A DNA stretch of 64,000 nucleotides from Burkholderia pyrrocinia. Its GTDB lineage: Bacteria > Pseudomonadota > Gammaproteobacteria > Burkholderiales > Burkholderiaceae. The stretch covers positions 186,001 through 250,000 of the forward strand of contig NZ_CP094461.1 of assembly GCF_022809715.1 (NCBI RefSeq), in the 5' to 3' direction. Of this stretch, positions 1 to 64,000 are shown one piece after another (the first letter of the stretch is position 1; every line of letters begins with the position of its first letter). A program made the translations under genes and the position numbers. A model generated the notes under the pieces. It saw only the letters and a program-made list of their open reading frames with translations, did no database searches and was not told the DNA's origin.

Positions 1-300
1 CGTGGGGAGGTGGGTCAGCGCGTCGGTCCATTCCAGCGCGGCACGCTCGCGCGGCGAAAACAGGGGCGACTCGCGCCAGATCGCGACGTGATGCAGGCGC
101 AATTCGCGCTCGCCGTGGATTTTCGCCATCTTGATGTGCATGTCGACGCAGAATGCGCAGCCATTGAGCTGCGATGCACGAATCTCGACGAGCTCGCGGA
201 CCGGCGCCTCGAGCGTCGTCTTTTGAAACAACCCGTCCAGCTCGACGAGCTTCTTGGTCAGTTCCGGCGATTGCTGAAAGTAGTTGATACGTTGCGTCAT
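1..300 (-). CDS. Carboxymuconolactone decarboxylase / AhpD-family protein (3' end cut by window)
   Basis: The first 100 codons are visible; the gene runs off the left edge. The translation starts MTQRINYFQQSPELTKK and carries the family's redox CxxC with a downstream His (C48-A-F-C51, H55) inside the segment LNGCAFCVDMH. AhpD-like proteins use this pair for thiol-dependent peroxide reduction, usually as small cytoplasmic all-alpha oligomers. The ATG at 300 is supported by an AGGAGA ribosome site at 308-313. An Ohr remnant lies just upstream on the same strand, so the neighbourhood has an organic-peroxide theme. The family is clear; the physiological substrate is not. Confidence 0.85.
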   Translation of the reverse strand, partial: MTQRINYFQQSPELTKKLVELDGLFQKTTLEAPVRELVEIRASQLNGCAFCVDMHIKMAKIHGERELRLHHVAIWRESPLFSPRERAALEWTDALTHLPT

Positions 301-492
301 GATCTGTTCTCCTGATCTGTGGAAGTGCTACTGCCGAACCTGCGTATGACGATTCACCGCAGGACCTGCCTGGCAACCATCGTAGTCGTGTGCCTCAGGG
401 GGCAGTAGTGCCGGGAACGTGTGCACTATGTTGTCGCTTCGGCACCAATCGCTCGTCGGGGTAGCTGTCGACTGCACATCGTTGGCGTGCAG
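301..492. other. Non-coding stretch upstream of the AhpD-like gene
   Basis: No convincing gene. It should hold the promoter of the AhpD-like gene (minus strand). Together with the Ohr remnant (493-609) and the bases up to 697 it forms a roughly 400-base interval without an intact gene. Confidence 0.5.
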
Positions 493-609
493 TCATGCCG
501 ACACCGTGATGACACTGCAGATTCCCTGTCGCGTCATCTTCGTATAGGGGCACAGGCGTTCCGTGTCGCGGACAAGACTTTCCGCGACATGCTGGTCGAC
601 ACCCGGCAT
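493..609 (-). pseudogene. C-terminal remnant of an Ohr/OsmC-type peroxide reductase
   Basis: Thirty-eight codons and a stop read MPGVDQHVAESLVRDTERLCPY and on, ending ITVSA. This matches the end of the complete Ohr-type protein encoded at 7862-8362 (MPGVDRSTAEEMVRTAERLCPY, ending VTVVD), including the second redox Cys in LCPY. No upstream part of the protein, including the first Cys motif (FAACF in the intact copy), is readable in any frame between here and the DedA stop at 698. The gene is therefore N-terminally truncated. DNA similarity to the intact copy is easy to see but far from identical, so this looks like an old decayed paralogue, not a recent duplication. Confidence 0.75.
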
Positions 610-697
610 GACCACCGCTGCGTGGCGGCGCGCCAACCTGATGGGGTGGAGTCGCGCGGTGCACGGATACTCGGGCACGTTTCGGACGCGACTGCCA

Positions 698-1702
698 TCA
701 AGGCGTGAAAAGCGTTCGCTCTGCTCCGCTGATTGCCGCGTCATTCATCGCCATGACCGGCTCGACGTCGAAACCTTCGACACGCCATGCATCGATCCCG
801 CCAGTGAGCGGCAATGCAAGCTTGACGCCGGACAGTCGCAACTGCCTGGCCACCGATGCCGCAGACACTTCGTGCGGGCACGCACAATAGATGACGAGCG
901 TCCGGTTCGCCCCATAGCGTTCCATGATCTGCCCGGGCTTGCGTTCATCGGCAATCACGGCGCCAGGAATGACGAACGGATCGCGCATGCGTCGTTCGGT
1001 GGAGCGGATATCGATCACGACCGGCCGCGGATTGTTCGCGAGCAACGCATGCAACTCACCCGCGCTGATCCGCGCCTTCCCGAGCGCATTTGCCAACGTA
1101 AATCGCCGGCAGTAGCGATACGCGACATACAGCAGCGGTGCAATGCCGACGACGATAAGCGCATGCCAGCCGAGACGGGCGACGAGGGAAAAGATCACGT
1201 CGACCTGCGAAGCGAATATGGCGCCGATGGCCAGGCCGAGCGATGCCCAAAGCGCAACGCCGGCGCAATCGTGCAGGACGAAGGAGCGCAACCTGACGGC
1301 CATCGCGCCGCACAGGGGAACGGCAACGAGCGACAGGCCAGGTACGAACCGCGCAACGACCAGCACGCGGACGCCCCAGCGCCCAAAAAAGCGCTCCGTC
1401 GTCCGCACGCACGTTTCACGCGACTGCGACAATTTGCAAACTGTATGAAGCGTGCGCTTGCCGTACCGCTTGCCGCCCTGAAACCAGACCAGGTCGCCGA
1501 GCACGCCGCCAATCACGGCGGCGCCCAGTATCGCCGCGAAATGCAGCAACGTCGCCGATGCAACGTGTGTGACGAGCGCAATGCCCGCTCCCACCGTGAT
1601 CAATGTCGGTATGGCAGGCAAAGGCAGGCCCAGCGAAGATCCGAGCACGTTCAGGAATACGACCAACGTGCCATACCGTGCGATCAGTTCATGCGAAATC
1701 AT
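698..1702 (-). CDS. DedA-family membrane protein fused to a rhodanese domain
   Basis: 334 aa. Residues 1 to about 200 are a DedA (SNARE-associated/VTT) membrane domain: hydrophobic segments near 11-28, 52-72, 112-135 and 145-195, the family stretch GDLVWFQGGKRYG (69-81) and the ARFVPG motif (117-122). After a basic linker (YRYCRRF) a rhodanese domain follows (about 212-320) with the entry motif VVIDIRS and an active-site loop beginning at C273 (IYCACPHE). DedA proteins act in membrane homeostasis and lipid or proton-motive-force maintenance; rhodaneses carry persulfide sulfur. The ATG at 1702 has AAGGAGA at 1708-1714, which decides it over the longer in-frame opening. The substrate of the rhodanese part is unknown. 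Confidence 0.85.
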   Translation of the reverse strand: MISHELIARYGTLVVFLNVLGSSLGLPLPAIPTLITVGAGIALVTHVASATLLHFAAILGAAVIGGVLGDLVWFQGGKRYGKRTLHTVCKLSQSRETCVRTTERFFGRWGVRVLVVARFVPGLSLVAVPLCGAMAVRLRSFVLHDCAGVALWASLGLAIGAIFASQVDVIFSLVARLGWHALIVVGIAPLLYVAYRYCRRFTLANALGKARISAGELHALLANNPRPVVIDIRSTERRMRDPFVIPGAVIADERKPGQIMERYGANRTLVIYCACPHEVSAASVARQLRLSGVKLALPLTGGIDAWRVEGFDVEPVMAMNDAAISGAERTLFTP

Positions 1703-1993
1703 GATGCTCTCCTTGTGGCATGCACGTACCGGTCTCGAAAGTCGTTCATTGTGCTGCCGCAAACTGCGGTGTCCGACGCTGCCTCCGGACTTGCCGTCAT
1801 CGAAACAGTCCGACATATCGAGTCGGCAACGGAGACAGCCGGACCGCACATCGGAAGACGCCCGGCCCGGGAAAGTACCGTTCGCTCGCATGCTGGAAAA
1901 CGCGGCGGCGCCGTGCGCCGAGGTTCTCCGCCTTCGCCGCGGCCATGCCCGACCAACTCGAATGGAATGACCGGGGGAAGAAGCCGATACGCG

Positions 1994-3265
1994 CTACCTG
2001 GAGGCGGACGGCTCTTTCTCCGGCAAGTGTTTTGATGGCGCAAGCGTGTCCTTGCCGGGCCCGGCAGTTTCATTGGCATCCTGTCGATAGCGGTGCACGT
2101 CGCGCGTGACGAAGCCGATCTCGCGGCTCGGAATCTCGAACCACTCGGGGTGTCCGAACGAACGGCGAATATCCTCGAGACCGCTCGCCCAATGCTCGCG
2201 CATCGTCTCCTTGCTGAATTCGTAGTCCTTGTAGTGCCCCTCGAACGACTTGTTCTTGTAGATCAGGTGCACGACATTCACCGCGCTGCCGTCCGCCGTT
2301 TTCTGCGCCTCCTGCAACAGAGGGTGCGCAAGCCGCACGTCTTCTGGTATGTGTTCGAGCAGCGCCTTGATCATCTGCGCATGCTTCTGGTTCTGCGACA
2401 TGAACGCGGTGATGGCTCGCGTGCGGCTCGAATATTGAATGTCCTTGGTGCGCTCGCTGACATCGAGGAAATCGCCCGGCAGCTTGCCTCGCGAGCTCCA
2501 CAGGTCGATCTGGAAAACGAGCGTGTCCTTGTGCTGGCTTTCCCGGATGATCTCGGTGAGCGGCGTGTTGGAAACCAGCCCCCCGTCCCAATAGAACTCG
2601 CCGTCGATCTCGACCGCCGGAAAACCCGGCGGCAGCGCGCCGGAGGCGATGAAATGCTCCGGCGCCAGACGCATTTTCGTATTGTCGAAATAGACGAGAT
2701 TGCCCGTTCGCACGTTGACGGCGCCGACGGATACGCGAATGTTCCCGTCGTTGATGCGATCGAAGTTTGCGTACCGCAAAAGCGTTTCACGCAACGCCGA
2801 CGTGTCGTAGTGGCTGACCTGGTCGGGGCGCTTCCGGCCGATCCCGGCGAAAGGCACATGCATGCGCGGGGAGAAGAACCCGCTCTGACCTTCCATCAGC
2901 GTGCGCGTTGCGGCCCATGCGCTCGACCACTTGCGACCGATGTGTTCGAGCCCGGGCCATGTCGGCATGAACGCGCCGATGTGCGAGAGCGCATCGGCCG
3001 GCTGACTGATGGTGTTCCAGAAGCCGCGTAACGCTTCCGCTCGATCCGCGGGCGCATTGCCGGCGATGATCGCCGTATTCAGCGCACCGATCGATACCCC
3101 GGATATTCTCGTCGGCTCCACGCCGACTTCGGCCATGCCTTCGTATACGCCGGCCTGGTATGAGCCAAGTGCGCCGCCGCCCTGCAGCACGAGCCCGATT
3201 TCGTCGTAGGCGGGGAGATCGATGCGATGGGGTTGCTTCAGCTTGTTACGCTGGCTCGAATACAT
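1994..3265 (-). CDS. Patatin-like phospholipase (DUF3734-type C-terminus)
   Basis: 423 aa. The N-terminal patatin core has the oxyanion-hole run QGGGALGSYQAG (about 28-39) and the nucleophile elbow GVSIG with Ser58. The second dyad residue is the Asp of YWDGG in the middle of the protein. The C-terminal third (HLIYKNKSFEGHYKDYEFS and beyond) is the extension found in patatins that travel with bdhA. It is the last gene of an adc-bdhA-patatin operon. The bdhA stop codon (3276-3278) overlaps its ribosome site (AAGGAG, 3271-3276), so the two are translationally close. This context suggests a role in intracellular polyhydroxybutyrate or lipid turnover; the true ester substrate is not shown by sequence. 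Confidence 0.88.
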   Translation of the reverse strand: MYSSQRNKLKQPHRIDLPAYDEIGLVLQGGGALGSYQAGVYEGMAEVGVEPTRISGVSIGALNTAIIAGNAPADRAEALRGFWNTISQPADALSHIGAFMPTWPGLEHIGRKWSSAWAATRTLMEGQSGFFSPRMHVPFAGIGRKRPDQVSHYDTSALRETLLRYANFDRINDGNIRVSVGAVNVRTGNLVYFDNTKMRLAPEHFIASGALPPGFPAVEIDGEFYWDGGLVSNTPLTEIIRESQHKDTLVFQIDLWSSRGKLPGDFLDVSERTKDIQYSSRTRAITAFMSQNQKHAQMIKALLEHIPEDVRLAHPLLQEAQKTADGSAVNVVHLIYKNKSFEGHYKDYEFSKETMREHWASGLEDIRRSFGHPEWFEIPSREIGFVTRDVHRYRQDANETAGPGKDTLAPSKHLPEKEPSASR

Positions 3266-3275
3266 GGTTTTCTCC

Positions 3276-4058
3276 TTACTGCATGAACCAGCCGTGGCTG
3301 ACGACGATCGATTGTCCGGTGAGCGCGTTCGATTCGACGCCGGCGAGGAAGGCAACGGTGTTCGCGACATCGGCCAGCGACGTGAATTCACCGTCGACCG
3401 TCTCCTTCAGCATCACGTCCTTCACGACCTGCTGTTCGGAGATTCCCAGCGCCTTCGCCTGTTCGGGGATCTGCTTGTCGACCAGCGGGGTTCGGACGAA
3501 GCCCGGGCACACGACATTGGCGCGCACGTTACGCGGCCCGCCTTCTTTCGCGACAACCCGCGCGAGACCGAGCAACCCGTGTTTCGCGGTCACGTAAGCC
3601 GACTTGAGCTGCGAGGCCTCGTGCGAATGCACCGAGCCCATGTAGATCACCGAGCCGCCCTTGTTCGATGCGTACATGTGCCGGATCGCGGCCCTGGTCG
3701 TCAGGAATGCACCGTCGAGGTGAATGGCGAGCATCTTCTTCCAGTCGGAGAATGCGTAGTCCTCGATCCGGTTGACGATCTGGATGCCGGCATTCGACAC
3801 GAGCACATCGATGCCGCCCAGCCGGTCCACCGTCTCGGACACACCCGCATCGACCGCTTCCTCGCTGGTTACGTCCATCGCGACCGCAAGCGCTTTCCCG
3901 CCATCGGCAACGATATCGTCGGCGACCTTTTTAGCGTTCGCGAGATTCAGATCCGCAATTACCACCGCTGCGCCGTCTTTCGCGAGCTTGCGCGCGCACA
4001 CTTCGCCGATACCGCTTGCCGCACCCGTCACGAGTGCAACCTTGTCGTTCATTGACAT
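3276..4058 (-). CDS. bdhA: D-3-hydroxybutyrate dehydrogenase (SDR family)
   Basis: 260 aa, standard length. A classical short-chain dehydrogenase: cofactor motif TGAASGIG (11-18), NAG (89-91), catalytic Ser142, Tyr155 and Lys159 in YVTAK. The C-terminal VSHGWFMQ is typical of 3-hydroxybutyrate dehydrogenases. It interconverts 3-hydroxybutyrate and acetoacetate with NAD in the cytoplasm. It lies 15 bases downstream of the acetoacetate decarboxylase gene and just before the patatin gene, so the operon can move polyhydroxybutyrate monomers through acetoacetate to acetone and CO2, or into the acetoacetate pool. Confidence 0.93.
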
Positions 4059-4073
4059 ACGTCCTCCGGGAGG

Positions 4074-4853
4074 TTACTGGTTGACCGCGAGTTTCAACGA
4101 CTCGACAGGGGCGAGATAGTCATAAGCCACTTCGCCGATATCGAGCGTGAGATTCGCAATGACGTGACGTGCGCCGATCACCTTTCGAACCGGCAGATCG
4201 GCGACCGATGCGAGTGCGTGGGGATGCAGTTCGAGCGCTGCAGGCCCCTCCCAGGCACCGATCACGTCGACATCGCGCAGGAAGAAGCGCACGAGTTCGC
4301 AGATGCGCGCCGAACCATCGACGTGCGGAACGACCTTGAGCAGATAGTTGGGCGTATCGGCGAGCTTGCGGCGTTCGGCCGCCGTGTCGAGGGCGCGATA
4401 CTTGTAACCCATCGTTCCGGTGGCGATGCGCTGCGTGCCGTAGTCGAGCGTGCCGAGCAGGGTGTCCTTGCCGTCGATGCAGAGCTTCGGCGAAGCCAGC
4501 TTCTTGGGAAAGCCCCAGATTTCGCGTCCGGCTGCGATCGGGCCTTCGTCGTCCAGATACATCGCGTGCGTGAAGTTGGCGCGATTGCCGTCCTCGTCGA
4601 GCACGGAGATCACCTGGCCGCTTTCCGTGTAGTCGCCGAATCCCGACGAATCGGGCATGCGGATGAACTCGTAATGGACGATTGCGTGGTCGACCGTCAG
4701 GGGCTCGGGGACGACGGCCCGAAGCGCGTCCATGTCCGTCTCGTACGAGATGATGAAGTACTCCCGGTTGATGAAGCGGAAGGGCGGACGCGGATACGCC
4801 GGGTTGTGCACGGGCATCGCAAAGGCGTTGTTGCGGATATCTTCTTCTGTCAC
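4074..4853 (-). CDS. adc: Acetoacetate decarboxylase
   Basis: 259 aa from a GTG start. The Schiff-base lysine lies in the conserved [15 protein letters not shown] segment (Lys117 followed by Lys118, matching the Lys115/116 pair of the clostridial enzyme). [13 protein letters not shown] and [10 protein letters not shown] are further family landmarks. The GTG at 4853 was chosen because a GAGGAA ribosome site sits 6 bases upstream (4860-4865); the first ATG (4817) has none and would cut a conserved N-terminus. First gene of the adc-bdhA-patatin operon. Product is cytoplasmic: acetoacetate to acetone plus CO2. Confidence 0.9.
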
Positions 4854-5171
4854 GGATCGTTCCTCGCTTGGTGAGGTGCTGCGTAACACCCGTCGCCACG
4901 GCTTTTGCTGCCGCGGCGAATGACGAGCGATCGCGCAAGGCAATGAGGACTCGCCGCGCGCGTTCGCACGTTTCTCTCTTACGGTGTCGCGTCGTTTCCC
5001 GGATCGCATCGGGCAGCGTGAGCGGCCACCGTCAGGACCAAGCGTAGGCGATGTCGTGTTGCGGCAGTAGCCCTGAAAAGGACCTCACCGTGTTGTCTCG
5101 GCGACAACAATCAACGACAGGAGGGCAGATGCACAACGATGAAACATGCCGGCCTGAATACACCGGATTCC
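4854..5171. other. Intergenic region upstream of the adc operon
   Basis: 318 bases between the bestrophin stop and the adc start, both on the minus strand. No gene supported. It should contain the adc operon promoter. The only clear structure is the dyad at 5091-5109. I looked for a sigma-54 type GG-N10-GC element on the minus strand and saw none. Confidence 0.5.
5091..5109. promoter_or_regulatory. 7-bp inverted repeat upstream of the adc operon
   Basis: TGTTGTC, five bases (TCGGC), GACAACA: a perfect dyad about 240 bases upstream of the adc start and 60 bases downstream of the bestrophin stop. It could be an operator for the operon or a weak hairpin ending the bestrophin transcript. No T-run follows on the minus strand, which favours an operator slightly. 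Confidence 0.3.
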
Positions 5172-6173
5172 CTATAACGCGATGACCGTCTGGCTCGACG
5201 GATCGCCGGCATGTTCTCCGAGGATATTCTTCAGATCGCGCTCGATCGAGCTGCACATCGTCGAGATGGGAACGTCGTTTGCGCCGCCCTCGAACGGATT
5301 TTCCGTGCTTTCCCCAACCTGTTCGAGCGATGTGTACATCCACGATACCGCGACGCTGCACGGCACGACCAGCCACACCATGTTGCCGTGCATGAAGCCG
5401 CTCACGCCGTCGTTCAGTCTGTCGAATTCGTGAAGCAGTCCGAACGGGAAGGAGAAGCAGAAGAACCTCACGAACAGCGAGCTGACCGTCGCATACTGGC
5501 GTGGATAGGGAAAGTTCTTGAAACGTTCCGATTTCGACTGGAGATCGATGAAATCGCCGACAAGCTTTTGAAGCTCCATATAGAAGCTTGAATTCAGGTG
5601 TCCTGCCCGGTGAAGCATCCCGAGCGAGCTCCCTTGCAGGCTCAGCACGCATGTCGGGATCGAGGCGGAAGAAAGCGCTTGAGCCGTTTCGGACGGAGAC
5701 AGATATTCCGGCAATAACTTGCCGAGATCCTTTTCCCACTCCGGAACACGATAGAACCGGCGATATTCGGCGTTGTAGCGTTTGCTCGTGCTTTCCCAGA
5801 CAAGCGGTCGACGCAGGTCGTATCGCAGCGCTGTCAGCCAGGCCAGGTGCCGGTACACCAATTTCCGGGCAATCGCTTCATCTTCGACCAGGTCCCGTGT
5901 GAGCTGGCCCCAGCGGCGGCTTTTGCTCAGTATGTCGGTCCAGATGTCCAGGGCGTCCATTGCCCTGTTGTACGTTTGAACGTTCTTGAAGCCGACGATG
6001 AACGACGTTGCCGTTCCGAGCAGCACTACGATCGTAAGGGGTACGGATAACCATGTGAATGAGAAGAACTTGTAAAGCACAACCGGGACGGAGCCGCAAA
6101 TAAGAAGTTCGTAAATTTTCCAGCGAGTCCAGATCAGGAACTCGGAGAATTTATACGATTTTCCAAGATGCAT
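5172..6173 (-). CDS. Bestrophin-family (RFP-TM) anion channel protein
   Basis: 333 aa from the ATG at 6173; an in-frame opening reaches 6224 but has poorer support. The N-terminus MHLGKSYKFSEFLIWTRW leads into two close membrane segments (about 22-60), then the bestrophin landmarks GFKNVQTYNRAMDALDIW and the family-typical RYDLRRP near one third of the length. A C-terminal pair of hydrophobic segments precedes IENPF-like TENPFEGGANDVP, matching the conserved bestrophin gating region. Bacterial members are pentameric inner-membrane channels. This stretch is visibly richer in AT (runs of T and A near 6160-6180 and 6061-6130) than the flanking genes, a possible sign of transfer. Confidence 0.85.
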   Translation of the reverse strand: MHLGKSYKFSEFLIWTRWKIYELLICGSVPVVLYKFFSFTWLSVPLTIVVLLGTATSFIVGFKNVQTYNRAMDALDIWTDILSKSRRWGQLTRDLVEDEAIARKLVYRHLAWLTALRYDLRRPLVWESTSKRYNAEYRRFYRVPEWEKDLGKLLPEYLSPSETAQALSSASIPTCVLSLQGSSLGMLHRAGHLNSSFYMELQKLVGDFIDLQSKSERFKNFPYPRQYATVSSLFVRFFCFSFPFGLLHEFDRLNDGVSGFMHGNMVWLVVPCSVAVSWMYTSLEQVGESTENPFEGGANDVPISTMCSSIERDLKNILGEHAGDPSSQTVIAL

Positions 6174-6549
6174 TTTTTGTGCCTCGGGATATTGAAGGTG
6201 ACGGTGAAAACGGTTTGCCGACAACGTGCGTGGCCGCGCGAATTCCCGCTCCGTCCGACCACGGCAGGACCGCTTCCCGGACGCTGCGCATTCGGTCTTC
6301 GTGACGTACGAGCGGACGATCTTCCGTTACGCATGATGCCCGACGCTTGCTTCGGCGGAACGGGATTGATTGGTGCTGAAGAGGCAACACCATGAGCCCG
6401 ATTGCAGGTCTACCGGGCCGAACCGTGCCGACCTACGATGACTTCGGGCGGCGCTCGTGAAGAATCGCCGAGTAACGAAGCAGGCACCCGTTGCATCGAG
6501 TTCGGTGCCTGTCGTCGATCTTGCAGTTTTCCAACCGAAGGCAACAATC
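6174..6549. other. Divergent promoter region between bestrophin and NADH dehydrogenase-like genes
   Basis: About 375 bases with no supported gene. Both flanking genes are read outward from it. An open frame runs into the flavoprotein from 6457, but its first 31 codons do not look like that protein's N-terminus and are taken as untranslated. Confidence 0.5.
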
Positions 6550-7758
6550 ATGTCTCAGAAAATCTTGATCGTGGGTGCCGGCTTCGCCGGAGTGTGGGGT
6601 GCACTGGGTGCGGCTCGCGCGCTTGACAAGGCCGGTGCGGGAAGCGGCGACGTGGAAATCACGTTGATCTCCCCGAAACCCGAATTGCAGATCCGGCCGC
6701 GGCTGTACGAAAGCGAGCCGCAACGGATGGCCGCACCGCTGCTGCCGCTGCTCGATGCTGTCGGCGTGAATTTTGTCGAGGGCAGTGTCGAGGAGATTTC
6801 CGTCCGCAAGAAGACGCTCGGCGTTGCCCTTGCCGATGGACAAAAGCGTTTGCTGGCGTATGACAGGTTGCTGCTGACCAGTGGCAGCTCGTTGAGCAGA
6901 CCGCCGGTTCCGGGGCTGGCGGAACACGCGTTCTCGGTCGATCGTATTGAAGACGCGGTAGCGCTCGACGCGCATTTCGCAGCGCTGGCGAAGCTGCCGG
7001 ATTCTCCGGCACGCAATACGGTCGCCGTTGTCGGCTGCGGCTTTACGGGTATCGAGGTCGCCACCGAATTGCCGAAGCGCTTGCGCGAGTGGTTTGGCGC
7101 CGACGTTGCGAGTCGCGTCGTCGTGATCGGAGCGCAGGACGATATTGGTCCCGATCTCGGCCCCAATCCTCGGCCGTACGTATCGGAAGCCTTCGACTCG
7201 CTGGGCATCGAAACCGTACTCGGATCGCGCGTCGTGTCGGTCGGGGCAGACGGCGTTCGCACCGAGTCGGGCACGCATGTCGAAGCGATGACCGTGATCT
7301 GGGCCGGCGGCATGCGTGCGAGCTCGCTGACGGCGCAAGTCTCGTCGCATCTTGACCCGCTCGGGCGCGTCGAGGTGACGCCCGATCTTCGCGTGGCGGA
7401 AGCCCCCCACGTGTTCGTGGCGGGAGATGTGGCGCGCGCCCGGAGCGACGATGACGGGCACTATGCATTGATGTCCTGTCAACACGCGATCGTGATGGGG
7501 CAATTCGGCGGGCACAACGTCGCCGCGGATCTGATCGGGTTGGCCACGCTGGAATACCGACAGCCGTTCTATGCGACCTGCCTCGATCTTGGCGAATGGG
7601 GCGCGGTTTACTCGGAAGGCTGGGATCGTCAGATCAAACTGACGCACGCGGAAGGAAAGGTGCGCAAACAGGTGATCAACACGCAGTGGATCTACCCGCC
7701 GGCGCCGAATCGTGCCGAAGCGTTGGCAGCGGGTAACCCGCAAGCGTCGTTCGATTGA
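6550..7758 (+). CDS. NAD(P)/FAD-dependent oxidoreductase, NADH dehydrogenase II-like
   Basis: 402 aa. Two dinucleotide-binding folds are visible: the N-terminal FAD motif VGAGFAG (8-14) and an internal NAD(P) motif VVGCGFTGIE near residue 160. A late FAD-contacting segment HVFVAGDVARA follows. This is the pyridine nucleotide-disulfide oxidoreductase fold used by type II NADH dehydrogenases, which pass electrons from NADH to quinone at the inner membrane face. No redox-active disulfide is present, which excludes the reductases of that family. The ATG at 6550 has GAAGG just upstream. It converges on the Ohr/OsmC gene, with two hairpins between them. Confidence 0.85.
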   Translation: MSQKILIVGAGFAGVWGALGAARALDKAGAGSGDVEITLISPKPELQIRPRLYESEPQRMAAPLLPLLDAVGVNFVEGSVEEISVRKKTLGVALADGQKRLLAYDRLLLTSGSSLSRPPVPGLAEHAFSVDRIEDAVALDAHFAALAKLPDSPARNTVAVVGCGFTGIEVATELPKRLREWFGADVASRVVVIGAQDDIGPDLGPNPRPYVSEAFDSLGIETVLGSRVVSVGADGVRTESGTHVEAMTVIWAGGMRASSLTAQVSSHLDPLGRVEVTPDLRVAEAPHVFVAGDVARARSDDDGHYALMSCQHAIVMGQFGGHNVAADLIGLATLEYRQPFYATCLDLGEWGAVYSEGWDRQIKLTHAEGKVRKQVINTQWIYPPAPNRAEALAAGNPQASFD

Positions 7759-7768
7759 CCCGTTCGCG

Positions 7769-7859
7769 CCGCCTGAGCGGCTGCGATATGCGCGGCCACT
7801 CAGGCGGGCGGCGGCGATGAGCGTCTTCGACAGACTATCGCGCCGCCTGCCGGGCGGCG
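7769..7859. terminator. Two GC-rich hairpins between convergent genes
   Basis: First stem CCGCCTGAG (7769-7777) with CTCAGGCGG (7799-7807); second stem CGCCGCC (7841-7847) with GGCGGCG (7853-7859). Neither has a strong T-run. They fill the gap between the convergent flavoprotein and Ohr/OsmC genes and probably end both transcripts. Confidence 0.5.
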
Positions 7860-7861
7860 AG

Positions 7862-8362
7862 TCAGTCGACGACGGTCACGATATTGACCGACCCCTGTCT
7901 GGCCATCTTCGCATACGGGCACAAGCGTTCCGCAGTTCGAACCATCTCTTCCGCCGTGCTTCGATCTACACCAGGCATCCGGACCCGCACATCGATGACC
8001 AGTGCATAGCCGCCATCCATCGGATCGCGGCCGAACGACACTTGCACCTCCACGACCGTGTCGGCGATCTCCATTGCGGCGCGCTTCTCGATCAGGTTCA
8101 GCGCCCCATGGAAGCACGCGGCAAAGCCGGCCGCGAACAGTTGTTCGGGATTGGTGCCGTTGCCGGGGCCGCCGAATTCGGCGGGCAGCCGCAGATCCAC
8201 GGCAAGATTCCCGTCATCCGAGCGTGCCACACCGGATGCGCGGCCGTGCCCCGTCTCGCCGCCGGAAACCGTGACGGTCGTCGTATAGAGGGGATGGAAA
8301 TCCCGGCCCCGATACCGGTCGAGGAGGGAAAGCGGGGGGGCTTGCAGCTTCTTGTCGTGCAT
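7862..8362 (-). CDS. Ohr/OsmC-family organic hydroperoxide reductase
   Basis: 166 aa, somewhat longer than the usual 140 because of an N-terminal extension. Both redox cysteines are present: C83 in LFAAGFAACF and C148 in ERLCPYAKMARQG. These form the peroxidatic and resolving pair of Ohr/OsmC proteins, which reduce organic hydroperoxides using lipoylated or small thiols in the cytoplasm. Its C-terminus is the intact counterpart of the decayed fragment at 493-609. Faces the NADH dehydrogenase-like gene tail to tail. No OhrR-type regulator is adjacent. Confidence 0.88.
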   Translation of the reverse strand: MHDKKLQAPPLSLLDRYRGRDFHPLYTTTVTVSGGETGHGRASGVARSDDGNLAVDLRLPAEFGGPGNGTNPEQLFAAGFAACFHGALNLIEKRAAMEIADTVVEVQVSFGRDPMDGGYALVIDVRVRMPGVDRSTAEEMVRTAERLCPYAKMARQGSVNIVTVVD

Positions 8363-8758
8363 GATGCATTCTCGAGTTCACGGACGCGCATTCCGATCCC
8401 GGCTGATCGATTCGTCGAAGCGTCTTGCGCAGGCCGGCCGCACTGCCCGGGCAGACATCGTCTTCGGGAAATGGCATGGAATGAACGGTCATATAAGGAA
8501 TGCGGCAATCTCGTGGTGCAGCCCGATTCCCGGTTAGTCCGCGGGACAAAGCCGCCCCCATGCTAAAGGAGTACGGGGGGCGGCGGTATGGCTGCCGACG
8601 GAGACATGATGTTTCCCGTTCGACACCAATCCGGACCGACAGCGTCTGGCTGTCGCCGGGGCGCTTCATGATGGCCATTGCGCCGATCCCGTTCGCCGGC
8701 CCCGGCAAAACGCGGGTGCGGGCTCGTACCGCCGAGTGCGACGGCCGCGTGCCGGGCT
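8363..8758. other. Intergenic region between MocR and Ohr/OsmC genes
   Basis: About 396 bases with no supported gene. It holds the Ohr/OsmC promoter (minus strand) and one hairpin: GCCGCCCCC (8551-8559) with GGGGGCGGC (8576-8584), spacer 16 bases. That hairpin may end the MocR transcript. Confidence 0.45.
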
Positions 8759-10282
8759 TCAGCGATCCACGCACGCGCGCAGCGTGTGCGCGAGGCGACG
8801 CGCTTCGCCGGCATCGGCGATGTTCGCGAATCCGATGACGAGGCCGCGCGGCGTTTGCCGCGTGCGGCTGTTCGCATACCAGATGGACAGCGGCAAGATC
8901 GCGAGCCCCGCGTCCCGCGCGCGCGCGGCAACGGCGACGTCGTCGACCGGGCCGTCGGGCCCTTCGGGGAACTGCACCGCGAACTGGATGCCGCCGGCTG
9001 GCAATTCGACGATCAAGCGCTCGCCGAACGCCTGCTGCAACGCGTGCACGATCAGCGTGCGTCGCTCGCCATACAGCGTGCGCATCCGCTTCAGATGGCG
9101 GGCAAAGTGGCCCTGTTCGATGAAATCCGCCATGGCCGCCTGCAGGAGTGTCGGCGAGCCGGCGTTCATGCTGCTCGCGACCCGTTCGACGCGCTCCACG
9201 GCGCGCTCGGGCACGATCGCGTACGCAAGCCGCAAACCGGGATACATCGCCTTGCTGAACGTGCTGCAATAGATCACGTGATCCCGCCGGTCGAGACTCT
9301 TCAGCGCCGGCAGCGGGCGGCCCAGATAGCGAAACTCGCTGTCGTAGTCGTCCTCGACGATCCAGCCCGACGCTTTTTCGGCCCAATCCAGCAGGGCGAT
9401 GCGCCGGGCAAGCGACAGCGTATGCCCGAGCGGGCTCTGATGCGACGGCGTCACCAGCGCGAAGCGCGCCCGTGCGTCCAGTTGCATGCCGCGCTCGACG
9501 TCGATCCCTTCGGCGTCCACCGGCACCGGCACCAGCTGGACACCGGTCTCGGACAGAAAGCCGCGTGCGAGCAGATAGCCGGGATCCTCGAACCATACCC
9601 GGTCGTTCGGACGCGCGAGGCTGCGCAGCACGAGTTCCAGCGTCGCGCGGTAGCCGCCGGTGACGAACACCTGTTCCGGCGAGCAGGTGACGCCGCGCGA
9701 CAGGGTCAGATAGGTGGCGATGTGCTCGCGCAGCGGCCGGTAACCGAGCGGATTCGGGTAGCCGAGCAGCGCGCGGTCGCTGCTGCGCGCGCGCAGCGAC
9801 ACGAGCCGGTGCCATACCTTGCGCGGAAATGCGTCGAGCGCCGGGAGCCCGGGTTGCAACGGGCGCGGCTCGCCGCTCATCGCGACGGCGATCGGCTGCG
9901 GGCGCGGTGGAGCTTGATTGCCGGGCGGCATGTCCGACGCCGGTTGCGAACCGGCGTCTGCGGCGCGCTGTGCCGGTTCGACGGCCCGCGCGGGCAGCGA
10001 ACCCGTCAGCGATATCGGCAGGGACGGCGACACGAATGTGCCTGCCGCGCCGCGCATTTGCAGATAACCCTCGTCGACCAGGATCGCGTAAGCCTGTTCG
10101 ACGGTGCCGCGCGCGGTGTTCAACTGCGTCGCCAGGCCGCGCAGCGCGGGCACGCGATCGCCGGGACGCAGATGGCCCGCGGCGATCGCGGTTCTGAACC
10201 GCTCGCAAATCTGCAGATAGACCGGCAACTGATGGTGCCGGTCGATTTCGATGGTCAGGGCGGGCGTTGACGCGGACATCAT
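8759..10282 (-). CDS. MocR/PdxR-type transcriptional regulator (GntR HTH + aminotransferase domain)
   Basis: 507 aa from the ATG at 10282 (a second ATG follows directly). Residues about 8-75 are a GntR winged helix (LPVYLQICERFRTAI, GDRVPALRGLATQL, GTVEQAYAILVDEGYL). A proline-rich linker follows. Then a fold-type I PLP domain with the Schiff-base lysine in CSTFSKAMYPGLRLAY and the cofactor Asp region VEDDYDSEFRY. Such regulators sense PLP or its adducts with amino acids or amines. It is divergent from the NmrA-like gene at 10473, which is the best candidate target. The ribosome site is weak; a GTG at 10369 with GTGGAAG nearby is an alternative start. Confidence 0.88.
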   Translation of the reverse strand: MMSASTPALTIEIDRHHQLPVYLQICERFRTAIAAGHLRPGDRVPALRGLATQLNTARGTVEQAYAILVDEGYLQMRGAAGTFVSPSLPISLTGSLPARAVEPAQRAADAGSQPASDMPPGNQAPPRPQPIAVAMSGEPRPLQPGLPALDAFPRKVWHRLVSLRARSSDRALLGYPNPLGYRPLREHIATYLTLSRGVTCSPEQVFVTGGYRATLELVLRSLARPNDRVWFEDPGYLLARGFLSETGVQLVPVPVDAEGIDVERGMQLDARARFALVTPSHQSPLGHTLSLARRIALLDWAEKASGWIVEDDYDSEFRYLGRPLPALKSLDRRDHVIYCSTFSKAMYPGLRLAYAIVPERAVERVERVASSMNAGSPTLLQAAMADFIEQGHFARHLKRMRTLYGERRTLIVHALQQAFGERLIVELPAGGIQFAVQFPEGPDGPVDDVAVAARARDAGLAILPLSIWYANSRTRQTPRGLVIGFANIADAGEARRLAHTLRACVDR

Positions 10283-10344
10283 GGCCTTGTGGATCGCTGG
10301 AACGGACACGGCATGGACTAGTTTGATCGCCGATTCTTGGCTCT

Positions 10345-10352
10345 TATCGATA
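10345..10352. promoter_or_regulatory. TATCGATA palindrome in the MocR divergent region
   Basis: An 8-bp perfect palindrome within CTTATCGATAGGA, between the divergent MocR and NmrA-like genes. A short site like this is only suggestive of an operator. Confidence 0.2.
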
Positions 10353-10472
10353 GGACATGATACTTCCACAATTGCGCCATGCGATGTGACGGGTATGACC
10401 TGCTTCGTCGGAGACGGCGCCCGTCACGCGCCCCACGCATTCAAACGAAATCCTTTCGTCAGGAGATTTGCG

Positions 10473-11216
10473 ATGAAGATCGTTGTCATCGGCGGTTCGG
10501 GCCTGATCGGCTCGCGTGTCGTCACGCTGCTCGGCGAAGCGGGCCATCAAGCGCTCGCCGCATCGCCGCGCACCGGCGTCAATACCATCACGGGCGAAGG
10601 CCTGACCGACGCGTTGACCGATGCGGACGTCGTCGTGGACGTGGCGAATGCACCATCTTGGGAACCACAGGCGGTGCTGGACTTCTTCCGTACTTCGGCG
10701 CGCAATCTCGGCAAGGCCGAAGTGGCCGCAGGCGTGCGCCATCACGTCGCGCTTTCGATCGTCGGCTGCGACCGGATGCCGGAGAACGGCTATTTCGCGG
10801 CCAAGGTCGCGCAGGAACAGGCGATCGAAGCAGCGGGCGTGCCGTACACGATCGTGCGCGCCACGCAATTCATGGAGTTCATCGGCGGTATTGCGGATTT
10901 CGGCACGGAAGGCGGTACGGTGCGCATCGGTGACGGGCTGTTTCAGCCGATCGCCGCGGAAGACGTCTCGGCGCTCGTCGCACAGATCGCGCTTGCCGGG
11001 CCGCTGAACGGCACGGTCGAGATCGCGGGCCCGGACCGCGCGCCGTTCGCGGAGATCGTCGCACGCTATCTGAAATCGGTCGGCGACACGCGCGCCGTGG
11101 TGACCGATCGCGACGCCCGCTACTACGGCGGCCGCGTCGAGGAAAAATCGCTGGTGCCGCTCGGGAATGCGCGACTCGGTCGCATCGGTCTCGACCAGTG
11201 GCTCGCAAGAGGCTGA
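10473..11216 (+). CDS. NmrA-like NAD(P)-binding protein (atypical SDR)
   Basis: 247 aa. The N-terminal MKIVVIGGSGLIGSRVV is a Rossmann nucleotide motif (GGSGLIG, 8-14). The protein lacks a clear SDR Tyr-x3-Lys. It resembles NmrA/TMR-like atypical SDRs that act as redox sensors or quinone reductases (segments HHVALSIVGCDR and PYTIVRATQFMEF). The ATG at 10473 has AGGAG at 10461-10465. Divergent from the MocR regulator, which may control it. The reaction cannot be assigned from sequence. Confidence 0.82.
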   Translation: MKIVVIGGSGLIGSRVVTLLGEAGHQALAASPRTGVNTITGEGLTDALTDADVVVDVANAPSWEPQAVLDFFRTSARNLGKAEVAAGVRHHVALSIVGCDRMPENGYFAAKVAQEQAIEAAGVPYTIVRATQFMEFIGGIADFGTEGGTVRIGDGLFQPIAAEDVSALVAQIALAGPLNGTVEIAGPDRAPFAEIVARYLKSVGDTRAVVTDRDARYYGGRVEEKSLVPLGNARLGRIGLDQWLARG

Positions 11217-11300
11217 TTCGCGTTTCGCACGGAGGGCGGTTCGCAGGCGTACGCGTGCGACGTGCAATCGGGATGAGCGGGATGTCTGGGGGCAGCGGAA

Positions 11301-12407
11301 ATGAATCAATCGGATACATCGGAGCACGGCGTTCGTCGTGACTTGCCAGGCCGCGCCGACGCTTTGTCAGCGAGCTTCGGTGCAAGCTATGCAGGCATCC
11401 TTGCGTTCGTCGCGGTGGCGAGCGAGGGGAGTTTTACCAAGGCCGCCGAACGTCTCGGCGTCGGCCGGCCGGCCGTGAGCCGGAACGTCCAGAAGCTGGA
11501 GGCGCAGTTGAGTACGCGGCTGTTCCAGCGGACCACGCGCATGACCGAACTGACTTGCGAAGGCCAGCGATTCTTCGAGAACTGCCACCAGGGCGTCGCG
11601 CAGATCGTGGAAGCCATGAACGACATGCTGGAACTGCGGGAGGGACCGCCGCGCGGCCTCATTCGTATCAGTTCGGCGGTGGGATTCGGCAGGAAAGTCG
11701 TTGCGCCGCTGCTTGAAACGTTTGCGAAGGCCTACCCGGACATCGTTATCGATCTACTGCTCGACGACCGGCCGATCGACCTGGTCGCGGAACGGATCGA
11801 CGTGTCGTTTCGCAACGGACGCATCGAGGACTCCAGCATCATTGCCCGGCAACTGATTCCGATGCAGATGGTGCTGTGCGCGGCGCCGTCGTACGTGGCG
11901 AGGCACGGGCTCCCGAAGAGTCTGGCGGATCTCGACCGGCACGAGTGCATCAACTTTCGATTTGCGAGCGGCCGCATCTTCGAATGGGAATTCAACGTCG
12001 ACGGCCGAGTACAAAAGTACTTGCCGACGTCCCGCCTCACGTTCAACGACACGGATCTGGTGTTGCGTGCGGTTCTGAGCGGATCGGGCATTGCGCAGAT
12101 GGCGGGCTATCAGATTCGCGACCATCTCGCATCGAACGAGCTCGTCGTCGCGCTGGCGAAGCATGTGCCCGACGATCGCGGGCACTATATCTGCTATCTC
12201 AGCCGGCAACATCTTCCGACGCGCATTCGAATTTTCGTCGACTTCATGACCGAGCAGATACGTGCACTCGACCTGAACTGCATGACGCAGTTCAACCCGG
12301 ACAGCCCCGATGCTTCGTCAGCCGAACTGGCAGCACGACGAAGCGGTGAAGGAGGGCCGTCCGGGCCCGTGCATGCGGCCCCGCATCCGATTGCGCTCCG
12401 CCGTTGA
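11301..12407 (+). CDS. LysR-family transcriptional regulator
   Basis: 368 aa, longer than the usual 300 because of about 30 extra residues before the HTH and about 45 after the effector domain. The HTH reads ILAFVAVASEGSFTKAAERLGVGRPAVSRNVQKLE, given here only as positions about 33-67, with key residues FTKAAE and AVSRNV. The effector part begins near GLIRISSAVGFGRKVV and contains the LysR pattern DIVIDLLLDDRPIDLVAE. The nearest upstream gene is the NmrA-like protein on the same strand (84 bases). No divergent target is adjacent, so its regulon is unknown. Confidence 0.88.
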   Translation: MNQSDTSEHGVRRDLPGRADALSASFGASYAGILAFVAVASEGSFTKAAERLGVGRPAVSRNVQKLEAQLSTRLFQRTTRMTELTCEGQRFFENCHQGVAQIVEAMNDMLELREGPPRGLIRISSAVGFGRKVVAPLLETFAKAYPDIVIDLLLDDRPIDLVAERIDVSFRNGRIEDSSIIARQLIPMQMVLCAAPSYVARHGLPKSLADLDRHECINFRFASGRIFEWEFNVDGRVQKYLPTSRLTFNDTDLVLRAVLSGSGIAQMAGYQIRDHLASNELVVALAKHVPDDRGHYICYLSRQHLPTRIRIFVDFMTEQIRALDLNCMTQFNPDSPDASSAELAARRSGEGGPSGPVHAAPHPIALRR

Positions 12408-12858
12408 TCCCGCACCGAGATCCGTTCGTACACGCTGAAAATCCCCGTTTCCGACTCGCCCGACAACAGCGCACCGGCAGCAGGCCGTTCGAGTCGGGCG
12501 CGATCGCGCCGCAGCGCCGGCGAGCAGCCGCGTGCTCGCCGGCCATTCCGCTTCCCGTCATTTCCCGAAACCGCCACTTCCCCGATTTCGGCCGGCATCC
12601 CCACTTTTGGGGATGCCGGCGCCGGACAGTCCGCCTACGATTGGCAGCAGGGCATCGGGGGATGGATGTAACCGGAACGCACGGGCAGGGTTGCCATTCC
12701 GTGTCGAACGCCGGGAATGCCCACGCAGTTGACTGACACAGGCCGGGCGTACGCTGACGGGCAACGTGTGCGGGGCATCGATGCCTCATTGCATCGCCGC
12801 ACGATGGCGCGTTGATGACGGAAAGCCTGCTGTCGCATTTCGGGGAATTTCAATCAAT
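12408..12858. other. Intergenic region with a long perfect hairpin
   Basis: About 450 bases between the LysR gene and the small gene at 12859. Apart from the hairpin at 12591-12620 I see no gene or other ordered element. Confidence 0.5.
12591..12620. terminator. 12-bp perfect hairpin, no T-run
   Basis: GCCGGCATCCCC (12591-12602), loop ACTTTT, GGGGATGCCGGC (12609-12620). It starts 184 bases after the LysR stop. Neither strand has a U-tract after it, so it may be a Rho-assisted 3' end, an mRNA-stability element or a dispersed palindrome. Confidence 0.45.
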
Positions 12859-13110
12859 ATGCTGGCACGAGACTATGTAGAACGGGAGCTTTCTCACATC
12901 CAGAGAATGGTGGCTCTCCTGGACAGCGAGACGATCGCTGACGACGTGTCGATGTCGGGCGCCGGGCGCGTGAGGCACCCGAGTTACTGGCGAGGGCGGA
13001 TCGAGGAACTGCTGTCGACGCCCGATGTGCCGCGTCACCTCAGAAAGCTCAGCGAAACGGTGCTCGCGAAGATCGACGAGATGGAATCGCGATACGTGGC
13101 GATGAAGTAA
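12859..13110 (+). CDS. Small protein of unknown function
   Basis: 83 aa, starting MLARDYVERELSHIQRM. Largely helical and charged, no signal peptide, no membrane segment and no known motif; LRKLSETVLAKIDEMESRY at the end could form a coiled coil. A purine-rich GGGGAA sits 11 bases before the ATG. The frame is open further upstream, so an earlier start (for example near 12781) is possible. Function not recognised. Confidence 0.55.
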   Translation: MLARDYVERELSHIQRMVALLDSETIADDVSMSGAGRVRHPSYWRGRIEELLSTPDVPRHLRKLSETVLAKIDEMESRYVAMK

Positions 13111-13206
13111 GCGCATCGTTGGTCATTGCGCCGACACGCACCGACACGCGCCGGCCGCCGCGATGGGCGACGTGGCCGGCACGGCGCACCCGAACGGGCG
13201 CGATCA

Positions 13207-14364
13207 TCAAACGTCGCCCTCCATCGCGCCATCGACCGCATGGTCCGCTGCCGGTTCGTTCACCATCACCGCAAGCAACGCCGCACGAAACGCGGCCATC
13301 TCCGCCGCGGTGCCGATGGACACGCGCAGGTATTCCGGCGGGCCGGACTCGCGAATCAGGACGCCGTGGCGCAGGAGCCCGCTCCAGATCCGGTGGCGAT
13401 CGGCAAACTTGCCGAACATCACGAAGTTGGCGTCCGAATCGGCCACGGTGAAGCCCTGGCTGCGCAGCCAGCAAACGATTGCATCGCGCTCGGCCTTGAT
13501 CGCATCGACCTGCGACAGCATCTCGTCACGCGCGACCAGCGCCGCGCAGGCGGCCGCCTGCGTAAAGGCGGACAGGTGATAGGGCAGCCGAACCAGCTTC
13601 AGCGCTTCGACGATCGCAGGCACGCATGCGCAATACCCGACGCGGCCGCCCGCGAACTTGAACGCCTTGCTTAGCGTGCGGGTAACGACGAGCCGCGGAT
13701 GGTCGGGCAGCAGCGTCACCGCGCTGCGCACGCCGTGGCGCCGGAACTCCGCATACGCTTCGTCGACGACCACCACGCCCGGCGCGATGTCGAGAATGGC
13801 GCGGATATCGTCGACGGGAAGCGCGGTGCCGGTCGGGTTGTTCGGCGACGTCAGCAGAATCACGCTCGGCCGATGCTCGCGGATGCTGTCGATCGCCTGA
13901 TGCAGATCCAGCGCGAAATCCTCGGTACGCGGCAACGTATGCAGGCGCGTGAAGGTCGTGCGGCAGTATTCGTCGTACATCGGATACGCGGGCGTAAAGG
14001 CCAGCGCCGCTCGCCCCGGGCCGCCAAACGCCTGAAGAATCTGCTGGATCACTTCATTCGAACCGTTGGCCGCCCAGACGCTCGACGCGTCGATCGTCAC
14101 GCCGGTGTCGTGCGTCAGATAGGCGGCCAGATGCACCCGCAGCTCGGCAAAGTCGCGGTCGGGATAACGGTTCGCCTGCCGCGCCGCGTCGGCCACGGCA
14201 GTCGCGATGCGCTCGACCAGCGACGGCGACGGCGGATACGGATTCTCGTTGACGTTCAGGCAGACCGGCACGTCGAGCTGCGGCGCCCCGTACGCGTGCT
14301 GCAACCTGAGATCCTCCCTGAGCGGCAATTCCGACAAGGACACTTCCTTCCACGGTCGTTGCAT
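13207..14364 (-). CDS. hisC: Histidinol-phosphate aminotransferase-type enzyme
   Basis: 385 aa. A fold-type I PLP aminotransferase of the HisC branch: NVNENPYPPS (38-47), SPNNPTG (173-179), cofactor-contacting Asp201 and Tyr204 (VVDEAYAEF), Schiff-base Lys233 in TRTLSKAFKFAGGRVG. HisC converts imidazole acetol phosphate and glutamate to histidinol phosphate; paralogues also use aromatic amino acids. The ATG at 14364 has GGAG at 14374-14377. A terminator with a U-tract and a His-rich leader ORF lie just upstream, which strongly supports a histidine-pathway role and attenuation control. It is a stand-alone gene, not part of a hisGDCBHAFIE operon in this window. Confidence 0.9.
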   Translation of the reverse strand: MQRPWKEVSLSELPLREDLRLQHAYGAPQLDVPVCLNVNENPYPPSPSLVERIATAVADAARQANRYPDRDFAELRVHLAAYLTHDTGVTIDASSVWAANGSNEVIQQILQAFGGPGRAALAFTPAYPMYDEYCRTTFTRLHTLPRTEDFALDLHQAIDSIREHRPSVILLTSPNNPTGTALPVDDIRAILDIAPGVVVVDEAYAEFRRHGVRSAVTLLPDHPRLVVTRTLSKAFKFAGGRVGYCACVPAIVEALKLVRLPYHLSAFTQAAACAALVARDEMLSQVDAIKAERDAIVCWLRSQGFTVADSDANFVMFGKFADRHRIWSGLLRHGVLIRESGPPEYLRVSIGTAAEMAAFRAALLAVMVNEPAADHAVDGAMEGDV

Positions 14365-14419
14365 TGAAAAACACTCCGTAAGTTATCGATTGATCGGCGC
14401 AGCAGGTTTTTAAGGCGGT

Positions 14420-14449
14420 AAAAAACAAAAAAGGCGCCGGAGGCGCCTT
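14420..14449 (-). terminator. Attenuator terminator upstream of hisC
   Basis: Read on the minus strand: AAGGCGCC, loop TCC, GGCGCCTT, then TTTTGTTTTTT. The stem is a perfect 8 bp (14442-14449 with 14431-14438) and the U-tract spans 14432-14420. It sits 55 bases before the hisC start codon and after a His-rich leader ORF, so it would stop hisC transcription unless antiterminated. This is the clearest intrinsic terminator in the window. Confidence 0.85.
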
Positions 14450-14462
14450 GGTCGTCGTCTTG

Positions 14463-14480
14463 ATCGGGGCAGCGCCCGAT
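14463..14480 (-). promoter_or_regulatory. Alternative hairpin / antiterminator segment of the his leader
   Basis: ATCGGG (14463-14468) and CCCGAT (14475-14480) form a 6-bp stem with a 6-base loop between leader stop codon and terminator. On the minus strand its GGGCGC (14477-14472) can instead pair with GCGCCT inside the terminator's 5' arm, which would prevent terminator formation. This is the expected switch of an amino-acid attenuator. Confidence 0.6.
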
Positions 14481-14487
14481 GCAAGTG

Positions 14488-14580
14488 CTAGATGCGAAAC
14501 GAACCACGGCGCAACAGAGGGCGTCCGTGGTGATGGTGCAAGTGGGTCGTCGCGTTTCGGATCTTCATGCGCTGCATCAT
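14488..14580 (-). CDS. hisL: Histidine-rich leader peptide of hisC
   Basis: A 30-codon ORF with start codons at 14580 and 14577. It begins MMQRMKIRNATTH and carries the run H-L-H-H-H-H at residues 13-18 (codons 14544-14527), then ends with TAG at 14490-14488. Five His codons in six just before alternative hairpins is the hallmark of his operon leader peptides. The function would be ribosome stalling under His-tRNA shortage, not the peptide itself. The ribosome site is weak (AGGA at 14593-14596, 12 bases away). An in-frame ATG further upstream (14721) exists but would make an unusually long leader. Confidence 0.7.
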   Translation of the reverse strand: MMQRMKIRNATTHLHHHHGRPLLRRGSFRI

Positions 14581-14755
14581 GACATACGCCGATCCTGATG
14601 AATAGCCGGCGTCGTGATGAATTCCGCGGAATGCGCGCTGCAATCCCGATCGGCGTTGTCGAGCGCCAGGGTCCCGATCTTTGATGCGGAAAGGAACCGA
14701 AAGCTTGTTGAGAATGGCCATTACGTCTGACGATAAGCGGTAGCAAACGGGGTAT

Positions 14756-14785
14756 TTCAAATTAAATGCGCACCGGTAATTTGAA
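14756..14785. promoter_or_regulatory. 9-bp inverted repeat in the hisC leader / LuxR divergent region
   Basis: TTCAAATTA (14756-14764), 12 bases, TAATTTGAA (14777-14785): perfect dyad with half-sites one full 21-bp repeat apart, i.e. two helical turns. Unusually AT-rich for this DNA. It lies 68 bases upstream of the LuxR-type gene and on the promoter side of the his leader; a good operator candidate for that regulator or another dimer. Confidence 0.5.
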
Positions 14786-14853
14786 CAATGCCGCTGGTTG
14801 AGTAAGATTCGCGCAAGACGTTCGACAAAAACGCACGGCGCGGGGGTAGCCAG

Positions 14854-15945
14854 ATGCAATGGAACGGATTGATTCCATCGGCATGGATCGATGACATCTA
14901 CGCTGCGGCACTGGGCGATCAACGATGGGAAACGGCGCTGGACGGGCTGCGATCGACGGTCGGCGTGCGCATGGCCACGCTGCTGTCGTTCGACGACGCG
15001 GCGCGGGTGCCGGCGATTGAGCAGGCGGCCGGCGACGACGCGTCGTGGGTCGCCACCTGTTACCACACCTACAACACCGAGTTCTACCGGTACGACCCGG
15101 TCGTCCCGGTCGCCAGCAACTGGCCGGCGGGCCGCTGGTTCGAGGACGTCAAGCACCTGTCCCCGCGGCAGCGCACACACGGCGTGTTCTATCAGGAATT
15201 CCTGCGTCCTTACGGGCTCGGCAGCATCTCGGGCCTGTACATCCATCGCGAAGCGGGGGCCGGCGCATTCCTCAGCGTACAGGGCGGCCCGGAATCGCAA
15301 GGGCTATCCGGCGATCAGCGCCGCACGATCGAAATCATGGGTACGCATATCAGCCGCGCGCTGCGGATCCACGCGCGCATCGGGGAACTCGAGGCGCGCG
15401 TGGCCGCCGCGGAATCGGCGCTCGATGCGATTCCGGTACCGGTGTTCCTGCTCGGCGAACATCGCGAACTGCGTTATACGAATCGCGCGGCCGATCAACT
15501 GATCGCGGCGGAACCGGCGATGCGGATCGTGAACGGGCGCTTCGCGCCGGAAGGCTGCGTCGACGATGCGCAATGGCGGCACGCGTTCGCGTGCGGTGGG
15601 TTGCTGCTGCGCCGTGCGACGGGCGAACCGTTGTCGCTCGCGCTGATGCCGATTCCCGAACAGTCGCGCCTTCTGCGTGAACGGCCCGGCGTCGCGGCAC
15701 TGATGACGGCCACCGACCTGCGTTCGCCGGCGGCCCGCGCGCAGCGGCTGCGCGTGTTCTACGGGCTGTCGTCGGCCGAAGCCGATCTCGCCGTGCTGCT
15801 GTGCTGCGACGGGCTGTCGCCGCAGGAATGCGCGGCGCTGCGCGGCGTGTCGATCGGCACGGTCCGCGCGCAGATCAAATCGATCTACGCGAAGACGGAT
15901 GTGACGCGCGCGGCGCAACTGACGTCGTTGGTCATGCAGACGTGA
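14854..15945 (+). CDS. LuxR-type (GerE HTH) transcriptional regulator
   Basis: 363 aa. The C-terminal 60 residues are a GerE-type HTH (GLSSAEADLAVLLCCDGLSPQECAALRG region, about 302-330; VSIGTVRAQIKSIYAKTDV about 331-349). The HTH begins SSAEAD where most members have T-x-R-E, a common variant in this subgroup. The N-terminal 180 residues are a sensing region of unknown ligand and a PAS-like segment follows (ALDAIPVPVFLLGEHRELRYTNRAADQL, about 193-220). Not an acyl-homoserine lactone receptor by visible motifs. Divergent from the his leader; the dyad at 14756-14785 lies in the shared promoter region. Confidence 0.82.
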   Translation: MQWNGLIPSAWIDDIYAAALGDQRWETALDGLRSTVGVRMATLLSFDDAARVPAIEQAAGDDASWVATCYHTYNTEFYRYDPVVPVASNWPAGRWFEDVKHLSPRQRTHGVFYQEFLRPYGLGSISGLYIHREAGAGAFLSVQGGPESQGLSGDQRRTIEIMGTHISRALRIHARIGELEARVAAAESALDAIPVPVFLLGEHRELRYTNRAADQLIAAEPAMRIVNGRFAPEGCVDDAQWRHAFACGGLLLRRATGEPLSLALMPIPEQSRLLRERPGVAALMTATDLRSPAARAQRLRVFYGLSSAEADLAVLLCCDGLSPQECAALRGVSIGTVRAQIKSIYAKTDVTRAAQLTSLVMQT

Positions 15946-16018
15946 CGGCGCGGCGAGCGCCCGCGCCTGCACGGATTCCTCCCGAACCTTCGTCGTTCCG
16001 CCGCACACGATGCGTGTA

Positions 16019-16046
16019 CCGGCGCGTGCTCTTGGCCACGCGCCGG
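16019..16046 (+). terminator. 10-bp hairpin downstream of the LuxR gene
   Basis: CCGGCGCGTG (16019-16028), 8-base loop, CACGCGCCGG (16037-16046), starting 73 bases after the LuxR stop. No T-run follows. Confidence 0.5.
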
Positions 16047-16299
16047 CGTGCTTGTGTCGTGGTCAGTCATCCTATAACAAAGCCAACCGAAGCGAAGGAT
16101 TGCTTTCCGGCGCCGGGAAACCAGCTACGCGGGCACCCGATTCAAACGCGGCCCCGTTTCCGGAAAACGTTTCTCTGAAAATCGCCGGGACAAAGAACGC
16201 GATTCCCGGACTGATGCCTAAAACCCTTGGCTGCAGTGCTTATAGGGGTATGCACCAAGTGAGTTAAACGATTAACCGACGTACATTCGCGTCAACACA

Positions 16300-16314
16300 T
16301 CATACGACGTATGA
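16300..16314. promoter_or_regulatory. Palindromic operator candidate of the TRAP operon
   Basis: TCATACG A CGTATGA: 7-bp perfect arms around one base, 90 bases upstream of dctP. The shape resembles operators of FadR-type GntR regulators for sugar acids. No such regulator gene is adjacent, so the binder would be encoded elsewhere. Confidence 0.5.
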
Positions 16315-17960
<1,646 letters not shown>

Positions 17961-17964
17961 CGCC

Positions 17965-19317
17965 ATGGAACTCGCGATCCTGTCCGTCAGTTTTCTGATT
18001 TTCCTCGTGCTCGGCGTGCCCGTGTCGTTCGCGCTCGGGATAGCCTGCGTGCTGACCTATATGGTCGAAGGCCTGCCGATCGCGACCGCGATGCAGGCGA
18101 TGATCTCGGGGATGAATGCGTTCTCGTTCCTCGCGGTGCCGTTCTTCATTTTCTCCGGCGAGCTGATGCTGCACGGCGGCATCGCGGACCGGATCCTGCG
18201 CTTCGCGCAGGCGACCGTCGGCCATTTCCGCGGCGGCCTCGGGATGGCGAACGTCGTCGCGTGCACGCTGTTCGGCGGCGTGTCGGGCTCGCCGACCGCC
18301 GATACGTCGGCAATGGGCGGCGTGGTGATCCCGCTGATGAAGCGCGAAGGCTACAGCGCCGCGTACGCGGTCAACGTGACGACGCATGCGTCGCTCGCCG
18401 GCGCGCTGATGCCGACGTCGACCAACATGATCATCTACGCGTTCGCCGCGCAGGGGATCACGGGGATGCTGCACGGCCAGCCGGTGAGCGGCGTGTCGAT
18501 CGGCGACCTGCTGTTCTCGGGGCTGCTGCCCGTGTTGTGGGTGATGGGCTTCGTGCTCGCCGCCGCGTACTGGCAGGCCGTGCGTCACGGCTATCCGCGC
18601 CGTGCGGACGGCTCGTCCGCGCTGCCCGCGTTTCCCGGCTGGTATGCGGTGCTGCGCAGCTTCGTCGGCGCGGTGCCCGGGCTGATGGTGATCGCGATCA
18701 TCCTCGTGTGCGTCGCGAAGGGGATTGCGACCGCGACCGAAGCGGCCGCGATCGCCGTCGTGTACTCGCTCGTGCTGACCGCGATCGTCTACCGGACGCT
18801 GACGGTCGCGAAGCTGCGCCGTGCGCTGTCGCATGCGGCGCGTACGACGGGCGTCGTGCTGCTGCTGATCGCGGTATCCAACATGCTGCGCTTCCAGATG
18901 TCGTACCTGGAGATTCCGGATGCGATCGAAGGGCTGCTGAAGCAGTCGACCGCGGCGCCTTGGCTGATGCTGCTGTACATCAACATCATCCAGGTGTTCC
19001 TCGGCACGTTCGTCGACATGGCCGCTCACATCCTGATCACGACGCCGCTGTTCCTGCCGATCGCGATGGCGTGCGGCGTCGGGCCGGTGCAGTTCGGGAT
19101 CATGCTGCTGCTGAACTGCTCGCTCGGCCTCGTGCACCCGCCGATCGGCTCGGTGCAGTTCGTCGGCTGCGCGATCGGCAACGTGTCGATCGGCGAGACC
19201 ACGAAGATGGCGTGGCCGTATTACCTCGCGATCTTCAGTGCGATCAACATCGTCACGTACATGCCGTTCTTCTCGACCTGGCTGCCGAGTGTCATCAGCG
19301 GGCACGCGGTGTTCTGA
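17965..19317 (+). CDS. dctM: TRAP transporter large membrane subunit DctM
   Basis: 450 aa, usual length is about 425-450. Hydrophobic throughout, with DctM landmarks VPFFIFSGELMLHGGIADR, GVSGSPTADTSAMGGVVIPLM and NCSLGLVHPPIGSVQF. It is the ion-coupled permease of the tripartite carrier in the inner membrane. Last gene of the dctPQM operon; a 12-bp hairpin follows at 19346-19379. Confidence 0.93.
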   Translation: MELAILSVSFLIFLVLGVPVSFALGIACVLTYMVEGLPIATAMQAMISGMNAFSFLAVPFFIFSGELMLHGGIADRILRFAQATVGHFRGGLGMANVVACTLFGGVSGSPTADTSAMGGVVIPLMKREGYSAAYAVNVTTHASLAGALMPTSTNMIIYAFAAQGITGMLHGQPVSGVSIGDLLFSGLLPVLWVMGFVLAAAYWQAVRHGYPRRADGSSALPAFPGWYAVLRSFVGAVPGLMVIAIILVCVAKGIATATEAAAIAVVYSLVLTAIVYRTLTVAKLRRALSHAARTTGVVLLLIAVSNMLRFQMSYLEIPDAIEGLLKQSTAAPWLMLLYINIIQVFLGTFVDMAAHILITTPLFLPIAMACGVGPVQFGIMLLLNCSLGLVHPPIGSVQFVGCAIGNVSIGETTKMAWPYYLAIFSAINIVTYMPFFSTWLPSVISGHAVF

Positions 19318-19345
19318 TCGCGCGCTTCGCCTGTCTTCGCCCGTC

Positions 19346-19379
19346 GCGGCGCCGGACGACCGAGGTTGTCCGGCGCCGC
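19346..19379 (+). terminator. 12-bp hairpin after the TRAP operon
   Basis: GCGGCGCCGGAC (19346-19357), 10-base loop, GTCCGGCGCCGC (19368-19379). No U-tract. It separates dctM from the lactonase gene, so the lactonase may be partly uncoupled from the operon. Confidence 0.55.
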
Positions 19380-19418
19380 AGTTGCATGTGTCGTTCCCTT
19401 TCCTTCACCTGAAGACTC

Positions 19419-20510
19419 ATGAACACGAAAACACTCCGGCGCGCCGTTGCGGCGGCCGTATTCGGGATGGCCGCGTCGCTCGCGCACGCTGCGACCTATG
19501 CATACGTATCGAACGGCGACAGCCGCGACATCTCGGTGTTCGGCGTCGACACGTCGAACGGCGCGCTGACCGCGATCGAAACCGTGCCGGTCGGCGGCAC
19601 CGTGATGCCGATGACGCTGTCGCCCGATCATCATCGCCTCTATGCGGCGCTGCGCTCGACGCCGTACCGCGTCGTCAGCTTCGCGATCAACCCGCTCGAC
19701 GGACGGCTGATCGAGCTCGGCCGCGCGCCGCTCGCGGACAGCATGGCCTACGTGTCGACCGATGCGTCGGGCCGCTATCTGTTTTCGGCGTCGTATGGCG
19801 GCAACCTGCTTGCGGTGAACCGGATCGGCGAGAACGGCGTCGCGGGCGACGTGCAGCAGACGGTGAAGACCGGCCCGATGGCGCACGCGATCCGCCAGTC
19901 GCCGGACGGCCGCCACGCGTTCGCGTCGGTGCTCGGCGCCGATGCGTGGCTGCGGCTGCCGTTCGATGCGTCGACGGGGACGCTGACCGACGTCGCGACG
20001 CCGGCGTACCGGCTGCCGGAGAAATCCGGCCCGCGCCATTTCGTGTTTTCGTCGAACGGGCGTTTTGCATACCTGGTCGACGAACTCGACGGCAAGCTGC
20101 ACGTGCTCGCGCTGTCGCACGGTGGCGCCGATGTACGGCCGATCCAGACCGTGTCGATCCTGCCGCCGGATTTTCATGGCGACAAGCCGTGGGGCGCCGA
20201 CCTGCATCTGACGCCGGACGGACGATTCCTGTATGCGTCGGAGCGCACGTCGAGCACGCTCGCCGCGTATCGCGTCGACGCCGCGTCGGGCAAGCTCGCG
20301 CGGATCGGCACGTTCGCCACCGAGAAGCAGCCGCGCGGCTTCGGCATCGACCCGTCGGGCAACTATCTGCTCGCGGCCGGGCAGTTGTCGCCGACGCTTG
20401 CCGTCTACCGGATCGACCGCGGCACGGGCCGCCTCGACGAGATCGGCAAATACCCGGTCGGCAAGGGCGCGAACTGGGTGGAGATCGTCACGTACGACGG
20501 GACGAACTGA
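19419..20510 (+). CDS. Exported beta-propeller lactonase (6-phosphogluconolactonase-like)
   Basis: 363 aa. Signal peptide MNTKTLRRAVAAAVFGMAASLAHA cuts near residue 24, giving YAYVSNGDSRDISVF. The mature protein is made of repeated blades (SPDHHRLYA, DASGRYLFSASYGG, SPDGRHAFASV, SSNGRFAYLVDELDG, TPDGRFLYASERTSST, DPSGNYLLAAGQ), the seven-bladed Lactonase fold shared with Pgl (YbhE) and muconate cycloisomerase-like proteins. Export argues against action on 6-phosphogluconolactone and for hydrolysis of a free sugar lactone in the periplasm, feeding the TRAP importer upstream. That pairing is inference. Confidence 0.82.
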   Translation: MNTKTLRRAVAAAVFGMAASLAHAATYAYVSNGDSRDISVFGVDTSNGALTAIETVPVGGTVMPMTLSPDHHRLYAALRSTPYRVVSFAINPLDGRLIELGRAPLADSMAYVSTDASGRYLFSASYGGNLLAVNRIGENGVAGDVQQTVKTGPMAHAIRQSPDGRHAFASVLGADAWLRLPFDASTGTLTDVATPAYRLPEKSGPRHFVFSSNGRFAYLVDELDGKLHVLALSHGGADVRPIQTVSILPPDFHGDKPWGADLHLTPDGRFLYASERTSSTLAAYRVDAASGKLARIGTFATEKQPRGFGIDPSGNYLLAAGQLSPTLAVYRIDRGTGRLDEIGKYPVGKGANWVEIVTYDGTN

Positions 20511-20677
20511 CTGGCGGCGTACGGCGCGGCGTTTTCGTCGCGGCGCGACATGCGGGTCGTCACACGCACGTCCGCTACCTGTGCGATGATGCGCCGCTTT
20601 GCGTTCGTCGCAGCACGCCGCGGATCGCGGCGCCCGCTTCCGGGCCGCTGCCGATCGTGTTGACATCCGGAGACGAC

Positions 20678-21502
20678 ATGCCCGCACACACCATTCAAGG
20701 CAGTACCCTGCATTACCAGGACCACGGCACCGGATTTCCGGTGCTGCTCGGGCACAGCTATCTGTGGGACGCGGCGATGTGGGCGCCGCAGATCGACGCG
20801 CTGTCGCGCAAGTATCGCGTGATCGTGCCGGACCTGTGGGGGCACGGCGCATCGGGCCCGGTGCCGGAAGGCACGCAGACGCTCGACGATCTCGCCGCGC
20901 ACGCGAGTGCGCTGCTCGACGCGCTGGAGATCGAACAGTGCGCGGTCGTCGGGCTCAGCGTCGGCGGCATGTGGGGCGCGCGGCTCGCGTTGCGCGAACC
21001 GCAGCGCGTGCGCTCGCTCGTGCTGATGGATGCGTCGCTGGAGGCCGAGCCCGACGCGACGCGCCTGCGCTACTTCGGGATGCTCGATGCGATCGCCGCC
21101 GCGGGCCGCATCGCGCCGCCGCTGCTCGATGCGATCGTGCCGCTGTTCTTCCGGCCGGACGTGAATCCGGCGGACCCGGTGCCGACCGCGTTTCGCGACG
21201 CGCTGGCGAGCCTGCCCGCCGACCGGCTGCGGCAATCGATCGTCCCGCTCGGCCGCTTGATTTTCGGCCGGCCCGACACGCTGTCGGCGCTCGCCGGCCT
21301 GGACGCCGAGCGCACGCTGCTGATGTGCGGCGCGGGCGACATGGCGCGCCCGCCGTCGGAAACCGTGAAGATGGCGAGCGTGATCGGCTGCGCGCATGCG
21401 CTGGTGCCGGACGCCGGCCACATCTCGAATCTGGAAAATCCTGCGTTCGTCACGCGCGCGCTGCTCGACTGGCTCGAAGGGCAGCGGTTGTCGTCGAACT
21501 GA
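20678..21502 (+). CDS. Alpha/beta hydrolase (3-oxoadipate enol-lactonase-like)
   Basis: 274 aa, no signal peptide. Nucleophile elbow GLSVGG near residue 91, oxyanion region LLGHSYLWDAAMW, and a C-terminal His in DAGHISNLENP; these are the catalytic elements of the fold. The overall layout resembles PcaD-type enol-lactonases, but many esterases share it. The ATG at 20678 has GGAGA just upstream. It follows the lactonase by 167 bases on the same strand, in keeping with a lactone-catabolic cassette. Substrate unproven. Confidence 0.8.
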   Translation: MPAHTIQGSTLHYQDHGTGFPVLLGHSYLWDAAMWAPQIDALSRKYRVIVPDLWGHGASGPVPEGTQTLDDLAAHASALLDALEIEQCAVVGLSVGGMWGARLALREPQRVRSLVLMDASLEAEPDATRLRYFGMLDAIAAAGRIAPPLLDAIVPLFFRPDVNPADPVPTAFRDALASLPADRLRQSIVPLGRLIFGRPDTLSALAGLDAERTLLMCGAGDMARPPSETVKMASVIGCAHALVPDAGHISNLENPAFVTRALLDWLEGQRLSSN

Positions 21503-21565
21503 AGAAGCACGCGTGGGCGACGCCGGCGGCATCTGTCGCGCGTCGCCGCATCGCGCCGAACCGCG

Positions 21566-21980
21566 TCACGCGCGCTCGCTGACCGGCGTGAATTTCCTGC
21601 CTGGCACGCGGGCTTCTTCGGCACCGCCGCGAACGAGGCTCAGCGCTTCCGCGCGGCTCGACACGCACGGCCCGGAACCGGGCAGCGGCTGGCGCGCAGT
21701 CTCGCGCAGCGCGAGCACCGACACGATGCCGATGAACGACGCGCCCATCAGGTAGTAAGCGGGCATCATCAGGTCGCCGGTGCGATCGACCAGCCACGCG
21801 GTGACGAGCGGCGTCGTGCCGCCGAACAGCGATACCGACACGTTGAAGCCGATCGCGAGCGCGCCGTAGCGGATCCGCGTCGGGAACAGCGCCGGCAGCG
21901 CCGACGGCATCACGCCGGTGAACGTCGACAGCAGCGTGCCGTAGATCAGCATCCCGCGGAACACGGGCAGCATGCCGCAA
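21566..21980 (-). pseudogene. N-terminally truncated MFS transporter (ProP/KgtP-type)
   Basis: Only the last 135 or so codons remain. They read through the final membrane helices of a metabolite:H+ symporter: YGTLLSTFTGVMPSALPALF, IRYGALAIGFNVSVSLFGG and TAWLVDRTGDLMMPAYYLMG. Full-length members have about 430-550 aa. The homology stops at about 21980, immediately next to the DUF4148 stop codon (21981-21983), and upstream of that the strand encodes DUF4148 in another frame. A deletion or rearrangement therefore joined the middle of an MFS gene to the end of the DUF4148 gene. No start codon or ribosome site supports translation. Confidence 0.75.
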
Positions 21981-22238
21981 TCAATTTCCGGCCGACGCCG
22001 TCGCGATCGGCGTCGCGTCGTGATGCTGGGTCGCGTAAATCTGGCGATTTCGCGCGATCTCCGCGTGCGACGGCGGATAGTCGTTCCGGTTCGACGGCAG
22101 CAGGCCGTCGGCTTCGGCATCGATCAGTTGCTGGCGCACTGCGGCGTGCGTGAGCGGCGCCTGCGTGGACTGGGCGAAGGCCTGCGTGCCGAACGGCAGG
22201 CTCAGCGTGGCAACGACGAAAGCGGCGACGAGTTTCAT
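21981..22238 (-). CDS. Small exported DUF4148 protein
   Basis: 85 aa. Signal peptide MKLVAAFVVATLSLPFGTQAFA, then a short mature part with the DUF4148 landmarks T-x2-AVRQQLIDAEADGLLP and NDYPPSHAEIARNRQIYA. Related small exported proteins in Cupriavidus are metal-stress induced; the biochemical role is unknown. AGGAG lies at 22243-22247. Divergent from the response-regulator gene, with the 18-bp dyad 22331-22348 between them. Its sister gene at 31092 flanks the other end of the same efflux locus. Confidence 0.85.
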   Translation of the reverse strand: MKLVAAFVVATLSLPFGTQAFAQSTQAPLTHAAVRQQLIDAEADGLLPSNRNDYPPSHAEIARNRQIYATQHHDATPIATASAGN

Positions 22239-22330
22239 GATGGCTCCTGGGCAGATGAATGAACGGGCGAGTGGGGATGGGCCCACGCTTCGAATTCTGG
22301 TCGCCGCGGCCGTCACCACCCTGACCCGCC

Positions 22331-22348
22331 GATTACAGTTTCGTAATC
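22331..22348. promoter_or_regulatory. Response-regulator box A
   Basis: GATTAC AGTTTC GTAATC: 6-bp perfect arms. It ends 90 bases before the response-regulator ATG and lies 92 bases before the DUF4148 ATG on the other side. Its reverse complement matches box B (30914-30931) at 16 of 18 positions, with the same orientation relative to the genes. Confidence 0.7.
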
Positions 22349-22438
22349 CGGCCGGGTCGCGCTCGCGCGATGCGGTCCGCCCGCCCGGTTTCCCGGTAAC
22401 ATCGGCGCATGTCACCACCGAATGCGATGGAGCCGATC

Positions 22439-23116
22439 ATGCGCATCCTGATAGTCGAAGACGAACCGAAGACCGGCGCGTACCTGAAGAAAGGGCTCGA
22501 GGAATCCGGCTTCAGCGTCGATCTCGCGAAGGACGGCGGCGAGGGCCTGACGCTCGCGCAGGAAGAAAGCTACGACGTGATCGTGCTCGACGTGATGCTG
22601 CCCGTGCTCGACGGCTGGAGCGTGCTGAAGCGGCTGCGCGACACGCACGCGACGCCCGTGCTGTTCCTGACCGCGCGCGACGACGTGCAGGACCGCGTGC
22701 ACGGGCTCGAACTCGGCGCGGACGACTACCTCGTGAAGCCGTTCGCGTTCGTCGAGCTGCTCGCGCGCATCCGCACGCTCGCGCGCCGCGGGCCGCCGCG
22801 CGAGACGGAGCGCATTTCGGTGGGCGACCTGGAGATCGACGTCGTGCGCCGCCGCGTGAAGCGCGGCACGGTGCGGATCGACCTGACGCCGCGCGAATTC
22901 TCGCTGCTGCAACTGCTCGCGCGCAGGCAGGGCGAAGTGCTGAGCCGCACGCAGATCGCGTCGTACGTGTGGGACATGAATTTCGACAGCGATACCAACG
23001 TCGTCGAGGTCGCGATCCGGCGGCTGCGCGCGAAGATCGACGACGATTTCGCGATCAAGCTGATCCATACGGTGCGCGGCGTCGGTTACGTGCTCGAACC
23101 GAAGGACGCCGCATGA
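22439..23116 (+). CDS. OmpR-family response regulator, heavy-metal type (CusR/IrlR-like)
   Basis: 225 aa from [19 protein letters not shown]. Receiver domain 1-118 with acidic pair E7/D8, phosphoacceptor Asp51 (VIVLDVMLP) and a switch Lys in DYLVKPF. OmpR-type winged helix 125-220 ([45 protein letters not shown]). The start at 22439 has GGAG 6 bases upstream; an upstream ATG at 22415-22427 is possible. The stop overlaps the kinase start by ATGA. It probably binds the paired dyads at 22331-22348 and 30914-30931. Confidence 0.93.
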
Positions 23117-24603
23117 CGCTCGGCCGCTCGCTCGGCGCGACGCTCGCGCTCGCGTTCGGCGCGACCATGCTCGCCGTCTTTGCGCTCGTCGGCGCGTACG
23201 TGTACACCGGCCTCGAGCGGCAGGTGAGCACGCAGGACGACCTCGACATCGTGCTCGCCGCGCGGCATACGCGCCGGCTGGCGGGCGAACTCGATTCGCT
23301 CGACGCGGTGCGCGCGCATGCGGACCGGCTGACGAGCCAGGTGCTCGGCAACGAGGCGCTGTCGATGGCCGTCGTCGACGGGCAGGGCAACGTGCTCGCG
23401 CGCCACAACGTCGAGCGGACCGAATTCGAGGATCTGCCCGGAACGGCCGCCGGTGCATCGTCGCCCACGCTGCCTGCGCTGCGTACGTTACCCGACGCCG
23501 AACTGTTTCCGCCGCACGCGACGCCGGTGCCCGCGAACGAACGGATTACCGCCGACCGGATCGCGACGTGGACCGCCGACGGCGGCACGCCCGTGCGCGG
23601 CGTCGTCGCCGAGGCCGCGTTGCGCGACCGCACGAAGATCCGGATCGCGATCGCGCGCAACATGAGCGATCGCGCCGAACTGCTCGACGGCTACCGCGAC
23701 AAGCTGAAGATCGCCGGCGGCCTGGGCGCGCTGTTCGCGATGCTGCTCAGCTACTGGCTGATCCGCAAGGCGCTCGCGCCGCTGCGCGAGATCGTCGCGA
23801 ACACGGGCCGGATCACCGTCGACAAGCTCGATACGCGGCTCGATGCATCGCGCGCGCCGCGCGAGCTGACGGCGCTGGTCGACGCGCAGAATGCGATGCT
23901 CGGCCGCCTGCAGCAGGCGTTCGGGCACCTGTCGCAATTCAGCGCGGATCTCGCGCACGACCTGCGCACGCCGCTGAACAACATGCGCGGCGCGACCGAG
24001 GTGGCATTGGCGCGGCCGCGTTCCGCCGACGAATACCAGGCGCTGCTCGAATCGAATCTCGAGGAATACGACCGTCTCGCGCGGATGATCGAGAACGTGC
24101 TGTTTCTCGCGCGCGCCGAGCATCCCGGCTTCGTCACGCGGCAGCGCGCATTCGACGTGCACGACGAACTGGAGCGCATCGCCGGTTATTTCGAAGGGCT
24201 CGCCGACGAAGCCGGTTCGACGCTGCGCGTGGACGGGCACGGCCGGCTGACCGCCGATCTCGAACTGTTCCGCCGCGCGGTCAGCAACCTGCTCGCGAAC
24301 GCGCTGCGCTATACGCCGGCGGGCGGCGTGATCGTGCTGCGCGTCGACGAAACGGCGGACGCGGTGTACGTGGTCGTGTCGAACCCGGGCGAACCGATCG
24401 ATCCCGCGCTGCTGCCGCGCATCTTCGACCGCTTCGTGCGCGGCGACCCCGCGCGCAGCGGCGGCGTGCCGGGCGGCACGGCCGGGCTCGGCCTCGCGAT
24501 CGTGCGTTCGGTGATGGAACTGCACGGCGGCACCGCACGCGTCGAGAGCGATGCGGCCGGCACGCGGTTCATCCTGACGTTCGTCAAGACGCCGACGGCG
24601 TAG
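23113..24603 (+). CDS. Heavy-metal-type sensor histidine kinase (CusS/IrlS-like)
   Basis: 496 aa. Two membrane segments (about 6-30 and 200-220) enclose a periplasmic sensor of some 165 residues, followed by HAMP, the H-box [15 protein letters not shown] with His282, then ATPase motifs N ([13 protein letters not shown]), G (TAGLGLAIV) and the intervening F-box. The periplasmic part contains few Cys or Met but several His, so the true inducer (metal or other) is open. Coupled to the regulator by ATGA. Its 3' end overlaps the 3' end of the outer-membrane factor gene on the other strand by 20 bases. Confidence 0.92.
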
Positions 24604-26173
24604 CGGCCGTGTGCGCGGCGGCGGTTGCGTCCGCACCCGTATCTGCACCGGCATGCCAGCCGCCGCCCAGCGCGGTCAGCAACCCGACCGCGGCCTCCAT
24701 CCGGCGCGCGGCGATCTGGTCCGACAGGCGCCGGTTCGTCAGCGCGATCGTCTGCGCGGTCACGACGTCGAGGTAGCTGACGGCACCCGCGTTGAAGCGG
24801 TTGGTCGTCAGCCGCAGCGACAGGTCGGCCGCATCGGTCGCGCGCTGCTGGCTGCCGGCCTCCGACGCGAGCGCATCGAGCGTGGACAACTGATCCTCGA
24901 CCTGCTGGAACGCAACCAGCACGGTTTGCCGGTAATCGGCGACCGTACTGTCGTATTGCGCATGCGCGCCGCGCAGCGACGCGCTGCGGCGGCCGCCGTC
25001 GAACAGCGTGCCGGCGAGCTGCGAGCCGAGCGACCAGAACAGGCTCGGTGCGGTGAGCCACGGCGCGAAGAACCCGCTTTCGAGCCCCGCGCTCGCCGAC
25101 AGCACGAGATCGGGAAAGAACGCGGCGCGGGCCTCGCCGATCTGCGCGTTCGCGGCCGCGACGCGGCGCTCGGCCGCCGCGATGTCGGGCCGCCGTTCGA
25201 GCAGTTGCGACGGCACGCCGGCCGGGATCGCCGGCACGTCGAACGCTTGTACGCGCGGCGGCAGCGCGAACGTCGACGCGCTTTCGCCGACCAGCGTCGC
25301 GATCGCGTGCTGGAGCTGTGCACGCGACGCATCGATGTCGGTGTCCTGCGTGCGCGTCGCTTCCAGTTGCGTCTCGGCCTGCGCGACGGCCGACGCGTCG
25401 ATCGCGCCGGCCGCGAGCTGCTGTTTCAGCAGCTTCAGCGCATCCGCATACGCATGCACCGTATCGTCGAGCAACTGCTTCTGCGTATCGAGCGAGCGCA
25501 GCGCGAAATAGTCGGTCGCGAGCGTGGCCGTGACCGACAGCTTCACGGCCTGCAGGTCGGCCGCGCTCGCGTCGGCGTTCGCCTGCGCACCCGTCACCGC
25601 GTCGCGCACGCGGCCGAACAGGTCGGGTTCCCAGCTCGCGGCCACGCCGGCCTGATAGTCGGGCGTCGTCTTGCCGGCGAGCGACGAGCCGAGCCTGTTC
25701 TGCGACAGGCGTGCTCGGCTCTGCGCAACGCCGGCCGTGACGGTCGGCAGGAACCCCGCATGCTGGTAGTCGACCATCGCGCGCGCCTGCTGGAGATCGG
25801 CGACGGCTTTTTTCACGGTCTGGTTCGACACGTCGACCCGCGCTTCGAGCGCGTTCAGGCCGGCATCGTCGAAGACGGTCCACCACGCGCCGCGTGGCGC
25901 GGCGTCGGCCGGCGCCGCGACGTTCCAGCCCGGTTGGGCGGTGGGGGCGTTCGAAGCCGGTACGCCCGAAGCCGGTACGCCCGAAGCCGGTATGCCCGCC
26001 GCCGGGACGCCCGCATAGTGCGCGGGCACCGCGACGGTGGGCGGCGAATAGGGCGGCAATGTCGAGCACGCGGACAACGCGGCCAACGCGGCGGCGACGC
26101 CGAGCGCGACGACGCGGCGGGTGAACGGAAGCGGACGAACGAAGCGCATGACGGATATCTCGCGGGTTTTCAT
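24584..26173 (-). CDS. Outer-membrane efflux lipoprotein (NodT/OprM family)
   Basis: 529 aa from the ATG at 26173, or 521 aa from the ATG at 26149. A lipoprotein signal ends in LSACS. Then two OEP repeats as in TolC/OprM: WWTVFDDAGLNALEARV, SWEPDLFGRVRDAV, TVADYRQTVLVAFQQVEDQL and RFNAGAVSYLDVVTAQ. Forms the outer-membrane channel of the pump encoded upstream. Between the lipobox and the first repeat lies a Gly-Val-Pro-Ala-Ser tandem repeat (see 25952-26011). Last gene of the RND-adaptor-OMF operon; 3' end overlaps the kinase gene. Confidence 0.92.
   Translation of the reverse strand: MKTREISVMRFVRPLPFTRRVVALGVAAALAALSACSTLPPYSPPTVAVPAHYAGVPAAGIPASGVPASGVPASNAPTAQPGWNVAAPADAAPRGAWWTVFDDAGLNALEARVDVSNQTVKKAVADLQQARAMVDYQHAGFLPTVTAGVAQSRARLSQNRLGSSLAGKTTPDYQAGVAASWEPDLFGRVRDAVTGAQANADASAADLQAVKLSVTATLATDYFALRSLDTQKQLLDDTVHAYADALKLLKQQLAAGAIDASAVAQAETQLEATRTQDTDIDASRAQLQHAIATLVGESASTFALPPRVQAFDVPAIPAGVPSQLLERRPDIAAAERRVAAANAQIGEARAAFFPDLVLSASAGLESGFFAPWLTAPSLFWSLGSQLAGTLFDGGRRSASLRGAHAQYDSTVADYRQTVLVAFQQVEDQLSTLDALASEAGSQQRATDAADLSLRLTTNRFNAGAVSYLDVVTAQTIALTNRRLSDQIAARRMEAAVGLLTALGGGWHAGADTGADATAAAHTAATPSAS
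25952..26011 (+). repeat. 15-bp tandem repeat inside the outer-membrane factor gene
   Basis: Four head-to-tail copies of CGAAGCCGGTACGCC, three nearly perfect and the fourth degenerate. On the coding (minus) strand they encode a GVPAS-type pentapeptide linker just after the lipid anchor. Being in frame, copy number changes would lengthen or shorten the linker without disrupting the gene. Confidence 0.8.
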
Positions 26174-26180
26174 GGGCGGA

Positions 26181-27542
26181 TCAACCTCGGGCGTGCGTGG
26201 AAGCTGCTGCCGGCATCGAAGCCGGCACCGCGACGGCGGCGGGCGTCGACGCAGCCGCGCCGGGCGCTGCCGTCGCACCGGCTGCCGGGCCCGTTTTCAC
26301 CGCGGGCGCAGCCGACACGATCTTCACGGTCTCGCCCGCGGCAATCGAATCGCCCGGGTTGTCGATCACGCGATCGCTCGCGGCGAGCCCCGACACGATC
26401 TCGACGCGCGTGCCGAAATCGCGGCCGATCTGCACGGTCTTCAGCGCGGTGGTGCCGTTCGCGGCGACGGTCGCGACCGTCACGCCGTTCGGCCGGAACA
26501 GCAGCGCGCTGACCGGCAGTTCGAACGCCGGGGCCGCGCTCGGCACGAGCAGGTGCGCCTGCGCATACGCGCCGGGCAGCAGCGCGCCGTCGCCGTTGTC
26601 GACGTCGATCTCGACGCGCAGCGTGCGCGTGACCGGATCGATCGCGCCGGCACTGCGCGCGACGCGCGCGGCGAAGCGCCGCCCCGGATACTGCTGCGTG
26701 GTCAGGTAGACGGCGGTCCCGGTCGTCACGCCTGCCGCGCTGTCCTGCGGCACGTCGACGAACACGCGCAGCGTGCCGGTCTGTTCGAGATGGAACAGCT
26801 CGCCGGACAGGCCGGGGCTGCCCGGCGTGCCGCCCGCGGTGACGAGCGTGCCGACGTCGACGTTGCGCGCGGTGACCACGCCGTCGAACGGCGCCGCGAC
26901 CGATTCGTACGACACCAGCTCGGTCAGGTGCGCGACGTTCGCCTGCGCGGAGGCCAGCATCGCGCGCTTCGCGTTCATGTCGGCGACCTTCGTGTCGGTG
27001 TCCTGCTGCGATACCGATTGCGTCTTCAGCATGTCCTGCCAGCGCAACGCGGTCGATTTCGCGTAGTCGTAGTTCGCCTGCGCGGTCGCCGCGTCGGCGC
27101 GCGCCTGCCGCAACTGCGCGTCGAGGTCGGGCGCCGTGATCTGCGCGAGCGTCTGCCCGGCCTTCACGTGCGCGCCGATGTCGGCGCTCCAGTGCGCGAT
27201 ATAACCGCTCGTGCGCGCATAGATCGATGCCTCCGCGTACGGCATCACCGCGCCCGGCAGCGTCAGCGTCTGGTCGGTGGGTGCCGCGCCCGGCAGGATC
27301 ACCGACACCGGCAGCGCCTGCTGCGCGGCGACCTGCACGCGCTGCGCGGCGCGCGCGTCGACGCGCGGCACGATGCCGGCGGCCAGCAGCGCGGCGGCCG
27401 CCGCGATCGCGACGAGCGGGACGGCCAGCTTGCGGCCGCGACGGGGCGGCGAGGTGTCGGGCGCCGCGTCGCGCGCGGTTGACGGTGCCGTGTCCGCTTC
27501 GGCGGCCGGCGGCGGGGCGAGAGGTTCGGTCGAGTCGTTCAT
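26181..27542 (-). CDS. RND efflux periplasmic adaptor (membrane fusion protein)
   Basis: 453 aa. One N-terminal membrane anchor (LAVPLVAIAAAAALLAAGI, about 39-57). Then the lipoyl half-motifs (GYIAHWSADIGAHVKAGQTLAQI and APFDGVVTARNVDVGTLV), an alpha-helical hairpin between them, and beta-barrel and membrane-proximal domains. The C-terminus is an Ala/Pro-rich tail. It links the RND pump to the outer-membrane channel. It lies 49 bases downstream of the pump gene and 7 bases before the outer-membrane factor start codon, in one operon. Confidence 0.93.
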   Translation of the reverse strand: MNDSTEPLAPPPAAEADTAPSTARDAAPDTSPPRRGRKLAVPLVAIAAAAALLAAGIVPRVDARAAQRVQVAAQQALPVSVILPGAAPTDQTLTLPGAVMPYAEASIYARTSGYIAHWSADIGAHVKAGQTLAQITAPDLDAQLRQARADAATAQANYDYAKSTALRWQDMLKTQSVSQQDTDTKVADMNAKRAMLASAQANVAHLTELVSYESVAAPFDGVVTARNVDVGTLVTAGGTPGSPGLSGELFHLEQTGTLRVFVDVPQDSAAGVTTGTAVYLTTQQYPGRRFAARVARSAGAIDPVTRTLRVEIDVDNGDGALLPGAYAQAHLLVPSAAPAFELPVSALLFRPNGVTVATVAANGTTALKTVQIGRDFGTRVEIVSGLAASDRVIDNPGDSIAAGETVKIVSAAPAVKTGPAAGATAAPGAAASTPAAVAVPASMPAAASTHARG

Positions 27543-27591
27543 GATGGGTTCCGGGTCGGGCGAGTCGAAGGGAGTCGTTGTGAAGCCGCGA

Positions 27592-30500
27592 TCAGCGCAA
27601 CGCCGGCGTGTCCTGCGCGCGGCGCGCGGCGGCCGCGTCGCGGCGCCGGTCGAGCCATGCGTGGATGAAGCCGAACACGACGGGTACGAACAGCAGCGTC
27701 GACAGCGTGCCGAACGCCAGCCCGCCGATCACCGCGCGGCCGAGCGGCGCGTTCTGTTCGCCGCCGTCGCCGAGGCCGAGCGCCATCGGCAGCATGCCGA
27801 TCAGCATCGCGAGCGCGGTCATCACGACCGGGCGGAAGCGGCTGAAGCCCGCGTCGAGCGCGGCCTGCCACGGCGGCGTGCCGCCCGCGATCAGCTCGCG
27901 CGCCGCGTTGACGACCAGGATGCTGTTCGCGGTCGCGATGCCGATGCACAGGATCGTGCCGGTCAGCGCGGGCACCGACAGCGTCGTGCGCGTGGCGAAC
28001 AGCATCCATGCGATGCCGGCGAGCGACGCGGGCAGGCCGCCGACGATCGCGAGCGGGTCGAGCCACGACTGGAAGTTGACGACCATCAGCAGGTAGACGA
28101 GCGCGATCGCGAGCGCGAGGCCGCCGAGCAGCCCGGCAAACGATTCGTGCATCGCCTGCACCTGGCCGCGCAGCACGATCGACGAACCGGGCGGCAATTG
28201 CGCACGTGCGGCGTCGACGAGCTGGGTCACGTCGGCCGTGACGCCGCCGAGATCGCGCCCCTGCACCGACGCGAAGATGTCGAGTACCGGCTGCACGTTG
28301 TAGTGCGACACGACCGCCTGCTGCGTCGCGCGCGAGAAGCTGCCGAGCGAGCCGAGCAGGTTCTGCGCGGGCGCGCCGGCCGCCGGGCCGCCGGCCGGCG
28401 TCTGCGGCGAACGCGCGGTGCCTGCCGGCAGCGGCACGTTCGCGAGCGCCTGCAGCGAATCGACCGAATACTGCGGCGACTGCACCAGCAGCGGATAGCT
28501 GACGCCGTTGCGCGGGTCGAGCCAGAAGTTCGGCGTCGTCTGCGAGCTGCCGGACAGCGCGATCAGCAGGTTCTGCGCGACGTCGCGCTGTTCGAGGCCG
28601 GCCTGGATCGCCTTGGTGCGGTCCACGTTCACGTTGATCGCCGGCTCGTCGCCGGGCTGCTGGATGCGCGCGTCGACGAGGCCGCGCACGCCGCGCAGCT
28701 TCGCGAGCAGCGCGTTCGCGACCGCGCGGTTCTGGTCGAGCTTGTTGCCGACGATCTGGATGTCGATCGGCGCGGGCAGCCCGAAGTTGAGGATCTGGCT
28801 GACGATGTCGGCCGGCAGGAACGCGAACGTCACGCCGGGGAACGACTGCGCGAGCAGGTTGCGCAGCTTCGCGACGTACGCGGCGGTCGGCGCATGGTCC
28901 GGCTTCAGCGTGATCATCACGTCGGCATCCTCGGTGCCGATCGGGTCGGACGAGTCGTACGTGAGGTTGATCCCGCTGACCGGCACGCCGATGTTGTCGA
29001 GCACGCTCGCGATGTCGTTCGCGGGAATCACGTCGTGGATGCGCGCTTCCACTTCGTCGGTCAGGCGCGCGGTTTCCTCGATCCGCGTGCCGGTCGGCGC
29101 GCGCAGGTGCAGGCGGATCTCGCCGGTGTCGATCGACGGGAAGAAATCCTGGCCGGCGAACGCGAACAGCGCGGTCGATGCGGCGCACGCGAGCAGGAAG
29201 GCCGCGGCGAAACGGCGGCGGTGCGCGATCGCCGCCGACAGCAGCGCGCGATAGCGCAGCCGCACGGCCTCGAAACGATGCTCGAACGCGGCCTGGAAGC
29301 GTGCGATCCGAGCAAACACGCCGCGCGGCGGCCGGCCGTGCCCCTTCGCGCGCATCAGCGCCATCGCGAGCGTCGGCACCAGCGTGCGCGAGAAGAAATA
29401 CGACGCGACCATCGCGAAGATCACCGCCTCGGCCATCGGCACGAACAGGTAGCGCGCGACGCCCGTCAGCAGGAACATCGGCACGAACACGATGCAGATC
29501 GACAGCGTCGACACGAAGGTCGGCACCGCGATCTCGCCCGCGCCGGTCAGGATCGCGTCTTCGAGCGGCGCGCCGCGTTCGAGGTGGTGCGTGATGTTCT
29601 CGATCGCGACGGTGGCATCGTCGACGAGAATTCCGACCGCGAGCGCGAGCCCGCCGAGCGTCATGATGTTGATCGTCTGGCCGAGCGCGGCGAGCGCGAG
29701 CAGCGACGTCAACACTGCGAGCGGAATCGACACCGCGATGATCAGCGTCGCGCGCCAGCTGCCGAGGAACAGCAGGATCATCAGCGCGGTGAGGCACGCG
29801 GCGATCAGCGCCTCGCGCACGACGCCCTGGATCGCCGCCTTCACGAACACCGACTGATCGCCGAGCGCCGAGATGTGCAGCGCCTTCGGCAGGCCGGCCG
29901 CGATCTTCGGCAGCATCGCCTTGACCTGGTCGATGATCGTCAGCGTCGACGCGCTGCCGGTCTTCTCGACGGTCAGCAGCGCCGCGCGCTTGCCGTCGGC
30001 GCGCACGATGTTGGTCTGCGGCGCGTAGCCGTCGCGAACGTGCGCGACGTCGCGCACATACACGACGCTGCCGCCGATCGTCTTCACCGGCAGGTTGTTC
30101 AGCGCGGCGACCGTCTGCGTGCTGCCGTTCATCTGCACGTTGTACTCGCGCGTGCCGATTTTCGCGGTGCCGCCGGGCAGGATCAGGTTCTGCGCGTTGA
30201 TCGCGTTCACGACGTCGATCGGCGCGAGCCCTTTCGCCTGCAGCGCGCGCGTATCGAGATCGACGACGATCTGGCGGATCTTGCCGCCGAACGGCAGCGG
30301 CACGGCCGCGCCCTGCACGGTCGCGAGCTGCGTGCGGATGAAGCTGTTGCCGAGGTCGTACAGCTGCTGCTCGGCGAGCGTGTCGCTCGACAGCCCGAGC
30401 TGCAGGATCGGCACCGTCGATGCGTTGTACGTAATGATGTTCGGCGGCAGCGTGCCGGGCGGCAGGATCCGCAGGATCGACGCGGAATTGCTCGCGGCTT

Positions 30501-30822
30501 CCGCGATCGCGCGATTGATGTCCGCGCCGGGGTGGAAGAAGATCTTCACGACCGACACGCCGTTCAGCGACTGCGATTCGATGTGCTCGATGTCGTCGAC
30601 GTCGGACGTGAGCGCGCGCTCGTAGTTCGACGTGATGCGCTTGGCCATGTCCTCGGCGGAGAAGCCGTTGTACGACCAGACGATGCTGACGACCGGGATG
30701 TCGATGTTCGGAAAGATGTCGGTCGGCGTGCGCAGGAGCGCGAGCGGTCCCGCGATGAAGATCAGCAGCGCGAGCACGACGAACGTATAGGGCCTGCGCA
30801 ACGCCAGCCGGACGATCCACAT
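27592..30822 (-). CDS. RND efflux permease (HAE-1-like)
   Basis: 1076 aa, close to the 1040-1050 of AcrB/MexB. The N-terminal helix MWIVRLALRRPYTFVVLALL, then the family's FPNIDIPVVSIVWSYNG. The TM4 proton-relay aspartate pair is present in VGILVDDATVAIENI (about 400-414), typical of HAE-1 pumps. Twelve hydrophobic segments and two large periplasmic loops can be laid out. Transport substrate not predictable: the regulator type suggests metals, the pump subfamily suggests organic compounds. GAGGAAA precedes the ATG. First gene of the operon, 91 bases from box B. Confidence 0.93.
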   Translation of the reverse strand: MWIVRLALRRPYTFVVLALLIFIAGPLALLRTPTDIFPNIDIPVVSIVWSYNGFSAEDMAKRITSNYERALTSDVDDIEHIESQSLNGVSVVKIFFHPGADINRAIAEAASNSASILRILPPGTLPPNIITYNASTVPILQLGLSSDTLAEQQLYDLGNSFIRTQLATVQGAAVPLPFGGKIRQIVVDLDTRALQAKGLAPIDVVNAINAQNLILPGGTAKIGTREYNVQMNGSTQTVAALNNLPVKTIGGSVVYVRDVAHVRDGYAPQTNIVRADGKRAALLTVEKTGSASTLTIIDQVKAMLPKIAAGLPKALHISALGDQSVFVKAAIQGVVREALIAACLTALMILLFLGSWRATLIIAVSIPLAVLTSLLALAALGQTINIMTLGGLALAVGILVDDATVAIENITHHLERGAPLEDAILTGAGEIAVPTFVSTLSICIVFVPMFLLTGVARYLFVPMAEAVIFAMVASYFFSRTLVPTLAMALMRAKGHGRPPRGVFARIARFQAAFEHRFEAVRLRYRALLSAAIAHRRRFAAAFLLACAASTALFAFAGQDFFPSIDTGEIRLHLRAPTGTRIEETARLTDEVEARIHDVIPANDIASVLDNIGVPVSGINLTYDSSDPIGTEDADVMITLKPDHAPTAAYVAKLRNLLAQSFPGVTFAFLPADIVSQILNFGLPAPIDIQIVGNKLDQNRAVANALLAKLRGVRGLVDARIQQPGDEPAINVNVDRTKAIQAGLEQRDVAQNLLIALSGSSQTTPNFWLDPRNGVSYPLLVQSPQYSVDSLQALANVPLPAGTARSPQTPAGGPAAGAPAQNLLGSLGSFSRATQQAVVSHYNVQPVLDIFASVQGRDLGGVTADVTQLVDAARAQLPPGSSIVLRGQVQAMHESFAGLLGGLALAIALVYLLMVVNFQSWLDPLAIVGGLPASLAGIAWMLFATRTTLSVPALTGTILCIGIATANSILVVNAARELIAGGTPPWQAALDAGFSRFRPVVMTALAMLIGMLPMALGLGDGGEQNAPLGRAVIGGLAFGTLSTLLFVPVVFGFIHAWLDRRRDAAAARRAQDTPALR

Positions 30823-30913
30823 GATGTTTTCCTCGAAGCAGGGCAGGGGTGCCGCATTCGATGCGACGAGCGTGCAGTCTGACGATGCCGCGTTGACCCG
30901 GCCCTGACTCGAA

Positions 30914-30931
30914 GATTACGAAGCTGTTATC
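30914..30931. promoter_or_regulatory. Response-regulator box B
   Basis: GATTAC GAAGCT GTTATC: 5 of 6 arm pairs match. It lies 91 bases before the RND permease start on one side and 160 bases before the second DUF4148 gene on the other. Differs from the reverse complement of box A at only two positions. Confidence 0.7.
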
Positions 30932-31091
30932 TGCGTGCGGTGCCGCTGATTTCAGAATTGTCATCCGGCGGTCAGCGTCGCGCCGGCCGCGATCACCAGA
31001 ATGAACGTGTCAGGCGGCGAATCGCATCCGCGGTTCCGCCGGCGGCGCATCGACGATGCGTCTTCATCGAACCGTTCTGGGGAGTTTCATC

Positions 31092-31367
31092 ATGAATCGC
31101 AGACTGATCGCAGCCGCCGCGCTGCTCGCACTCGCAATCGGCACGCCGGTCGCCGCTTTCGCGCAGACTTCGTCGGGCCCGACCCGCGCCGACGTGATCG
31201 CCGATCTGGTGCAGGCGCAGCGCGACGGCACCGTGCCCACGTCGAACTGGGACTATCCGCCGAGCACGCGGACGATCGCGCGCAATCGCGAGCTGTATGC
31301 GATCGCGCACGGCGAGCAGGGCACCGCGACCGCGTCGGCGTCCGTGCCGGCCGTCAGCGTGCAGTGA
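31092..31367 (+). CDS. Small exported DUF4148 protein (second copy)
   Basis: 91 aa. Signal peptide MNRRLIAAAALLALAIGTPVAAFA, then TRADVIADLVQAQRDGTVP and WDYPPSTRTIARNRELYA, the same landmarks as the copy at 21981-22238. The ATG at 31092 has GGAG about 8 bases upstream. Divergent from the RND operon with box B between, mirroring the arrangement at the other end of the locus. Periplasmic; biochemical role unknown. Confidence 0.86.
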   Translation: MNRRLIAAAALLALAIGTPVAAFAQTSSGPTRADVIADLVQAQRDGTVPTSNWDYPPSTRTIARNRELYAIAHGEQGTATASASVPAVSVQ

Positions 31368-31382
31368 AACGGGAGTCGGGTG

Positions 31383-31610
31383 ATGAAGGTTCTTTCCCGA
31401 CTGGCGATCGCCGCGCTGCTCGCGGCGGCGGTCGCGCCGGCGTTTGCGCGCGGGATGCCGCAACTGCCCGATGGCGACGGCGGGCGCGCCAGCGTGCTGC
31501 GCGAGTTGAACCCGACGCGGGCGAATGGTGATGCGCGGGCGCATGCCGCCGGCGTCGCGTCGAATTCTAACGGCGAGACTGACAGGAAGGCGGTGGTCCG
31601 CCGGAACTGA
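31383..31610 (+). CDS. Small exported protein of unknown function
   Basis: 75 aa, MKVLSRLAIAALLAAAVAPAFARG: a clear Sec signal cut near AFA-RG, then a polar, Gly/Asp/Asn-rich tail without Cys or known motif. Lies 15 bases after the DUF4148 stop with its own GGGAG site, so the two are likely co-transcribed. Not recognised; the context suggests it belongs to the same stress response. Confidence 0.65.
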   Translation: MKVLSRLAIAALLAAAVAPAFARGMPQLPDGDGGRASVLRELNPTRANGDARAHAAGVASNSNGETDRKAVVRRN

Positions 31611-31999
31611 GTTTTGTCGAGCGCCGAGGCGACGGCCGTCATGGTTCCCGATTTCGGGGCGACGCGTCGTCCGCCGCTGCCTGTGTCGTCAACCCTTACG
31701 CGGCCGACGCATTGCCCGAATGCGCGGGCCTTCACGCCTTCAAAACGACTCGGCCGGCCCGACGCCGGCACCACGCCAGGCGCACCCGCGCGCTTAGGTG
31801 TTTATACGTATGCCGATTTCGATATCGCTTCAATCCAAGATTTCATTGGAAGGTTATCGGACTTGTTCCTAGACTGATCCGGGGCATGCATACCGGGCCG
31901 ACCCGGCCGGACACGCTGCCCGGCACAGCCCTGAACCGCGCGCGCCAAGCAGAAACAGAACAGCGCCGCGGCATACAACGACATCATCGGAGACGGACC
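31611..31999. other. Intergenic region upstream of the galactofuranose importer
   Basis: About 389 bases, no gene. It should hold the ytfQ promoter. One modest dyad is visible, TCCAA (31834-31838), 7 bases, TTGGA (31846-31850), within a relatively AT-rich stretch; it may be an operator but arms are short. Confidence 0.4.
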
Positions 32000-32962
32000 A
32001 TGACATTCATCAGGAAGCTGGCGGCCGGTGCGATCGTCGCCGCGGCGACGGTACTCGCGCCCGGCGCATTCGCGCAGCAAAAGCCGATCACGCTCGGGTT
32101 CTCGCAGGTCGGCGCGGAAAGCGCGTGGCGCACCGCGAACACCGTGTCGGTGAAGGGCGCGGCGAAGGACGCCGGCATCAACCTGAAATTCTCGGACGCG
32201 CAGCAGAAGCAGGAGAACCAGATCCGCGCGATCCGCTCGTTCATCGCGCAGAAGGTCGACGTGATCGCGTTCTCGCCGGTCGTCGAATCGGGCTGGGAGC
32301 CGGTGCTGACCGAGGCGAAGGCCGCGCACATCCCGGTGATCCTGACCGACCGCGCGGTCGACGTGAAGGATCCGTCGCTGTACGTGACGATGATCGGCTC
32401 GGACTTCCTCGAGGAAGGGCGGCGCGCGGGCCACTGGATGGAAGAGCGCTACAAGAACGACGCGGGCCCGATCAACATCGTCGAGCTGCAGGGCACGGTC
32501 GGCTCGGCGCCGGCCAACGATCGCCGCGCCGGGCTGCTCGAAGTGATCAAAAGCAATCCGAAGTTCAAGGTGATCGCATCGCAGAGCGGCGACTTCACGC
32601 TCGCCGGCGGCAAGCAGGTGATGGAAGCGTTCGCGAAGACCTACGGCAAGCAGATCAACGTCGTCTACGCGCACAACGACGACATGGCGCTCGGCGCGAT
32701 CCAGGCGATGGAAGAGGCCGGGATCAAGCCCGGCAAGGACGTGGCCGTCGTGTCGTTCGATGCGACGAAGGGCGGCTTCCAGGCGATGATCGCCGGCAAG
32801 ATCAACGTCGACGTCGAATGCAGCCCGCTGCTCGGCCCGCAGCTGATGAACGCGGTGAAGGACGTCGTCGCCGGCAAGCCGCTGCCCAAGCGCATCGTGA
32901 CGAACGAGACGGTGTTCCCGATGAGCGTCGCGGCGCAGGTGCTGCCGACCCGCAAATACTGA
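32000..32962 (+). CDS. ytfQ: Galactofuranose-type ABC importer, solute-binding protein YtfQ
   Basis: 320 aa (E. coli YtfQ is 318). Signal peptide MTFIRKLAAGAIVAAATVLAPGAFA cut before QQKPITLGFSQVGAES. The mature protein is a type I periplasmic binding fold; the YtfQ-like ligand residues fall in VGAESAWRTANT, SPVVESGWEP, TDRAVDV, AHNDDMALGAIQAM and FDATKGGFQAM. YtfQ binds furanose forms of galactose and arabinose. First gene of ytfQRT-yjfF; a hairpin follows at 32978-32994. Confidence 0.93.
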   Translation: MTFIRKLAAGAIVAAATVLAPGAFAQQKPITLGFSQVGAESAWRTANTVSVKGAAKDAGINLKFSDAQQKQENQIRAIRSFIAQKVDVIAFSPVVESGWEPVLTEAKAAHIPVILTDRAVDVKDPSLYVTMIGSDFLEEGRRAGHWMEERYKNDAGPINIVELQGTVGSAPANDRRAGLLEVIKSNPKFKVIASQSGDFTLAGGKQVMEAFAKTYGKQINVVYAHNDDMALGAIQAMEEAGIKPGKDVAVVSFDATKGGFQAMIAGKINVDVECSPLLGPQLMNAVKDVVAGKPLPKRIVTNETVFPMSVAAQVLPTRKY

Positions 32963-32977
32963 CATGGTCGGCACGGG

Positions 32978-32994
32978 CGGCGGCGCGGCCGCCG
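32978..32994 (+). repeat. Hairpin after the ytfQ binding-protein gene
   Basis: CGGCGGC, loop GCG, GCCGCCG (7 bp), nested in a longer imperfect stem GGTCGGC ... GGCGACC. It lies between ytfQ and ytfR and may protect the ytfQ message or lower downstream expression. Confidence 0.45.
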
Positions 32995-33017
32995 GCGACC
33001 GCTTCGAGGGAGGGTTC

Positions 33018-34532
33018 ATGACGAGTCCGCCGGTGGTCGAGATGATCGGCATCGACAAGTCGTTTCCGGGCGTGAGCGCGCTGCAGCGCGTGAACTTCCG
33101 GTTGTTTCCGGGCGAGATCCACGCGCTGATGGGCCAGAACGGCGCGGGCAAGTCGACGCTGATCAACGTGCTCACCGGCGTGCATGCGCACGATGCGGGC
33201 GAGATTCGCGTCGGCGGCGAGCCGGTGCGCTTCGCCGCGCCGCGCGAGGCCGAGGCGGCCGGGATCCAGACGCTCTATCAGGAAGTGAACCTGTGCGCGA
33301 ACCTGTCGGTTGCCGAGAACATCTTCGCGGGCCGGCAGCCGATGCGGCGCGGCGCGATCGACTGGAACGCGATCCATGCACGGGCGCGCGCGGCGCTGGC
33401 CGAACTCGACCTGTCGCTCGACGTCACGCGCTCGCTCGACGCGTATCCGATCGCGGTGCAGCAGATGGTCGCGATCGCGCGCGCCGTGTCGGTCGATGCG
33501 CGCGTGCTGATACTCGACGAGCCGACGTCGAGCCTCGACGACGGCGAGGTCGCGCGGCTGTTCGACGTGCTGCGCCGGCTGAAGGCGTCGGGCATCGCGA
33601 TCCTGTTCGTCACGCATTTCCTCGAGCAGACCTATGCGGTGTCCGACCGGATCACCGTGATGCGCAACGGTGAGCGCGAGGGCGAGTACCTGGCGCGCGA
33701 CCTGCCGGTCGACGTGCTGGTCGCGAAGATGACCGGCCGCGAACGAATGTCCGACACGCTGCAGGCGGGCGCTGCCGCGGTCGAGCGCGCGGCCGGCGCG
33801 GCCGCGCCGTTCCTGTCGATGCGGCAGGTCGGCCGGCGCGGGATGATGAGCCCGCTCGATCTCGACGTGCGGCCCGGCGAAATCGTCGGGCTGGCCGGGC
33901 TGCTCGGCTCGGGGCGTACCGAAACCGCGCAGCTCGCGTTCGCCGCGGAGCGCACCGACACCGGCGCGATCGAGATCGACGGCGCGCGCAAGCGGCTGGC
34001 GTCGCCGCACGATGCGGTCCGGCACGGGATCGCGTATTGCCCCGAGGACCGCAAGAAGGAAGGCATCGTCGCCGCGCTGTCGATCCGCGAGAACATCATC
34101 CTCGCGCTGCAGGCGCGGCGCGGCTGGTGGCGGCTGATCGGGCGCGCGCGCCAGCGCGAGATCGCCGAGTCGTATATCGCGCGGCTCGGCATCAAGGCGC
34201 GCGACGCGGAGCAGCCGATCGGGCTGCTGTCGGGCGGCAACCAGCAGAAGGTGCTGCTCGCGCGCTGGCTCGCGACGGACCCGAAGCTGCTGATCCTCGA
34301 CGAGCCGACGCGCGGCATCGACGTCGCCGCGAAGTTCGACATCATGGAGCGCGTGCTCGCGCTGTGCGCGACCGGGCTCGCGATCCTGTTCATTTCGTCG
34401 GAGATCAGTGAAGTGGTGCGCGTGAGCCACCGGATCGCGGTGCTGCGCGACCGGCGCAAGGTCGCCGAACTGACCGGCGCCGATGCGTCCGAAGAGCAGG
34501 TTTACCGGCTGATCGCGGGAGGCCAGTCATGA
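33018..34532 (+). CDS. ytfR: Galactofuranose-type ABC importer, ATPase YtfR
   Basis: 504 aa: two fused ABC domains as in all CUT2 importers. First domain Walker A GQNGAGKST (about 37-45), Walker B LILDEPTSSLD. Second domain has the degenerate P-loop GLLGSGRTET and signature LSGGNQQK with [12 protein letters not shown]. Closest in pattern to YtfR. Start at 33018 has GAGGGAGGG upstream. Overlaps ytfT by ATGA. Cytoplasmic energy subunit for YtfT/YjfF. Confidence 0.93.
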   Translation: MTSPPVVEMIGIDKSFPGVSALQRVNFRLFPGEIHALMGQNGAGKSTLINVLTGVHAHDAGEIRVGGEPVRFAAPREAEAAGIQTLYQEVNLCANLSVAENIFAGRQPMRRGAIDWNAIHARARAALAELDLSLDVTRSLDAYPIAVQQMVAIARAVSVDARVLILDEPTSSLDDGEVARLFDVLRRLKASGIAILFVTHFLEQTYAVSDRITVMRNGEREGEYLARDLPVDVLVAKMTGRERMSDTLQAGAAAVERAAGAAAPFLSMRQVGRRGMMSPLDLDVRPGEIVGLAGLLGSGRTETAQLAFAAERTDTGAIEIDGARKRLASPHDAVRHGIAYCPEDRKKEGIVAALSIRENIILALQARRGWWRLIGRARQREIAESYIARLGIKARDAEQPIGLLSGGNQQKVLLARWLATDPKLLILDEPTRGIDVAAKFDIMERVLALCATGLAILFISSEISEVVRVSHRIAVLRDRRKVAELTGADASEEQVYRLIAGGQS

Positions 34533-35569
34533 TGCGTGTACGCACGCTGTTTCGTCATCCGCTTGCGTGGCCGGTGCTGACGCTTGCGCTGCTGTTCGCG
34601 CTCGACGTCGCGCATCGTCCGGGCTTCCTGTCGATCGCGCTGCTCGACGGTCACCTGTTCGGCGCGCCGATCGACATCCTGAACCGTGCGGCGCCGCTCG
34701 TGATCGTGTCGCTCGGCATGACGCTCGTGATCGCGACGCGCGGGATCGACATTTCCGTCGGCGCGATCGTCGCGATCGCCGGCGCGGCCGCGGCGATCGT
34801 GCTCGAAGCCGATCCGTCGCGGGTCGGCACGGCGCTGGCCGCCGCGCTCGGCGTCGGGCTGCTCGCGGGCGCGTGGAACGGCCTGCTCGTCGCGTTCGTC
34901 GGGATGCAGCCGATCATCGCGACGCTGATCCTGATGGTGGCCGGCCGCGGCATCGCGCAACTGCTGACGGGCGGCCAGATCATTCCGATCGGCGCGCCCG
35001 GCTACCTCGCGCTCGGCGGCGGTTATCTGGCGACCGTGCCGTGCTCGGTGTGGATCGCGCTCGCGACGATCGCCGCGACCGCGCTGCTGGTGAACCGCAC
35101 GGCGCTCGGGCTATTCATCCGCGCGATCGGCGTGAACCCGGTCGCCACGCGGCTCGTCGGGCTGCGTTCGGGCGCGGTCGTGTTCGGCGTGTACCTGTGT
35201 TCCGGCGTGATGTCGGCGGTCGCCGGCATCCTCGCGAGTTCCAACGTGCGCAGCGCCGACGGCAACAACGCGGGGCTGCTGCTCGAACTCGACGCGATCC
35301 TCGCGGTGACGCTCGGCGGCACGTCGCTGCTCGGCGGCCGCTTCAGCCTCGCCGGCTCCGTGCTCGGCGCGCTGATCATCCAGACGCTGACCTACACGAC
35401 CTACTCGATCGGCGTGCCGCCGGAGGCGACGCTGGTCGTCAAGGCGGTCGTCGTGATCGTCGTGACGCTGATCCAGTCGGACGCGGCGCGCGCGCTCGTG
35501 GTCCGCCACGCGTCGCGGCTGCTGCCATCCGCGCGTTCGCGCGCCACCTCCGGAGCCACGCCCCGATGA
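34529..35569 (+). CDS. ytfT: Galactofuranose-type ABC importer, permease YtfT
   Basis: 346 aa, about ten hydrophobic segments. CUT2 permease landmarks: LGMTLVIATRGIDISVGAIVAIAGA and LDAILAVTLGGTSLLGGR. Starts in the ytfR stop (ATGA) and its own stop overlaps the yjfF start (ATGA), so the operon is tightly coupled. Inner-membrane half-channel that pairs with YjfF. Confidence 0.92.
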   Translation: MMRVRTLFRHPLAWPVLTLALLFALDVAHRPGFLSIALLDGHLFGAPIDILNRAAPLVIVSLGMTLVIATRGIDISVGAIVAIAGAAAAIVLEADPSRVGTALAAALGVGLLAGAWNGLLVAFVGMQPIIATLILMVAGRGIAQLLTGGQIIPIGAPGYLALGGGYLATVPCSVWIALATIAATALLVNRTALGLFIRAIGVNPVATRLVGLRSGAVVFGVYLCSGVMSAVAGILASSNVRSADGNNAGLLLELDAILAVTLGGTSLLGGRFSLAGSVLGALIIQTLTYTTYSIGVPPEATLVVKAVVVIVVTLIQSDAARALVVRHASRLLPSARSRATSGATPR

Positions 35570-36654
35570 CCCGATTCCTTGGCCGGCTCGCCGACCCGCG
35601 CACGCTGCCGATCGTCGTGACGATCGTGCTGTTCGCCGCGCTGTTCGGCTTCGGATCCGTGATGTACACGGGATTTTTCTCGATGCAGGTATTGACCGGC
35701 CTGCTCGTCGACAACGCGTTCCTGTTGATCGTCGCGATCGGCATGACGTTCGTGATCGTGTCGGGCGGCATCGACCTGTCGGTCGGCTCGGTCGTTGCGC
35801 TGACAACGATCTTCTGCGCGGTCGGCGCCGAGCGGCTGCACTGGCCCGTGTGGGTGATCGTGCCGCTGGTGCTCGCGTTCGGCGCGCTGTACGGCGCGGC
35901 GATGGGCGCGCTGATCCATTATTTCCGGCTGCAGCCGTTCATCGTCACGCTGGCCGGGATGTTTCTCGCGCGCGGCGCGTGCTTCCTGATCACGACGCAG
36001 TCGATCACGATCAACGAACCGACCTTTCATGCAATCGCGGGCATCAGCGTGCCGGTCGGCGGCGGCACGCTGAGCGCGGGCGCGCTGATCGCGCTCGCGA
36101 CGCTGGCCGTCGCGATCTACGTCGCGCATTTCACGCGCTTCGGCCGCAACGTGTATGCGATCGGCGGCAACGAGCGTTCGGCGCTGCTGATGGGGCTGCC
36201 GGTCGCGCGCACGAAGATCGGCGTCTATGCGCTGAGCGGGCTGTGCTCGTCACTCGGCGGCGTGGTGTTCACGTTGTACGTGCTGTCGGGCTACGGGCTG
36301 CAGGCGCAAGGGATGGAGCTCGACGCGATCGCCGCGACCGTGATCGGCGGCACGCTGCTCACGGGCGGCGTGGGCTACGTGATCGGCTCGGTGTTCGGCG
36401 TCGGCATCCTCGGCACGATCCAGGTGCTGATCACGTTCGACGGCACGTTGAGTTCGTGGTGGACGCGGATCGTGATCGGCGCGCTGCTGTGCGTGTTCTG
36501 CGTGCTGCAGCGGGTCATCGAGCGGCATGCAACGCGGCGGCGCACGGGCGGCACGGGGCTCGGTGCGCAGCAGCCGAAGCGTGACACCGCACACGCGCGG
36601 CCGGCCGAGCCCGGCGAGGACGCGGCGCTGGTGTCGACGATGCGGCGCGTGTAG
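35566..36654 (+). CDS. yjfF: Galactofuranose-type ABC importer, permease YjfF
   Basis: 362 aa; E. coli YjfF has 331. The excess is a hydrophilic tail of about 40 residues after the last helix (ATRRRTGGTGLGAQQPK and on). Core motifs GMTFVIVSGGIDLSVGSVVALT and LDAIAATVIGGTLLTGG mark a CUT2 permease. Second membrane subunit of the importer; last gene of the operon, converging on galM with a hairpin between. Confidence 0.92.
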   Translation: MTRFLGRLADPRTLPIVVTIVLFAALFGFGSVMYTGFFSMQVLTGLLVDNAFLLIVAIGMTFVIVSGGIDLSVGSVVALTTIFCAVGAERLHWPVWVIVPLVLAFGALYGAAMGALIHYFRLQPFIVTLAGMFLARGACFLITTQSITINEPTFHAIAGISVPVGGGTLSAGALIALATLAVAIYVAHFTRFGRNVYAIGGNERSALLMGLPVARTKIGVYALSGLCSSLGGVVFTLYVLSGYGLQAQGMELDAIAATVIGGTLLTGGVGYVIGSVFGVGILGTIQVLITFDGTLSSWWTRIVIGALLCVFCVLQRVIERHATRRRTGGTGLGAQQPKRDTAHARPAEPGEDAALVSTMRRV

Positions 36655-36670
36655 TGCGTGTAGTGGAGCG

Positions 36671-36691
36671 CACGGCGCGCGCCGCGCCGTG
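36671..36691. terminator. Hairpin between convergent yjfF and galM
   Basis: CACGGCGCG (36671-36679), loop CGC, CGCGCCGTG (36683-36691): perfect 9-bp stem 16 bases after the yjfF stop. No U-tract on either side; probably a two-way terminator. Confidence 0.55.
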
Positions 36692-36777
36692 ACGGGCAAC
36701 GGGGCAGCGGCACGCACGACGTACGTGGCCGATGCCTGGCCGCCGGTGCTTGTTGTCGGAGGCGGCCGGTGCGCGCG

Positions 36778-37866
36778 TTACGCGCGAACGGCCACCCGGT
36801 ACAGGGTCGTTTGACGATAGACGGCGCCCGGATGAAGGATGACGTCGTCGCGCAGGTCGGCCATGTTGACCTGGTCCGGAAAGCCGCCGGCTTCGACGCA
36901 CAGCGCGGCGTGTTGCGCGCAACGCGTACCGCCCCTCACGCGCAAGCCGTCCAGATGGTTGCCGGTATAAAGCTGGAGGCCGCGCTGATCGGTCGACACG
37001 ATCAATTCGCGGCCGCTTTCGGGATCGTAGATGCCGGCGACGGGCCTGACCGAGCGCGCGCCGTCGCGCAGCACGAAGCAGTGATCGAAACCGCGCGCCC
37101 TTGCAAGCTGCGCATGCGGCCAGTCGAGGCGCGCGCCGAGCGGCGCGCTATGCCGGAAATCGAAAGCGGTGCCGGTCACGTCGGCGGTGCCGGTCGGGAT
37201 CAGCGCGTCGTCGACTTCGAGGAACGCGTCGGCGTCGATGCTCAGCACGTGGCCGCGCACGTCGCTGCCCGCACGGCCGCTGAGGTTGAAATAGCTGTGA
37301 TTCGTGAGGTTGAGCGGCGTGGGCGCGTCGGTGACGCCGGTGTAGTCGATCGTCAGCGTGCCGTCGTCGTCGAGCGCGTAGCGAACCTGCACGCTCACGT
37401 TGCCCGGAAAACCCGCGTCGCCTTCCGGCGAATCGAGCCGCAGCGTCAGGCCGCCGCAGTCGTCGACGACTTCCCAGCGCTGGCGGTGAAAGCCGCTCGC
37501 GCCGCCATGCAGCAGATTGCCGTTCTCGTTGCGATCGAGCAGGTAGTCGACCCCGTCGAGGGTGAAGCGCGCGCCGGCGATCCGGTTCGCCCAGCGGCCG
37601 ACCGTCGCGCCGAGGTAGGCGCCCGATTCGACATACTCAGCGGGCGTGTCGTGCGCGAGCACGATATCGGCGAAGCGTCCGGTGCGGTCGGGTGCGAGCC
37701 ACGACACGACGGTCGCGCCGAGGTCGCTGACGACGACGCGCATGCCGTGCGTGTTGCGCAGCGTATAGCGCCGCACCGTGTCGCCGTCGGGCAGCGTGCC
37801 CCACGGCTCGGAAGGCACGCGTGCGACGCCGGGCGTCAGATGGGAGGAATCGGTATCGATGTGCAT
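36778..37866 (-). CDS. galM: Aldose 1-epimerase (galactose mutarotase)
   Basis: 362 aa, E. coli GalM is 346. Landmarks [36 protein letters not shown] (catalytic His) and [12 protein letters not shown] (catalytic Glu). It equilibrates the anomers of galactose and related aldoses such as xylose. It follows xylR by 27 bases on the same strand, so it is probably co-transcribed with the regulator. That places an anomer-converting enzyme under control of the xylose/sugar regulon on either side of it. Confidence 0.92.
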
Positions 37867-37893
37867 AGGATGATTCGATGTGAACGGCGGGCT

Positions 37894-39087
37894 TCAGTGC
37901 GCGGCGATCGCGCGTTCCTGGTATTCGCGCGGCGTGCAGCCCAGCTCGCGCCGGAACACCGCGTACATGTACTGGAGCGACGTAAACCCGCAGCGGATCG
38001 CGACCTCGGCGCTCGACGCCTGCCTGCCGGCGAGCAGCGCCTGCGCCGCTTCGAGCTTGTGGCGCAGGATTTCCTGGTGCACGGTGCGCTGCAGTTCGCG
38101 ACGGAAGTGCTCTTCGAGCAGCGAGCGCGACACGCCGACGTAGTCGGCGACCTGCTCGGTCTTGATGCCCTGGCACGCATACTGGCGAATGAAGTGACGG
38201 GCGCGCATCACGTGCGGGCTCGCGAGCGGCTGGTGGCGGGTCGATTCGAGCACGTTGATCCCGACGGGCGGCACGAGAATCCGCCGGTCCGGAAAACGTG
38301 CGCCGCGCAGCATCTGGTGCAGCAGGTGCGCGGCCGTGCGGCCCATTTCCTCGGTGCCCTGGATGACCGACGACAGCGGAATGCGCGTAAGCGTGCGCGT
38401 GAGCGGATCGTTGTCGATGCCGATGATCGCGACCTGTTCCGGCACCGCGAGGCCCGCGATCAGGCACGCCTGCAGCAGGTGCCGCGCGCGCGCGTCGGTC
38501 ACCGCGATCACGCCGACGGGCTTCGGCAGTGCGTGCAGCCAGCCGATCAGCTGCTCGATCGCGTGGTTCCAGCCCGACGCGCTCGTCGACAGCCCGCGGT
38601 AGATCGGCGCGTCGACGCCGTCCGCGCGCGCGAGGCCGTCGAACGCGAGCTCGCGCTGCTGCGCCCAGCGGTTCTGCTGCGCGACGGGCAGGCTGTACAT
38701 CGCGAAGTGCGGCAGCCCGGCGCCGATCAGGTGCGTGTATGCGAGCGACACGAGTTTTGCGTTGTCGGTCGCGATATACGGCACGCCGTCCGGATACTGC
38801 GCCGGATCTTCGTACGACGAACCGAGCGCGACGATCGGCAGCGGCGAGCCCGCGAGCGCGTCGGCGACGGCCGGATCGTCGAAATCCGCGATGATGCCGT
38901 CGCCGTCGAAGCGCTCGATGCCGGCGAGCCGGCAGCGGAAATCGTCCTCGAGGAACAGGTCCCATACCACGCGCGTCGAGCGCAGGTACTGGCCGATGCC
39001 GCTGATGATCTCGCGGTCGTAGACCTTGTTGGCGTTGAACAGCAGCGCGATGCGGTGCGGCGTTTGAGTGGAAGGGGCGCGGTTCAT
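37894..39087 (-). CDS. xylR: Xylose operon regulator XylR (LacI-like sensor + AraC HTH)
   Basis: 397 aa (E. coli XylR 392). N-terminal two thirds is a periplasmic-binding-like sugar sensor ([48 protein letters not shown]). The last 100 residues hold two AraC-type HTH motifs ([40 protein letters not shown]). The start at 39087 was chosen by alignment with [17 protein letters not shown]; its ribosome site is modest. Divergent from xylA with 273 bases between, which contain a repeated CGCAATT element. Expected to activate xylAB-xylFGH on binding D-xylose. Confidence 0.93.
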
Positions 39088-39243
39088 CTCGGTCTCGAAG
39101 CGCGCGCCGTCCGGGGCGTCGCGCCGTTGTCTCCGGGCGCGCGGGCAACGCCGCGCGGCTGTCTGATCTGTCTGGTGTCCGGCGATTGTAGGACGGAACG
39201 CGTGCCGTGCGCAGCGCGCTGGCAAGAAACGTTAAGCGTGCTG

Positions 39244-39258
39244 CGCAATTTCGCAATT
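39244..39258. promoter_or_regulatory. Candidate XylR operator
   Basis: Two direct copies of CGCAATT (39244-39250 and 39252-39258) one base apart, about 100 bases upstream of xylA in the xylR-xylA divergent region. XylR of E. coli binds direct repeats; the exact sequence differs, so this is tentative. Confidence 0.35.
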
Positions 39259-39360
39259 GCGGGCGACGGGGCGCGCGGGCACGATCCAGCCAGATCGAAT
39301 TCGGCCAGCATGCCAACGCGATGCACGCCGCACTGCAACAAGAAACCGGACGGAGACGCC

Positions 39361-40683
39361 ATGTCGTATTTCGAACATATTCCCGCGATTAGCTACGAAG
39401 GTCCGCAGTCGGACAACCCGCTTGCATACCGGTATTACGACCGCACGAAGGTGGTGCTCGGCAAGACGCTCGAGGAGCACCTGCGGATCGCGGTGTGCTA
39501 CTGGCACACGTTCGTGTGGCCGGGCCACGACATCTTCGGCCAGGGCGCGTTCCAGCGGCCCTGGCAGCAGCCGGGCGACCCGCTCGAGCGGGCGCGCCAG
39601 AAGGCGGATGCGGCGTTCGAGTTCTTCACGAAGCTCGGCACGCCGTTTTATACGTTTCACGACACCGACGTATCGCCGGAAGGTGACAGCCTGCACGCGT
39701 ACGTCGAGAACTTCGCGCGGATGACCGACTACCTGGCCGAGCGCCAGCAGGCGACGGGCGTCCGGCTGCTGTGGGGCACCGCGAACCTGTTCTCGCATCC
39801 GCGCTTCGCGGCGGGCGCGGCGACCAACCCGAACCCCGACGTGTTCGCGTGGGCGGCCACTCAGGTGCGCCATGCGCTCGACGCGACGCATCGGCTCGGC
39901 GGCGAGAACTACGTGCTGTGGGGCGGCCGCGAAGGGTACGAGACGCTGCTCAATACCGATCTCGTGCGCGAGCGCGAGCAGTTCGCCCGCTTCCTGTCGA
40001 TGGTCGTCGAGCACAAGCACCGGATCGGCTTCAAAGGGGCGCTGCTGATCGAGCCCAAGCCGCAGGAGCCGACGAAGCACCAGTACGACTACGACGTCGC
40101 GACGGTGCACGGTTTCCTCACGCAATACGGATTGCAGAACGAAATCCGCGTGAACATCGAGGCGAACCATGCGACGCTCGCCGGCCACTCGTTCCATCAC
40201 GAGATCGCGAACGCGTTCGCGCTCGGCGTGTTCGGCAGCGTCGACGCGAATCGCGGCGATGCGCAGAACGGCTGGGACACCGACCAGTTCCCGAACAGCG
40301 TGGAAGAACTGACGCTCGCGTTCTACGAGATCCTGCGCCACGGCGGCTTTACCACCGGCGGCATGAACTTCGACGCGAAGGTGCGGCGCCAGAGCGTCGA
40401 TCCGGAAGACCTGTTCTACGGCCATGTCGGCGCGATCGACGTGCTCGCGCTCGCGCTCGAGCGCGCGGCCGTGCTGGTCGGCAACGACCGGCTCGACTCG
40501 CTGCGCCGCCAGCGCTACGCGCAGTGGGACAGCGCATTCGGCCGCGAGATCCTGTCGGGCGGCTACACGCTGGAGTCGCTCGCCGCCGACGCGCTCGCGC
40601 GCGGCGTGAACCCGCGGCATGCGAGCGGCGCGCAGGAACGGCTCGAGAACATCGTGAACCAGGCGATCTACGGGCTGCGCTGA
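39361..40683 (+). CDS. xylA: Xylose isomerase
   Basis: 440 aa, same as E. coli XylA. Metal- and substrate-site segments are intact: [12 protein letters not shown] (catalytic His, metal Asp), [18 protein letters not shown] (metal Glu and Lys), [18 protein letters not shown] and [18 protein letters not shown]. Converts D-xylose to D-xylulose. ATG preceded by GGAG. First gene of xylABFGH, five-gene run in one direction. Confidence 0.95.
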
Positions 40684-40687
40684 CGCC

Positions 40688-42178
40688 ATGTACATCGGAC
40701 TCGATCTTGGCACGTCGGGCGTGAAGGCCGTGCTGCTCGACCGCGACGGTGCGGTGCGAGCCAGCGCGAGCCGGCCGCTGTCGGTGAGCCGGCCGCGGCC
40801 GCGCTGGTCCGAACAGGCGCCGCTCGACTGGTGGGACGCGGCATGCGGCGCGCTGGCGGCGCTCGTCGCCGACGCGCGTGCGGCCGGCATCGACCCGCAC
40901 GACATCGGCGCGCTCGGCCTGACCGGGCAGATGCACGGTGCGACGCTGCTCGATGCGCACGGCGACGTGCTGCGCCCCGCGATCCTGTGGAACGACGGCC
41001 GCGCCGATGCCGAGTGCGCGGAACTCGAGCGGCTGGCGCCCACGCTGCGCGCCGTCGCCGGCAACCTCGCGATGCCCGGCTTCACCGCGCCGAAGCTGCT
41101 GTGGGTGCGCCGTCACGAGCCGGACGTGTTCGCGCGGATCGCGCACGTGCTGTTGCCGAAGGATTATCTGCGCTACCGGCTGACCGGCGTGTTCGCGACC
41201 GATCCGTCGGATGCCGCCGGCACGCTGTGGCTCGATGTCGCGAAGCGCGACTACGACGACACGCTGCTCGCCGCGTGCGGGCTGTCGCGCGAACAGATGC
41301 CCGCGGTGTTCGAGGGCAACCGCATCACCGGCACGCTGCTGCCGGCCGTCGCGCGCACGCTGGGGCTGCGCGAGATCCCGGTCGTCGCGGGCGGCGGCGA
41401 CAACGCGGCCGGCGCGGTGGGCGTCGGCATCGTGCGGCCCGGCGATGCGCTGCTGTCGCTCGGCACGTCGGGCGTTTATTTCGCGGTGTCGGACGGTTTC
41501 CGCGCGAATCCCGAATCGGCGGTCCACAGCTTCTGTCATGCATTGCCGCATACCTGGCACCTGATGTCGGTGATGCTGAATGCGGCCGGCTGCATCGATT
41601 TCACCGCGCAGCTGGCCGGCTACGACGGTGTTGCCGCGCTGCTCGCCGACGCCGAGGCGAACGCGCGCCGTGACCGCCCGTGGTTCCTGCCTTATCTGAG
41701 CGGCGAGCGCACGCCGCACAACGACGTGAATGCGAAGGGCGTGTTCTACGGGTTGACACCCGACACGCAGCGCGCGGATCTCGCGAACGCGACGCTCGAG
41801 GGTGTCGGCTTCGCGCTGCTCGACGGGATCGACGCGCTGCATGCGGCCGGGCTCGCGCCCGACGGCATCACGGTGATCGGCGGCGGCTCGCGCAGCGCGT
41901 ACTGGACGCAGATGCTCGCCGACCTGAGCGGCCGCGCGCTGACGTTGCGCGCGGGCGGCGAAGTCGGCCCGGCGCTCGGCGCCGCGCGGCTCGCGCATCT
42001 CGCGCTCGAACCGGATGCGCCGCTCGACGCGGTGTGCCCGCAGCCGCCGGTGGTGGCCGTGCGCGAGCCCGACATGGCGCGCCACGCGTGGTATCGCGAC
42101 GCGCGGCGGCCGACGTTTCGCGCGCTGTATCGCGCACTCGAACCGGTGTTTTCGGCAGGCGCGGGTCATACCGCATAA
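40688..42178 (+). CDS. xylB: Xylulokinase
   Basis: 496 aa. FGGY sugar kinase: phosphate-1 motif YIGLDLGTSGVKAVLLDRDG (3-22), substrate loop LTGQMHGATLL, catalytic Asp in VVAGGGDNAAGAVGVG, adenosine motif VIGGGSRSAYWTQMLAD. Phosphorylates D-xylulose to xylulose 5-phosphate. Four bases after the xylA stop. A 7-bp stem (42206-42212 with 42224-42230) lies in the 90-base gap before xylF. Confidence 0.94.
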   Translation: MYIGLDLGTSGVKAVLLDRDGAVRASASRPLSVSRPRPRWSEQAPLDWWDAACGALAALVADARAAGIDPHDIGALGLTGQMHGATLLDAHGDVLRPAILWNDGRADAECAELERLAPTLRAVAGNLAMPGFTAPKLLWVRRHEPDVFARIAHVLLPKDYLRYRLTGVFATDPSDAAGTLWLDVAKRDYDDTLLAACGLSREQMPAVFEGNRITGTLLPAVARTLGLREIPVVAGGGDNAAGAVGVGIVRPGDALLSLGTSGVYFAVSDGFRANPESAVHSFCHALPHTWHLMSVMLNAAGCIDFTAQLAGYDGVAALLADAEANARRDRPWFLPYLSGERTPHNDVNAKGVFYGLTPDTQRADLANATLEGVGFALLDGIDALHAAGLAPDGITVIGGGSRSAYWTQMLADLSGRALTLRAGGEVGPALGAARLAHLALEPDAPLDAVCPQPPVVAVREPDMARHAWYRDARRPTFRALYRALEPVFSAGAGHTA

Positions 42179-42205
42179 CGCCGTGCCGTGTGGTGGCCAG
42201 ACAAA

Positions 42206-42230
42206 GGGCGGCGCGTTTCGGCGGCCGCCC
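42206..42230 (+). repeat. Hairpin between xylB and xylF
   Basis: GGGCGGC (42206-42212), 11-base loop, GCCGCCC (42224-42230). In the middle of the operon it may attenuate read-through or shield the xylF message 5' end. Confidence 0.4.
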
Positions 42231-42268
42231 GGCGTTCGTGGGGTTGTCCAATAAAGAGGAGTGGAGAC

Positions 42269-43297
42269 ATGAAATCCGTAACGCGTCGTACCGTATTGAG
42301 TGCGCTGGCAGGCGCCGCCACGTTGGCGGCTCTCACGCTTGGCGCGCCGCTCGCGCATGCGAGCAAGGACAAGCCGGAAATCGGCTTCTGCATCGACGAC
42401 CTGCGCGTCGAGCGCTGGTCGCGCGACCGCGACTATTTCGTGGCCGCCGCCACGCAGCTCGGCGCGAAAGTGTCCGTGCAGTCGGCGGACGCGAGCGAGG
42501 CGCGGCAGATCTCGCAGATCGAGAACCTGATCTCGCGCGGCGTGGACGTGATCGTGATCGTGCCGTTCAATTCGAAGACGCTCGGCAACGTCGTCGCCGA
42601 AGCGCGCAAGGCGGGCATCAAGGTGGTGTCGTACGACCGGCTGATTCTCGACGCCGACGTCGATGCCTACATCTCGTTCGACAACCAGAAGGTGGGCGAG
42701 CTGCAGGCGCAGGGTGTCTACGACGCGAAGCCGAAGGGCAACTATTTCCTGCTCGGCGGCGCGCCGACCGACAACAACGCGAAGATGCTGCGCGAAGGAC
42801 AGCTGAAGGTGCTGAAGCCGGCGATCGACCGCGGCGACATCAAGGTCGTCGGCCAGCAGTGGGTGCCGGAGTGGAGCGCGTCGACCGCGCTGCGGATCGT
42901 CGAGGATGCGCTGACCGCGAACAACAACAAGATCGATGCGATCGTCGCATCGAACGACGGCACCGCGGGCGGCGCGATCCAGGCGCTCGCCGCGCAGCAT
43001 CTGGCCGGCAAGGTGCCGGTGTCCGGGCAGGATGCGGACCTCGCGGCGGTCAAGCGCGTGATCGCCGGCACGCAGACGATGACCGTCTACAAGCCGCTGA
43101 AGCTGATCGCGAGCGAAGCGGCGAAGCTCGCGGTGGATCTCGCGAAGGGCACGAAACCCGCGTTCAACGCGCAATACGACAACGGGAAGAAGAAGGTCGA
43201 CACGGTGCTGCTGCAGCCGACGCTGTTGACCAAGCGCAACGTCGACATCGTCGTGAAGGACGGCTTCTATACCCAGGCGCAGCTGGCGAGCCAGTAA
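42269..43297 (+). CDS. xylF: Xylose ABC importer, solute-binding protein XylF
   Basis: 342 aa (E. coli 330). Signal peptide MKSVTRRTVLSALAGAATLA to about AHA-S (residue 31). Ligand-site segments of XylF are present: CIDDLRVERWSRDRD, NSKTLGNVV, YDRLILDADVDAYISFDN, GAPTDNNA and GQDADLAAVKRV. Periplasmic D-xylose binding. GAGGAGTGGAGAC upstream gives a strong ribosome site. An 11-bp hairpin follows at 43305-43337. Confidence 0.94.
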   Translation: MKSVTRRTVLSALAGAATLAALTLGAPLAHASKDKPEIGFCIDDLRVERWSRDRDYFVAAATQLGAKVSVQSADASEARQISQIENLISRGVDVIVIVPFNSKTLGNVVAEARKAGIKVVSYDRLILDADVDAYISFDNQKVGELQAQGVYDAKPKGNYFLLGGAPTDNNAKMLREGQLKVLKPAIDRGDIKVVGQQWVPEWSASTALRIVEDALTANNNKIDAIVASNDGTAGGAIQALAAQHLAGKVPVSGQDADLAAVKRVIAGTQTMTVYKPLKLIASEAAKLAVDLAKGTKPAFNAQYDNGKKKVDTVLLQPTLLTKRNVDIVVKDGFYTQAQLASQ

Positions 43298-43304
43298 CGG
43301 CGCG

Positions 43305-43337
43305 GCGCGCGGACGGCCCACCGGTACGTCCGCGCGC
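43305..43337 (+). repeat. Hairpin between xylF and xylG
   Basis: GCGCGCGGACG (43305-43315), 11-base loop, CGTCCGCGCGC (43327-43337): perfect 11-bp stem starting 7 bases after the xylF stop. Likely sets a higher xylF than xylGH level by protecting the upstream 3' end. Confidence 0.55.
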
Positions 43338-43357
43338 ATACTGCGAGGCATGAGCGA

Positions 43358-44917
43358 ATGACCGAACCCTTGCTGACGATGCGCGGCATCGTCAAGGATT
43401 TCGACGGCGTGAAGGCGCTCGACGGCATCGACCTGACGGTGCGGCCGGGCGAGTGCGTGGGGCTGTGCGGCGAGAACGGCGCGGGCAAATCGACCTTGAT
43501 GAAGGTGCTGTCGGGTGTTTATCCGCACGGCACGTGGGACGGCGAGATCCGCTGGGAAGGCGCGCCGCTCGTCGCGTCCGGCGTGCGCGACACCGAGCGC
43601 GCGGGCATCGTGATCATCCACCAGGAACTGATGCTCGTGCCCGAACTGTCGGTGGCCGAGAACATCTTCCTCGGCAACGAGATCACGCTGCCGGGCGGCC
43701 GCATGCACTACGCGGCGATGGTCCAGCGTGCCGAGGAGCTGCTGCACGAGCTGCGGATCGACTCGATCAACGTCGCGCAGCCGGTGATGAACTACGGCGG
43801 CGGCCACCAGCAGCTGATCGAGATCGCGAAGGCGCTGAACAAGCGCGCGAAGCTGCTGATCCTCGACGAGCCTTCGTCGTCGCTGAGCGCTTCCGAAACG
43901 CGCATCCTGCTCGACATCGTGCGCGACCTGAAGCGCCGCGGTGTCGCGTGCGTGTATATCTCGCACAAGCTCGACGAGGTCGAGGCCGTGTGCGACACGG
44001 TGTCCGTGATCCGCGACGGCCGCCATGTCGCGACCGAGCCGATGCGCACGCTGACGACCGACCGGATCATTTCGATGATGGTCGGCCGCGAGATCCGCGA
44101 CCTGTATCCGCGCGAGCCGCACGAGATCGGCGACGTCGTGCTGGAAGCACGCCACGTGACCTGCCGCGACGTGACGAACACGCGCCGCAAGCGGGTCGAC
44201 GACGTGTCGTTCTGCGTGCGGCGCGGCGAGATCCTCGGCGTCGCCGGGCTGGTCGGCGCGGGCCGCACCGAGCTGATGCAGGCGATCTTCGGCGCGTATC
44301 CGGGCGCGTGCACGGCGACCGTGCTGATGAACGGCCGGCCGCTCACGATCCGCTCGCCTGCCGACGCGATCCGCGCCGGCATCGCGATGGTGCCCGAGGA
44401 TCGCAAGCGCCACGGCATCGTGCCGCAGCTCGGCGTCGGCCACAACATCACGCTGGCGGTGCTGCGGCGCTTCGCGGCGCGCGGGCGGATCGACGCGGCC
44501 GCCGAGCTGGACGCGATCCGCACCGAGATGCAGCGGCTGTCGGTGCGCGCCGCGCACCCGTTCCTGCCGATCTCGAGCCTGTCCGGCGGCAACCAGCAGA
44601 AGGCCGTGCTCGCCAAGATGCTGCTGGCCGAGCCGCAGGTGCTGATTCTCGACGAGCCGACGCGCGGCGTCGACGTGGGCGCGAAGGCCGAGATCTACCG
44701 GCTCGTGTTCGCGCTCGCGAAGCGCGGCGTCGCGTTGATCGTCGTGTCGTCGGAAATGCCGGAGGTGCTCGGGCTCGCCGACCGCGTGCTGGTGATCGGC
44801 GAAGGCGAGCTGCGCGGCGATTTCGTCAACGACGGCCTCACGCAGGAACAGATCCTCGGCGCCGCGCTGAAGCCCGCGCGGCGTCCGACCGAACCCACCG
44901 TATCGAGTGCGACATGA
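43358..44917 (+). CDS. xylG: Xylose ABC importer, ATPase XylG
   Basis: 519 aa (E. coli 513), duplicated ABC ATPase. Walker [10 protein letters not shown] (about 39-47), Q-loop [15 protein letters not shown], Walker [13 protein letters not shown] in half one; [21 protein letters not shown] and [13 protein letters not shown] in half two. Start codon overlaps nothing; the 3' end overlaps xylH by ATGA. Energises D-xylose import. Confidence 0.94.
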
Positions 44918-46128
44918 ATTCCGAACTTTCTTCCTCTACTCCGGCGGCACCGGACGCCGACGCGCGCGGCCGTTCGACCGGCCGTCCAACCGGCCGTCCG
45001 CTTCGCCAGGTCTTCGTGCGCTACAAGATCCTCGCGCTGCTGTTCGCGGTCGTCGCGATCTGGGCGTTTTTCTCGGTGCTGACCGACGGCGCGTTCGTCA
45101 CGCCGCGCAACGTGTCGAACCTGCTGCGGCAGATGTCGATCACCGGCATGCTCGCGTGCGGGATGGTGTTCGTGATCATCGCGGGCGAGATCGACCTGTC
45201 GGTCGGTTCGCTGCTCGGGCTGCTCGGCGGCGTCGCGGCGATCCTCGACGTGAACCGCCACTGGCCGGTCGCCGCGACGGTGCCGGCCGTGCTCGCGCTC
45301 GGCGTGCTGATCGGGCTCTTCAACGGCTGGTGGTCGACCTACCGGCGCGTGCCGTCGTTCATCGTCGGGCTGGGCGGGATGCTCGCGTTTCGCGGGATCC
45401 TGCTCGGCGTGACGGGCGGCTCGACGGTCGCGCCGGTGTCGGACGGCATCGTGTTCCTCGGGCAGGGCTATCTGCCGCGCGTGGCGGGGGACGGCCTCGC
45501 GCTGCTGCTGTTCGCGCTCGTCGTGCTGCTGGTCGTGCAGCAGCGCGGCACGCGGCGCCGCTACCGGCTCGCGGTCGCGCCGCTGTGGCAGGACGTCGTG
45601 AAGATCGCGGGTGCGGGCGCGGTGCTGCTCGCGTTCGTCGCGACGCTCGATCGCTACGGCGGCATTCCGGTGCCGGTGCTGCTGCTGCTCGCGCTGCTCG
45701 GCATCTTCTCGTGGATCGCGACGCAGACCGTGTTCGGCCGGCGCATCTACGCGGTCGGCTCGAATCTCGAGGCGACGCGGCTGTCGGGCGTCGATACCGA
45801 TCGCGTGAAGCTCGCGATCTTCGCGCTGATGGGGCTGATGTGCGCGTTCGCCGGCATCGTGAACACCGCGCGGCTCGCGGCCGGCTCGCCGTCCGCGGGC
45901 TCGATGGGCGAACTCGACGCGATCGCCGCGTGCTTCATCGGCGGCACGTCGATGCGCGGCGGGTCGGGCACCGTCTACGGCGCGCTGATCGGCGCGCTCG
46001 TGATGGCGAGCCTCGACAACGGCATGTCGATGCTGGACGTCGACGCGTACTGGCAGATGATCGTCAAGGGCGCGGTGCTGGTGCTGGCGGTGTGGATCGA
46101 CGTGGTGTCGCGCTCGAACCGGCGCTGA
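44914..46128 (+). CDS. xylH: Xylose ABC importer, permease XylH
   Basis: 404 aa (E. coli 393). A polar N-terminus with repeated [11 protein letters not shown], then about 11-12 hydrophobic segments. CUT2 motifs [25 protein letters not shown] and [20 protein letters not shown]. The glutamate in AGEIDLS is the XylH-type variant (other permeases have GGIDLS). Inner-membrane channel; start overlaps the xylG stop. Confidence 0.94.
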
Positions 46129-46163
46129 CGCGGCACCCGGCCGCCGGTCAACGAGAGGACGAC

Positions 46164-46493
46164 ATGAAACGGAACCCGGTTCCCATGCCCGGTGTCTCCG
46201 CGCTGGCGGCTGCGCCGCTCGCGAAGCCGGACGTCGAACACGACCACGCGCCGGTGCTCGGCCTGGGTGATCCGCGCGACCGCCGCGTCATCGCGGATGC
46301 GCTGCGCGCGCTGCTGCGCGAGCGCTCCGAAGCGCTCGCGTTCGCGATGCGCATCGCGGACGAGCGCAACCAGCCGAGGCCCGATCCGAACGATTTCGCG
46401 CTGACCGACATCATTCGGCTGGCGCGTGTCGTCGAGCGCGCGGAGCGATGCGGCGACGCCACGCGCGAGGTCGCGCCTGTCGCGGCGCGCTGA
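46164..46493 (+). CDS. Protein of unknown function at the end of the xyl operon
   Basis: 109 aa, MKRNPVPMPGVSALAAAPLA. No signal peptide, no membrane segment; a basic/acidic helical region RDRRVIADALRALLRERSEAL and FALTDIIRLARVVERAERC. The GAGAGG ribosome site and 35-base spacing to xylH suggest it is the last gene of the operon. Not recognised. Confidence 0.6.
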   Translation: MKRNPVPMPGVSALAAAPLAKPDVEHDHAPVLGLGDPRDRRVIADALRALLRERSEALAFAMRIADERNQPRPDPNDFALTDIIRLARVVERAERCGDATREVAPVAAR

Positions 46494-46508
46494 CAAACCC
46501 CGCAAACG

Positions 46509-46709
46509 GTGATCGACGCGATACTCATCGGCGTCGACCTGGGCCCGAACCTGTCCGTCACCGGATCGCTCGCGACGATTCTGTGGCTCGCGGCGATCCG
46601 GCGCGAAGGGCAGCGGGTCGGCTTCGGCGAGTTTCTCGCGGTCGGCGCATGCGTGATGTTGCCGGCGTTGCTGCTCGCGCTGGCCGCGCGGCTCGCGCTC
46701 GGCGCCTGA
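46509..46709 (+). pseudogene. C-terminal remnant of an ArsB-type arsenite permease
   Basis: 66 codons from a GTG: MIDAILIGVDLGPNLSVTG, then SLATILWLAAIRREGQRVG and a final helix. LIGVDLGPNLSVTGSLATILWL is the highly conserved penultimate helix region of ArsB/ArsAB-type permeases (about 430 aa complete). Upstream of 46509 the frame has a stop at 46491-46493 and no more homology, so over 80 percent of the gene is missing. No ars genes are nearby. Confidence 0.75.
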
Positions 46710-46739
46710 CGCGCGACCCTCGCCAGGCGACCGATTCGA

Positions 46740-48845
46740 CTAGAACGAGTAGGAGAGCGACGCAAACAGGCTGCGCGGCGCACCCGGCGTGACCCACAGG
46801 TTGTTGTACGAGCTGACGTAGGTGGTGCGATTGAACAGGTTGTTCAGCACGACCGACGCGCGCAGGTGCTTGTCGACCTGCACGTAACTGTTCAGCTGCA
46901 CGGTCGCATAGGCCGGCAGCTCGAAGCCGTCCTGCGTGTTCGCGGTGTTGCCGGCGCGGCGCCCGACATAGATCACGCCCGCGCCGATGCCGGCCTTGTC
47001 CGCGAACGGCAGTGCGGTTTCGTACATGAGCAGCGCGCTGCCGCTCAGCTTCGGAATGTCGACGAGGCGCGCGCCGGGCGTCAGCACGGCATCGTGCGTG
47101 ACCTCGGCATCGACGTACGCAAGGTTGACGATGCCGCGCAGGCCGTGGCCCAGGTCGCCGTTCCATTCGAATTCGACGCCGCGGCTGCGCACCTCGCCGG
47201 CCGCGCGCGAGAAGCCGGCGTTTGCCGGATCGGCGGTCAGCACGTTGCGCTTGTTGACGTAGAACGCCGCGACCGTCGCGAGCCAGCGCGTGCCGGCCCA
47301 TTTCGCGCCGGCTTCGTAGCCGTGCCCCTTCTCCGGGTCGAACGCGCGGCCGTTGGCATCGGCGCCGTTGTTCGGCCGGAACGAATACGCGGTGTTCGCA
47401 TACAGCGACAGCGCGGGGCTCATTTCGTACACGACGCCGAGGCGCGGACTCAACGCGGTCTGCAACTGGCTGCTCGTCACGCCCTTCAGGCGGTTCTCGA
47501 CCGACTGGTGGAAGCGATCCCAGCGCAGCCCGGCGAGGATTTTCCAGTGCGGCCCGAACGCGAGCGTGTCCTGCGCGTAGGCGCCTTGCCCGTCGTCGCG
47601 CTCGAGCAGGTTGGTCGCGGTGCGCAGCGCGGGCGTCGGCTGGCCGTAGACCGGATCGAAGATGTCGATCGCATACGGCGCGGCGGCGCTCGGCGTCGAG
47701 CGCGCGACGAACTGGTCGTAGTTGAAGCGATACGCATCGACGCCCATCACGAGCGTGTGGCCGACGCCGCCGGTGCGGAACTTGCCGGTCGTTTCGAGGC
47801 GGCCTTGCAGGTCGTTCGAGTGAAACGCGACTTGCCGGTAGCGGCGCCACAGCGTGCGCCCGTCCGGCTGCAGCGCGAACGCTTCGGACGAGCGGCCGGA
47901 CAGGTCGGTGTCGCGCTGTGCGAAGCCGGCATTGATCGACCAGTTCGCATCGACACGATGCTCGAGCGTGAACTGGTGGCCCGTGTTGCGCACGTCGTAG
48001 TCGCCGTCGCGCGGCTCGCCGAGGAAGCGCGATGCCGGAATCGCGCCGAGCTGCCCGTTGACCGCCACCACGCCGCGATCGAGCGGCGCGCGCTGGCGCA
48101 CGCTTTCGAACTCGTAGTGGAGCGTCGTGTCCGCGCCGATGTCCCACGTGAACGACGGTGCGAACAGGTAGCGTTTGCTCGACACCGTATCGCGGAAGCT
48201 GCCGTTGTTCTCGTTCATCGCGACGAAGCGGTACGCGAGCGATTTCGTGACGGGCCCGGTCGAATCGAGCGTCTGGCGCAACGCGCCGTAGCTGCCGGCC
48301 GATACGCCGATGGTGTTCGAGCGCGCGAACTGCGGCTGCTTCGTGGTGTAGCTGATGAGCCCGCCCGGATCGCCGCGGCCGTACAGCGCGGACGCAGGCC
48401 CCTTGAGCACTTCCATGCGCTCGAGGTTGGCGGTGTCGCGCGGCACGCTGATCCCGCGATTCCACGAGAAGCCGTTGACGAGGTAGTCGGTGCCGGACGT
48501 GTTGCCGTCGCCGGCAAACCCGCGCACCGCGTAGTTGTCCCACAGGCCGCCGAAGTTGTTCTGCCGCGCGACGCCCGCGACCCAGTCGTACAGGTCTTCG
48601 CCGCGCGTGGCGGCGACGGTCTGGGCCAGTTTCGCGTCGACGCTGCTGACCGCGAACGGGATTTCCATCACGTCCGTCTCGGTGCGCGTCGCGCTCGTCG
48701 ATTCGGGCGCGCGAAACGGCGCGGTCGCGCGCTGCCCCGAGACCTCGATGGCGGGCAGCGACAACTCCTGCGCATCGGCGGCGCTCAGGCCGGCCGTGCC
48801 GACGACGATGGCCATCGGTGCGGCCGCCCAGTTCTTCCTGCTCAT
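46740..48845 (-). CDS. TonB-dependent siderophore receptor
   Basis: 701 aa. Signal peptide MSRKNWAAAPMAIVVGTAGL to about ADA-Q, a TonB-box-like LPAIEVSGQ, a plug domain (about 55-170, with NYAVRGFAG, RMEVLKGPASALYGRGDPGGLI) and a barrel of about 500 residues ending in aromatic Phe (SLSYSF). The plug features are those of ferric-siderophore receptors (FhuE/FpvA-like). Outer-membrane import of an iron chelate, powered by TonB-ExbBD encoded elsewhere. The dyad at 48939-48959 fits Fur control. Confidence 0.9.
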   Translation of the reverse strand: MSRKNWAAAPMAIVVGTAGLSAADAQELSLPAIEVSGQRATAPFRAPESTSATRTETDVMEIPFAVSSVDAKLAQTVAATRGEDLYDWVAGVARQNNFGGLWDNYAVRGFAGDGNTSGTDYLVNGFSWNRGISVPRDTANLERMEVLKGPASALYGRGDPGGLISYTTKQPQFARSNTIGVSAGSYGALRQTLDSTGPVTKSLAYRFVAMNENNGSFRDTVSSKRYLFAPSFTWDIGADTTLHYEFESVRQRAPLDRGVVAVNGQLGAIPASRFLGEPRDGDYDVRNTGHQFTLEHRVDANWSINAGFAQRDTDLSGRSSEAFALQPDGRTLWRRYRQVAFHSNDLQGRLETTGKFRTGGVGHTLVMGVDAYRFNYDQFVARSTPSAAAPYAIDIFDPVYGQPTPALRTATNLLERDDGQGAYAQDTLAFGPHWKILAGLRWDRFHQSVENRLKGVTSSQLQTALSPRLGVVYEMSPALSLYANTAYSFRPNNGADANGRAFDPEKGHGYEAGAKWAGTRWLATVAAFYVNKRNVLTADPANAGFSRAAGEVRSRGVEFEWNGDLGHGLRGIVNLAYVDAEVTHDAVLTPGARLVDIPKLSGSALLMYETALPFADKAGIGAGVIYVGRRAGNTANTQDGFELPAYATVQLNSYVQVDKHLRASVVLNNLFNRTTYVSSYNNLWVTPGAPRSLFASLSYSF

Positions 48846-49525
48846 ACCCCGTCCTTTGATGTGGTCTGCGTCCGGGCATGGCGGATGGCCTCGCGCCGAC
48901 GTCGGTGTTCCAAACAGTACATTCGCGCCGAAATTTAATGCAAATGAGAGGCATTTGCAATCGTAAGTTGGTGGTGTTGCTGCGGGGGATGCGAAGCGGC
49001 CGGAAACGGGGCAGCGACCGTAGGCGCTTGTGCGGCCATTGGTGCTTGTAAATGCCGAATTGCGGGAATTTAGTTAGATCTGGGCGAGACGTGAAGCGCT
49101 GGGGCGGCGGCGTTTTGTGCCGGAAATGTGCGGCGAGAATCGGGTAAATGTGGATCGAATCGGCCGAATGGCGGCATTTTGGATGTTTGACAAATATCTC
49201 CCGGAAGCTGCCGTGCAGCCCGACCAGTCGTGCCGACGATCATATCCAGGAAAAAACGTCGGGTGACGTGTCGGCAAGACGCCGTTGCCCGGGGCGCGTC
49301 ACCTGTAAACGTTGCGTCGCGGATAGCGACGGGTAAGCGCAAGGAAAATGATAAAAGCCCGAAATGCGTGACAGGCCGGAGAATGGATTGTGATGTTTCG
49401 CGGAATGACTTACTGAAATCCCTCTATAAAGGATTTGATTTAATGTCGGACCGGGGGTTTACACACGGTGCCGCGCGACGCGTTGCGCGAAGGGCGACAA
49501 GGGCGCGAAGGCGCCCGTATGCCGC
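48846..49525. other. Large intergenic region, partly AT-rich
   Basis: About 680 bases. It contains the Fur-type dyad near the receptor gene and, near the GntR 3' end, a hairpin GGGCGC (49501-49506), GAAG, GCGCCC (49511-49516). The part around 49320-49445 is distinctly richer in A and T than the surroundings (runs such as AAGGAAAATGATAAAA). No gene is supported; possibly decayed acquired DNA. Confidence 0.5.
48939..48959. promoter_or_regulatory. Fur-box candidate of the siderophore receptor
   Basis: TGCAAATG, AGAGG, CATTTGCA: perfect 8-bp arms, 21 bp in total, 93 bases upstream of the receptor ATG. Burkholderia Fur sites commonly have TGCAAATGAGAAT-like sequence with a TTTGCA right arm. Iron-starvation induction is expected. 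Confidence 0.7.
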
Positions 49526-50227
49526 TTAATCCGGGTCGGATTTCAGGCCACCGTCGATCCATCGCGCTTCGGACGCGCGAAGATGCGCGCGGATGGCCGT
49601 CTGGGCCGCAATCGGGTCGCCGGCCTGCAACGCGTGGAGTATGTCCTCGTGCTCCCGCACGGCGACGGTCCAGGTCTGAGGATTCTCCGCGTGGCCGCGC
49701 ATGGCCGCGGCGATCGGGTCGTGGCGGCTGTCGAACAGCTCGCCGACGAAGCGGGTGAGCACCGAATTGCCGGCGGCTTCCGCGATCAGCATGTGGAACT
49801 GCCGGTCGGCTTCGACGGGCGATTTGCCGGCCTCCGCGAGCCGCTTCATGCGCTGCACCGTGCGGCGCAGGCGATCGAGCATCGCGGCCGTCATCCGCGC
49901 CGCGGCCAGCGCGGCGACGCTGCCTTCGATGGCCGCGCGCGCCTGCATCAGTTCCGACGGGCTGTCGCCGAGCGTGCCCATCGTGCCGACGTCGTCGGCC
50001 GCCGTGTCGCGCACATAAACGCCGGAGCCCATCCGGATCTCGATCTGGCCGCCGATTTCCAGCGCGATCAGCGCCTCGCGAAGCGACGGACGCGATACGC
50101 CGAGCGTCAGCGCCAGCTCGCGCTCGGGCGGCAGGCGTTCGCCGACCGCGAATTCGCCCTGACGAATCAACGCGACGATCTGGGCCGCGACCGATTGGTA
50201 AAGCCGCTTGGGTTCTGTCGATTTCAT
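49526..50227 (-). CDS. FadR-subfamily GntR transcriptional regulator
   Basis: 233 aa from the ATG at 50227 (a GTG at 50284 would add 19 residues). Winged helix about 8-75 (RLYQSVAAQIVALIRQGEF, RLPPERELALTLGVSRPSLREALIALE, GSGVYV). The FCD ligand domain spans about 90-220, with the metal-binding pattern DRQFHMLIAEAAGN and VREHEDILHAL. Divergent from the sugar operon at 50461, whose control it most likely exerts through the TTGG-N5-CCAA sites. No strong ribosome site was seen, so the start is uncertain. Confidence 0.9.
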   Translation of the reverse strand: MKSTEPKRLYQSVAAQIVALIRQGEFAVGERLPPERELALTLGVSRPSLREALIALEIGGQIEIRMGSGVYVRDTAADDVGTMGTLGDSPSELMQARAAIEGSVAALAAARMTAAMLDRLRRTVQRMKRLAEAGKSPVEADRQFHMLIAEAAGNSVLTRFVGELFDSRHDPIAAAMRGHAENPQTWTVAVREHEDILHALQAGDPIAAQTAIRAHLRASEARWIDGGLKSDPD

Positions 50228-50369
50228 CCGATGGATCTTGGTCAATGCGCTTTCCGCGCAAGCGCGCGTCGCAAAGTCTATCACGCTCGCCGTGTCGCCC
50301 TGAACGGCAGCCCGTTCGTGCGGATGTGCGGGTTTTCACTATTGGTAAGAGCAGATTGAGATATATAAA

Positions 50370-50382
50370 TTGGCTTGACCAA
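50370..50382. promoter_or_regulatory. GntR operator candidate 1
   Basis: TTGG CTTGA CCAA, inside AATTGGCTTGACCAAAA, 78 bases before the ABC ATPase gene. Its right part TTGACCAA recurs inverted at 50238-50245 near the GntR start codon. Confidence 0.6.
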
Positions 50383-50412
50383 AAGTGGCTGGATTGCTGT
50401 AATTCATCGAAA

Positions 50413-50425
50413 TTGGACTGACCAG
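50413..50425. promoter_or_regulatory. GntR operator candidate 2
   Basis: TTGG ACTGA CCAG within AATTGGACTGACCAGAC, 43 bp (about four helical turns) from candidate 1 and 35 bases before the ATPase start codon. Shares the AATTGG and TGACCA parts. Confidence 0.6.
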
Positions 50426-50460
50426 ACGAAAGCCAGGTCGGCCCTTCCCAAGGAGACGCA

Positions 50461-52008
50461 ATGGCAATGCTGCCTCGCAATCTGCCCGGTCAGGCCGCAC
50501 AGCACGAAGCGGACCGGGAGATCCTGCGCCTGGAGGGGATTCGCAAGCGCTTCCCGGGCGTCCTCGCGCTCGACGGGATTCGCCTCGACCTGCGCCGCGG
50601 CGAGGTGCATGCGGTGTGCGGCGAAAACGGCGCGGGCAAGTCCACGCTGATGAAGATCATCAGCGGTCAGTACCTGCCCGACGAGGGCGTCGTCCACTAT
50701 CGCGGCGCGCCGGTGCGGTTTCGTTCGGCCTCCGAAGCGCAGGCGGCCGGCATTGCGATCATCCACCAGGAACTCAATCTCGTGCCGCACCTGAGCGTGG
50801 CGGAGAACCTGTACCTCGCGCGCGAGCCGCGGCGCGGGCCGTTCGTCGACACGAAACGGCTCAATGCGGATGCGGCACGCTGCATCGCGCGGATCGGCCT
50901 GAACGTCGCACCGACGACGAAGGTCGGCGTGCTGTCCATCGCGCAGCAACAGATGGTCGAAATCGCGAAGGCGCTGTCGCACGACGCGCGCGTGCTGATC
51001 ATGGACGAGCCGACGTCGTCGCTGACGGAGTCGGAAACGGTGCAGCTGTTTCGCATCATCGAGGAACTGCGTGCCGACGGCGTGGCGATCCTGTACATCT
51101 CGCACCGGCTCGACGAAATGGCGCAGATCGTCGATCGCGTGACCGTGCTGCGCGACGGGCGCCACATCTCGACCGACGATTTCGCCGACGTGAGCATCGA
51201 CGAAATCGTCGCGCGCATGGTCGGGCGGACGCTCGATGACGCGTATCCGGCGCGGCAGTCGACGCCGACCGGCGAAGTGCTGCTCGACGTGCGGGAACTG
51301 CGCCGCGACGGCGTGTTCGGGCCGGTGTCGTTCACGCTTCGCAAGGGCGAGATCCTGGGCTTTGCCGGACTGATGGGCGCCGGGCGCACCGAAGTCGCGC
51401 GCGCGATCTTCGGCGCGGACCGCCCGGACGGCGGCACGATCGCGCTGCACGGCCGGCCCGTGACGATCCGCTCGCCGCGCGAGGCGATCCACCACGGCAT
51501 CGCGTATCTGTCGGAGGACCGCAAGAAGGAGGGGCTCGCGCTGCCGATGCCCGTCGCGGCGAACCTCACGCTCGCGAACGTGCGCGGCATCGCGTCGCGC
51601 CTGGGCTTCCTGCGCTTCGACGACGAGCTCGACGTGGCGCGGCGCTACGTGCAGGACCTCGCGATTCGCACGCCGTCGGTGCAGCAGGTCGTGCGCAACC
51701 TGTCCGGCGGCAACCAGCAGAAGGTCGTCATCGGCAAATGGCTGTACCGCGGCTCGAAGATCCTGTTCTTCGACGAGCCGACGCGCGGCATCGACGTGGG
51801 CGCGAAATTCGCGATCTACGGGCTGATGGACCGGCTCGCCGCCGACGGCGTCGGCGTGGTGCTGATCAGTTCGGAGCTGCCGGAGCTGCTCGGCATGACC
51901 GACCGGATCGCCGTTTTTCACGAAGGTCGATTGACCGCGTTTCTCGACACCCAACACACCAGTCAGGAGGAGATCATGCACTATGCGTCGGGGCGTCCCC
52001 ATGCTTGA
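50461..52008 (+). CDS. CUT2 sugar ABC importer, duplicated ATPase
   Basis: 515 aa, RbsA/AraG-like. First half: Walker [10 protein letters not shown] (about 57-65), HQELNLVPHLSVAEN, LIMDEPTSSLT. Second half: degenerate P-loop [37 protein letters not shown]. Start ATG follows AAGGAGACGCA. First gene of an operon that continues with permease, binding protein and three sugar-oxidising enzymes, so an L-galactose- or L-fucose-like sugar is the likely cargo (inference from neighbours). Confidence 0.92.
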   Translation: MAMLPRNLPGQAAQHEADREILRLEGIRKRFPGVLALDGIRLDLRRGEVHAVCGENGAGKSTLMKIISGQYLPDEGVVHYRGAPVRFRSASEAQAAGIAIIHQELNLVPHLSVAENLYLAREPRRGPFVDTKRLNADAARCIARIGLNVAPTTKVGVLSIAQQQMVEIAKALSHDARVLIMDEPTSSLTESETVQLFRIIEELRADGVAILYISHRLDEMAQIVDRVTVLRDGRHISTDDFADVSIDEIVARMVGRTLDDAYPARQSTPTGEVLLDVRELRRDGVFGPVSFTLRKGEILGFAGLMGAGRTEVARAIFGADRPDGGTIALHGRPVTIRSPREAIHHGIAYLSEDRKKEGLALPMPVAANLTLANVRGIASRLGFLRFDDELDVARRYVQDLAIRTPSVQQVVRNLSGGNQQKVVIGKWLYRGSKILFFDEPTRGIDVGAKFAIYGLMDRLAADGVGVVLISSELPELLGMTDRIAVFHEGRLTAFLDTQHTSQEEIMHYASGRPHA

Positions 52009-53032
52009 AATGACATCGGATCGAAGCCAGGCCGACGAACGGGCGGCGCGACAGCGGCGGCGCGACCTTATCCAGAAGTTCGCGGCGCTGGGCAGCCTGG
52101 TCGTGCTCGTGTTCGCGTTCTCCGTCTCGAGCGCGGCGTTCTTCTCGGTCGACAACCTGATGACCGTCGGCCTGCAGGTGACCTCCATTGCGTATCTCGG
52201 CGTGGCCGCCACCTGCGTGATCATCACCGGCGGCATCGACCTGTCGGTCGGCTCGGTACTCGCGCTGGCCGGCGTCTCGTCCGCGCTGCTGGTCAAGGCG
52301 GGCGTGCCGGTGCCGGCGGCCATGGCGGCCGGGATCCTGGTCGGCGCGCTGTGCGGGTTCGTCAACGGCATCTGCGTGACGCGCATGGGCCTGCCGCCGT
52401 TCATCGCGACGCTCGGCATGATGCTCGTCGCGCGCGGCGTCGCGCTCCAGATCACGGGCGCACGGCCGGTATCGGATCTCGGCGATGCGTTCGGCGCACT
52501 GGGCAACGGCGCGCTGCTGCGCATCTCGCGCATCGGCGCGGACGGGTTCCCCGACACGACGTTCCCCGGCATTCCGTATCCGGTCGTGATCATGGTCGTG
52601 CTGTTCGTCGTGGTTTCCGTGCTGCTGTCGAGAACGTCGCTCGGCCGCCATATCTACGCGGTCGGGTCGAACGCGGAGGCGGCGCGGCTGTCGGGCGTGA
52701 ACGTACAGGGCGTGAAGCTCTTCACCTACGTGCTGTCCGGCGCGCTCGCCGGCGTGACCGGCTGCGTGCTGATGTCGCGGCTCGTCACCGGGCAGCCGAA
52801 CGAGGGCGTCATGTACGAGCTCGACGCCATCGCCAGCTCGGTCATCGGCGGCACGTCGCTGATGGGTGGCGTCGGCACGATTTCCGGCACGGCGATCGGC
52901 GCGTTCGTGATCGGCGTGCTGCGCAACGGCCTGAACATGAACGGCGTGTCGAGCTTCATCCAGCAGATCATCATCGGCGTCGTGATCCTGGGCACGGTCT
53001 GGATCGACCAGTTGCGCAATCGCCGGCACTGA
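51983..53032 (+). CDS. CUT2 sugar ABC importer, permease
   Basis: 349 aa from ATG 51983; ATGs at 52001 and 52010 are alternatives. AGGAGG at 51965-51970 suits the first. RbsC-like: about ten hydrophobic segments, CVIITGGIDLSVGSVLALAGV and MYELDAIASSVIGGTSLMGGVG. Overlaps the ATPase gene by up to 26 bases. Inner membrane. Confidence 0.9.
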   Translation: MRRGVPMLEMTSDRSQADERAARQRRRDLIQKFAALGSLVVLVFAFSVSSAAFFSVDNLMTVGLQVTSIAYLGVAATCVIITGGIDLSVGSVLALAGVSSALLVKAGVPVPAAMAAGILVGALCGFVNGICVTRMGLPPFIATLGMMLVARGVALQITGARPVSDLGDAFGALGNGALLRISRIGADGFPDTTFPGIPYPVVIMVVLFVVVSVLLSRTSLGRHIYAVGSNAEAARLSGVNVQGVKLFTYVLSGALAGVTGCVLMSRLVTGQPNEGVMYELDAIASSVIGGTSLMGGVGTISGTAIGAFVIGVLRNGLNMNGVSSFIQQIIIGVVILGTVWIDQLRNRRH

Positions 53033-53070
53033 CCGGCAGCAGTTCCCACCAACGAGAAGCGGAGCGAGAC

Positions 53071-54018
53071 ATGAACAAATCCATCCTGCTGGCAGCATCG
53101 GCATGCCTGTTCGCGGCATGCAACAGCGGTGCGTACGCGGCGGGCGGCGAGATCGCCGTGATCGTCAAGACGGTCAACTCGAACTACTGGCAGAACGTGC
53201 AGAAAGGCGCGAAGGCAGCGCTCGACGGCGCCAAGGGCTACACGATGACGTTCCAGGGCCCCGCGGCCGAGTCCGACATCAGCGGGCAGGTCAACATGGT
53301 CGACAACGCGGTCACGCGCCATGTGGCGGGCATCGTGCTCGCGCCGTCCGATCCCGATGCGCTCGTGCCCGCGATCAAGAAGGCGTGGGAAGCGCACATT
53401 CCGGTCGTGCTGATCGACTCGGCGATCTCGGATGCCGGCAAGCCGTATTACCAGGCATTCCTGTCGACCGACAACGAGAAGGCGGGCGCGCTGTGCGCGA
53501 AGGCGCTGATCGACCGCGTCGGGCAGTCCGGCAAGATCGCGATCATGTCGTACGTGCCGGGCGCGGGTTCCGAAGTCAGCCGCGTCGGCGGGTTCCGCAA
53601 GTACATCGCGAGCCATTCGAAGCTGCAGATCGTCGGCCCGTACTACTCGCAGTCGCAAATGGCGAACGCGCTGAACCAGACGACCGACGTGCTGTCGGCG
53701 AACCCCGACCTGAAGGGCATCTTCGGCGCGAACGAGCCGACCGCGGTCGGGATGGGCCGTGCGCTGAAGCAGTCGGGCAAGGCGGGCAAGGTGGTGGCGA
53801 TCGGGTTCGACGGCAACGAGGATCTGCAGGGCTTCGTGCGTGACGGCACGGTGCAGGCGATCGCCGTGCAGGGTTCGTGGCAGATGGGGAACCAGGGCGT
53901 GCGCACGGCGCTCGACGTCGTCGAACGCAAGCCGGCGCCGAAGCTGATCGATACCGGCGTCGTGATGGTCGACAAGCAGAACCTCGATTCGGAGGCGGCC
54001 AGGAACGTCCTGTACTGA
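53071..54018 (+). CDS. CUT2 sugar ABC importer, solute-binding protein
   Basis: 315 aa. Signal peptide MNKSILLAASACLFAACNSG: the AAC-N run resembles a lipobox, but a conventional cut after AYA-A (about 23) is also possible. RbsB-like fold with ligand segments KTVNSNYWQNVQKGA, SDPDALVPAIKK, DSAISDAG, GAGSEVSRVGG and FDGNEDLQGF. Binds an unidentified sugar. A 8-bp hairpin (54031-54050) follows directly. Confidence 0.9.
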   Translation: MNKSILLAASACLFAACNSGAYAAGGEIAVIVKTVNSNYWQNVQKGAKAALDGAKGYTMTFQGPAAESDISGQVNMVDNAVTRHVAGIVLAPSDPDALVPAIKKAWEAHIPVVLIDSAISDAGKPYYQAFLSTDNEKAGALCAKALIDRVGQSGKIAIMSYVPGAGSEVSRVGGFRKYIASHSKLQIVGPYYSQSQMANALNQTTDVLSANPDLKGIFGANEPTAVGMGRALKQSGKAGKVVAIGFDGNEDLQGFVRDGTVQAIAVQGSWQMGNQGVRTALDVVERKPAPKLIDTGVVMVDKQNLDSEAARNVLY

Positions 54019-54030
54019 GCGGCCGCGCAA

Positions 54031-54050
54031 GCCGCCCGCGCGCGGGCGGC
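54031..54050 (+). repeat. Hairpin after the binding-protein gene
   Basis: GCCGCCCG, loop CGCG, CGGGCGGC: perfect 8-bp stem 12 bases after the stop codon. Same position and style as the hairpins after ytfQ and xylF. Confidence 0.5.
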
Positions 54051-54091
54051 GATTGCGCGCCGCGCCTCTTTCCCGCATCCAGTCACCACTC

Positions 54092-55108
54092 ATGAACGCA
54101 AACGAAATGCGCGCATTGCCGCGCAGCGGGCTGACGGTGTCCGCGCTCGGCCTCGGCTGCTCGCAGCTCGGCGGCCTCTATCGCCCGATGTCGGCCGCCG
54201 ATGCCGGCTCGCTCGTCGAAGCCGCGTGGGCCGCCGGCCTGCGCTACTTCGACACCGCGCCGTATTACGGCTACACGCTGTCCGAGCGGCGCGTGGGCGC
54301 GGGGCTCGCCCCGCGCGAGCGCGGCGCGTTCACGCTCAGCACGAAGGTCGGGCGCCTGATGCGCGCCGACGCGAGCGTGCGCCCCGGCGACGACGGCTGG
54401 GCCGAGCCGTTGCCGTTCCGGCCCGTCTACGACTACAGCTACGACGGCATCATGCGGTCGCACGACGACAGCCGGCAGCGGCTCGGGCTCGCGCGGATCG
54501 ACATCCTGTACGTGCACGACATCGGCGCGATGACGCACGGCGATCGTCACGCGCACTACTGGGAACAGCTGACCCGCGGCGGCGGGTTTCGCGCGCTGGA
54601 CGCGCTGCGTGCGGGCGGCGAGATCGGCGGGTTCGGCCTCGGCGTGAACGAATGGGAAGTCGCCGCCGCTGCGCTGAACGAAGCCGCGCTCGATGCCGTG
54701 CTGCTGGCCGGCCGCTACACGCTGCTCGAACAGACGGCGCTCGAACCGTTGCTCGACGCGTGCCGCCGCGCCGGGACGGGCATCGTGGTCGGCGGCGTGT
54801 TCAATTCCGGCGTGCTGGCCGGCAACGGCAAGTTCAACTATGCGGATGCAAGCGCCGACGTGATCGACAAGGCCGCGCGGCTCGGCGCGCTGTGCAAGCG
54901 CTTCGACGTCCCGCTGCCCGCTGCCGCGCTGCAGTTTCCGTTCGGCCATCCGGCGGTCGTGTCGTGCGTGGTCGGCGCGCGCAGCGTGGCCCAGCTGCAA
55001 CAGAACCTCGAATGGTTCGAGCGCCCCGTGCCGGCCGAACTGTGGGCCGCGCTGCGCGACGAAGGGCTGATCGCGGCGCGCGCACCGGTGCCGGGAGCGC
55101 GCGCATGA
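54092..55108 (+). CDS. Aldo/keto reductase, aldose 1-dehydrogenase type
   Basis: 338 aa. AKR catalytic tetrad visible: Asp54 and Tyr59 (YFDTAPYYG), Lys85 (LSTKVGR), His142 (LYVHDIG). The pattern YDYSYDGIMRSHDDSRQRLGL is typical of D-threo-aldose / L-fucose 1-dehydrogenases and pyridoxal dehydrogenase relatives. It would oxidise a sugar such as L-fucose or L-galactose to the lactone with NAD(P). Start at 54092; the frame is open further upstream. Overlaps the lactonase gene by ATGA. Confidence 0.88.
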   Translation: MNANEMRALPRSGLTVSALGLGCSQLGGLYRPMSAADAGSLVEAAWAAGLRYFDTAPYYGYTLSERRVGAGLAPRERGAFTLSTKVGRLMRADASVRPGDDGWAEPLPFRPVYDYSYDGIMRSHDDSRQRLGLARIDILYVHDIGAMTHGDRHAHYWEQLTRGGGFRALDALRAGGEIGGFGLGVNEWEVAAAALNEAALDAVLLAGRYTLLEQTALEPLLDACRRAGTGIVVGGVFNSGVLAGNGKFNYADASADVIDKAARLGALCKRFDVPLPAAALQFPFGHPAVVSCVVGARSVAQLQQNLEWFERPVPAELWAALRDEGLIAARAPVPGARA

Positions 55109-55980
55109 CGGCACGCATCGACGCCCATCAGCACTACTGGCGGATCGGCGCGCGGGCCGGCTGCTGGCCGCCGGCCGAACTCGACGCGATACACCGCGAT
55201 TTCGGCCCCGCCGATCTGGCGCCGCTGCTCGACGCGGCGCGCATCGACCGCACCGTGCTCGTGCAATCGCTGCCGAGCGACGCCGACACGCGCTTCCTGC
55301 TCGATCTCGCGGACGACACCCCGACGGTCGGCGCGGTGGTCGGCTGGGTCGACCTGAAGGCCGCCGACGCGCCGGCGCGGATCGCGGCCTTCGCGTCGGC
55401 GCCGAAGGCGCGCGGGTTGCGCCCGATGCTGCAGGATCTGCCCGACGATGCGTGGATCGACGATCCGGTGCTGGATCGCGCGGTCGCCGCGATGCTCGAG
55501 CATGCGCTGCGTTTCGATGCGCTGGTGATGCCGCGCCATCTCGATGCGCTGCATGCGTTCGCGCGGCGCCACCCGGATCTGCAGATCGTGATCGACCACG
55601 GCGCGAAGCCGTTCATCGAGCGCGGCGAGCTGCAGCCGTGGCTGTCGGCGATGTGCCGCCTCGCGAGCCTGCCGAACCTGCACTGCAAGCTGTCCGGCCT
55701 GTGGACCGAGGCCGGGCCGTCGGCCGGCGCGGACGCCGTGCGAGCGCGCACGCGGCCTTATGTGCATGCGCTGGCCGACCTGTTCGGGCCGGCGCGACTG
55801 ATGTGGGGCAGCGACTGGCCGGTGCTGCGGGTCGCGTCGGCGTGCGGCGGCTACGGCGACTGGCTGGCCGCGTGCGAGGACGACTGCGCGCAGTTGCTCG
55901 GCTCTGCGGCGCTTGCCGACCTGTTCGGCGGCAACGCGCGCCGCTTCTACCGGATCGACGCCGCGCGCGACGGCGCATGA
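55105..55980 (+). CDS. Sugar lactonase of the amidohydrolase superfamily (COG3618)
   Basis: 291 aa. H-x-H motif at residues 8-10 (RIDAHQHYW), HGAKP (VIDHGAKPFI) and the C-terminal Asp in MWGSDWPVL: the COG3618 layout. A characterised member of this family in Burkholderia is an L-fucono-1,5-lactonase. Here the likely role is opening of the lactone made by the adjacent aldose dehydrogenase. Start overlaps the upstream stop (ATGA). Confidence 0.88.
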   Translation: MTARIDAHQHYWRIGARAGCWPPAELDAIHRDFGPADLAPLLDAARIDRTVLVQSLPSDADTRFLLDLADDTPTVGAVVGWVDLKAADAPARIAAFASAPKARGLRPMLQDLPDDAWIDDPVLDRAVAAMLEHALRFDALVMPRHLDALHAFARRHPDLQIVIDHGAKPFIERGELQPWLSAMCRLASLPNLHCKLSGLWTEAGPSAGADAVRARTRPYVHALADLFGPARLMWGSDWPVLRVASACGGYGDWLAACEDDCAQLLGSAALADLFGGNARRFYRIDAARDGA

Positions 55981-56002
55981 CCCCGATCGACAGGAATCCG
56001 AC

Positions 56003-57013
56003 ATGCTCAGCGTGATTTGCGAATCCCCCGGCGTGCTGCGCGTGCAGCATCGCGAACTGCCCGTGCGCGGCAGCGGCGAAGTCTTGTTGCGCGTGCAGCG
56101 TGTCGGCATCTGCGGCACCGACCTGCACATCTTCACCGGCAACCAGCCGTATCTCGAGTATCCGCGCGTGATGGGCCATGAACTGTCCGCCGTCGTGGTC
56201 GAGGCGGAACCCGAGTCGGGGCTCGGCGCCGGCGATGCGGTGTACGTGATGCCGTATCTGTCGTGCGGGCACTGCGTGGCATGCCGTCACGGCAACACGA
56301 ACTGCTGCGTGAACATCAAGGTGCTCGGCGTGCATCGCGACGGCGCGCTGGCCGAATACCTCAGCGTGCCCGCGCAGTTCGTTCACAAGGCCGACGGCAT
56401 TTCGCTCGACCAGGCGGCGATGCTCGAATTCCTCGCGATCGGCGCGCATGCGGTGCGGCGCGCGGCGGTCCGCCCCGGGCAGCGGGCGCTGGTCGTCGGC
56501 GCCGGGCCGATCGGCATGGCCGCGATGATCTTCGCGAAGCTGCGCGGCGCCGACGTGACGTGCCTCGACACGCGGGCCGACCGCCTGGCGTTTTGCCGGC
56601 AGCACCTGGGTGTCGACGCGGCGGTGGAGGTCGGGCCGGACGACGGGGCGCGCCTCGCGGCGCTGACGGACGGCGAGTATTTCGATGCGGTGTTCGACGC
56701 GACCGGCAACCTCGATGCGATGAATCGCGGCTTCGAATTCGTCGCGCACGGCGGCAAATACACGCTGATCTCGATCGTGCGCGGGCATGTCGCGTTCTCG
56801 GATCCCGAATTCCACAAGCGGGAAACTACCTTGCTTGCGAGCCGCAATGCGACGGCCGAGGATTTCGCGACCGTGCTCGACGCGATGCGCGCGGGGCGCA
56901 TTCCCGACCGCGCGCTGAACACGCACCGGATGCGGCTCGAGGACGTGCCGGATGCGCTGCCGCGTCTGCTGGACGCGGGGCAGACCGTCGTGAAGGCGCT
57001 CGTCGAATGCTGA
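56003..57013 (+). CDS. Zinc-dependent sugar-acid dehydrogenase (LgoD-like)
   Basis: 336 aa. Medium-chain dehydrogenase: catalytic zinc ligands Cys37 (GICGTD) and His59/Glu60 (GHE), structural zinc Cys88, 91, 94 and 102 (CGHCVACRHGNTNCC), Rossmann motif VVGAGPIGM (165-173). The signatures RVGICGTDLHIFTGNQPYLEYPRV, TNCCVNIKVLGVH and SDPEFHKRETTLLASRNAT closely recall E. coli L-galactonate 5-dehydrogenase (LgoD/YjjN). It could turn L-galactonate into D-tagaturonate; a fuconate analogue is the alternative. Last gene of the operon. Confidence 0.87.
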   Translation: MLSVICESPGVLRVQHRELPVRGSGEVLLRVQRVGICGTDLHIFTGNQPYLEYPRVMGHELSAVVVEAEPESGLGAGDAVYVMPYLSCGHCVACRHGNTNCCVNIKVLGVHRDGALAEYLSVPAQFVHKADGISLDQAAMLEFLAIGAHAVRRAAVRPGQRALVVGAGPIGMAAMIFAKLRGADVTCLDTRADRLAFCRQHLGVDAAVEVGPDDGARLAALTDGEYFDAVFDATGNLDAMNRGFEFVAHGGKYTLISIVRGHVAFSDPEFHKRETTLLASRNATAEDFATVLDAMRAGRIPDRALNTHRMRLEDVPDALPRLLDAGQTVVKALVEC

Positions 57014-57076
57014 TCCGCCGCCCGTCGGGCGAAGCCGGCATGCGCGACGAAGGGCCTGCCTCCGGCCGTTTCGCTT

Positions 57077-57105
57077 GACCGGCGCCGCCGCGGGCGGCGC
57101 CGGTC
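57077..57105. terminator. 13-bp perfect hairpin between convergent genes
   Basis: GACCGGCGCCGCC (57077-57089), loop GCG, GGCGGCGCCGGTC (57093-57105). The most stable-looking stem in the window. It separates the sugar operon from the convergent phosphatase gene; probably a two-way terminator without U-tract. Confidence 0.6.
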
Positions 57106-57128
57106 CACGGATCGATGCCTGCTGCCGG

Positions 57129-59087
57129 TTATGACGCCGACAGCGTGATCGACACGCCCGTCGCCGTATAGACCGGCGTCGCCTTGAAGCCGTCGACCGT
57201 CACCGTCGAGAACTTCGCGGCGCCTGCTGCCGCGTCGATCAGCGCGATGGTGTCGCCGGCTTTCGGCGTATAGCCGTTCACGAACTTCACGTGCAGCGTG
57301 CCGCCCGCGACGGTGAACGCGCCGCCCACGCGCAGGCGGCCGCCGCCGTTGCCGTCGATGTCGAGTTCGAGCGTCGTGTTGTCGAGCTGCGTGTAGCGGG
57401 TCGCGATCGTCACGGGTGCGCCGGCCGCGATCCGGATGCCGCCGCCGGAACCGACATACACGTCGCCGTTGCCGAACGCCATCGTGGAAGCGGCGGCGAG
57501 CGTGCCGCCGCTGACCTGCGTGCCGCCCGTATAGCTGTTGTTGCCCGCCAGCGTCAGCGTGCCGCTGCCTTGCAGCGTCAGCTTGCCGGCGCCCGCGATG
57601 TCGTTGCGCCACAGGTCGGCGGCGTTGAGGCCGCCCTTCGACGCGTCCATCGCGACGGTCACGTTGCCGTTGAATGCACCGTAGCCGTCGGCGGCGGCGA
57701 ACAGGTTCAGCCGGCCCCAGCCTTCCGCATCGTCCATCACCGGATAGCCGGACGGCAGTTCGGTGGTCTTCAGCACGACGCGCCGCTGGTCGGCGCCCAG
57801 GTACGGGAAGCGCGTCTGCAGCAGGATCTCCGCGCCCTTCGGCACGACCGGCGGCGCGCCGGTCGCGTCGATCGCGCCGAAGCCGTACGTCATGCGGCGC
57901 GTGAACGCCGCCTTGTTCGTCGCGTAGTCGGCGAACCGGTCGGTCGCCGTCGTGCCCGAGCGCGCGAATGCCGGGAAGGTCGCATCGGTGGTGCCGGTAA
58001 GCTGCTGCAGCGTCTGGTGTGCCTGGCCGTACGCGGCCTGCGCGTCGCTCGCGTACGCGGCGAGGTTGGCCGCGCTGACGGCCAGCGCGAGCATGCGGCC
58101 GCCGATCACGTCGAGCGGCGAGTGCATGCCGGCGAGGATCCGGTTCTCGCCGAGCTCGAGGCCGCGGCCGACCATTTCCTGGAAGCGCTCGGGCACGAGC
58201 CACGCCATCGTCACCGCATCGCGCATCGCTTCGGCCTGGTGGCCGCTGATGAAGCCGCCGTCGGTCGCCGGCGTCGTGCTTTCCGCGGGCACGAGCGTGG
58301 GCGCGACGACGACGCTCGAGCTCCAGCGATACGGCCGCGCATACTTGTAGAAGCGTTTCGCGGGTTCGGTCGACGCGTTGTTGCCCATTTCGTTGAGCAG
58401 GTCGACGACTTTCCCGAAACTCGCGTTGCCGCTGCTGCCGACGCCGACGTTGTTGCCGCTGTCGTTGTACAGCACGGTCGTGGCGTCGGCCGGCACGCTG
58501 GTGATGCTGGTCGTCTGCTGGGCCGCGGTGCGCCATGCCGCGGTGAGCGGCCCCATGCCGTCGGTCACGCTGTAGCCCTTGCCGCGCCGGTCGTCGTAAT
58601 AGGCGGCGTCGGCTTGCTGCGGCGTGCGCGCGGTGGTCGCGTTGACCACGTATTGCACGTTCGCCGACAGCACCGCGTCGTTCAGGCTCGTGCCGCACGG
58701 CGTGCCGTTGCCGGGCAGCCCCGTGCAGGCGGAAGGCGAGATGGCGGGAAACGCACCGTTGGCCGGCGCGGTCACGCCCGCATCGACGAGCATCGTCGAC
58801 GGCTGCCACAGGTCGAGGAAGCGGCTCACCACGCGCACGGCGGCGTTGGTCGACAGCGTTGCATAACGAGCGTCGCCGCGCTGGTTGGTCGCGACGTTGT
58901 CGACGAACGCGGGCACGCTCGGAACGGGCGCGCTGTCGACGAAGCCGGGGTCGGCCGGCGGTGCCGGGACCGCGGCGTTCGTCGAGCTCGTTGCGACGAC
59001 ATCGTCGCCGCCGCCGCAGGCAGCCAGTAGGATCGCGGTCGACAGCGCTGCGACGTGCAGCGGGAGACGGCTCGGTGACGCAAACAT
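57129..59087 (-). CDS. Lipoprotein with PAP2/haloperoxidase domain and autotransporter-type repeat
   Basis: 652 aa. Lipobox LAAC with Cys24 points to a lipid-anchored protein. The central part carries the acid phosphatase/vanadium haloperoxidase signature: K244-x6-R251-P252 (KRFYKYARP), S281-G282-H283 (FISGH), R316-x5-H322-x3-D326 (RILAGMHSPLD), in the right order. The C-terminal third holds a beta-strand repeat like those of autotransporter passengers (LTLAGNNSYTGGTQVSGGTL), but no barrel domain. Probable role: phosphomonoester or related hydrolysis at the outer membrane or cell surface. GGAG precedes the ATG. The phosphatase versus haloperoxidase choice is not decided by motifs alone. Confidence 0.85.
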   Translation of the reverse strand: MFASPSRLPLHVAALSTAILLAACGGGDDVVATSSTNAAVPAPPADPGFVDSAPVPSVPAFVDNVATNQRGDARYATLSTNAAVRVVSRFLDLWQPSTMLVDAGVTAPANGAFPAISPSACTGLPGNGTPCGTSLNDAVLSANVQYVVNATTARTPQQADAAYYDDRRGKGYSVTDGMGPLTAAWRTAAQQTTSITSVPADATTVLYNDSGNNVGVGSSGNASFGKVVDLLNEMGNNASTEPAKRFYKYARPYRWSSSVVVAPTLVPAESTTPATDGGFISGHQAEAMRDAVTMAWLVPERFQEMVGRGLELGENRILAGMHSPLDVIGGRMLALAVSAANLAAYASDAQAAYGQAHQTLQQLTGTTDATFPAFARSGTTATDRFADYATNKAAFTRRMTYGFGAIDATGAPPVVPKGAEILLQTRFPYLGADQRRVVLKTTELPSGYPVMDDAEGWGRLNLFAAADGYGAFNGNVTVAMDASKGGLNAADLWRNDIAGAGKLTLQGSGTLTLAGNNSYTGGTQVSGGTLAAASTMAFGNGDVYVGSGGGIRIAAGAPVTIATRYTQLDNTTLELDIDGNGGGRLRVGGAFTVAGGTLHVKFVNGYTPKAGDTIALIDAAAGAAKFSTVTVDGFKATPVYTATGVSITLSAS

Positions 59088-59276
59088 GCAAACTCCATCA
59101 TGAGGGTAGAAGACGGAGCATTGTGGTGGCCGATCGTGACGCGATGGTTACGAAACCGCTTCACGTCATTCGGCGCGATCGAGAGCGTCCCGCTTTCGGC
59201 GGATGATGTTCAGTTTGTGTTCCTAAACGGGACGGATATCGAAAGCAATATGGATGCCGGTAGTGGTGCGACGCGG

Positions 59277-60863
59277 CTACGCGTGCGATGCGCTCGCCTC
59301 CAGCCGGAACAGGGATACCGACTCGGAAAGCTGATTTCCCTGTTCCTCGAGCGACTTCGATGCGGCGGCGGCCTCTTCGACGAGCGCCGCATTCTGTTGC
59401 GTGACTTCATCCATTTGCGTGATGGCCAGGTTGACCTGCTCGATGCCGCGGCTCTGCTCGCTCGATGCCGCCGCGATCTCGCCCATGATGTCCGTCACGC
59501 GCGCCACCGCCTGCGTCACCTGGTCCATGGTGTCGCCCGCATTGTGCGCGAGCCGCGAGCCGTCCTGGATCTTCTGGACCGATTGCGTGATCAGTTGCCG
59601 GATTTCCTTCGCGGCAGACGATGAACGTTGCGCGAGACTTCTCACCTCGCTGGCTACCACCGCGAAGCCGCGGCCTTGTTCGCCCGCGCGTGCCGCTTCC
59701 ACGGCCGCGTTGAGCGCGAGGATGTTCGTCTGGAACGCGATCCCTTCGATCATCCCGGTGATCTCGGCGATTTTCGACGAGCTGTCGCTGATGTCCGTCA
59801 TCGTTTCGACCACCAGTCCGACCGCGGTGCTGCCGCGCTGCGCGACTTCCGATGCGTTATTGGCCAGCGAGCTTGCCTGCTGCGCGTTGTCGGCGTTCAG
59901 TCGCACGGTGGACGTCAATTCTTCCATGCTGGATGCGGTTTCCTGCAGCGATGCGGCCTGCTGTTCCGTGCGCGACGACAGGTCCTGGTTGCCGGACGCG
60001 ATTTCGCTCGCGCCCGTCGCGACGTTGCCGGACGCGATGCGGACCTGCGAAATCAGCCGCACCAGATTGGCCTGCATTTCGCGCATGGAAGCCAGCACGC
60101 TGCCGCGCGGCGCGTCGACGGTGGCGGACCCGGCGGCGAGGTCGCCGCCGGCGATGCGCTGCGCGATGTCGCTGAGCGTGGCCGGCTCCGTGCCGAGCGA
60201 ACGGGTCAGCCCTCGCACGATGATGACGCCCGCCGCCACCGCGCCCGCGACGGCGGCGAGGCAGATGATCATGAGCAGCATCCGCCGGGACGCATAACGG
60301 TCTTCCGAGTCTTTCACCATCTGCACGGAGCGTTCGCGCGTGTACAGCGCATAGGCCTGTGTTGCGTCGACCAGCTGCGCCAGAAGCGGTCGACATTGTT
60401 CGTTCATCATCGTGATGGCCTGATCGCGCCGGTTGTTCAGCGCGGCGTCGACGATCGCCCGCGCCACCGGGCCATACGTGGTTTCGATCTGGTTGATTTT
60501 CCGTACCAGCTCGCGCGCCTTGTCCGTCGCGTCGGTGCCTTCACCAACGGCGTTCCTGAGTTCGGCGAGCCGCGCGCTGACATCGCGGTCGGCCTGCAGT
60601 GCGGCTTCCTTCTCGATCTCCGTATCGCGTGGCGTTGTCACGAGCACCAGGTTGCGCGCCGCGATGGCGCGCCGATCGACGGCGACGCGTACTTTGTCCG
60701 TCAGGTCGGCGCGAGCGTTGAGGCCGTTGACGTAATTCGCGAATACCTCGTTCGCGTTGCTGAGCGATACGATGCCGAGGAACGAAACGAGCAGCACCAC
60801 GCATGCCAGAAGGCCAAATGTAAGGGTGAGTTTCGTGCGAACCGTTAGCTGTTTGCTATGCAT
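59277..60863 (-). CDS. Methyl-accepting chemotaxis protein
   Basis: 528 aa, Tar/Tsr-like. Two membrane helices (about 12-34 and 192-214) bracket a periplasmic four-helix sensor (about 35-190), then HAMP, and a cytoplasmic signalling hairpin with the invariant tip ([33 protein letters not shown] region). The C-terminus lacks a CheR-binding NWETF-like pentapeptide. The ligand is unknown; the periplasmic region carries Arg residues typical of amino/organic-acid sensors. A sigma-28 promoter candidate lies upstream (60905-60931). Confidence 0.93.
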
Positions 60864-61291
60864 CTTTCAGGATCCGTTGCGTTGATGTTGGGTAGCGTTC
60901 CTTATTATCGGATTGGTTAAAAAAGTATTTAGGGTGATTGAAAAGCGCAATCGTTTGCGGGGCGAGAAACTTCGAAATGGTCAAGAACGCACTGTTCGGA
61001 GCGTTCTCGCGAGAGGTTTTTACTTCAGACGTTATCGAGTGCGTGATTTCGGAAGCGACATGGTCATGAAACTGTCACTATCCGCCTGGATGACCATGAG
61101 ATTGTCGATCGACGCGGGTTCGCCAGCCCGGAATGGAAGGCGCTTCACGTTCCGGGCGCGAAACCGCCGGATTGCCGGAACCGTCGAACGGCGGCAGCGG
61201 CACGATCGCGCGGCCGGCGAGCGGTACGCTGCATTACCGGGCGAGACGGAAGTCGAAAGGAAAAAGCGCCCGCAGTCGGCCGCAACGGCCG
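60864..61291. other. Intergenic region upstream of the chemoreceptor
   Basis: About 428 bases with no gene. It contains the sigma-28 candidate (60905-60931) and a dyad AGAACGC (60984-60990), 10 bases, GCGTTCT (61001-61007). Confidence 0.5.
60905..60931 (-). promoter_or_regulatory. Sigma-28 (FliA) promoter candidate
   Basis: Read on the minus strand: TAAA, 15 bases, TCCGATAA. This matches the flagellar consensus TAAA-N15-GCCGATAA at 11 of 12 positions with exact spacing. It ends 42 bases before the chemoreceptor start codon at 60863. Confidence 0.75.
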
Positions 61292-62812
61292 TCAAGCCGA
61301 TTGCGCAAGCGATCCCGTGTCGCCGCGGCACACGCGGTTTCTACCGTGGCGCTTCGCCGTATACAACGCGAGGTCTGCCTGATGCGTGAGCGCGTCGATG
61401 GACGCCGGGCGTGCGCGATGCCCGGTCGCGTATCCGATGCTGACCGTGAAAGCCGGAACCGTCTCGGCGAATCCGGCGAGCCGGTTGCGTTCCACTTCCG
61501 CGCGAATGGCCTCGGCGACCTTCGCGGCGCCGCTTTCGTCCGTATCCGGCAGCACCGCGACGAACTCTTCGCCGCCGTAGCGCGCGGCGATGTCGGCGCG
61601 CCGCCGCGTGTGAGTCCGGATGCATTGGGCCAGGAACCTCAGTGCCGTGTCGCCCTGCGCATGCCCATATCGGTCGTTGTACTGCTTGAAGTGGTCGGCA
61701 TCGATGAACAGCACCGACAGGCTGCCTTCATTGCTGCGCTGGAGTCGCTTCCATTCGTCGGCCAGCGCGACGTCGAGCGCGCGGCGGTTGTGCAGGCCCG
61801 TCAGCGGATCGGTGCGGGTGAGATCGGTCAGCAGCGTCTGCTTGCGAAGATTGTCCCGCAACGCGAATGCGAGCAGCCAGACGACAGTGCAGAAGAGCGT
61901 GCAGATGAACGAGGCCGACACGCCGACCGACCATGACATGCGCGTGAAGCCGGCCAGCACGTCGCGCTCGGCAGGGGCGACGACGGCAATCAGCGGGGTG
62001 CCGGGCACGCGCTGGAACGTATAGAGCCGCAAGGTTCCGTCGATGCGCGAGTAGGCCGCATAGAACCCCGAATCCTGGTTCAGCATGCGATCGAAGGTCT
62101 TCGATCGGCTCAGGCGAACCATCTGGTGTTCGCTCAGCGGCGGATTTCTGGCCAGGATGGTGCCGTCCGTGCGCAGGATCGCGCCGATGCCGTTCGGGCC
62201 GACGTTCAGTCGGGCAAGCAACTGATCGAAGTAGGCGATGTCGATGGCAACGATCGCGATCCCGTTGAACGCGTGGTCCGGACCTTCGACGCGCCGGGAC
62301 AGCGCGATGGACTCCTTGCCGTTGCGCGAGCGCGCGCGATAGGCCTCGGATACGTAAAGGCCGACGTTCGCCGAGTCGCGATGGACCTTGAAGTAGTCGC
62401 GATCGCTGAAGTCCCAGTGGTGTGACGGGCCGCAGCACCCGTCTATCAGGAGGCCGTTTCGGTCCGTCACGCCCATGCCGGTCACGTATTGCGCGGCCGC
62501 GCGCTGGAACAGCAGATCGTGCCGCAGCCCGGCGTCCATATTCCGGACCTCCGGCTTGCCGAGATCGGATGCGAGTGCGATCAGCGCGTTGTTGGACGTT
62601 TCGACGGTCCGCGCGATCTCGCTGACCAGCACGGCGGCGACGTTGCGCGAAGTCTCGTGCGCGTGTTCGACGACGCCACTTCTCATGGCCCACAGCGTCA
62701 TCGCGCTGATGCTCAGCGCGGCGAGCGACATCAGTGTGCCGAGCGCGCCGACGACAAGATGGTTTCGTCCCGCCCAGTCGGCGATTTTCTCGATGGAAGT
62801 GGATGCGGACAT
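61292..62812 (-). CDS. Membrane diguanylate cyclase (Cache + GGDEF)
   Basis: 506 aa from ATG 62812. One N-terminal and one central membrane helix enclose a periplasmic dCache-type sensor (DFSDRDYFKVHRDSANVGLYVSE, IAIVAIDIAYFDQL). The C-terminal GGDEF domain is intact: RTDPLTGLHNRRALD, then R-R-A-D five residues before GGEEF, i.e. an inhibitory I-site as well as the active site. It makes c-di-GMP and should be product-inhibited. The ribosome site is weak; a TTG further upstream is possible. Confidence 0.9.
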   Translation of the reverse strand: MSASTSIEKIADWAGRNHLVVGALGTLMSLAALSISAMTLWAMRSGVVEHAHETSRNVAAVLVSEIARTVETSNNALIALASDLGKPEVRNMDAGLRHDLLFQRAAAQYVTGMGVTDRNGLLIDGCCGPSHHWDFSDRDYFKVHRDSANVGLYVSEAYRARSRNGKESIALSRRVEGPDHAFNGIAIVAIDIAYFDQLLARLNVGPNGIGAILRTDGTILARNPPLSEHQMVRLSRSKTFDRMLNQDSGFYAAYSRIDGTLRLYTFQRVPGTPLIAVVAPAERDVLAGFTRMSWSVGVSASFICTLFCTVVWLLAFALRDNLRKQTLLTDLTRTDPLTGLHNRRALDVALADEWKRLQRSNEGSLSVLFIDADHFKQYNDRYGHAQGDTALRFLAQCIRTHTRRRADIAARYGGEEFVAVLPDTDESGAAKVAEAIRAEVERNRLAGFAETVPAFTVSIGYATGHRARPASIDALTHQADLALYTAKRHGRNRVCRGDTGSLAQSA

Positions 62813-62974
62813 GCTCGCGCTCGTAGGGAATGCCCGGTGCGATGACCGTGGCGCGCTCAAATCCGGGTTAACGGCAGGTATGCGAGGAAATGGAGGCCTG
62901 CATGCGAAGCGAATCGGCGCGGCGTTGCCGCAAAAGTGTGCGGCAGCCGCGCCGGTTGCGCGGAAGCCGATCCG

Positions 62975-63955
62975 TCAGGCGGGCGCGCCGGATTCGTCGA
63001 CGAGCCGCCCGAGCCGGACGACGGTGACGCCGGGCCGCAATTGCCGTAGCGACGGCATCACGAGCACGCAGTCGGGATAGGGCGTCACGACCGGGACCTC
63101 GTTCGACCAGCCGATCACGGTGCCGGCGTCCGGGAAATGTTCGAGCCCGGTGTAGTCGCCCGCGAAACGAAACACGCCGTTCGTCGCGACCACGGGCTCC
63201 GTCACCTGCACGACGCGCATCGTGTCCGGCAGCGGCAGGAACCAGTCGGCGGGCAGGTCGTCACGCTCGACCACGCCGGACGCGACCAGGAAGCGGGCCG
63301 TGGTGTCGCGGGCGACGTCCACCGCGCGTGCTTCCCAGTGCTGCCCGCATTCGACCAGCATCGCGCATTTCGGGCTGAGCGGATCGCCGAATGCCGCGTA
63401 ATCGCGCATCCGAGTGCCTTCCGGATGGCCTTCGTCGCGGATCACGGTGGCCGGCGCGCCGACCCGGCGCGCGAGCGCGACACCCTTGTCGAGCGGCCCC
63501 GCGACGATCAGCGGCGCACTGCGCTCATGCATCGAATGCAGGTCGAGCAGCCAGTCGGCCGTGTCGACGAACGGGCGCAGCGCGCGGGCGCGATCGAGTT
63601 CGACCGAACGGGCCGACGGATCGTCGAGCACGGCGGGCGTCCACACGCGGTTGAAATCCTGGTCGACGAAGCGTGCCGCGTCCGGCTGCGCGGGATCGAA
63701 GCGTGCGTAGGCCGCGACGTTCGCGAACGACAGCGTGAGCGTGCCGCGGCGCGGCCGCACGCCGAGCGCCAGCAGCGCGTCGACGACGATCGCGCCGCAG
63801 ACTTCGTTGCCGTGCGTGAGCGCGTTGACCATCACGTTCGGGCCGGCCTCGCCGGATGCGAAGCGATAGACGTGCTCGACGCCGGTATTGCCCGCGCGGT
63901 GCGGCGCGAGGTCGGGAAACGAAACTTCGATCGGGTACGGAGTGAAAGCGGTCAT
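62975..63955 (-). CDS. Succinylglutamate desuccinylase / aspartoacylase-family zinc hydrolase
   Basis: 326 aa. Zinc ligands H48 and E51 in ALTHGNEVCG and H140 in LDLHSMHE; the layout is that of the M14-like AstE/AspA family. The ATG at 63955 opens MTAFTPYPIEVSFPDL. No astABD genes are adjacent, so the specific N-acyl amino acid is not known. Cytoplasmic. Confidence 0.85.
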   Translation of the reverse strand: MTAFTPYPIEVSFPDLAPHRAGNTGVEHVYRFASGEAGPNVMVNALTHGNEVCGAIVVDALLALGVRPRRGTLTLSFANVAAYARFDPAQPDAARFVDQDFNRVWTPAVLDDPSARSVELDRARALRPFVDTADWLLDLHSMHERSAPLIVAGPLDKGVALARRVGAPATVIRDEGHPEGTRMRDYAAFGDPLSPKCAMLVECGQHWEARAVDVARDTTARFLVASGVVERDDLPADWFLPLPDTMRVVQVTEPVVATNGVFRFAGDYTGLEHFPDAGTVIGWSNEVPVVTPYPDCVLVMPSLRQLRPGVTVVRLGRLVDESGAPA

Positions 63956-64000
63956 GGCGGCGTACCGGGTAACGAAAACGTAAGGAAGGCGCGTGCGATC

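Follow-up and report, generated by a model that had tools for sequence, protein, structure and literature searches.

A probable histidine attenuator before a stand-alone hisC of Burkholderia pyrrocinia and related leaders before other genes

The his attenuator of enteric bacteria and other gamma-proteobacteria (His_leader, which we take to be Rfam family RF00514) is characterized by a leader peptide with a run of His codons, competing hairpins and an intrinsic terminator. The same features are found in a leader located upstream of a hisC gene in Burkholderia pyrrocinia. It differs from His_leader in serving a single hisC and not a his operon, in the lack of a match to the His_leader model of Rfam, in being probably leaderless, and in its build as a trp-like three-element switch with an additional outer helix (P0); furthermore, no match to it was found near the his genes of the host itself. 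By its build it resembles the trp attenuator, including the leaderless trpL/rnTrpL, with which it would share ribosome stalling, two mutually exclusive structures and an mRNA beginning at the leader ATG. A leaderless leader mRNA is described for rnTrpL of Sinorhizobium meliloti in excerpts of PMC7298713. The window leader has His and not Trp codons, and the gene behind it is a different one.

Excerpts of PMC9413887 describe his attenuators in gamma-proteobacteria and Firmicutes, in the latter before his operons, and according to excerpts of PMC2965389, hisZ and a paralogue of hisS are preceded by His leader peptides in bacilli. The likeness to the leaders reported here is a His leader before single His genes, including a HisRS paralogue. 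The bacilli and Firmicutes belong to a different phylum, however, and hisC and GNAT targets or a frameshift are unmentioned in those excerpts of PMC2965389 and PMC9413887. A table in PMC9413887 contains a T-box(His) before a single hisC of Natranaerobius, again a stand-alone hisC under tRNA-His control, in contrast to the translated leader with His codons in the window. In searches of the openly licensed literature, the titles and starts of abstracts listed named no His attenuator before hisC in Burkholderia, nor one outside a his operon in Burkholderiaceae. If the interpretation given below is correct, the Burkholderiaceae have here a histidine attenuator that does not belong to a his operon.

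The leader region upstream of hisC

The window is a stretch of 64,000 nucleotides (contig NZ_CP094461.1, positions 186,001 to 250,000), and all elements of the leader lie on its minus strand. Upstream of hisC, a promoter-like block is followed by the His-rich leader ORF, then by a hairpin, a terminator with a U-tract, and the gene. A perfect 8-bp terminator with a U-tract, 55 bases before hisC, had been proposed in an earlier, sequence-only reading of this DNA, and both strings and coordinates were confirmed: the intrinsic terminator, AAGGCGCC-TCC-GGCGCCTT and U-tract, occupies 14420..14449. Its RNA reads AAGGCGCC-UCC-GGCGCCUU at 14449-14431 with the U-tract extending to 14420, and 55 bases separate the terminator region from the hisC start at 14364. 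The 6-bp middle hairpin of that reading was likewise found, as ATCGGG-cgctgc-CCCGAT at 14463..14480. It is paired in 92% of cells in hisC-type leaders, with four doubly changed cells (5/500 shuffles as high) and a loop that varies, and may have a role in pausing or insulation.

The leader ORF ends at 14488, as proposed, and has His at five of six codons in the run CAC TTG CAC CAT CAC CAC (H-L-H-H-H-H; 14527..14544, codons 9 and 11-14). The proposed length of 30 codons, MMQRMKIRNATTHLHHHHGRPLLRRGSFRI, was not upheld. Translation very probably starts 12 nt further in, at 14568, giving a leader of 26 codons (MKIRNATTHLHHHHGRPLLRRGSFRI and a stop codon; 14488..14568), because the stretch before this ATG resembles a conserved promoter box and not a coding sequence. 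The ATG is present in all 30 hisC-type leaders. An extended -10 element, TGTCATGAT (14576..14584), lies 7 nt before it, and the -35 region of a predicted sigma-70 promoter, CTATTCATC (14597..14605), has the core TATTCA 17 bp before the -10. In 54 of 59 leaders (not in loci L169, L170, L178, L180 and L184) the pattern TGN(C/T)ANNNT precedes the leader ATG by 6 or 7 nt, and one of the 59 has a Shine-Dalgarno-like tetramer before the ATG. A CTTTTCAT-like -35 block occurs at fixed spacing in most hisC-type leaders, L116 and L118 excepted. L011 and L117 are one base shorter between the -10 and the ATG, which breaks the longer, 30-codon frame. A sigma-70 promoter that would start transcription at the leader ATG, giving a leaderless 26-codon leader, is the simplest reading of these sequences.

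An intact hisC was present in 27 of the 29 genomes carrying the gene, and in all 27 it is preceded by the leader, in agreement with the earlier proposal of a His attenuator serving a single hisC in Burkholderia. Since all 27 intact genes keep both the His run and the terminator, the loss of either one in close relatives, named beforehand as evidence against an attenuator, was not found. In the other two genomes (L113, L120) hisC lacks its N-terminus and the leader, and other DNA stands in front; judged from its sequence, the DNA before L120 resembles an IS66-type transposase. Named loci included, 37 hisC loci were read, of which 35 have a leader, with 30 distinct leader sequences. At least three His codons were found in the run of each of the 35; L094, L101 and L117 each have one altered codon within the run of four. 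An intrinsic terminator lies between leader and gene in 30 of 30 distinct hisC-type leaders, all with eight of eight pairs kept, and is paired in 97.9% of cells over 48 leaders.

A chance origin of the arrangement was rejected. The pattern searched for was at least four His in five codons, with a perfect stem and a U-run no more than 170 nt further on. All six frames of the 64-kb window contain a single match, this leader. Another 85 loci with a total of 729,385 bases (76 actinobacterial hisC loci, nine stretches of the window's own genome) gave no match; they contain 24 such His runs, all without a terminator.

An Rfam search of 13900-15000 (E up to 10) returned six matches without His_leader among them; the best was isrK with 20.6 bits, far under the cut-off of 50. 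Seven related loci gave no gathering-level match to any Rfam family. Near the host's own his genes (C1:405000-417000), the leader model gave no match at E up to 10. A T-box riboswitch binds uncharged tRNA directly; a T-box was rejected for the window because a translated His-codon leader is present and Rfam gave no T-box match.

Competing helices and predicted switching

Element 1, ACCACGGACGC (14521..14531), takes in the last His codons. It is a near-repeat of element 3, ACCAAGGCGC (14443..14452), which overlaps the 5' arm of the terminator and the bases before it. Both are complementary to element 2, GCGCCGTGGT (14503..14512), which can be the partner of element 1 or, as an antiterminator, of element 3. 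In an alignment of the 30 distinct hisC-type leaders, 95.3% of cells were paired in the 1:2 helix, 94.8% in 2:3 and 100% in 3:4, compared to at most 56%, 50% and 75% when the helices were slid by one to three columns. No doubly changed pair was found in 1:2, 2:3 or 3:4 of these 30 leaders, so it is conservation alone that supports the three helices there.

A second alignment contained 48 leaders, namely 26 of 32 fetched regions and 22 of the 30 hisC-type leaders; L187, L188 and L189, which are not this leader, and L182, L185 and L186, with a lost terminator or a degenerate leader, were left out. Pairing was 95.2% for 1:2 and 93.1% for 2:3. The 1:2 helix had four doubly changed pairs in five cells (1/500 and 2/500 shuffles as high), counts that are not independent since the relatives are closely related. 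This covariation is weaker than that of P0: slid by -3, the helix also gave four doubly changed pairs, in six cells, but was only 54% paired. In 2:3, two doubly changed pairs (13/500 shuffles) in two cells (14/500) were observed, and slid versions were no lower.

P0 is an outer helix. In the hisC type it is formed by CGAAACG in codons 4-6 (14553..14559) and the complementary CGTTTCG just 3' of element 2 (14495..14501); the corresponding pair in a second leader type is CGTAACG with CGTTACG. Over the 48 leaders 90% of P0 cells are paired (0/500 shuffles as high), and 22 cells are doubly changed against a shuffle mean of 8.7 (0/500 as high) and 1-4 in slid versions. The number of changed pairs (60/500) and the pair types (326/500) are not outstanding. 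The covariation is mostly one inherited change from A-U to U-A, and the P0 changes of L179 (GCAAC/GTTGC) and L196 look independent. L196 has a different, 10-bp helix taking in the start codon, which P0 also takes up in the predicted fold of several relatives.

Folding of 14365-14600, the check proposed earlier, gave a structure more stable than shuffles (z -2.9; 1/200 shuffles as good). To model a ribosome whose A site holds codon n, the leader was masked to 12 nt from that codon, in a thermodynamic treatment without kinetics. The mean predicted terminator probability over the 30 leaders was at least 0.99 at all A-site codons except 10-16. It fell below 0.5 in two leaders at codon 10, 23 at codon 11, 24 at codon 12, 14 at codon 13, seven at codon 14, five at codon 15 and one at codon 16, and in none of the 30 at codons 1-9 or 17-33. 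The codons of predicted terminator loss are centered on the run of four His, codons 11-14. The dip persisted, shifted by one or two codons, when masks of 9 to 17 nt were used. Switching was predicted for 26 of the 30 real leaders, compared to 29 of 300 in which the stretch between run and terminator had been shuffled. Four of the 30 did not switch in the model; switching was poor or absent in L114 (which has lost ACCA), L116 and L117. In the window leader, masking at codons 11-12 let the 2:3 pairing take over (P 0.95-0.97). Leaders of the second type dip less, to a mean of 0.58-0.66 at codons 12-14; among those found at the level of the order, L194 switches, L196 goes only to 0.77 and L195 does not switch at all. 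In this model, a ribosome at the His codons is predicted to set an antiterminator that excludes the terminator.

Related leaders before other genes

A covariance model (R1) built on the 30 leaders was searched against 398 genomes of the family. Large searches of this kind used stricter filters, so that match counts are lower bounds, and E-values of such home-made models are rough. At E up to 1.6e-10 at least 54 matches were found, 25 before hisC and 29 elsewhere. The 25 correspond to every intact hisC of the 398-genome sample. Of the other 29, 20 precede a short HisRS-like protein, one of these (L185) without terminator and N-terminus. Another five precede GNAT acetyltransferases, four of one kind, among which the leader of L186 is degenerate, and one of another kind; these GNAT loci with the same or a degenerate attenuator are L175, L177, L178, L186 and L179, and Pfam was run on L175 and L179. 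Two more precede the start of the same GNAT kind without a long frame. In the last two, L166 and L182, the leader is left and the HisRS-like gene is gone or replaced. The losses in L166, L182 and L185 suggest turnover of the module.

A typical second-type leader reads MELRNVPNQSRHHHGRHSMRRGSLRP. Leaders and genes do not correspond one-to-one, because the hisC of L116 and L118, in other genera, carries a leader of the second type. At E up to 0.01, 160 of the 398 genomes match R1. The weak matches were treated as chance on the basis of three that were fetched (L187 from the window's own genome, L188 and L189; R1 E 3e-7 to 5e-7), none of which is this leader; L189 falls in a His-rich, coding-like stretch. 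The window genome has one strong leader match, and the next best (E 3.4e-7 with R1, 0.001 with R2) lacks a His leader. A second model, R2, was searched against 349 order-level genomes with an E limit of 1e-6; it matched at least the window's own genome and three genomes in other families, and all three of the latter (L194-L196) precede the HisRS-like gene. The terminator pattern was not found in L200, a named GNAT record. Genes for IS66, IS91/integrase or a recombinase lie near the loci in three named records, one of them the GNAT record without a terminator.

The main frame of the HisRS-like gene scored 103.5 bits against TIGR00442 (hisS, cut-off 286.75) and 40.6 bits against PF13393 (cut-off 25), and no anticodon-binding domain was matched. 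Stretches that we take to be motif 2 and motif 3 of HisRS, together with an RGLxYY stretch, are visible in the protein, which the source annotations call 'ATP phosphoribosyltransferase regulatory subunit' or histidyl-tRNA synthetase. A class-wide search at E 1e-50 found the protein in none of 350 genomes, the window's own included. The protein also has relatives in Pseudomonas. The gene is split between two frames, with its start in one frame (MTMIRGTRFIVGKEAAQIRALETQFRSYLH-like) and the rest in the +1 frame (FIxxGAEEAIVPALW...). The split was seen in all 19 loci that have an N-terminus, as well as in further order-level and named loci (together L158-L165, L167-L171, L173, L174, L180, L181, L183, L184, L194-L196, L199 and L201). 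The join lies at TAY CTT CAY, with TTT for TAY in L195; a zero-frame stop follows directly in 18 of 19 loci, and GGAG stands four bases before CTT in 18 of 19. Before the site, pairwise comparison gave 1429 synonymous and 738 non-synonymous differences in the zero frame (146 and 2089 in the +1 frame there), and after it 705 synonymous and 332 non-synonymous codon differences in the +1 frame, the pairs not being independent in either case. Two frames thus appear to be under coding constraint around a conserved CUU shift codon, as in the RF2 gene.

The autoregulatory +1 frameshift of prfB (RF2), with its CUU shift codon and Shine-Dalgarno-like stimulator, is described in excerpts of PMC5009743. 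The HisRS-like loci are similar in their short zero frame, the CUU, the upstream Shine-Dalgarno-like stretch and a main product in the +1 frame. In contrast to prfB, they have CAU or CAC (His) in the A site and the stop one codon later; the slow step would therefore be the selection of His-tRNA and not of RF2. By this analogy the CUU CAY site looks like a candidate hungry-codon programmed +1 frameshift, and if it is one, the gene would be gated twice by His-tRNA. Such loci point to natural His-tRNA-gated frameshifting, in which a relative of an aminoacyl-tRNA synthetase would be produced only while its own codon is decoded slowly, a counterpart to the autoregulation of RF2.

A further reading, somewhat more likely than not, is a mobile, leaderless His attenuator common to unrelated stand-alone genes (HisC, a HisRS-like core and GNATs) of Burkholderiaceae and a few neighbouring families. 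The HisRS-like gene would be under two histidine sensors, the attenuator and an RF2-style +1 frameshift with a hungry His codon (CUU CAY) in place of UGA. All these genes would form a regulon, copied gene by gene, with which the cell answers a loss of charged tRNA-His, perhaps so as to tolerate natural products or toxins that target histidine or HisRS. The attenuator would then be a portable module placed on different single genes, and could help to explain why a third HisC or a minimal HisRS-like protein is kept by some Burkholderiaceae.

From its sequence, the conservation of its pairings, the covariation of P0 and, more weakly, of 1:2, and the predicted switching, the window element itself is very likely a transcription attenuator of the ribosome-mediated, trp-like kind, with charged tRNA-His as its signal. 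Transcription would start at, or one base before, the leader ATG, and the leader mRNA would be leaderless. With enough His-tRNA the ribosome would reach the stop codon, element 2 would be occupied or re-paired with element 1, and the 3:4 terminator would form before hisC. When His-tRNA is short, the ribosome would presumably stall on the His run and cover element 1. Element 2, freed in this way, would pair with element 3 and block the terminator, and hisC would be read. The outer helix P0 would hold an untranslated leader shut and limit re-initiation.

The switch had been drawn differently in the sequence-only reading, with GGGCGC of the middle hairpin pairing with GCGCCT of the terminator and preventing its formation. 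The two strings are complementary in the window and the pairing is possible there. However, GGGCGC occurs in one of 30 leaders, that of the window, and 74% of cells retain the pairing (50% for one of its halves), against 93-95% for 2:3, which is also the helix that takes over in the masked fold of the window (P 0.95-0.97, codons 11-12). An attenuator of that form is extremely improbable. The conserved RNA could instead act in trans, as a small RNA that has a terminator of its own or through its leader peptide, with hisC transcribed by leaky read-through only. A terminated leader RNA is expected from the locus, trans roles are described for rnTrpL and peTrpL of Sinorhizobium meliloti in excerpts of PMC7298713, and there is a weak resemblance to isrK in Rfam, far under the cut-off (20.6 of 50 bits). 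A trans role alone would leave unexplained the predicted de-repression around the His codons and the His-related genes (hisC, HisRS-like) behind the leader, and is considered highly unlikely. As an addition to attenuation, the short RNA may have a trans role.

A real attenuator could also respond to an agent that depletes charged tRNA-His, such as an inhibitor of HisRS, a His antimetabolite or a toxin directed against tRNA-His, in which case the genes behind it would be tolerance genes. Three kinds of stand-alone genes behind one attenuator, the IS66, IS91/integrase or recombinase genes near the loci in three named records, one of them without the terminator, and two other HisC enzymes in the window's genome would fit such a role. 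GNATs are a common detoxifying family, and the auxiliary indolmycin-resistant TrpRS of Streptomyces, which is under Trp attenuation, can be likened to this situation. However, no gene for a toxin or a biosynthetic pathway was noticed in the short annotated stretches around the loci, and plain histidine limitation in soil or on plants would explain the same facts. An agent of this kind is considered a rather unlikely signal.

The hisC gene and its genomic setting

The gene behind the leader (13207..14364, minus strand) encodes an actinobacterial-type histidinol-phosphate transaminase of 385 aa, which scored 580 bits against NCBIfam NF002877 (cut-off 409). The nearest solved structures are the HisC entries 3cq4, 3cq5, 9t0w and 4r8d, presumably from Corynebacterium and Mycobacterium. 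Among the best 80 hisC loci in species genomes, four are from Burkholderiaceae and 76, by title, from Actinomycetota. In a tree of 76 rows the Burkholderiaceae, represented by 16 of their 35 rows, formed one clade with support 100 amid Actinomycetota, of which 58 of 76 rows were included. This placement is not firm, because the nesting branches have support of 87-88 and the two outgroup rows lie on very long branches. The donor is only roughly placed, since the list comprised the best 80 loci, sampling covered Burkholderiaceae and Actinomycetota, and the tree was built on part of the rows.

The genome of 7.69 Mb is assembled in three contigs. Two other HisC enzymes, with 37% and 34% identity to that of the window, are encoded on contig C1, and both exceed the TIGR01141 cut-off. 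One of the two genes lies among other his genes, flanked by ORFs that we take to be HisD-like before it and HisA-like after it; the other stands alone. Because of these two, the window hisC, on the 1.05-Mb contig C3, is the third HisC of the genome. It was probably acquired from Actinomycetota, and as a third, probably acquired HisC it would probably be switched on to add transaminase capacity only in histidine starvation. The actinobacterial type of hisC occurs in 22 of 65 Burkholderia genomes and in 27 of 398 sampled family genomes, 29 genomes together. In a plasmid collection, matches were found in two Burkholderia pyrrocinia records, in Paraburkholderia ginsengisoli and in Burkholderia arboris (unannotated).

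Several regulators are encoded close to hisC. A helix-turn-helix regulator at 14854-15945 is divergent from the gene and is annotated as such in both B. pyrrocinia records. Two more lie nearby, one of LysR type at 11301-12407 and one resembling MocR/PdxR at 8759-10369.
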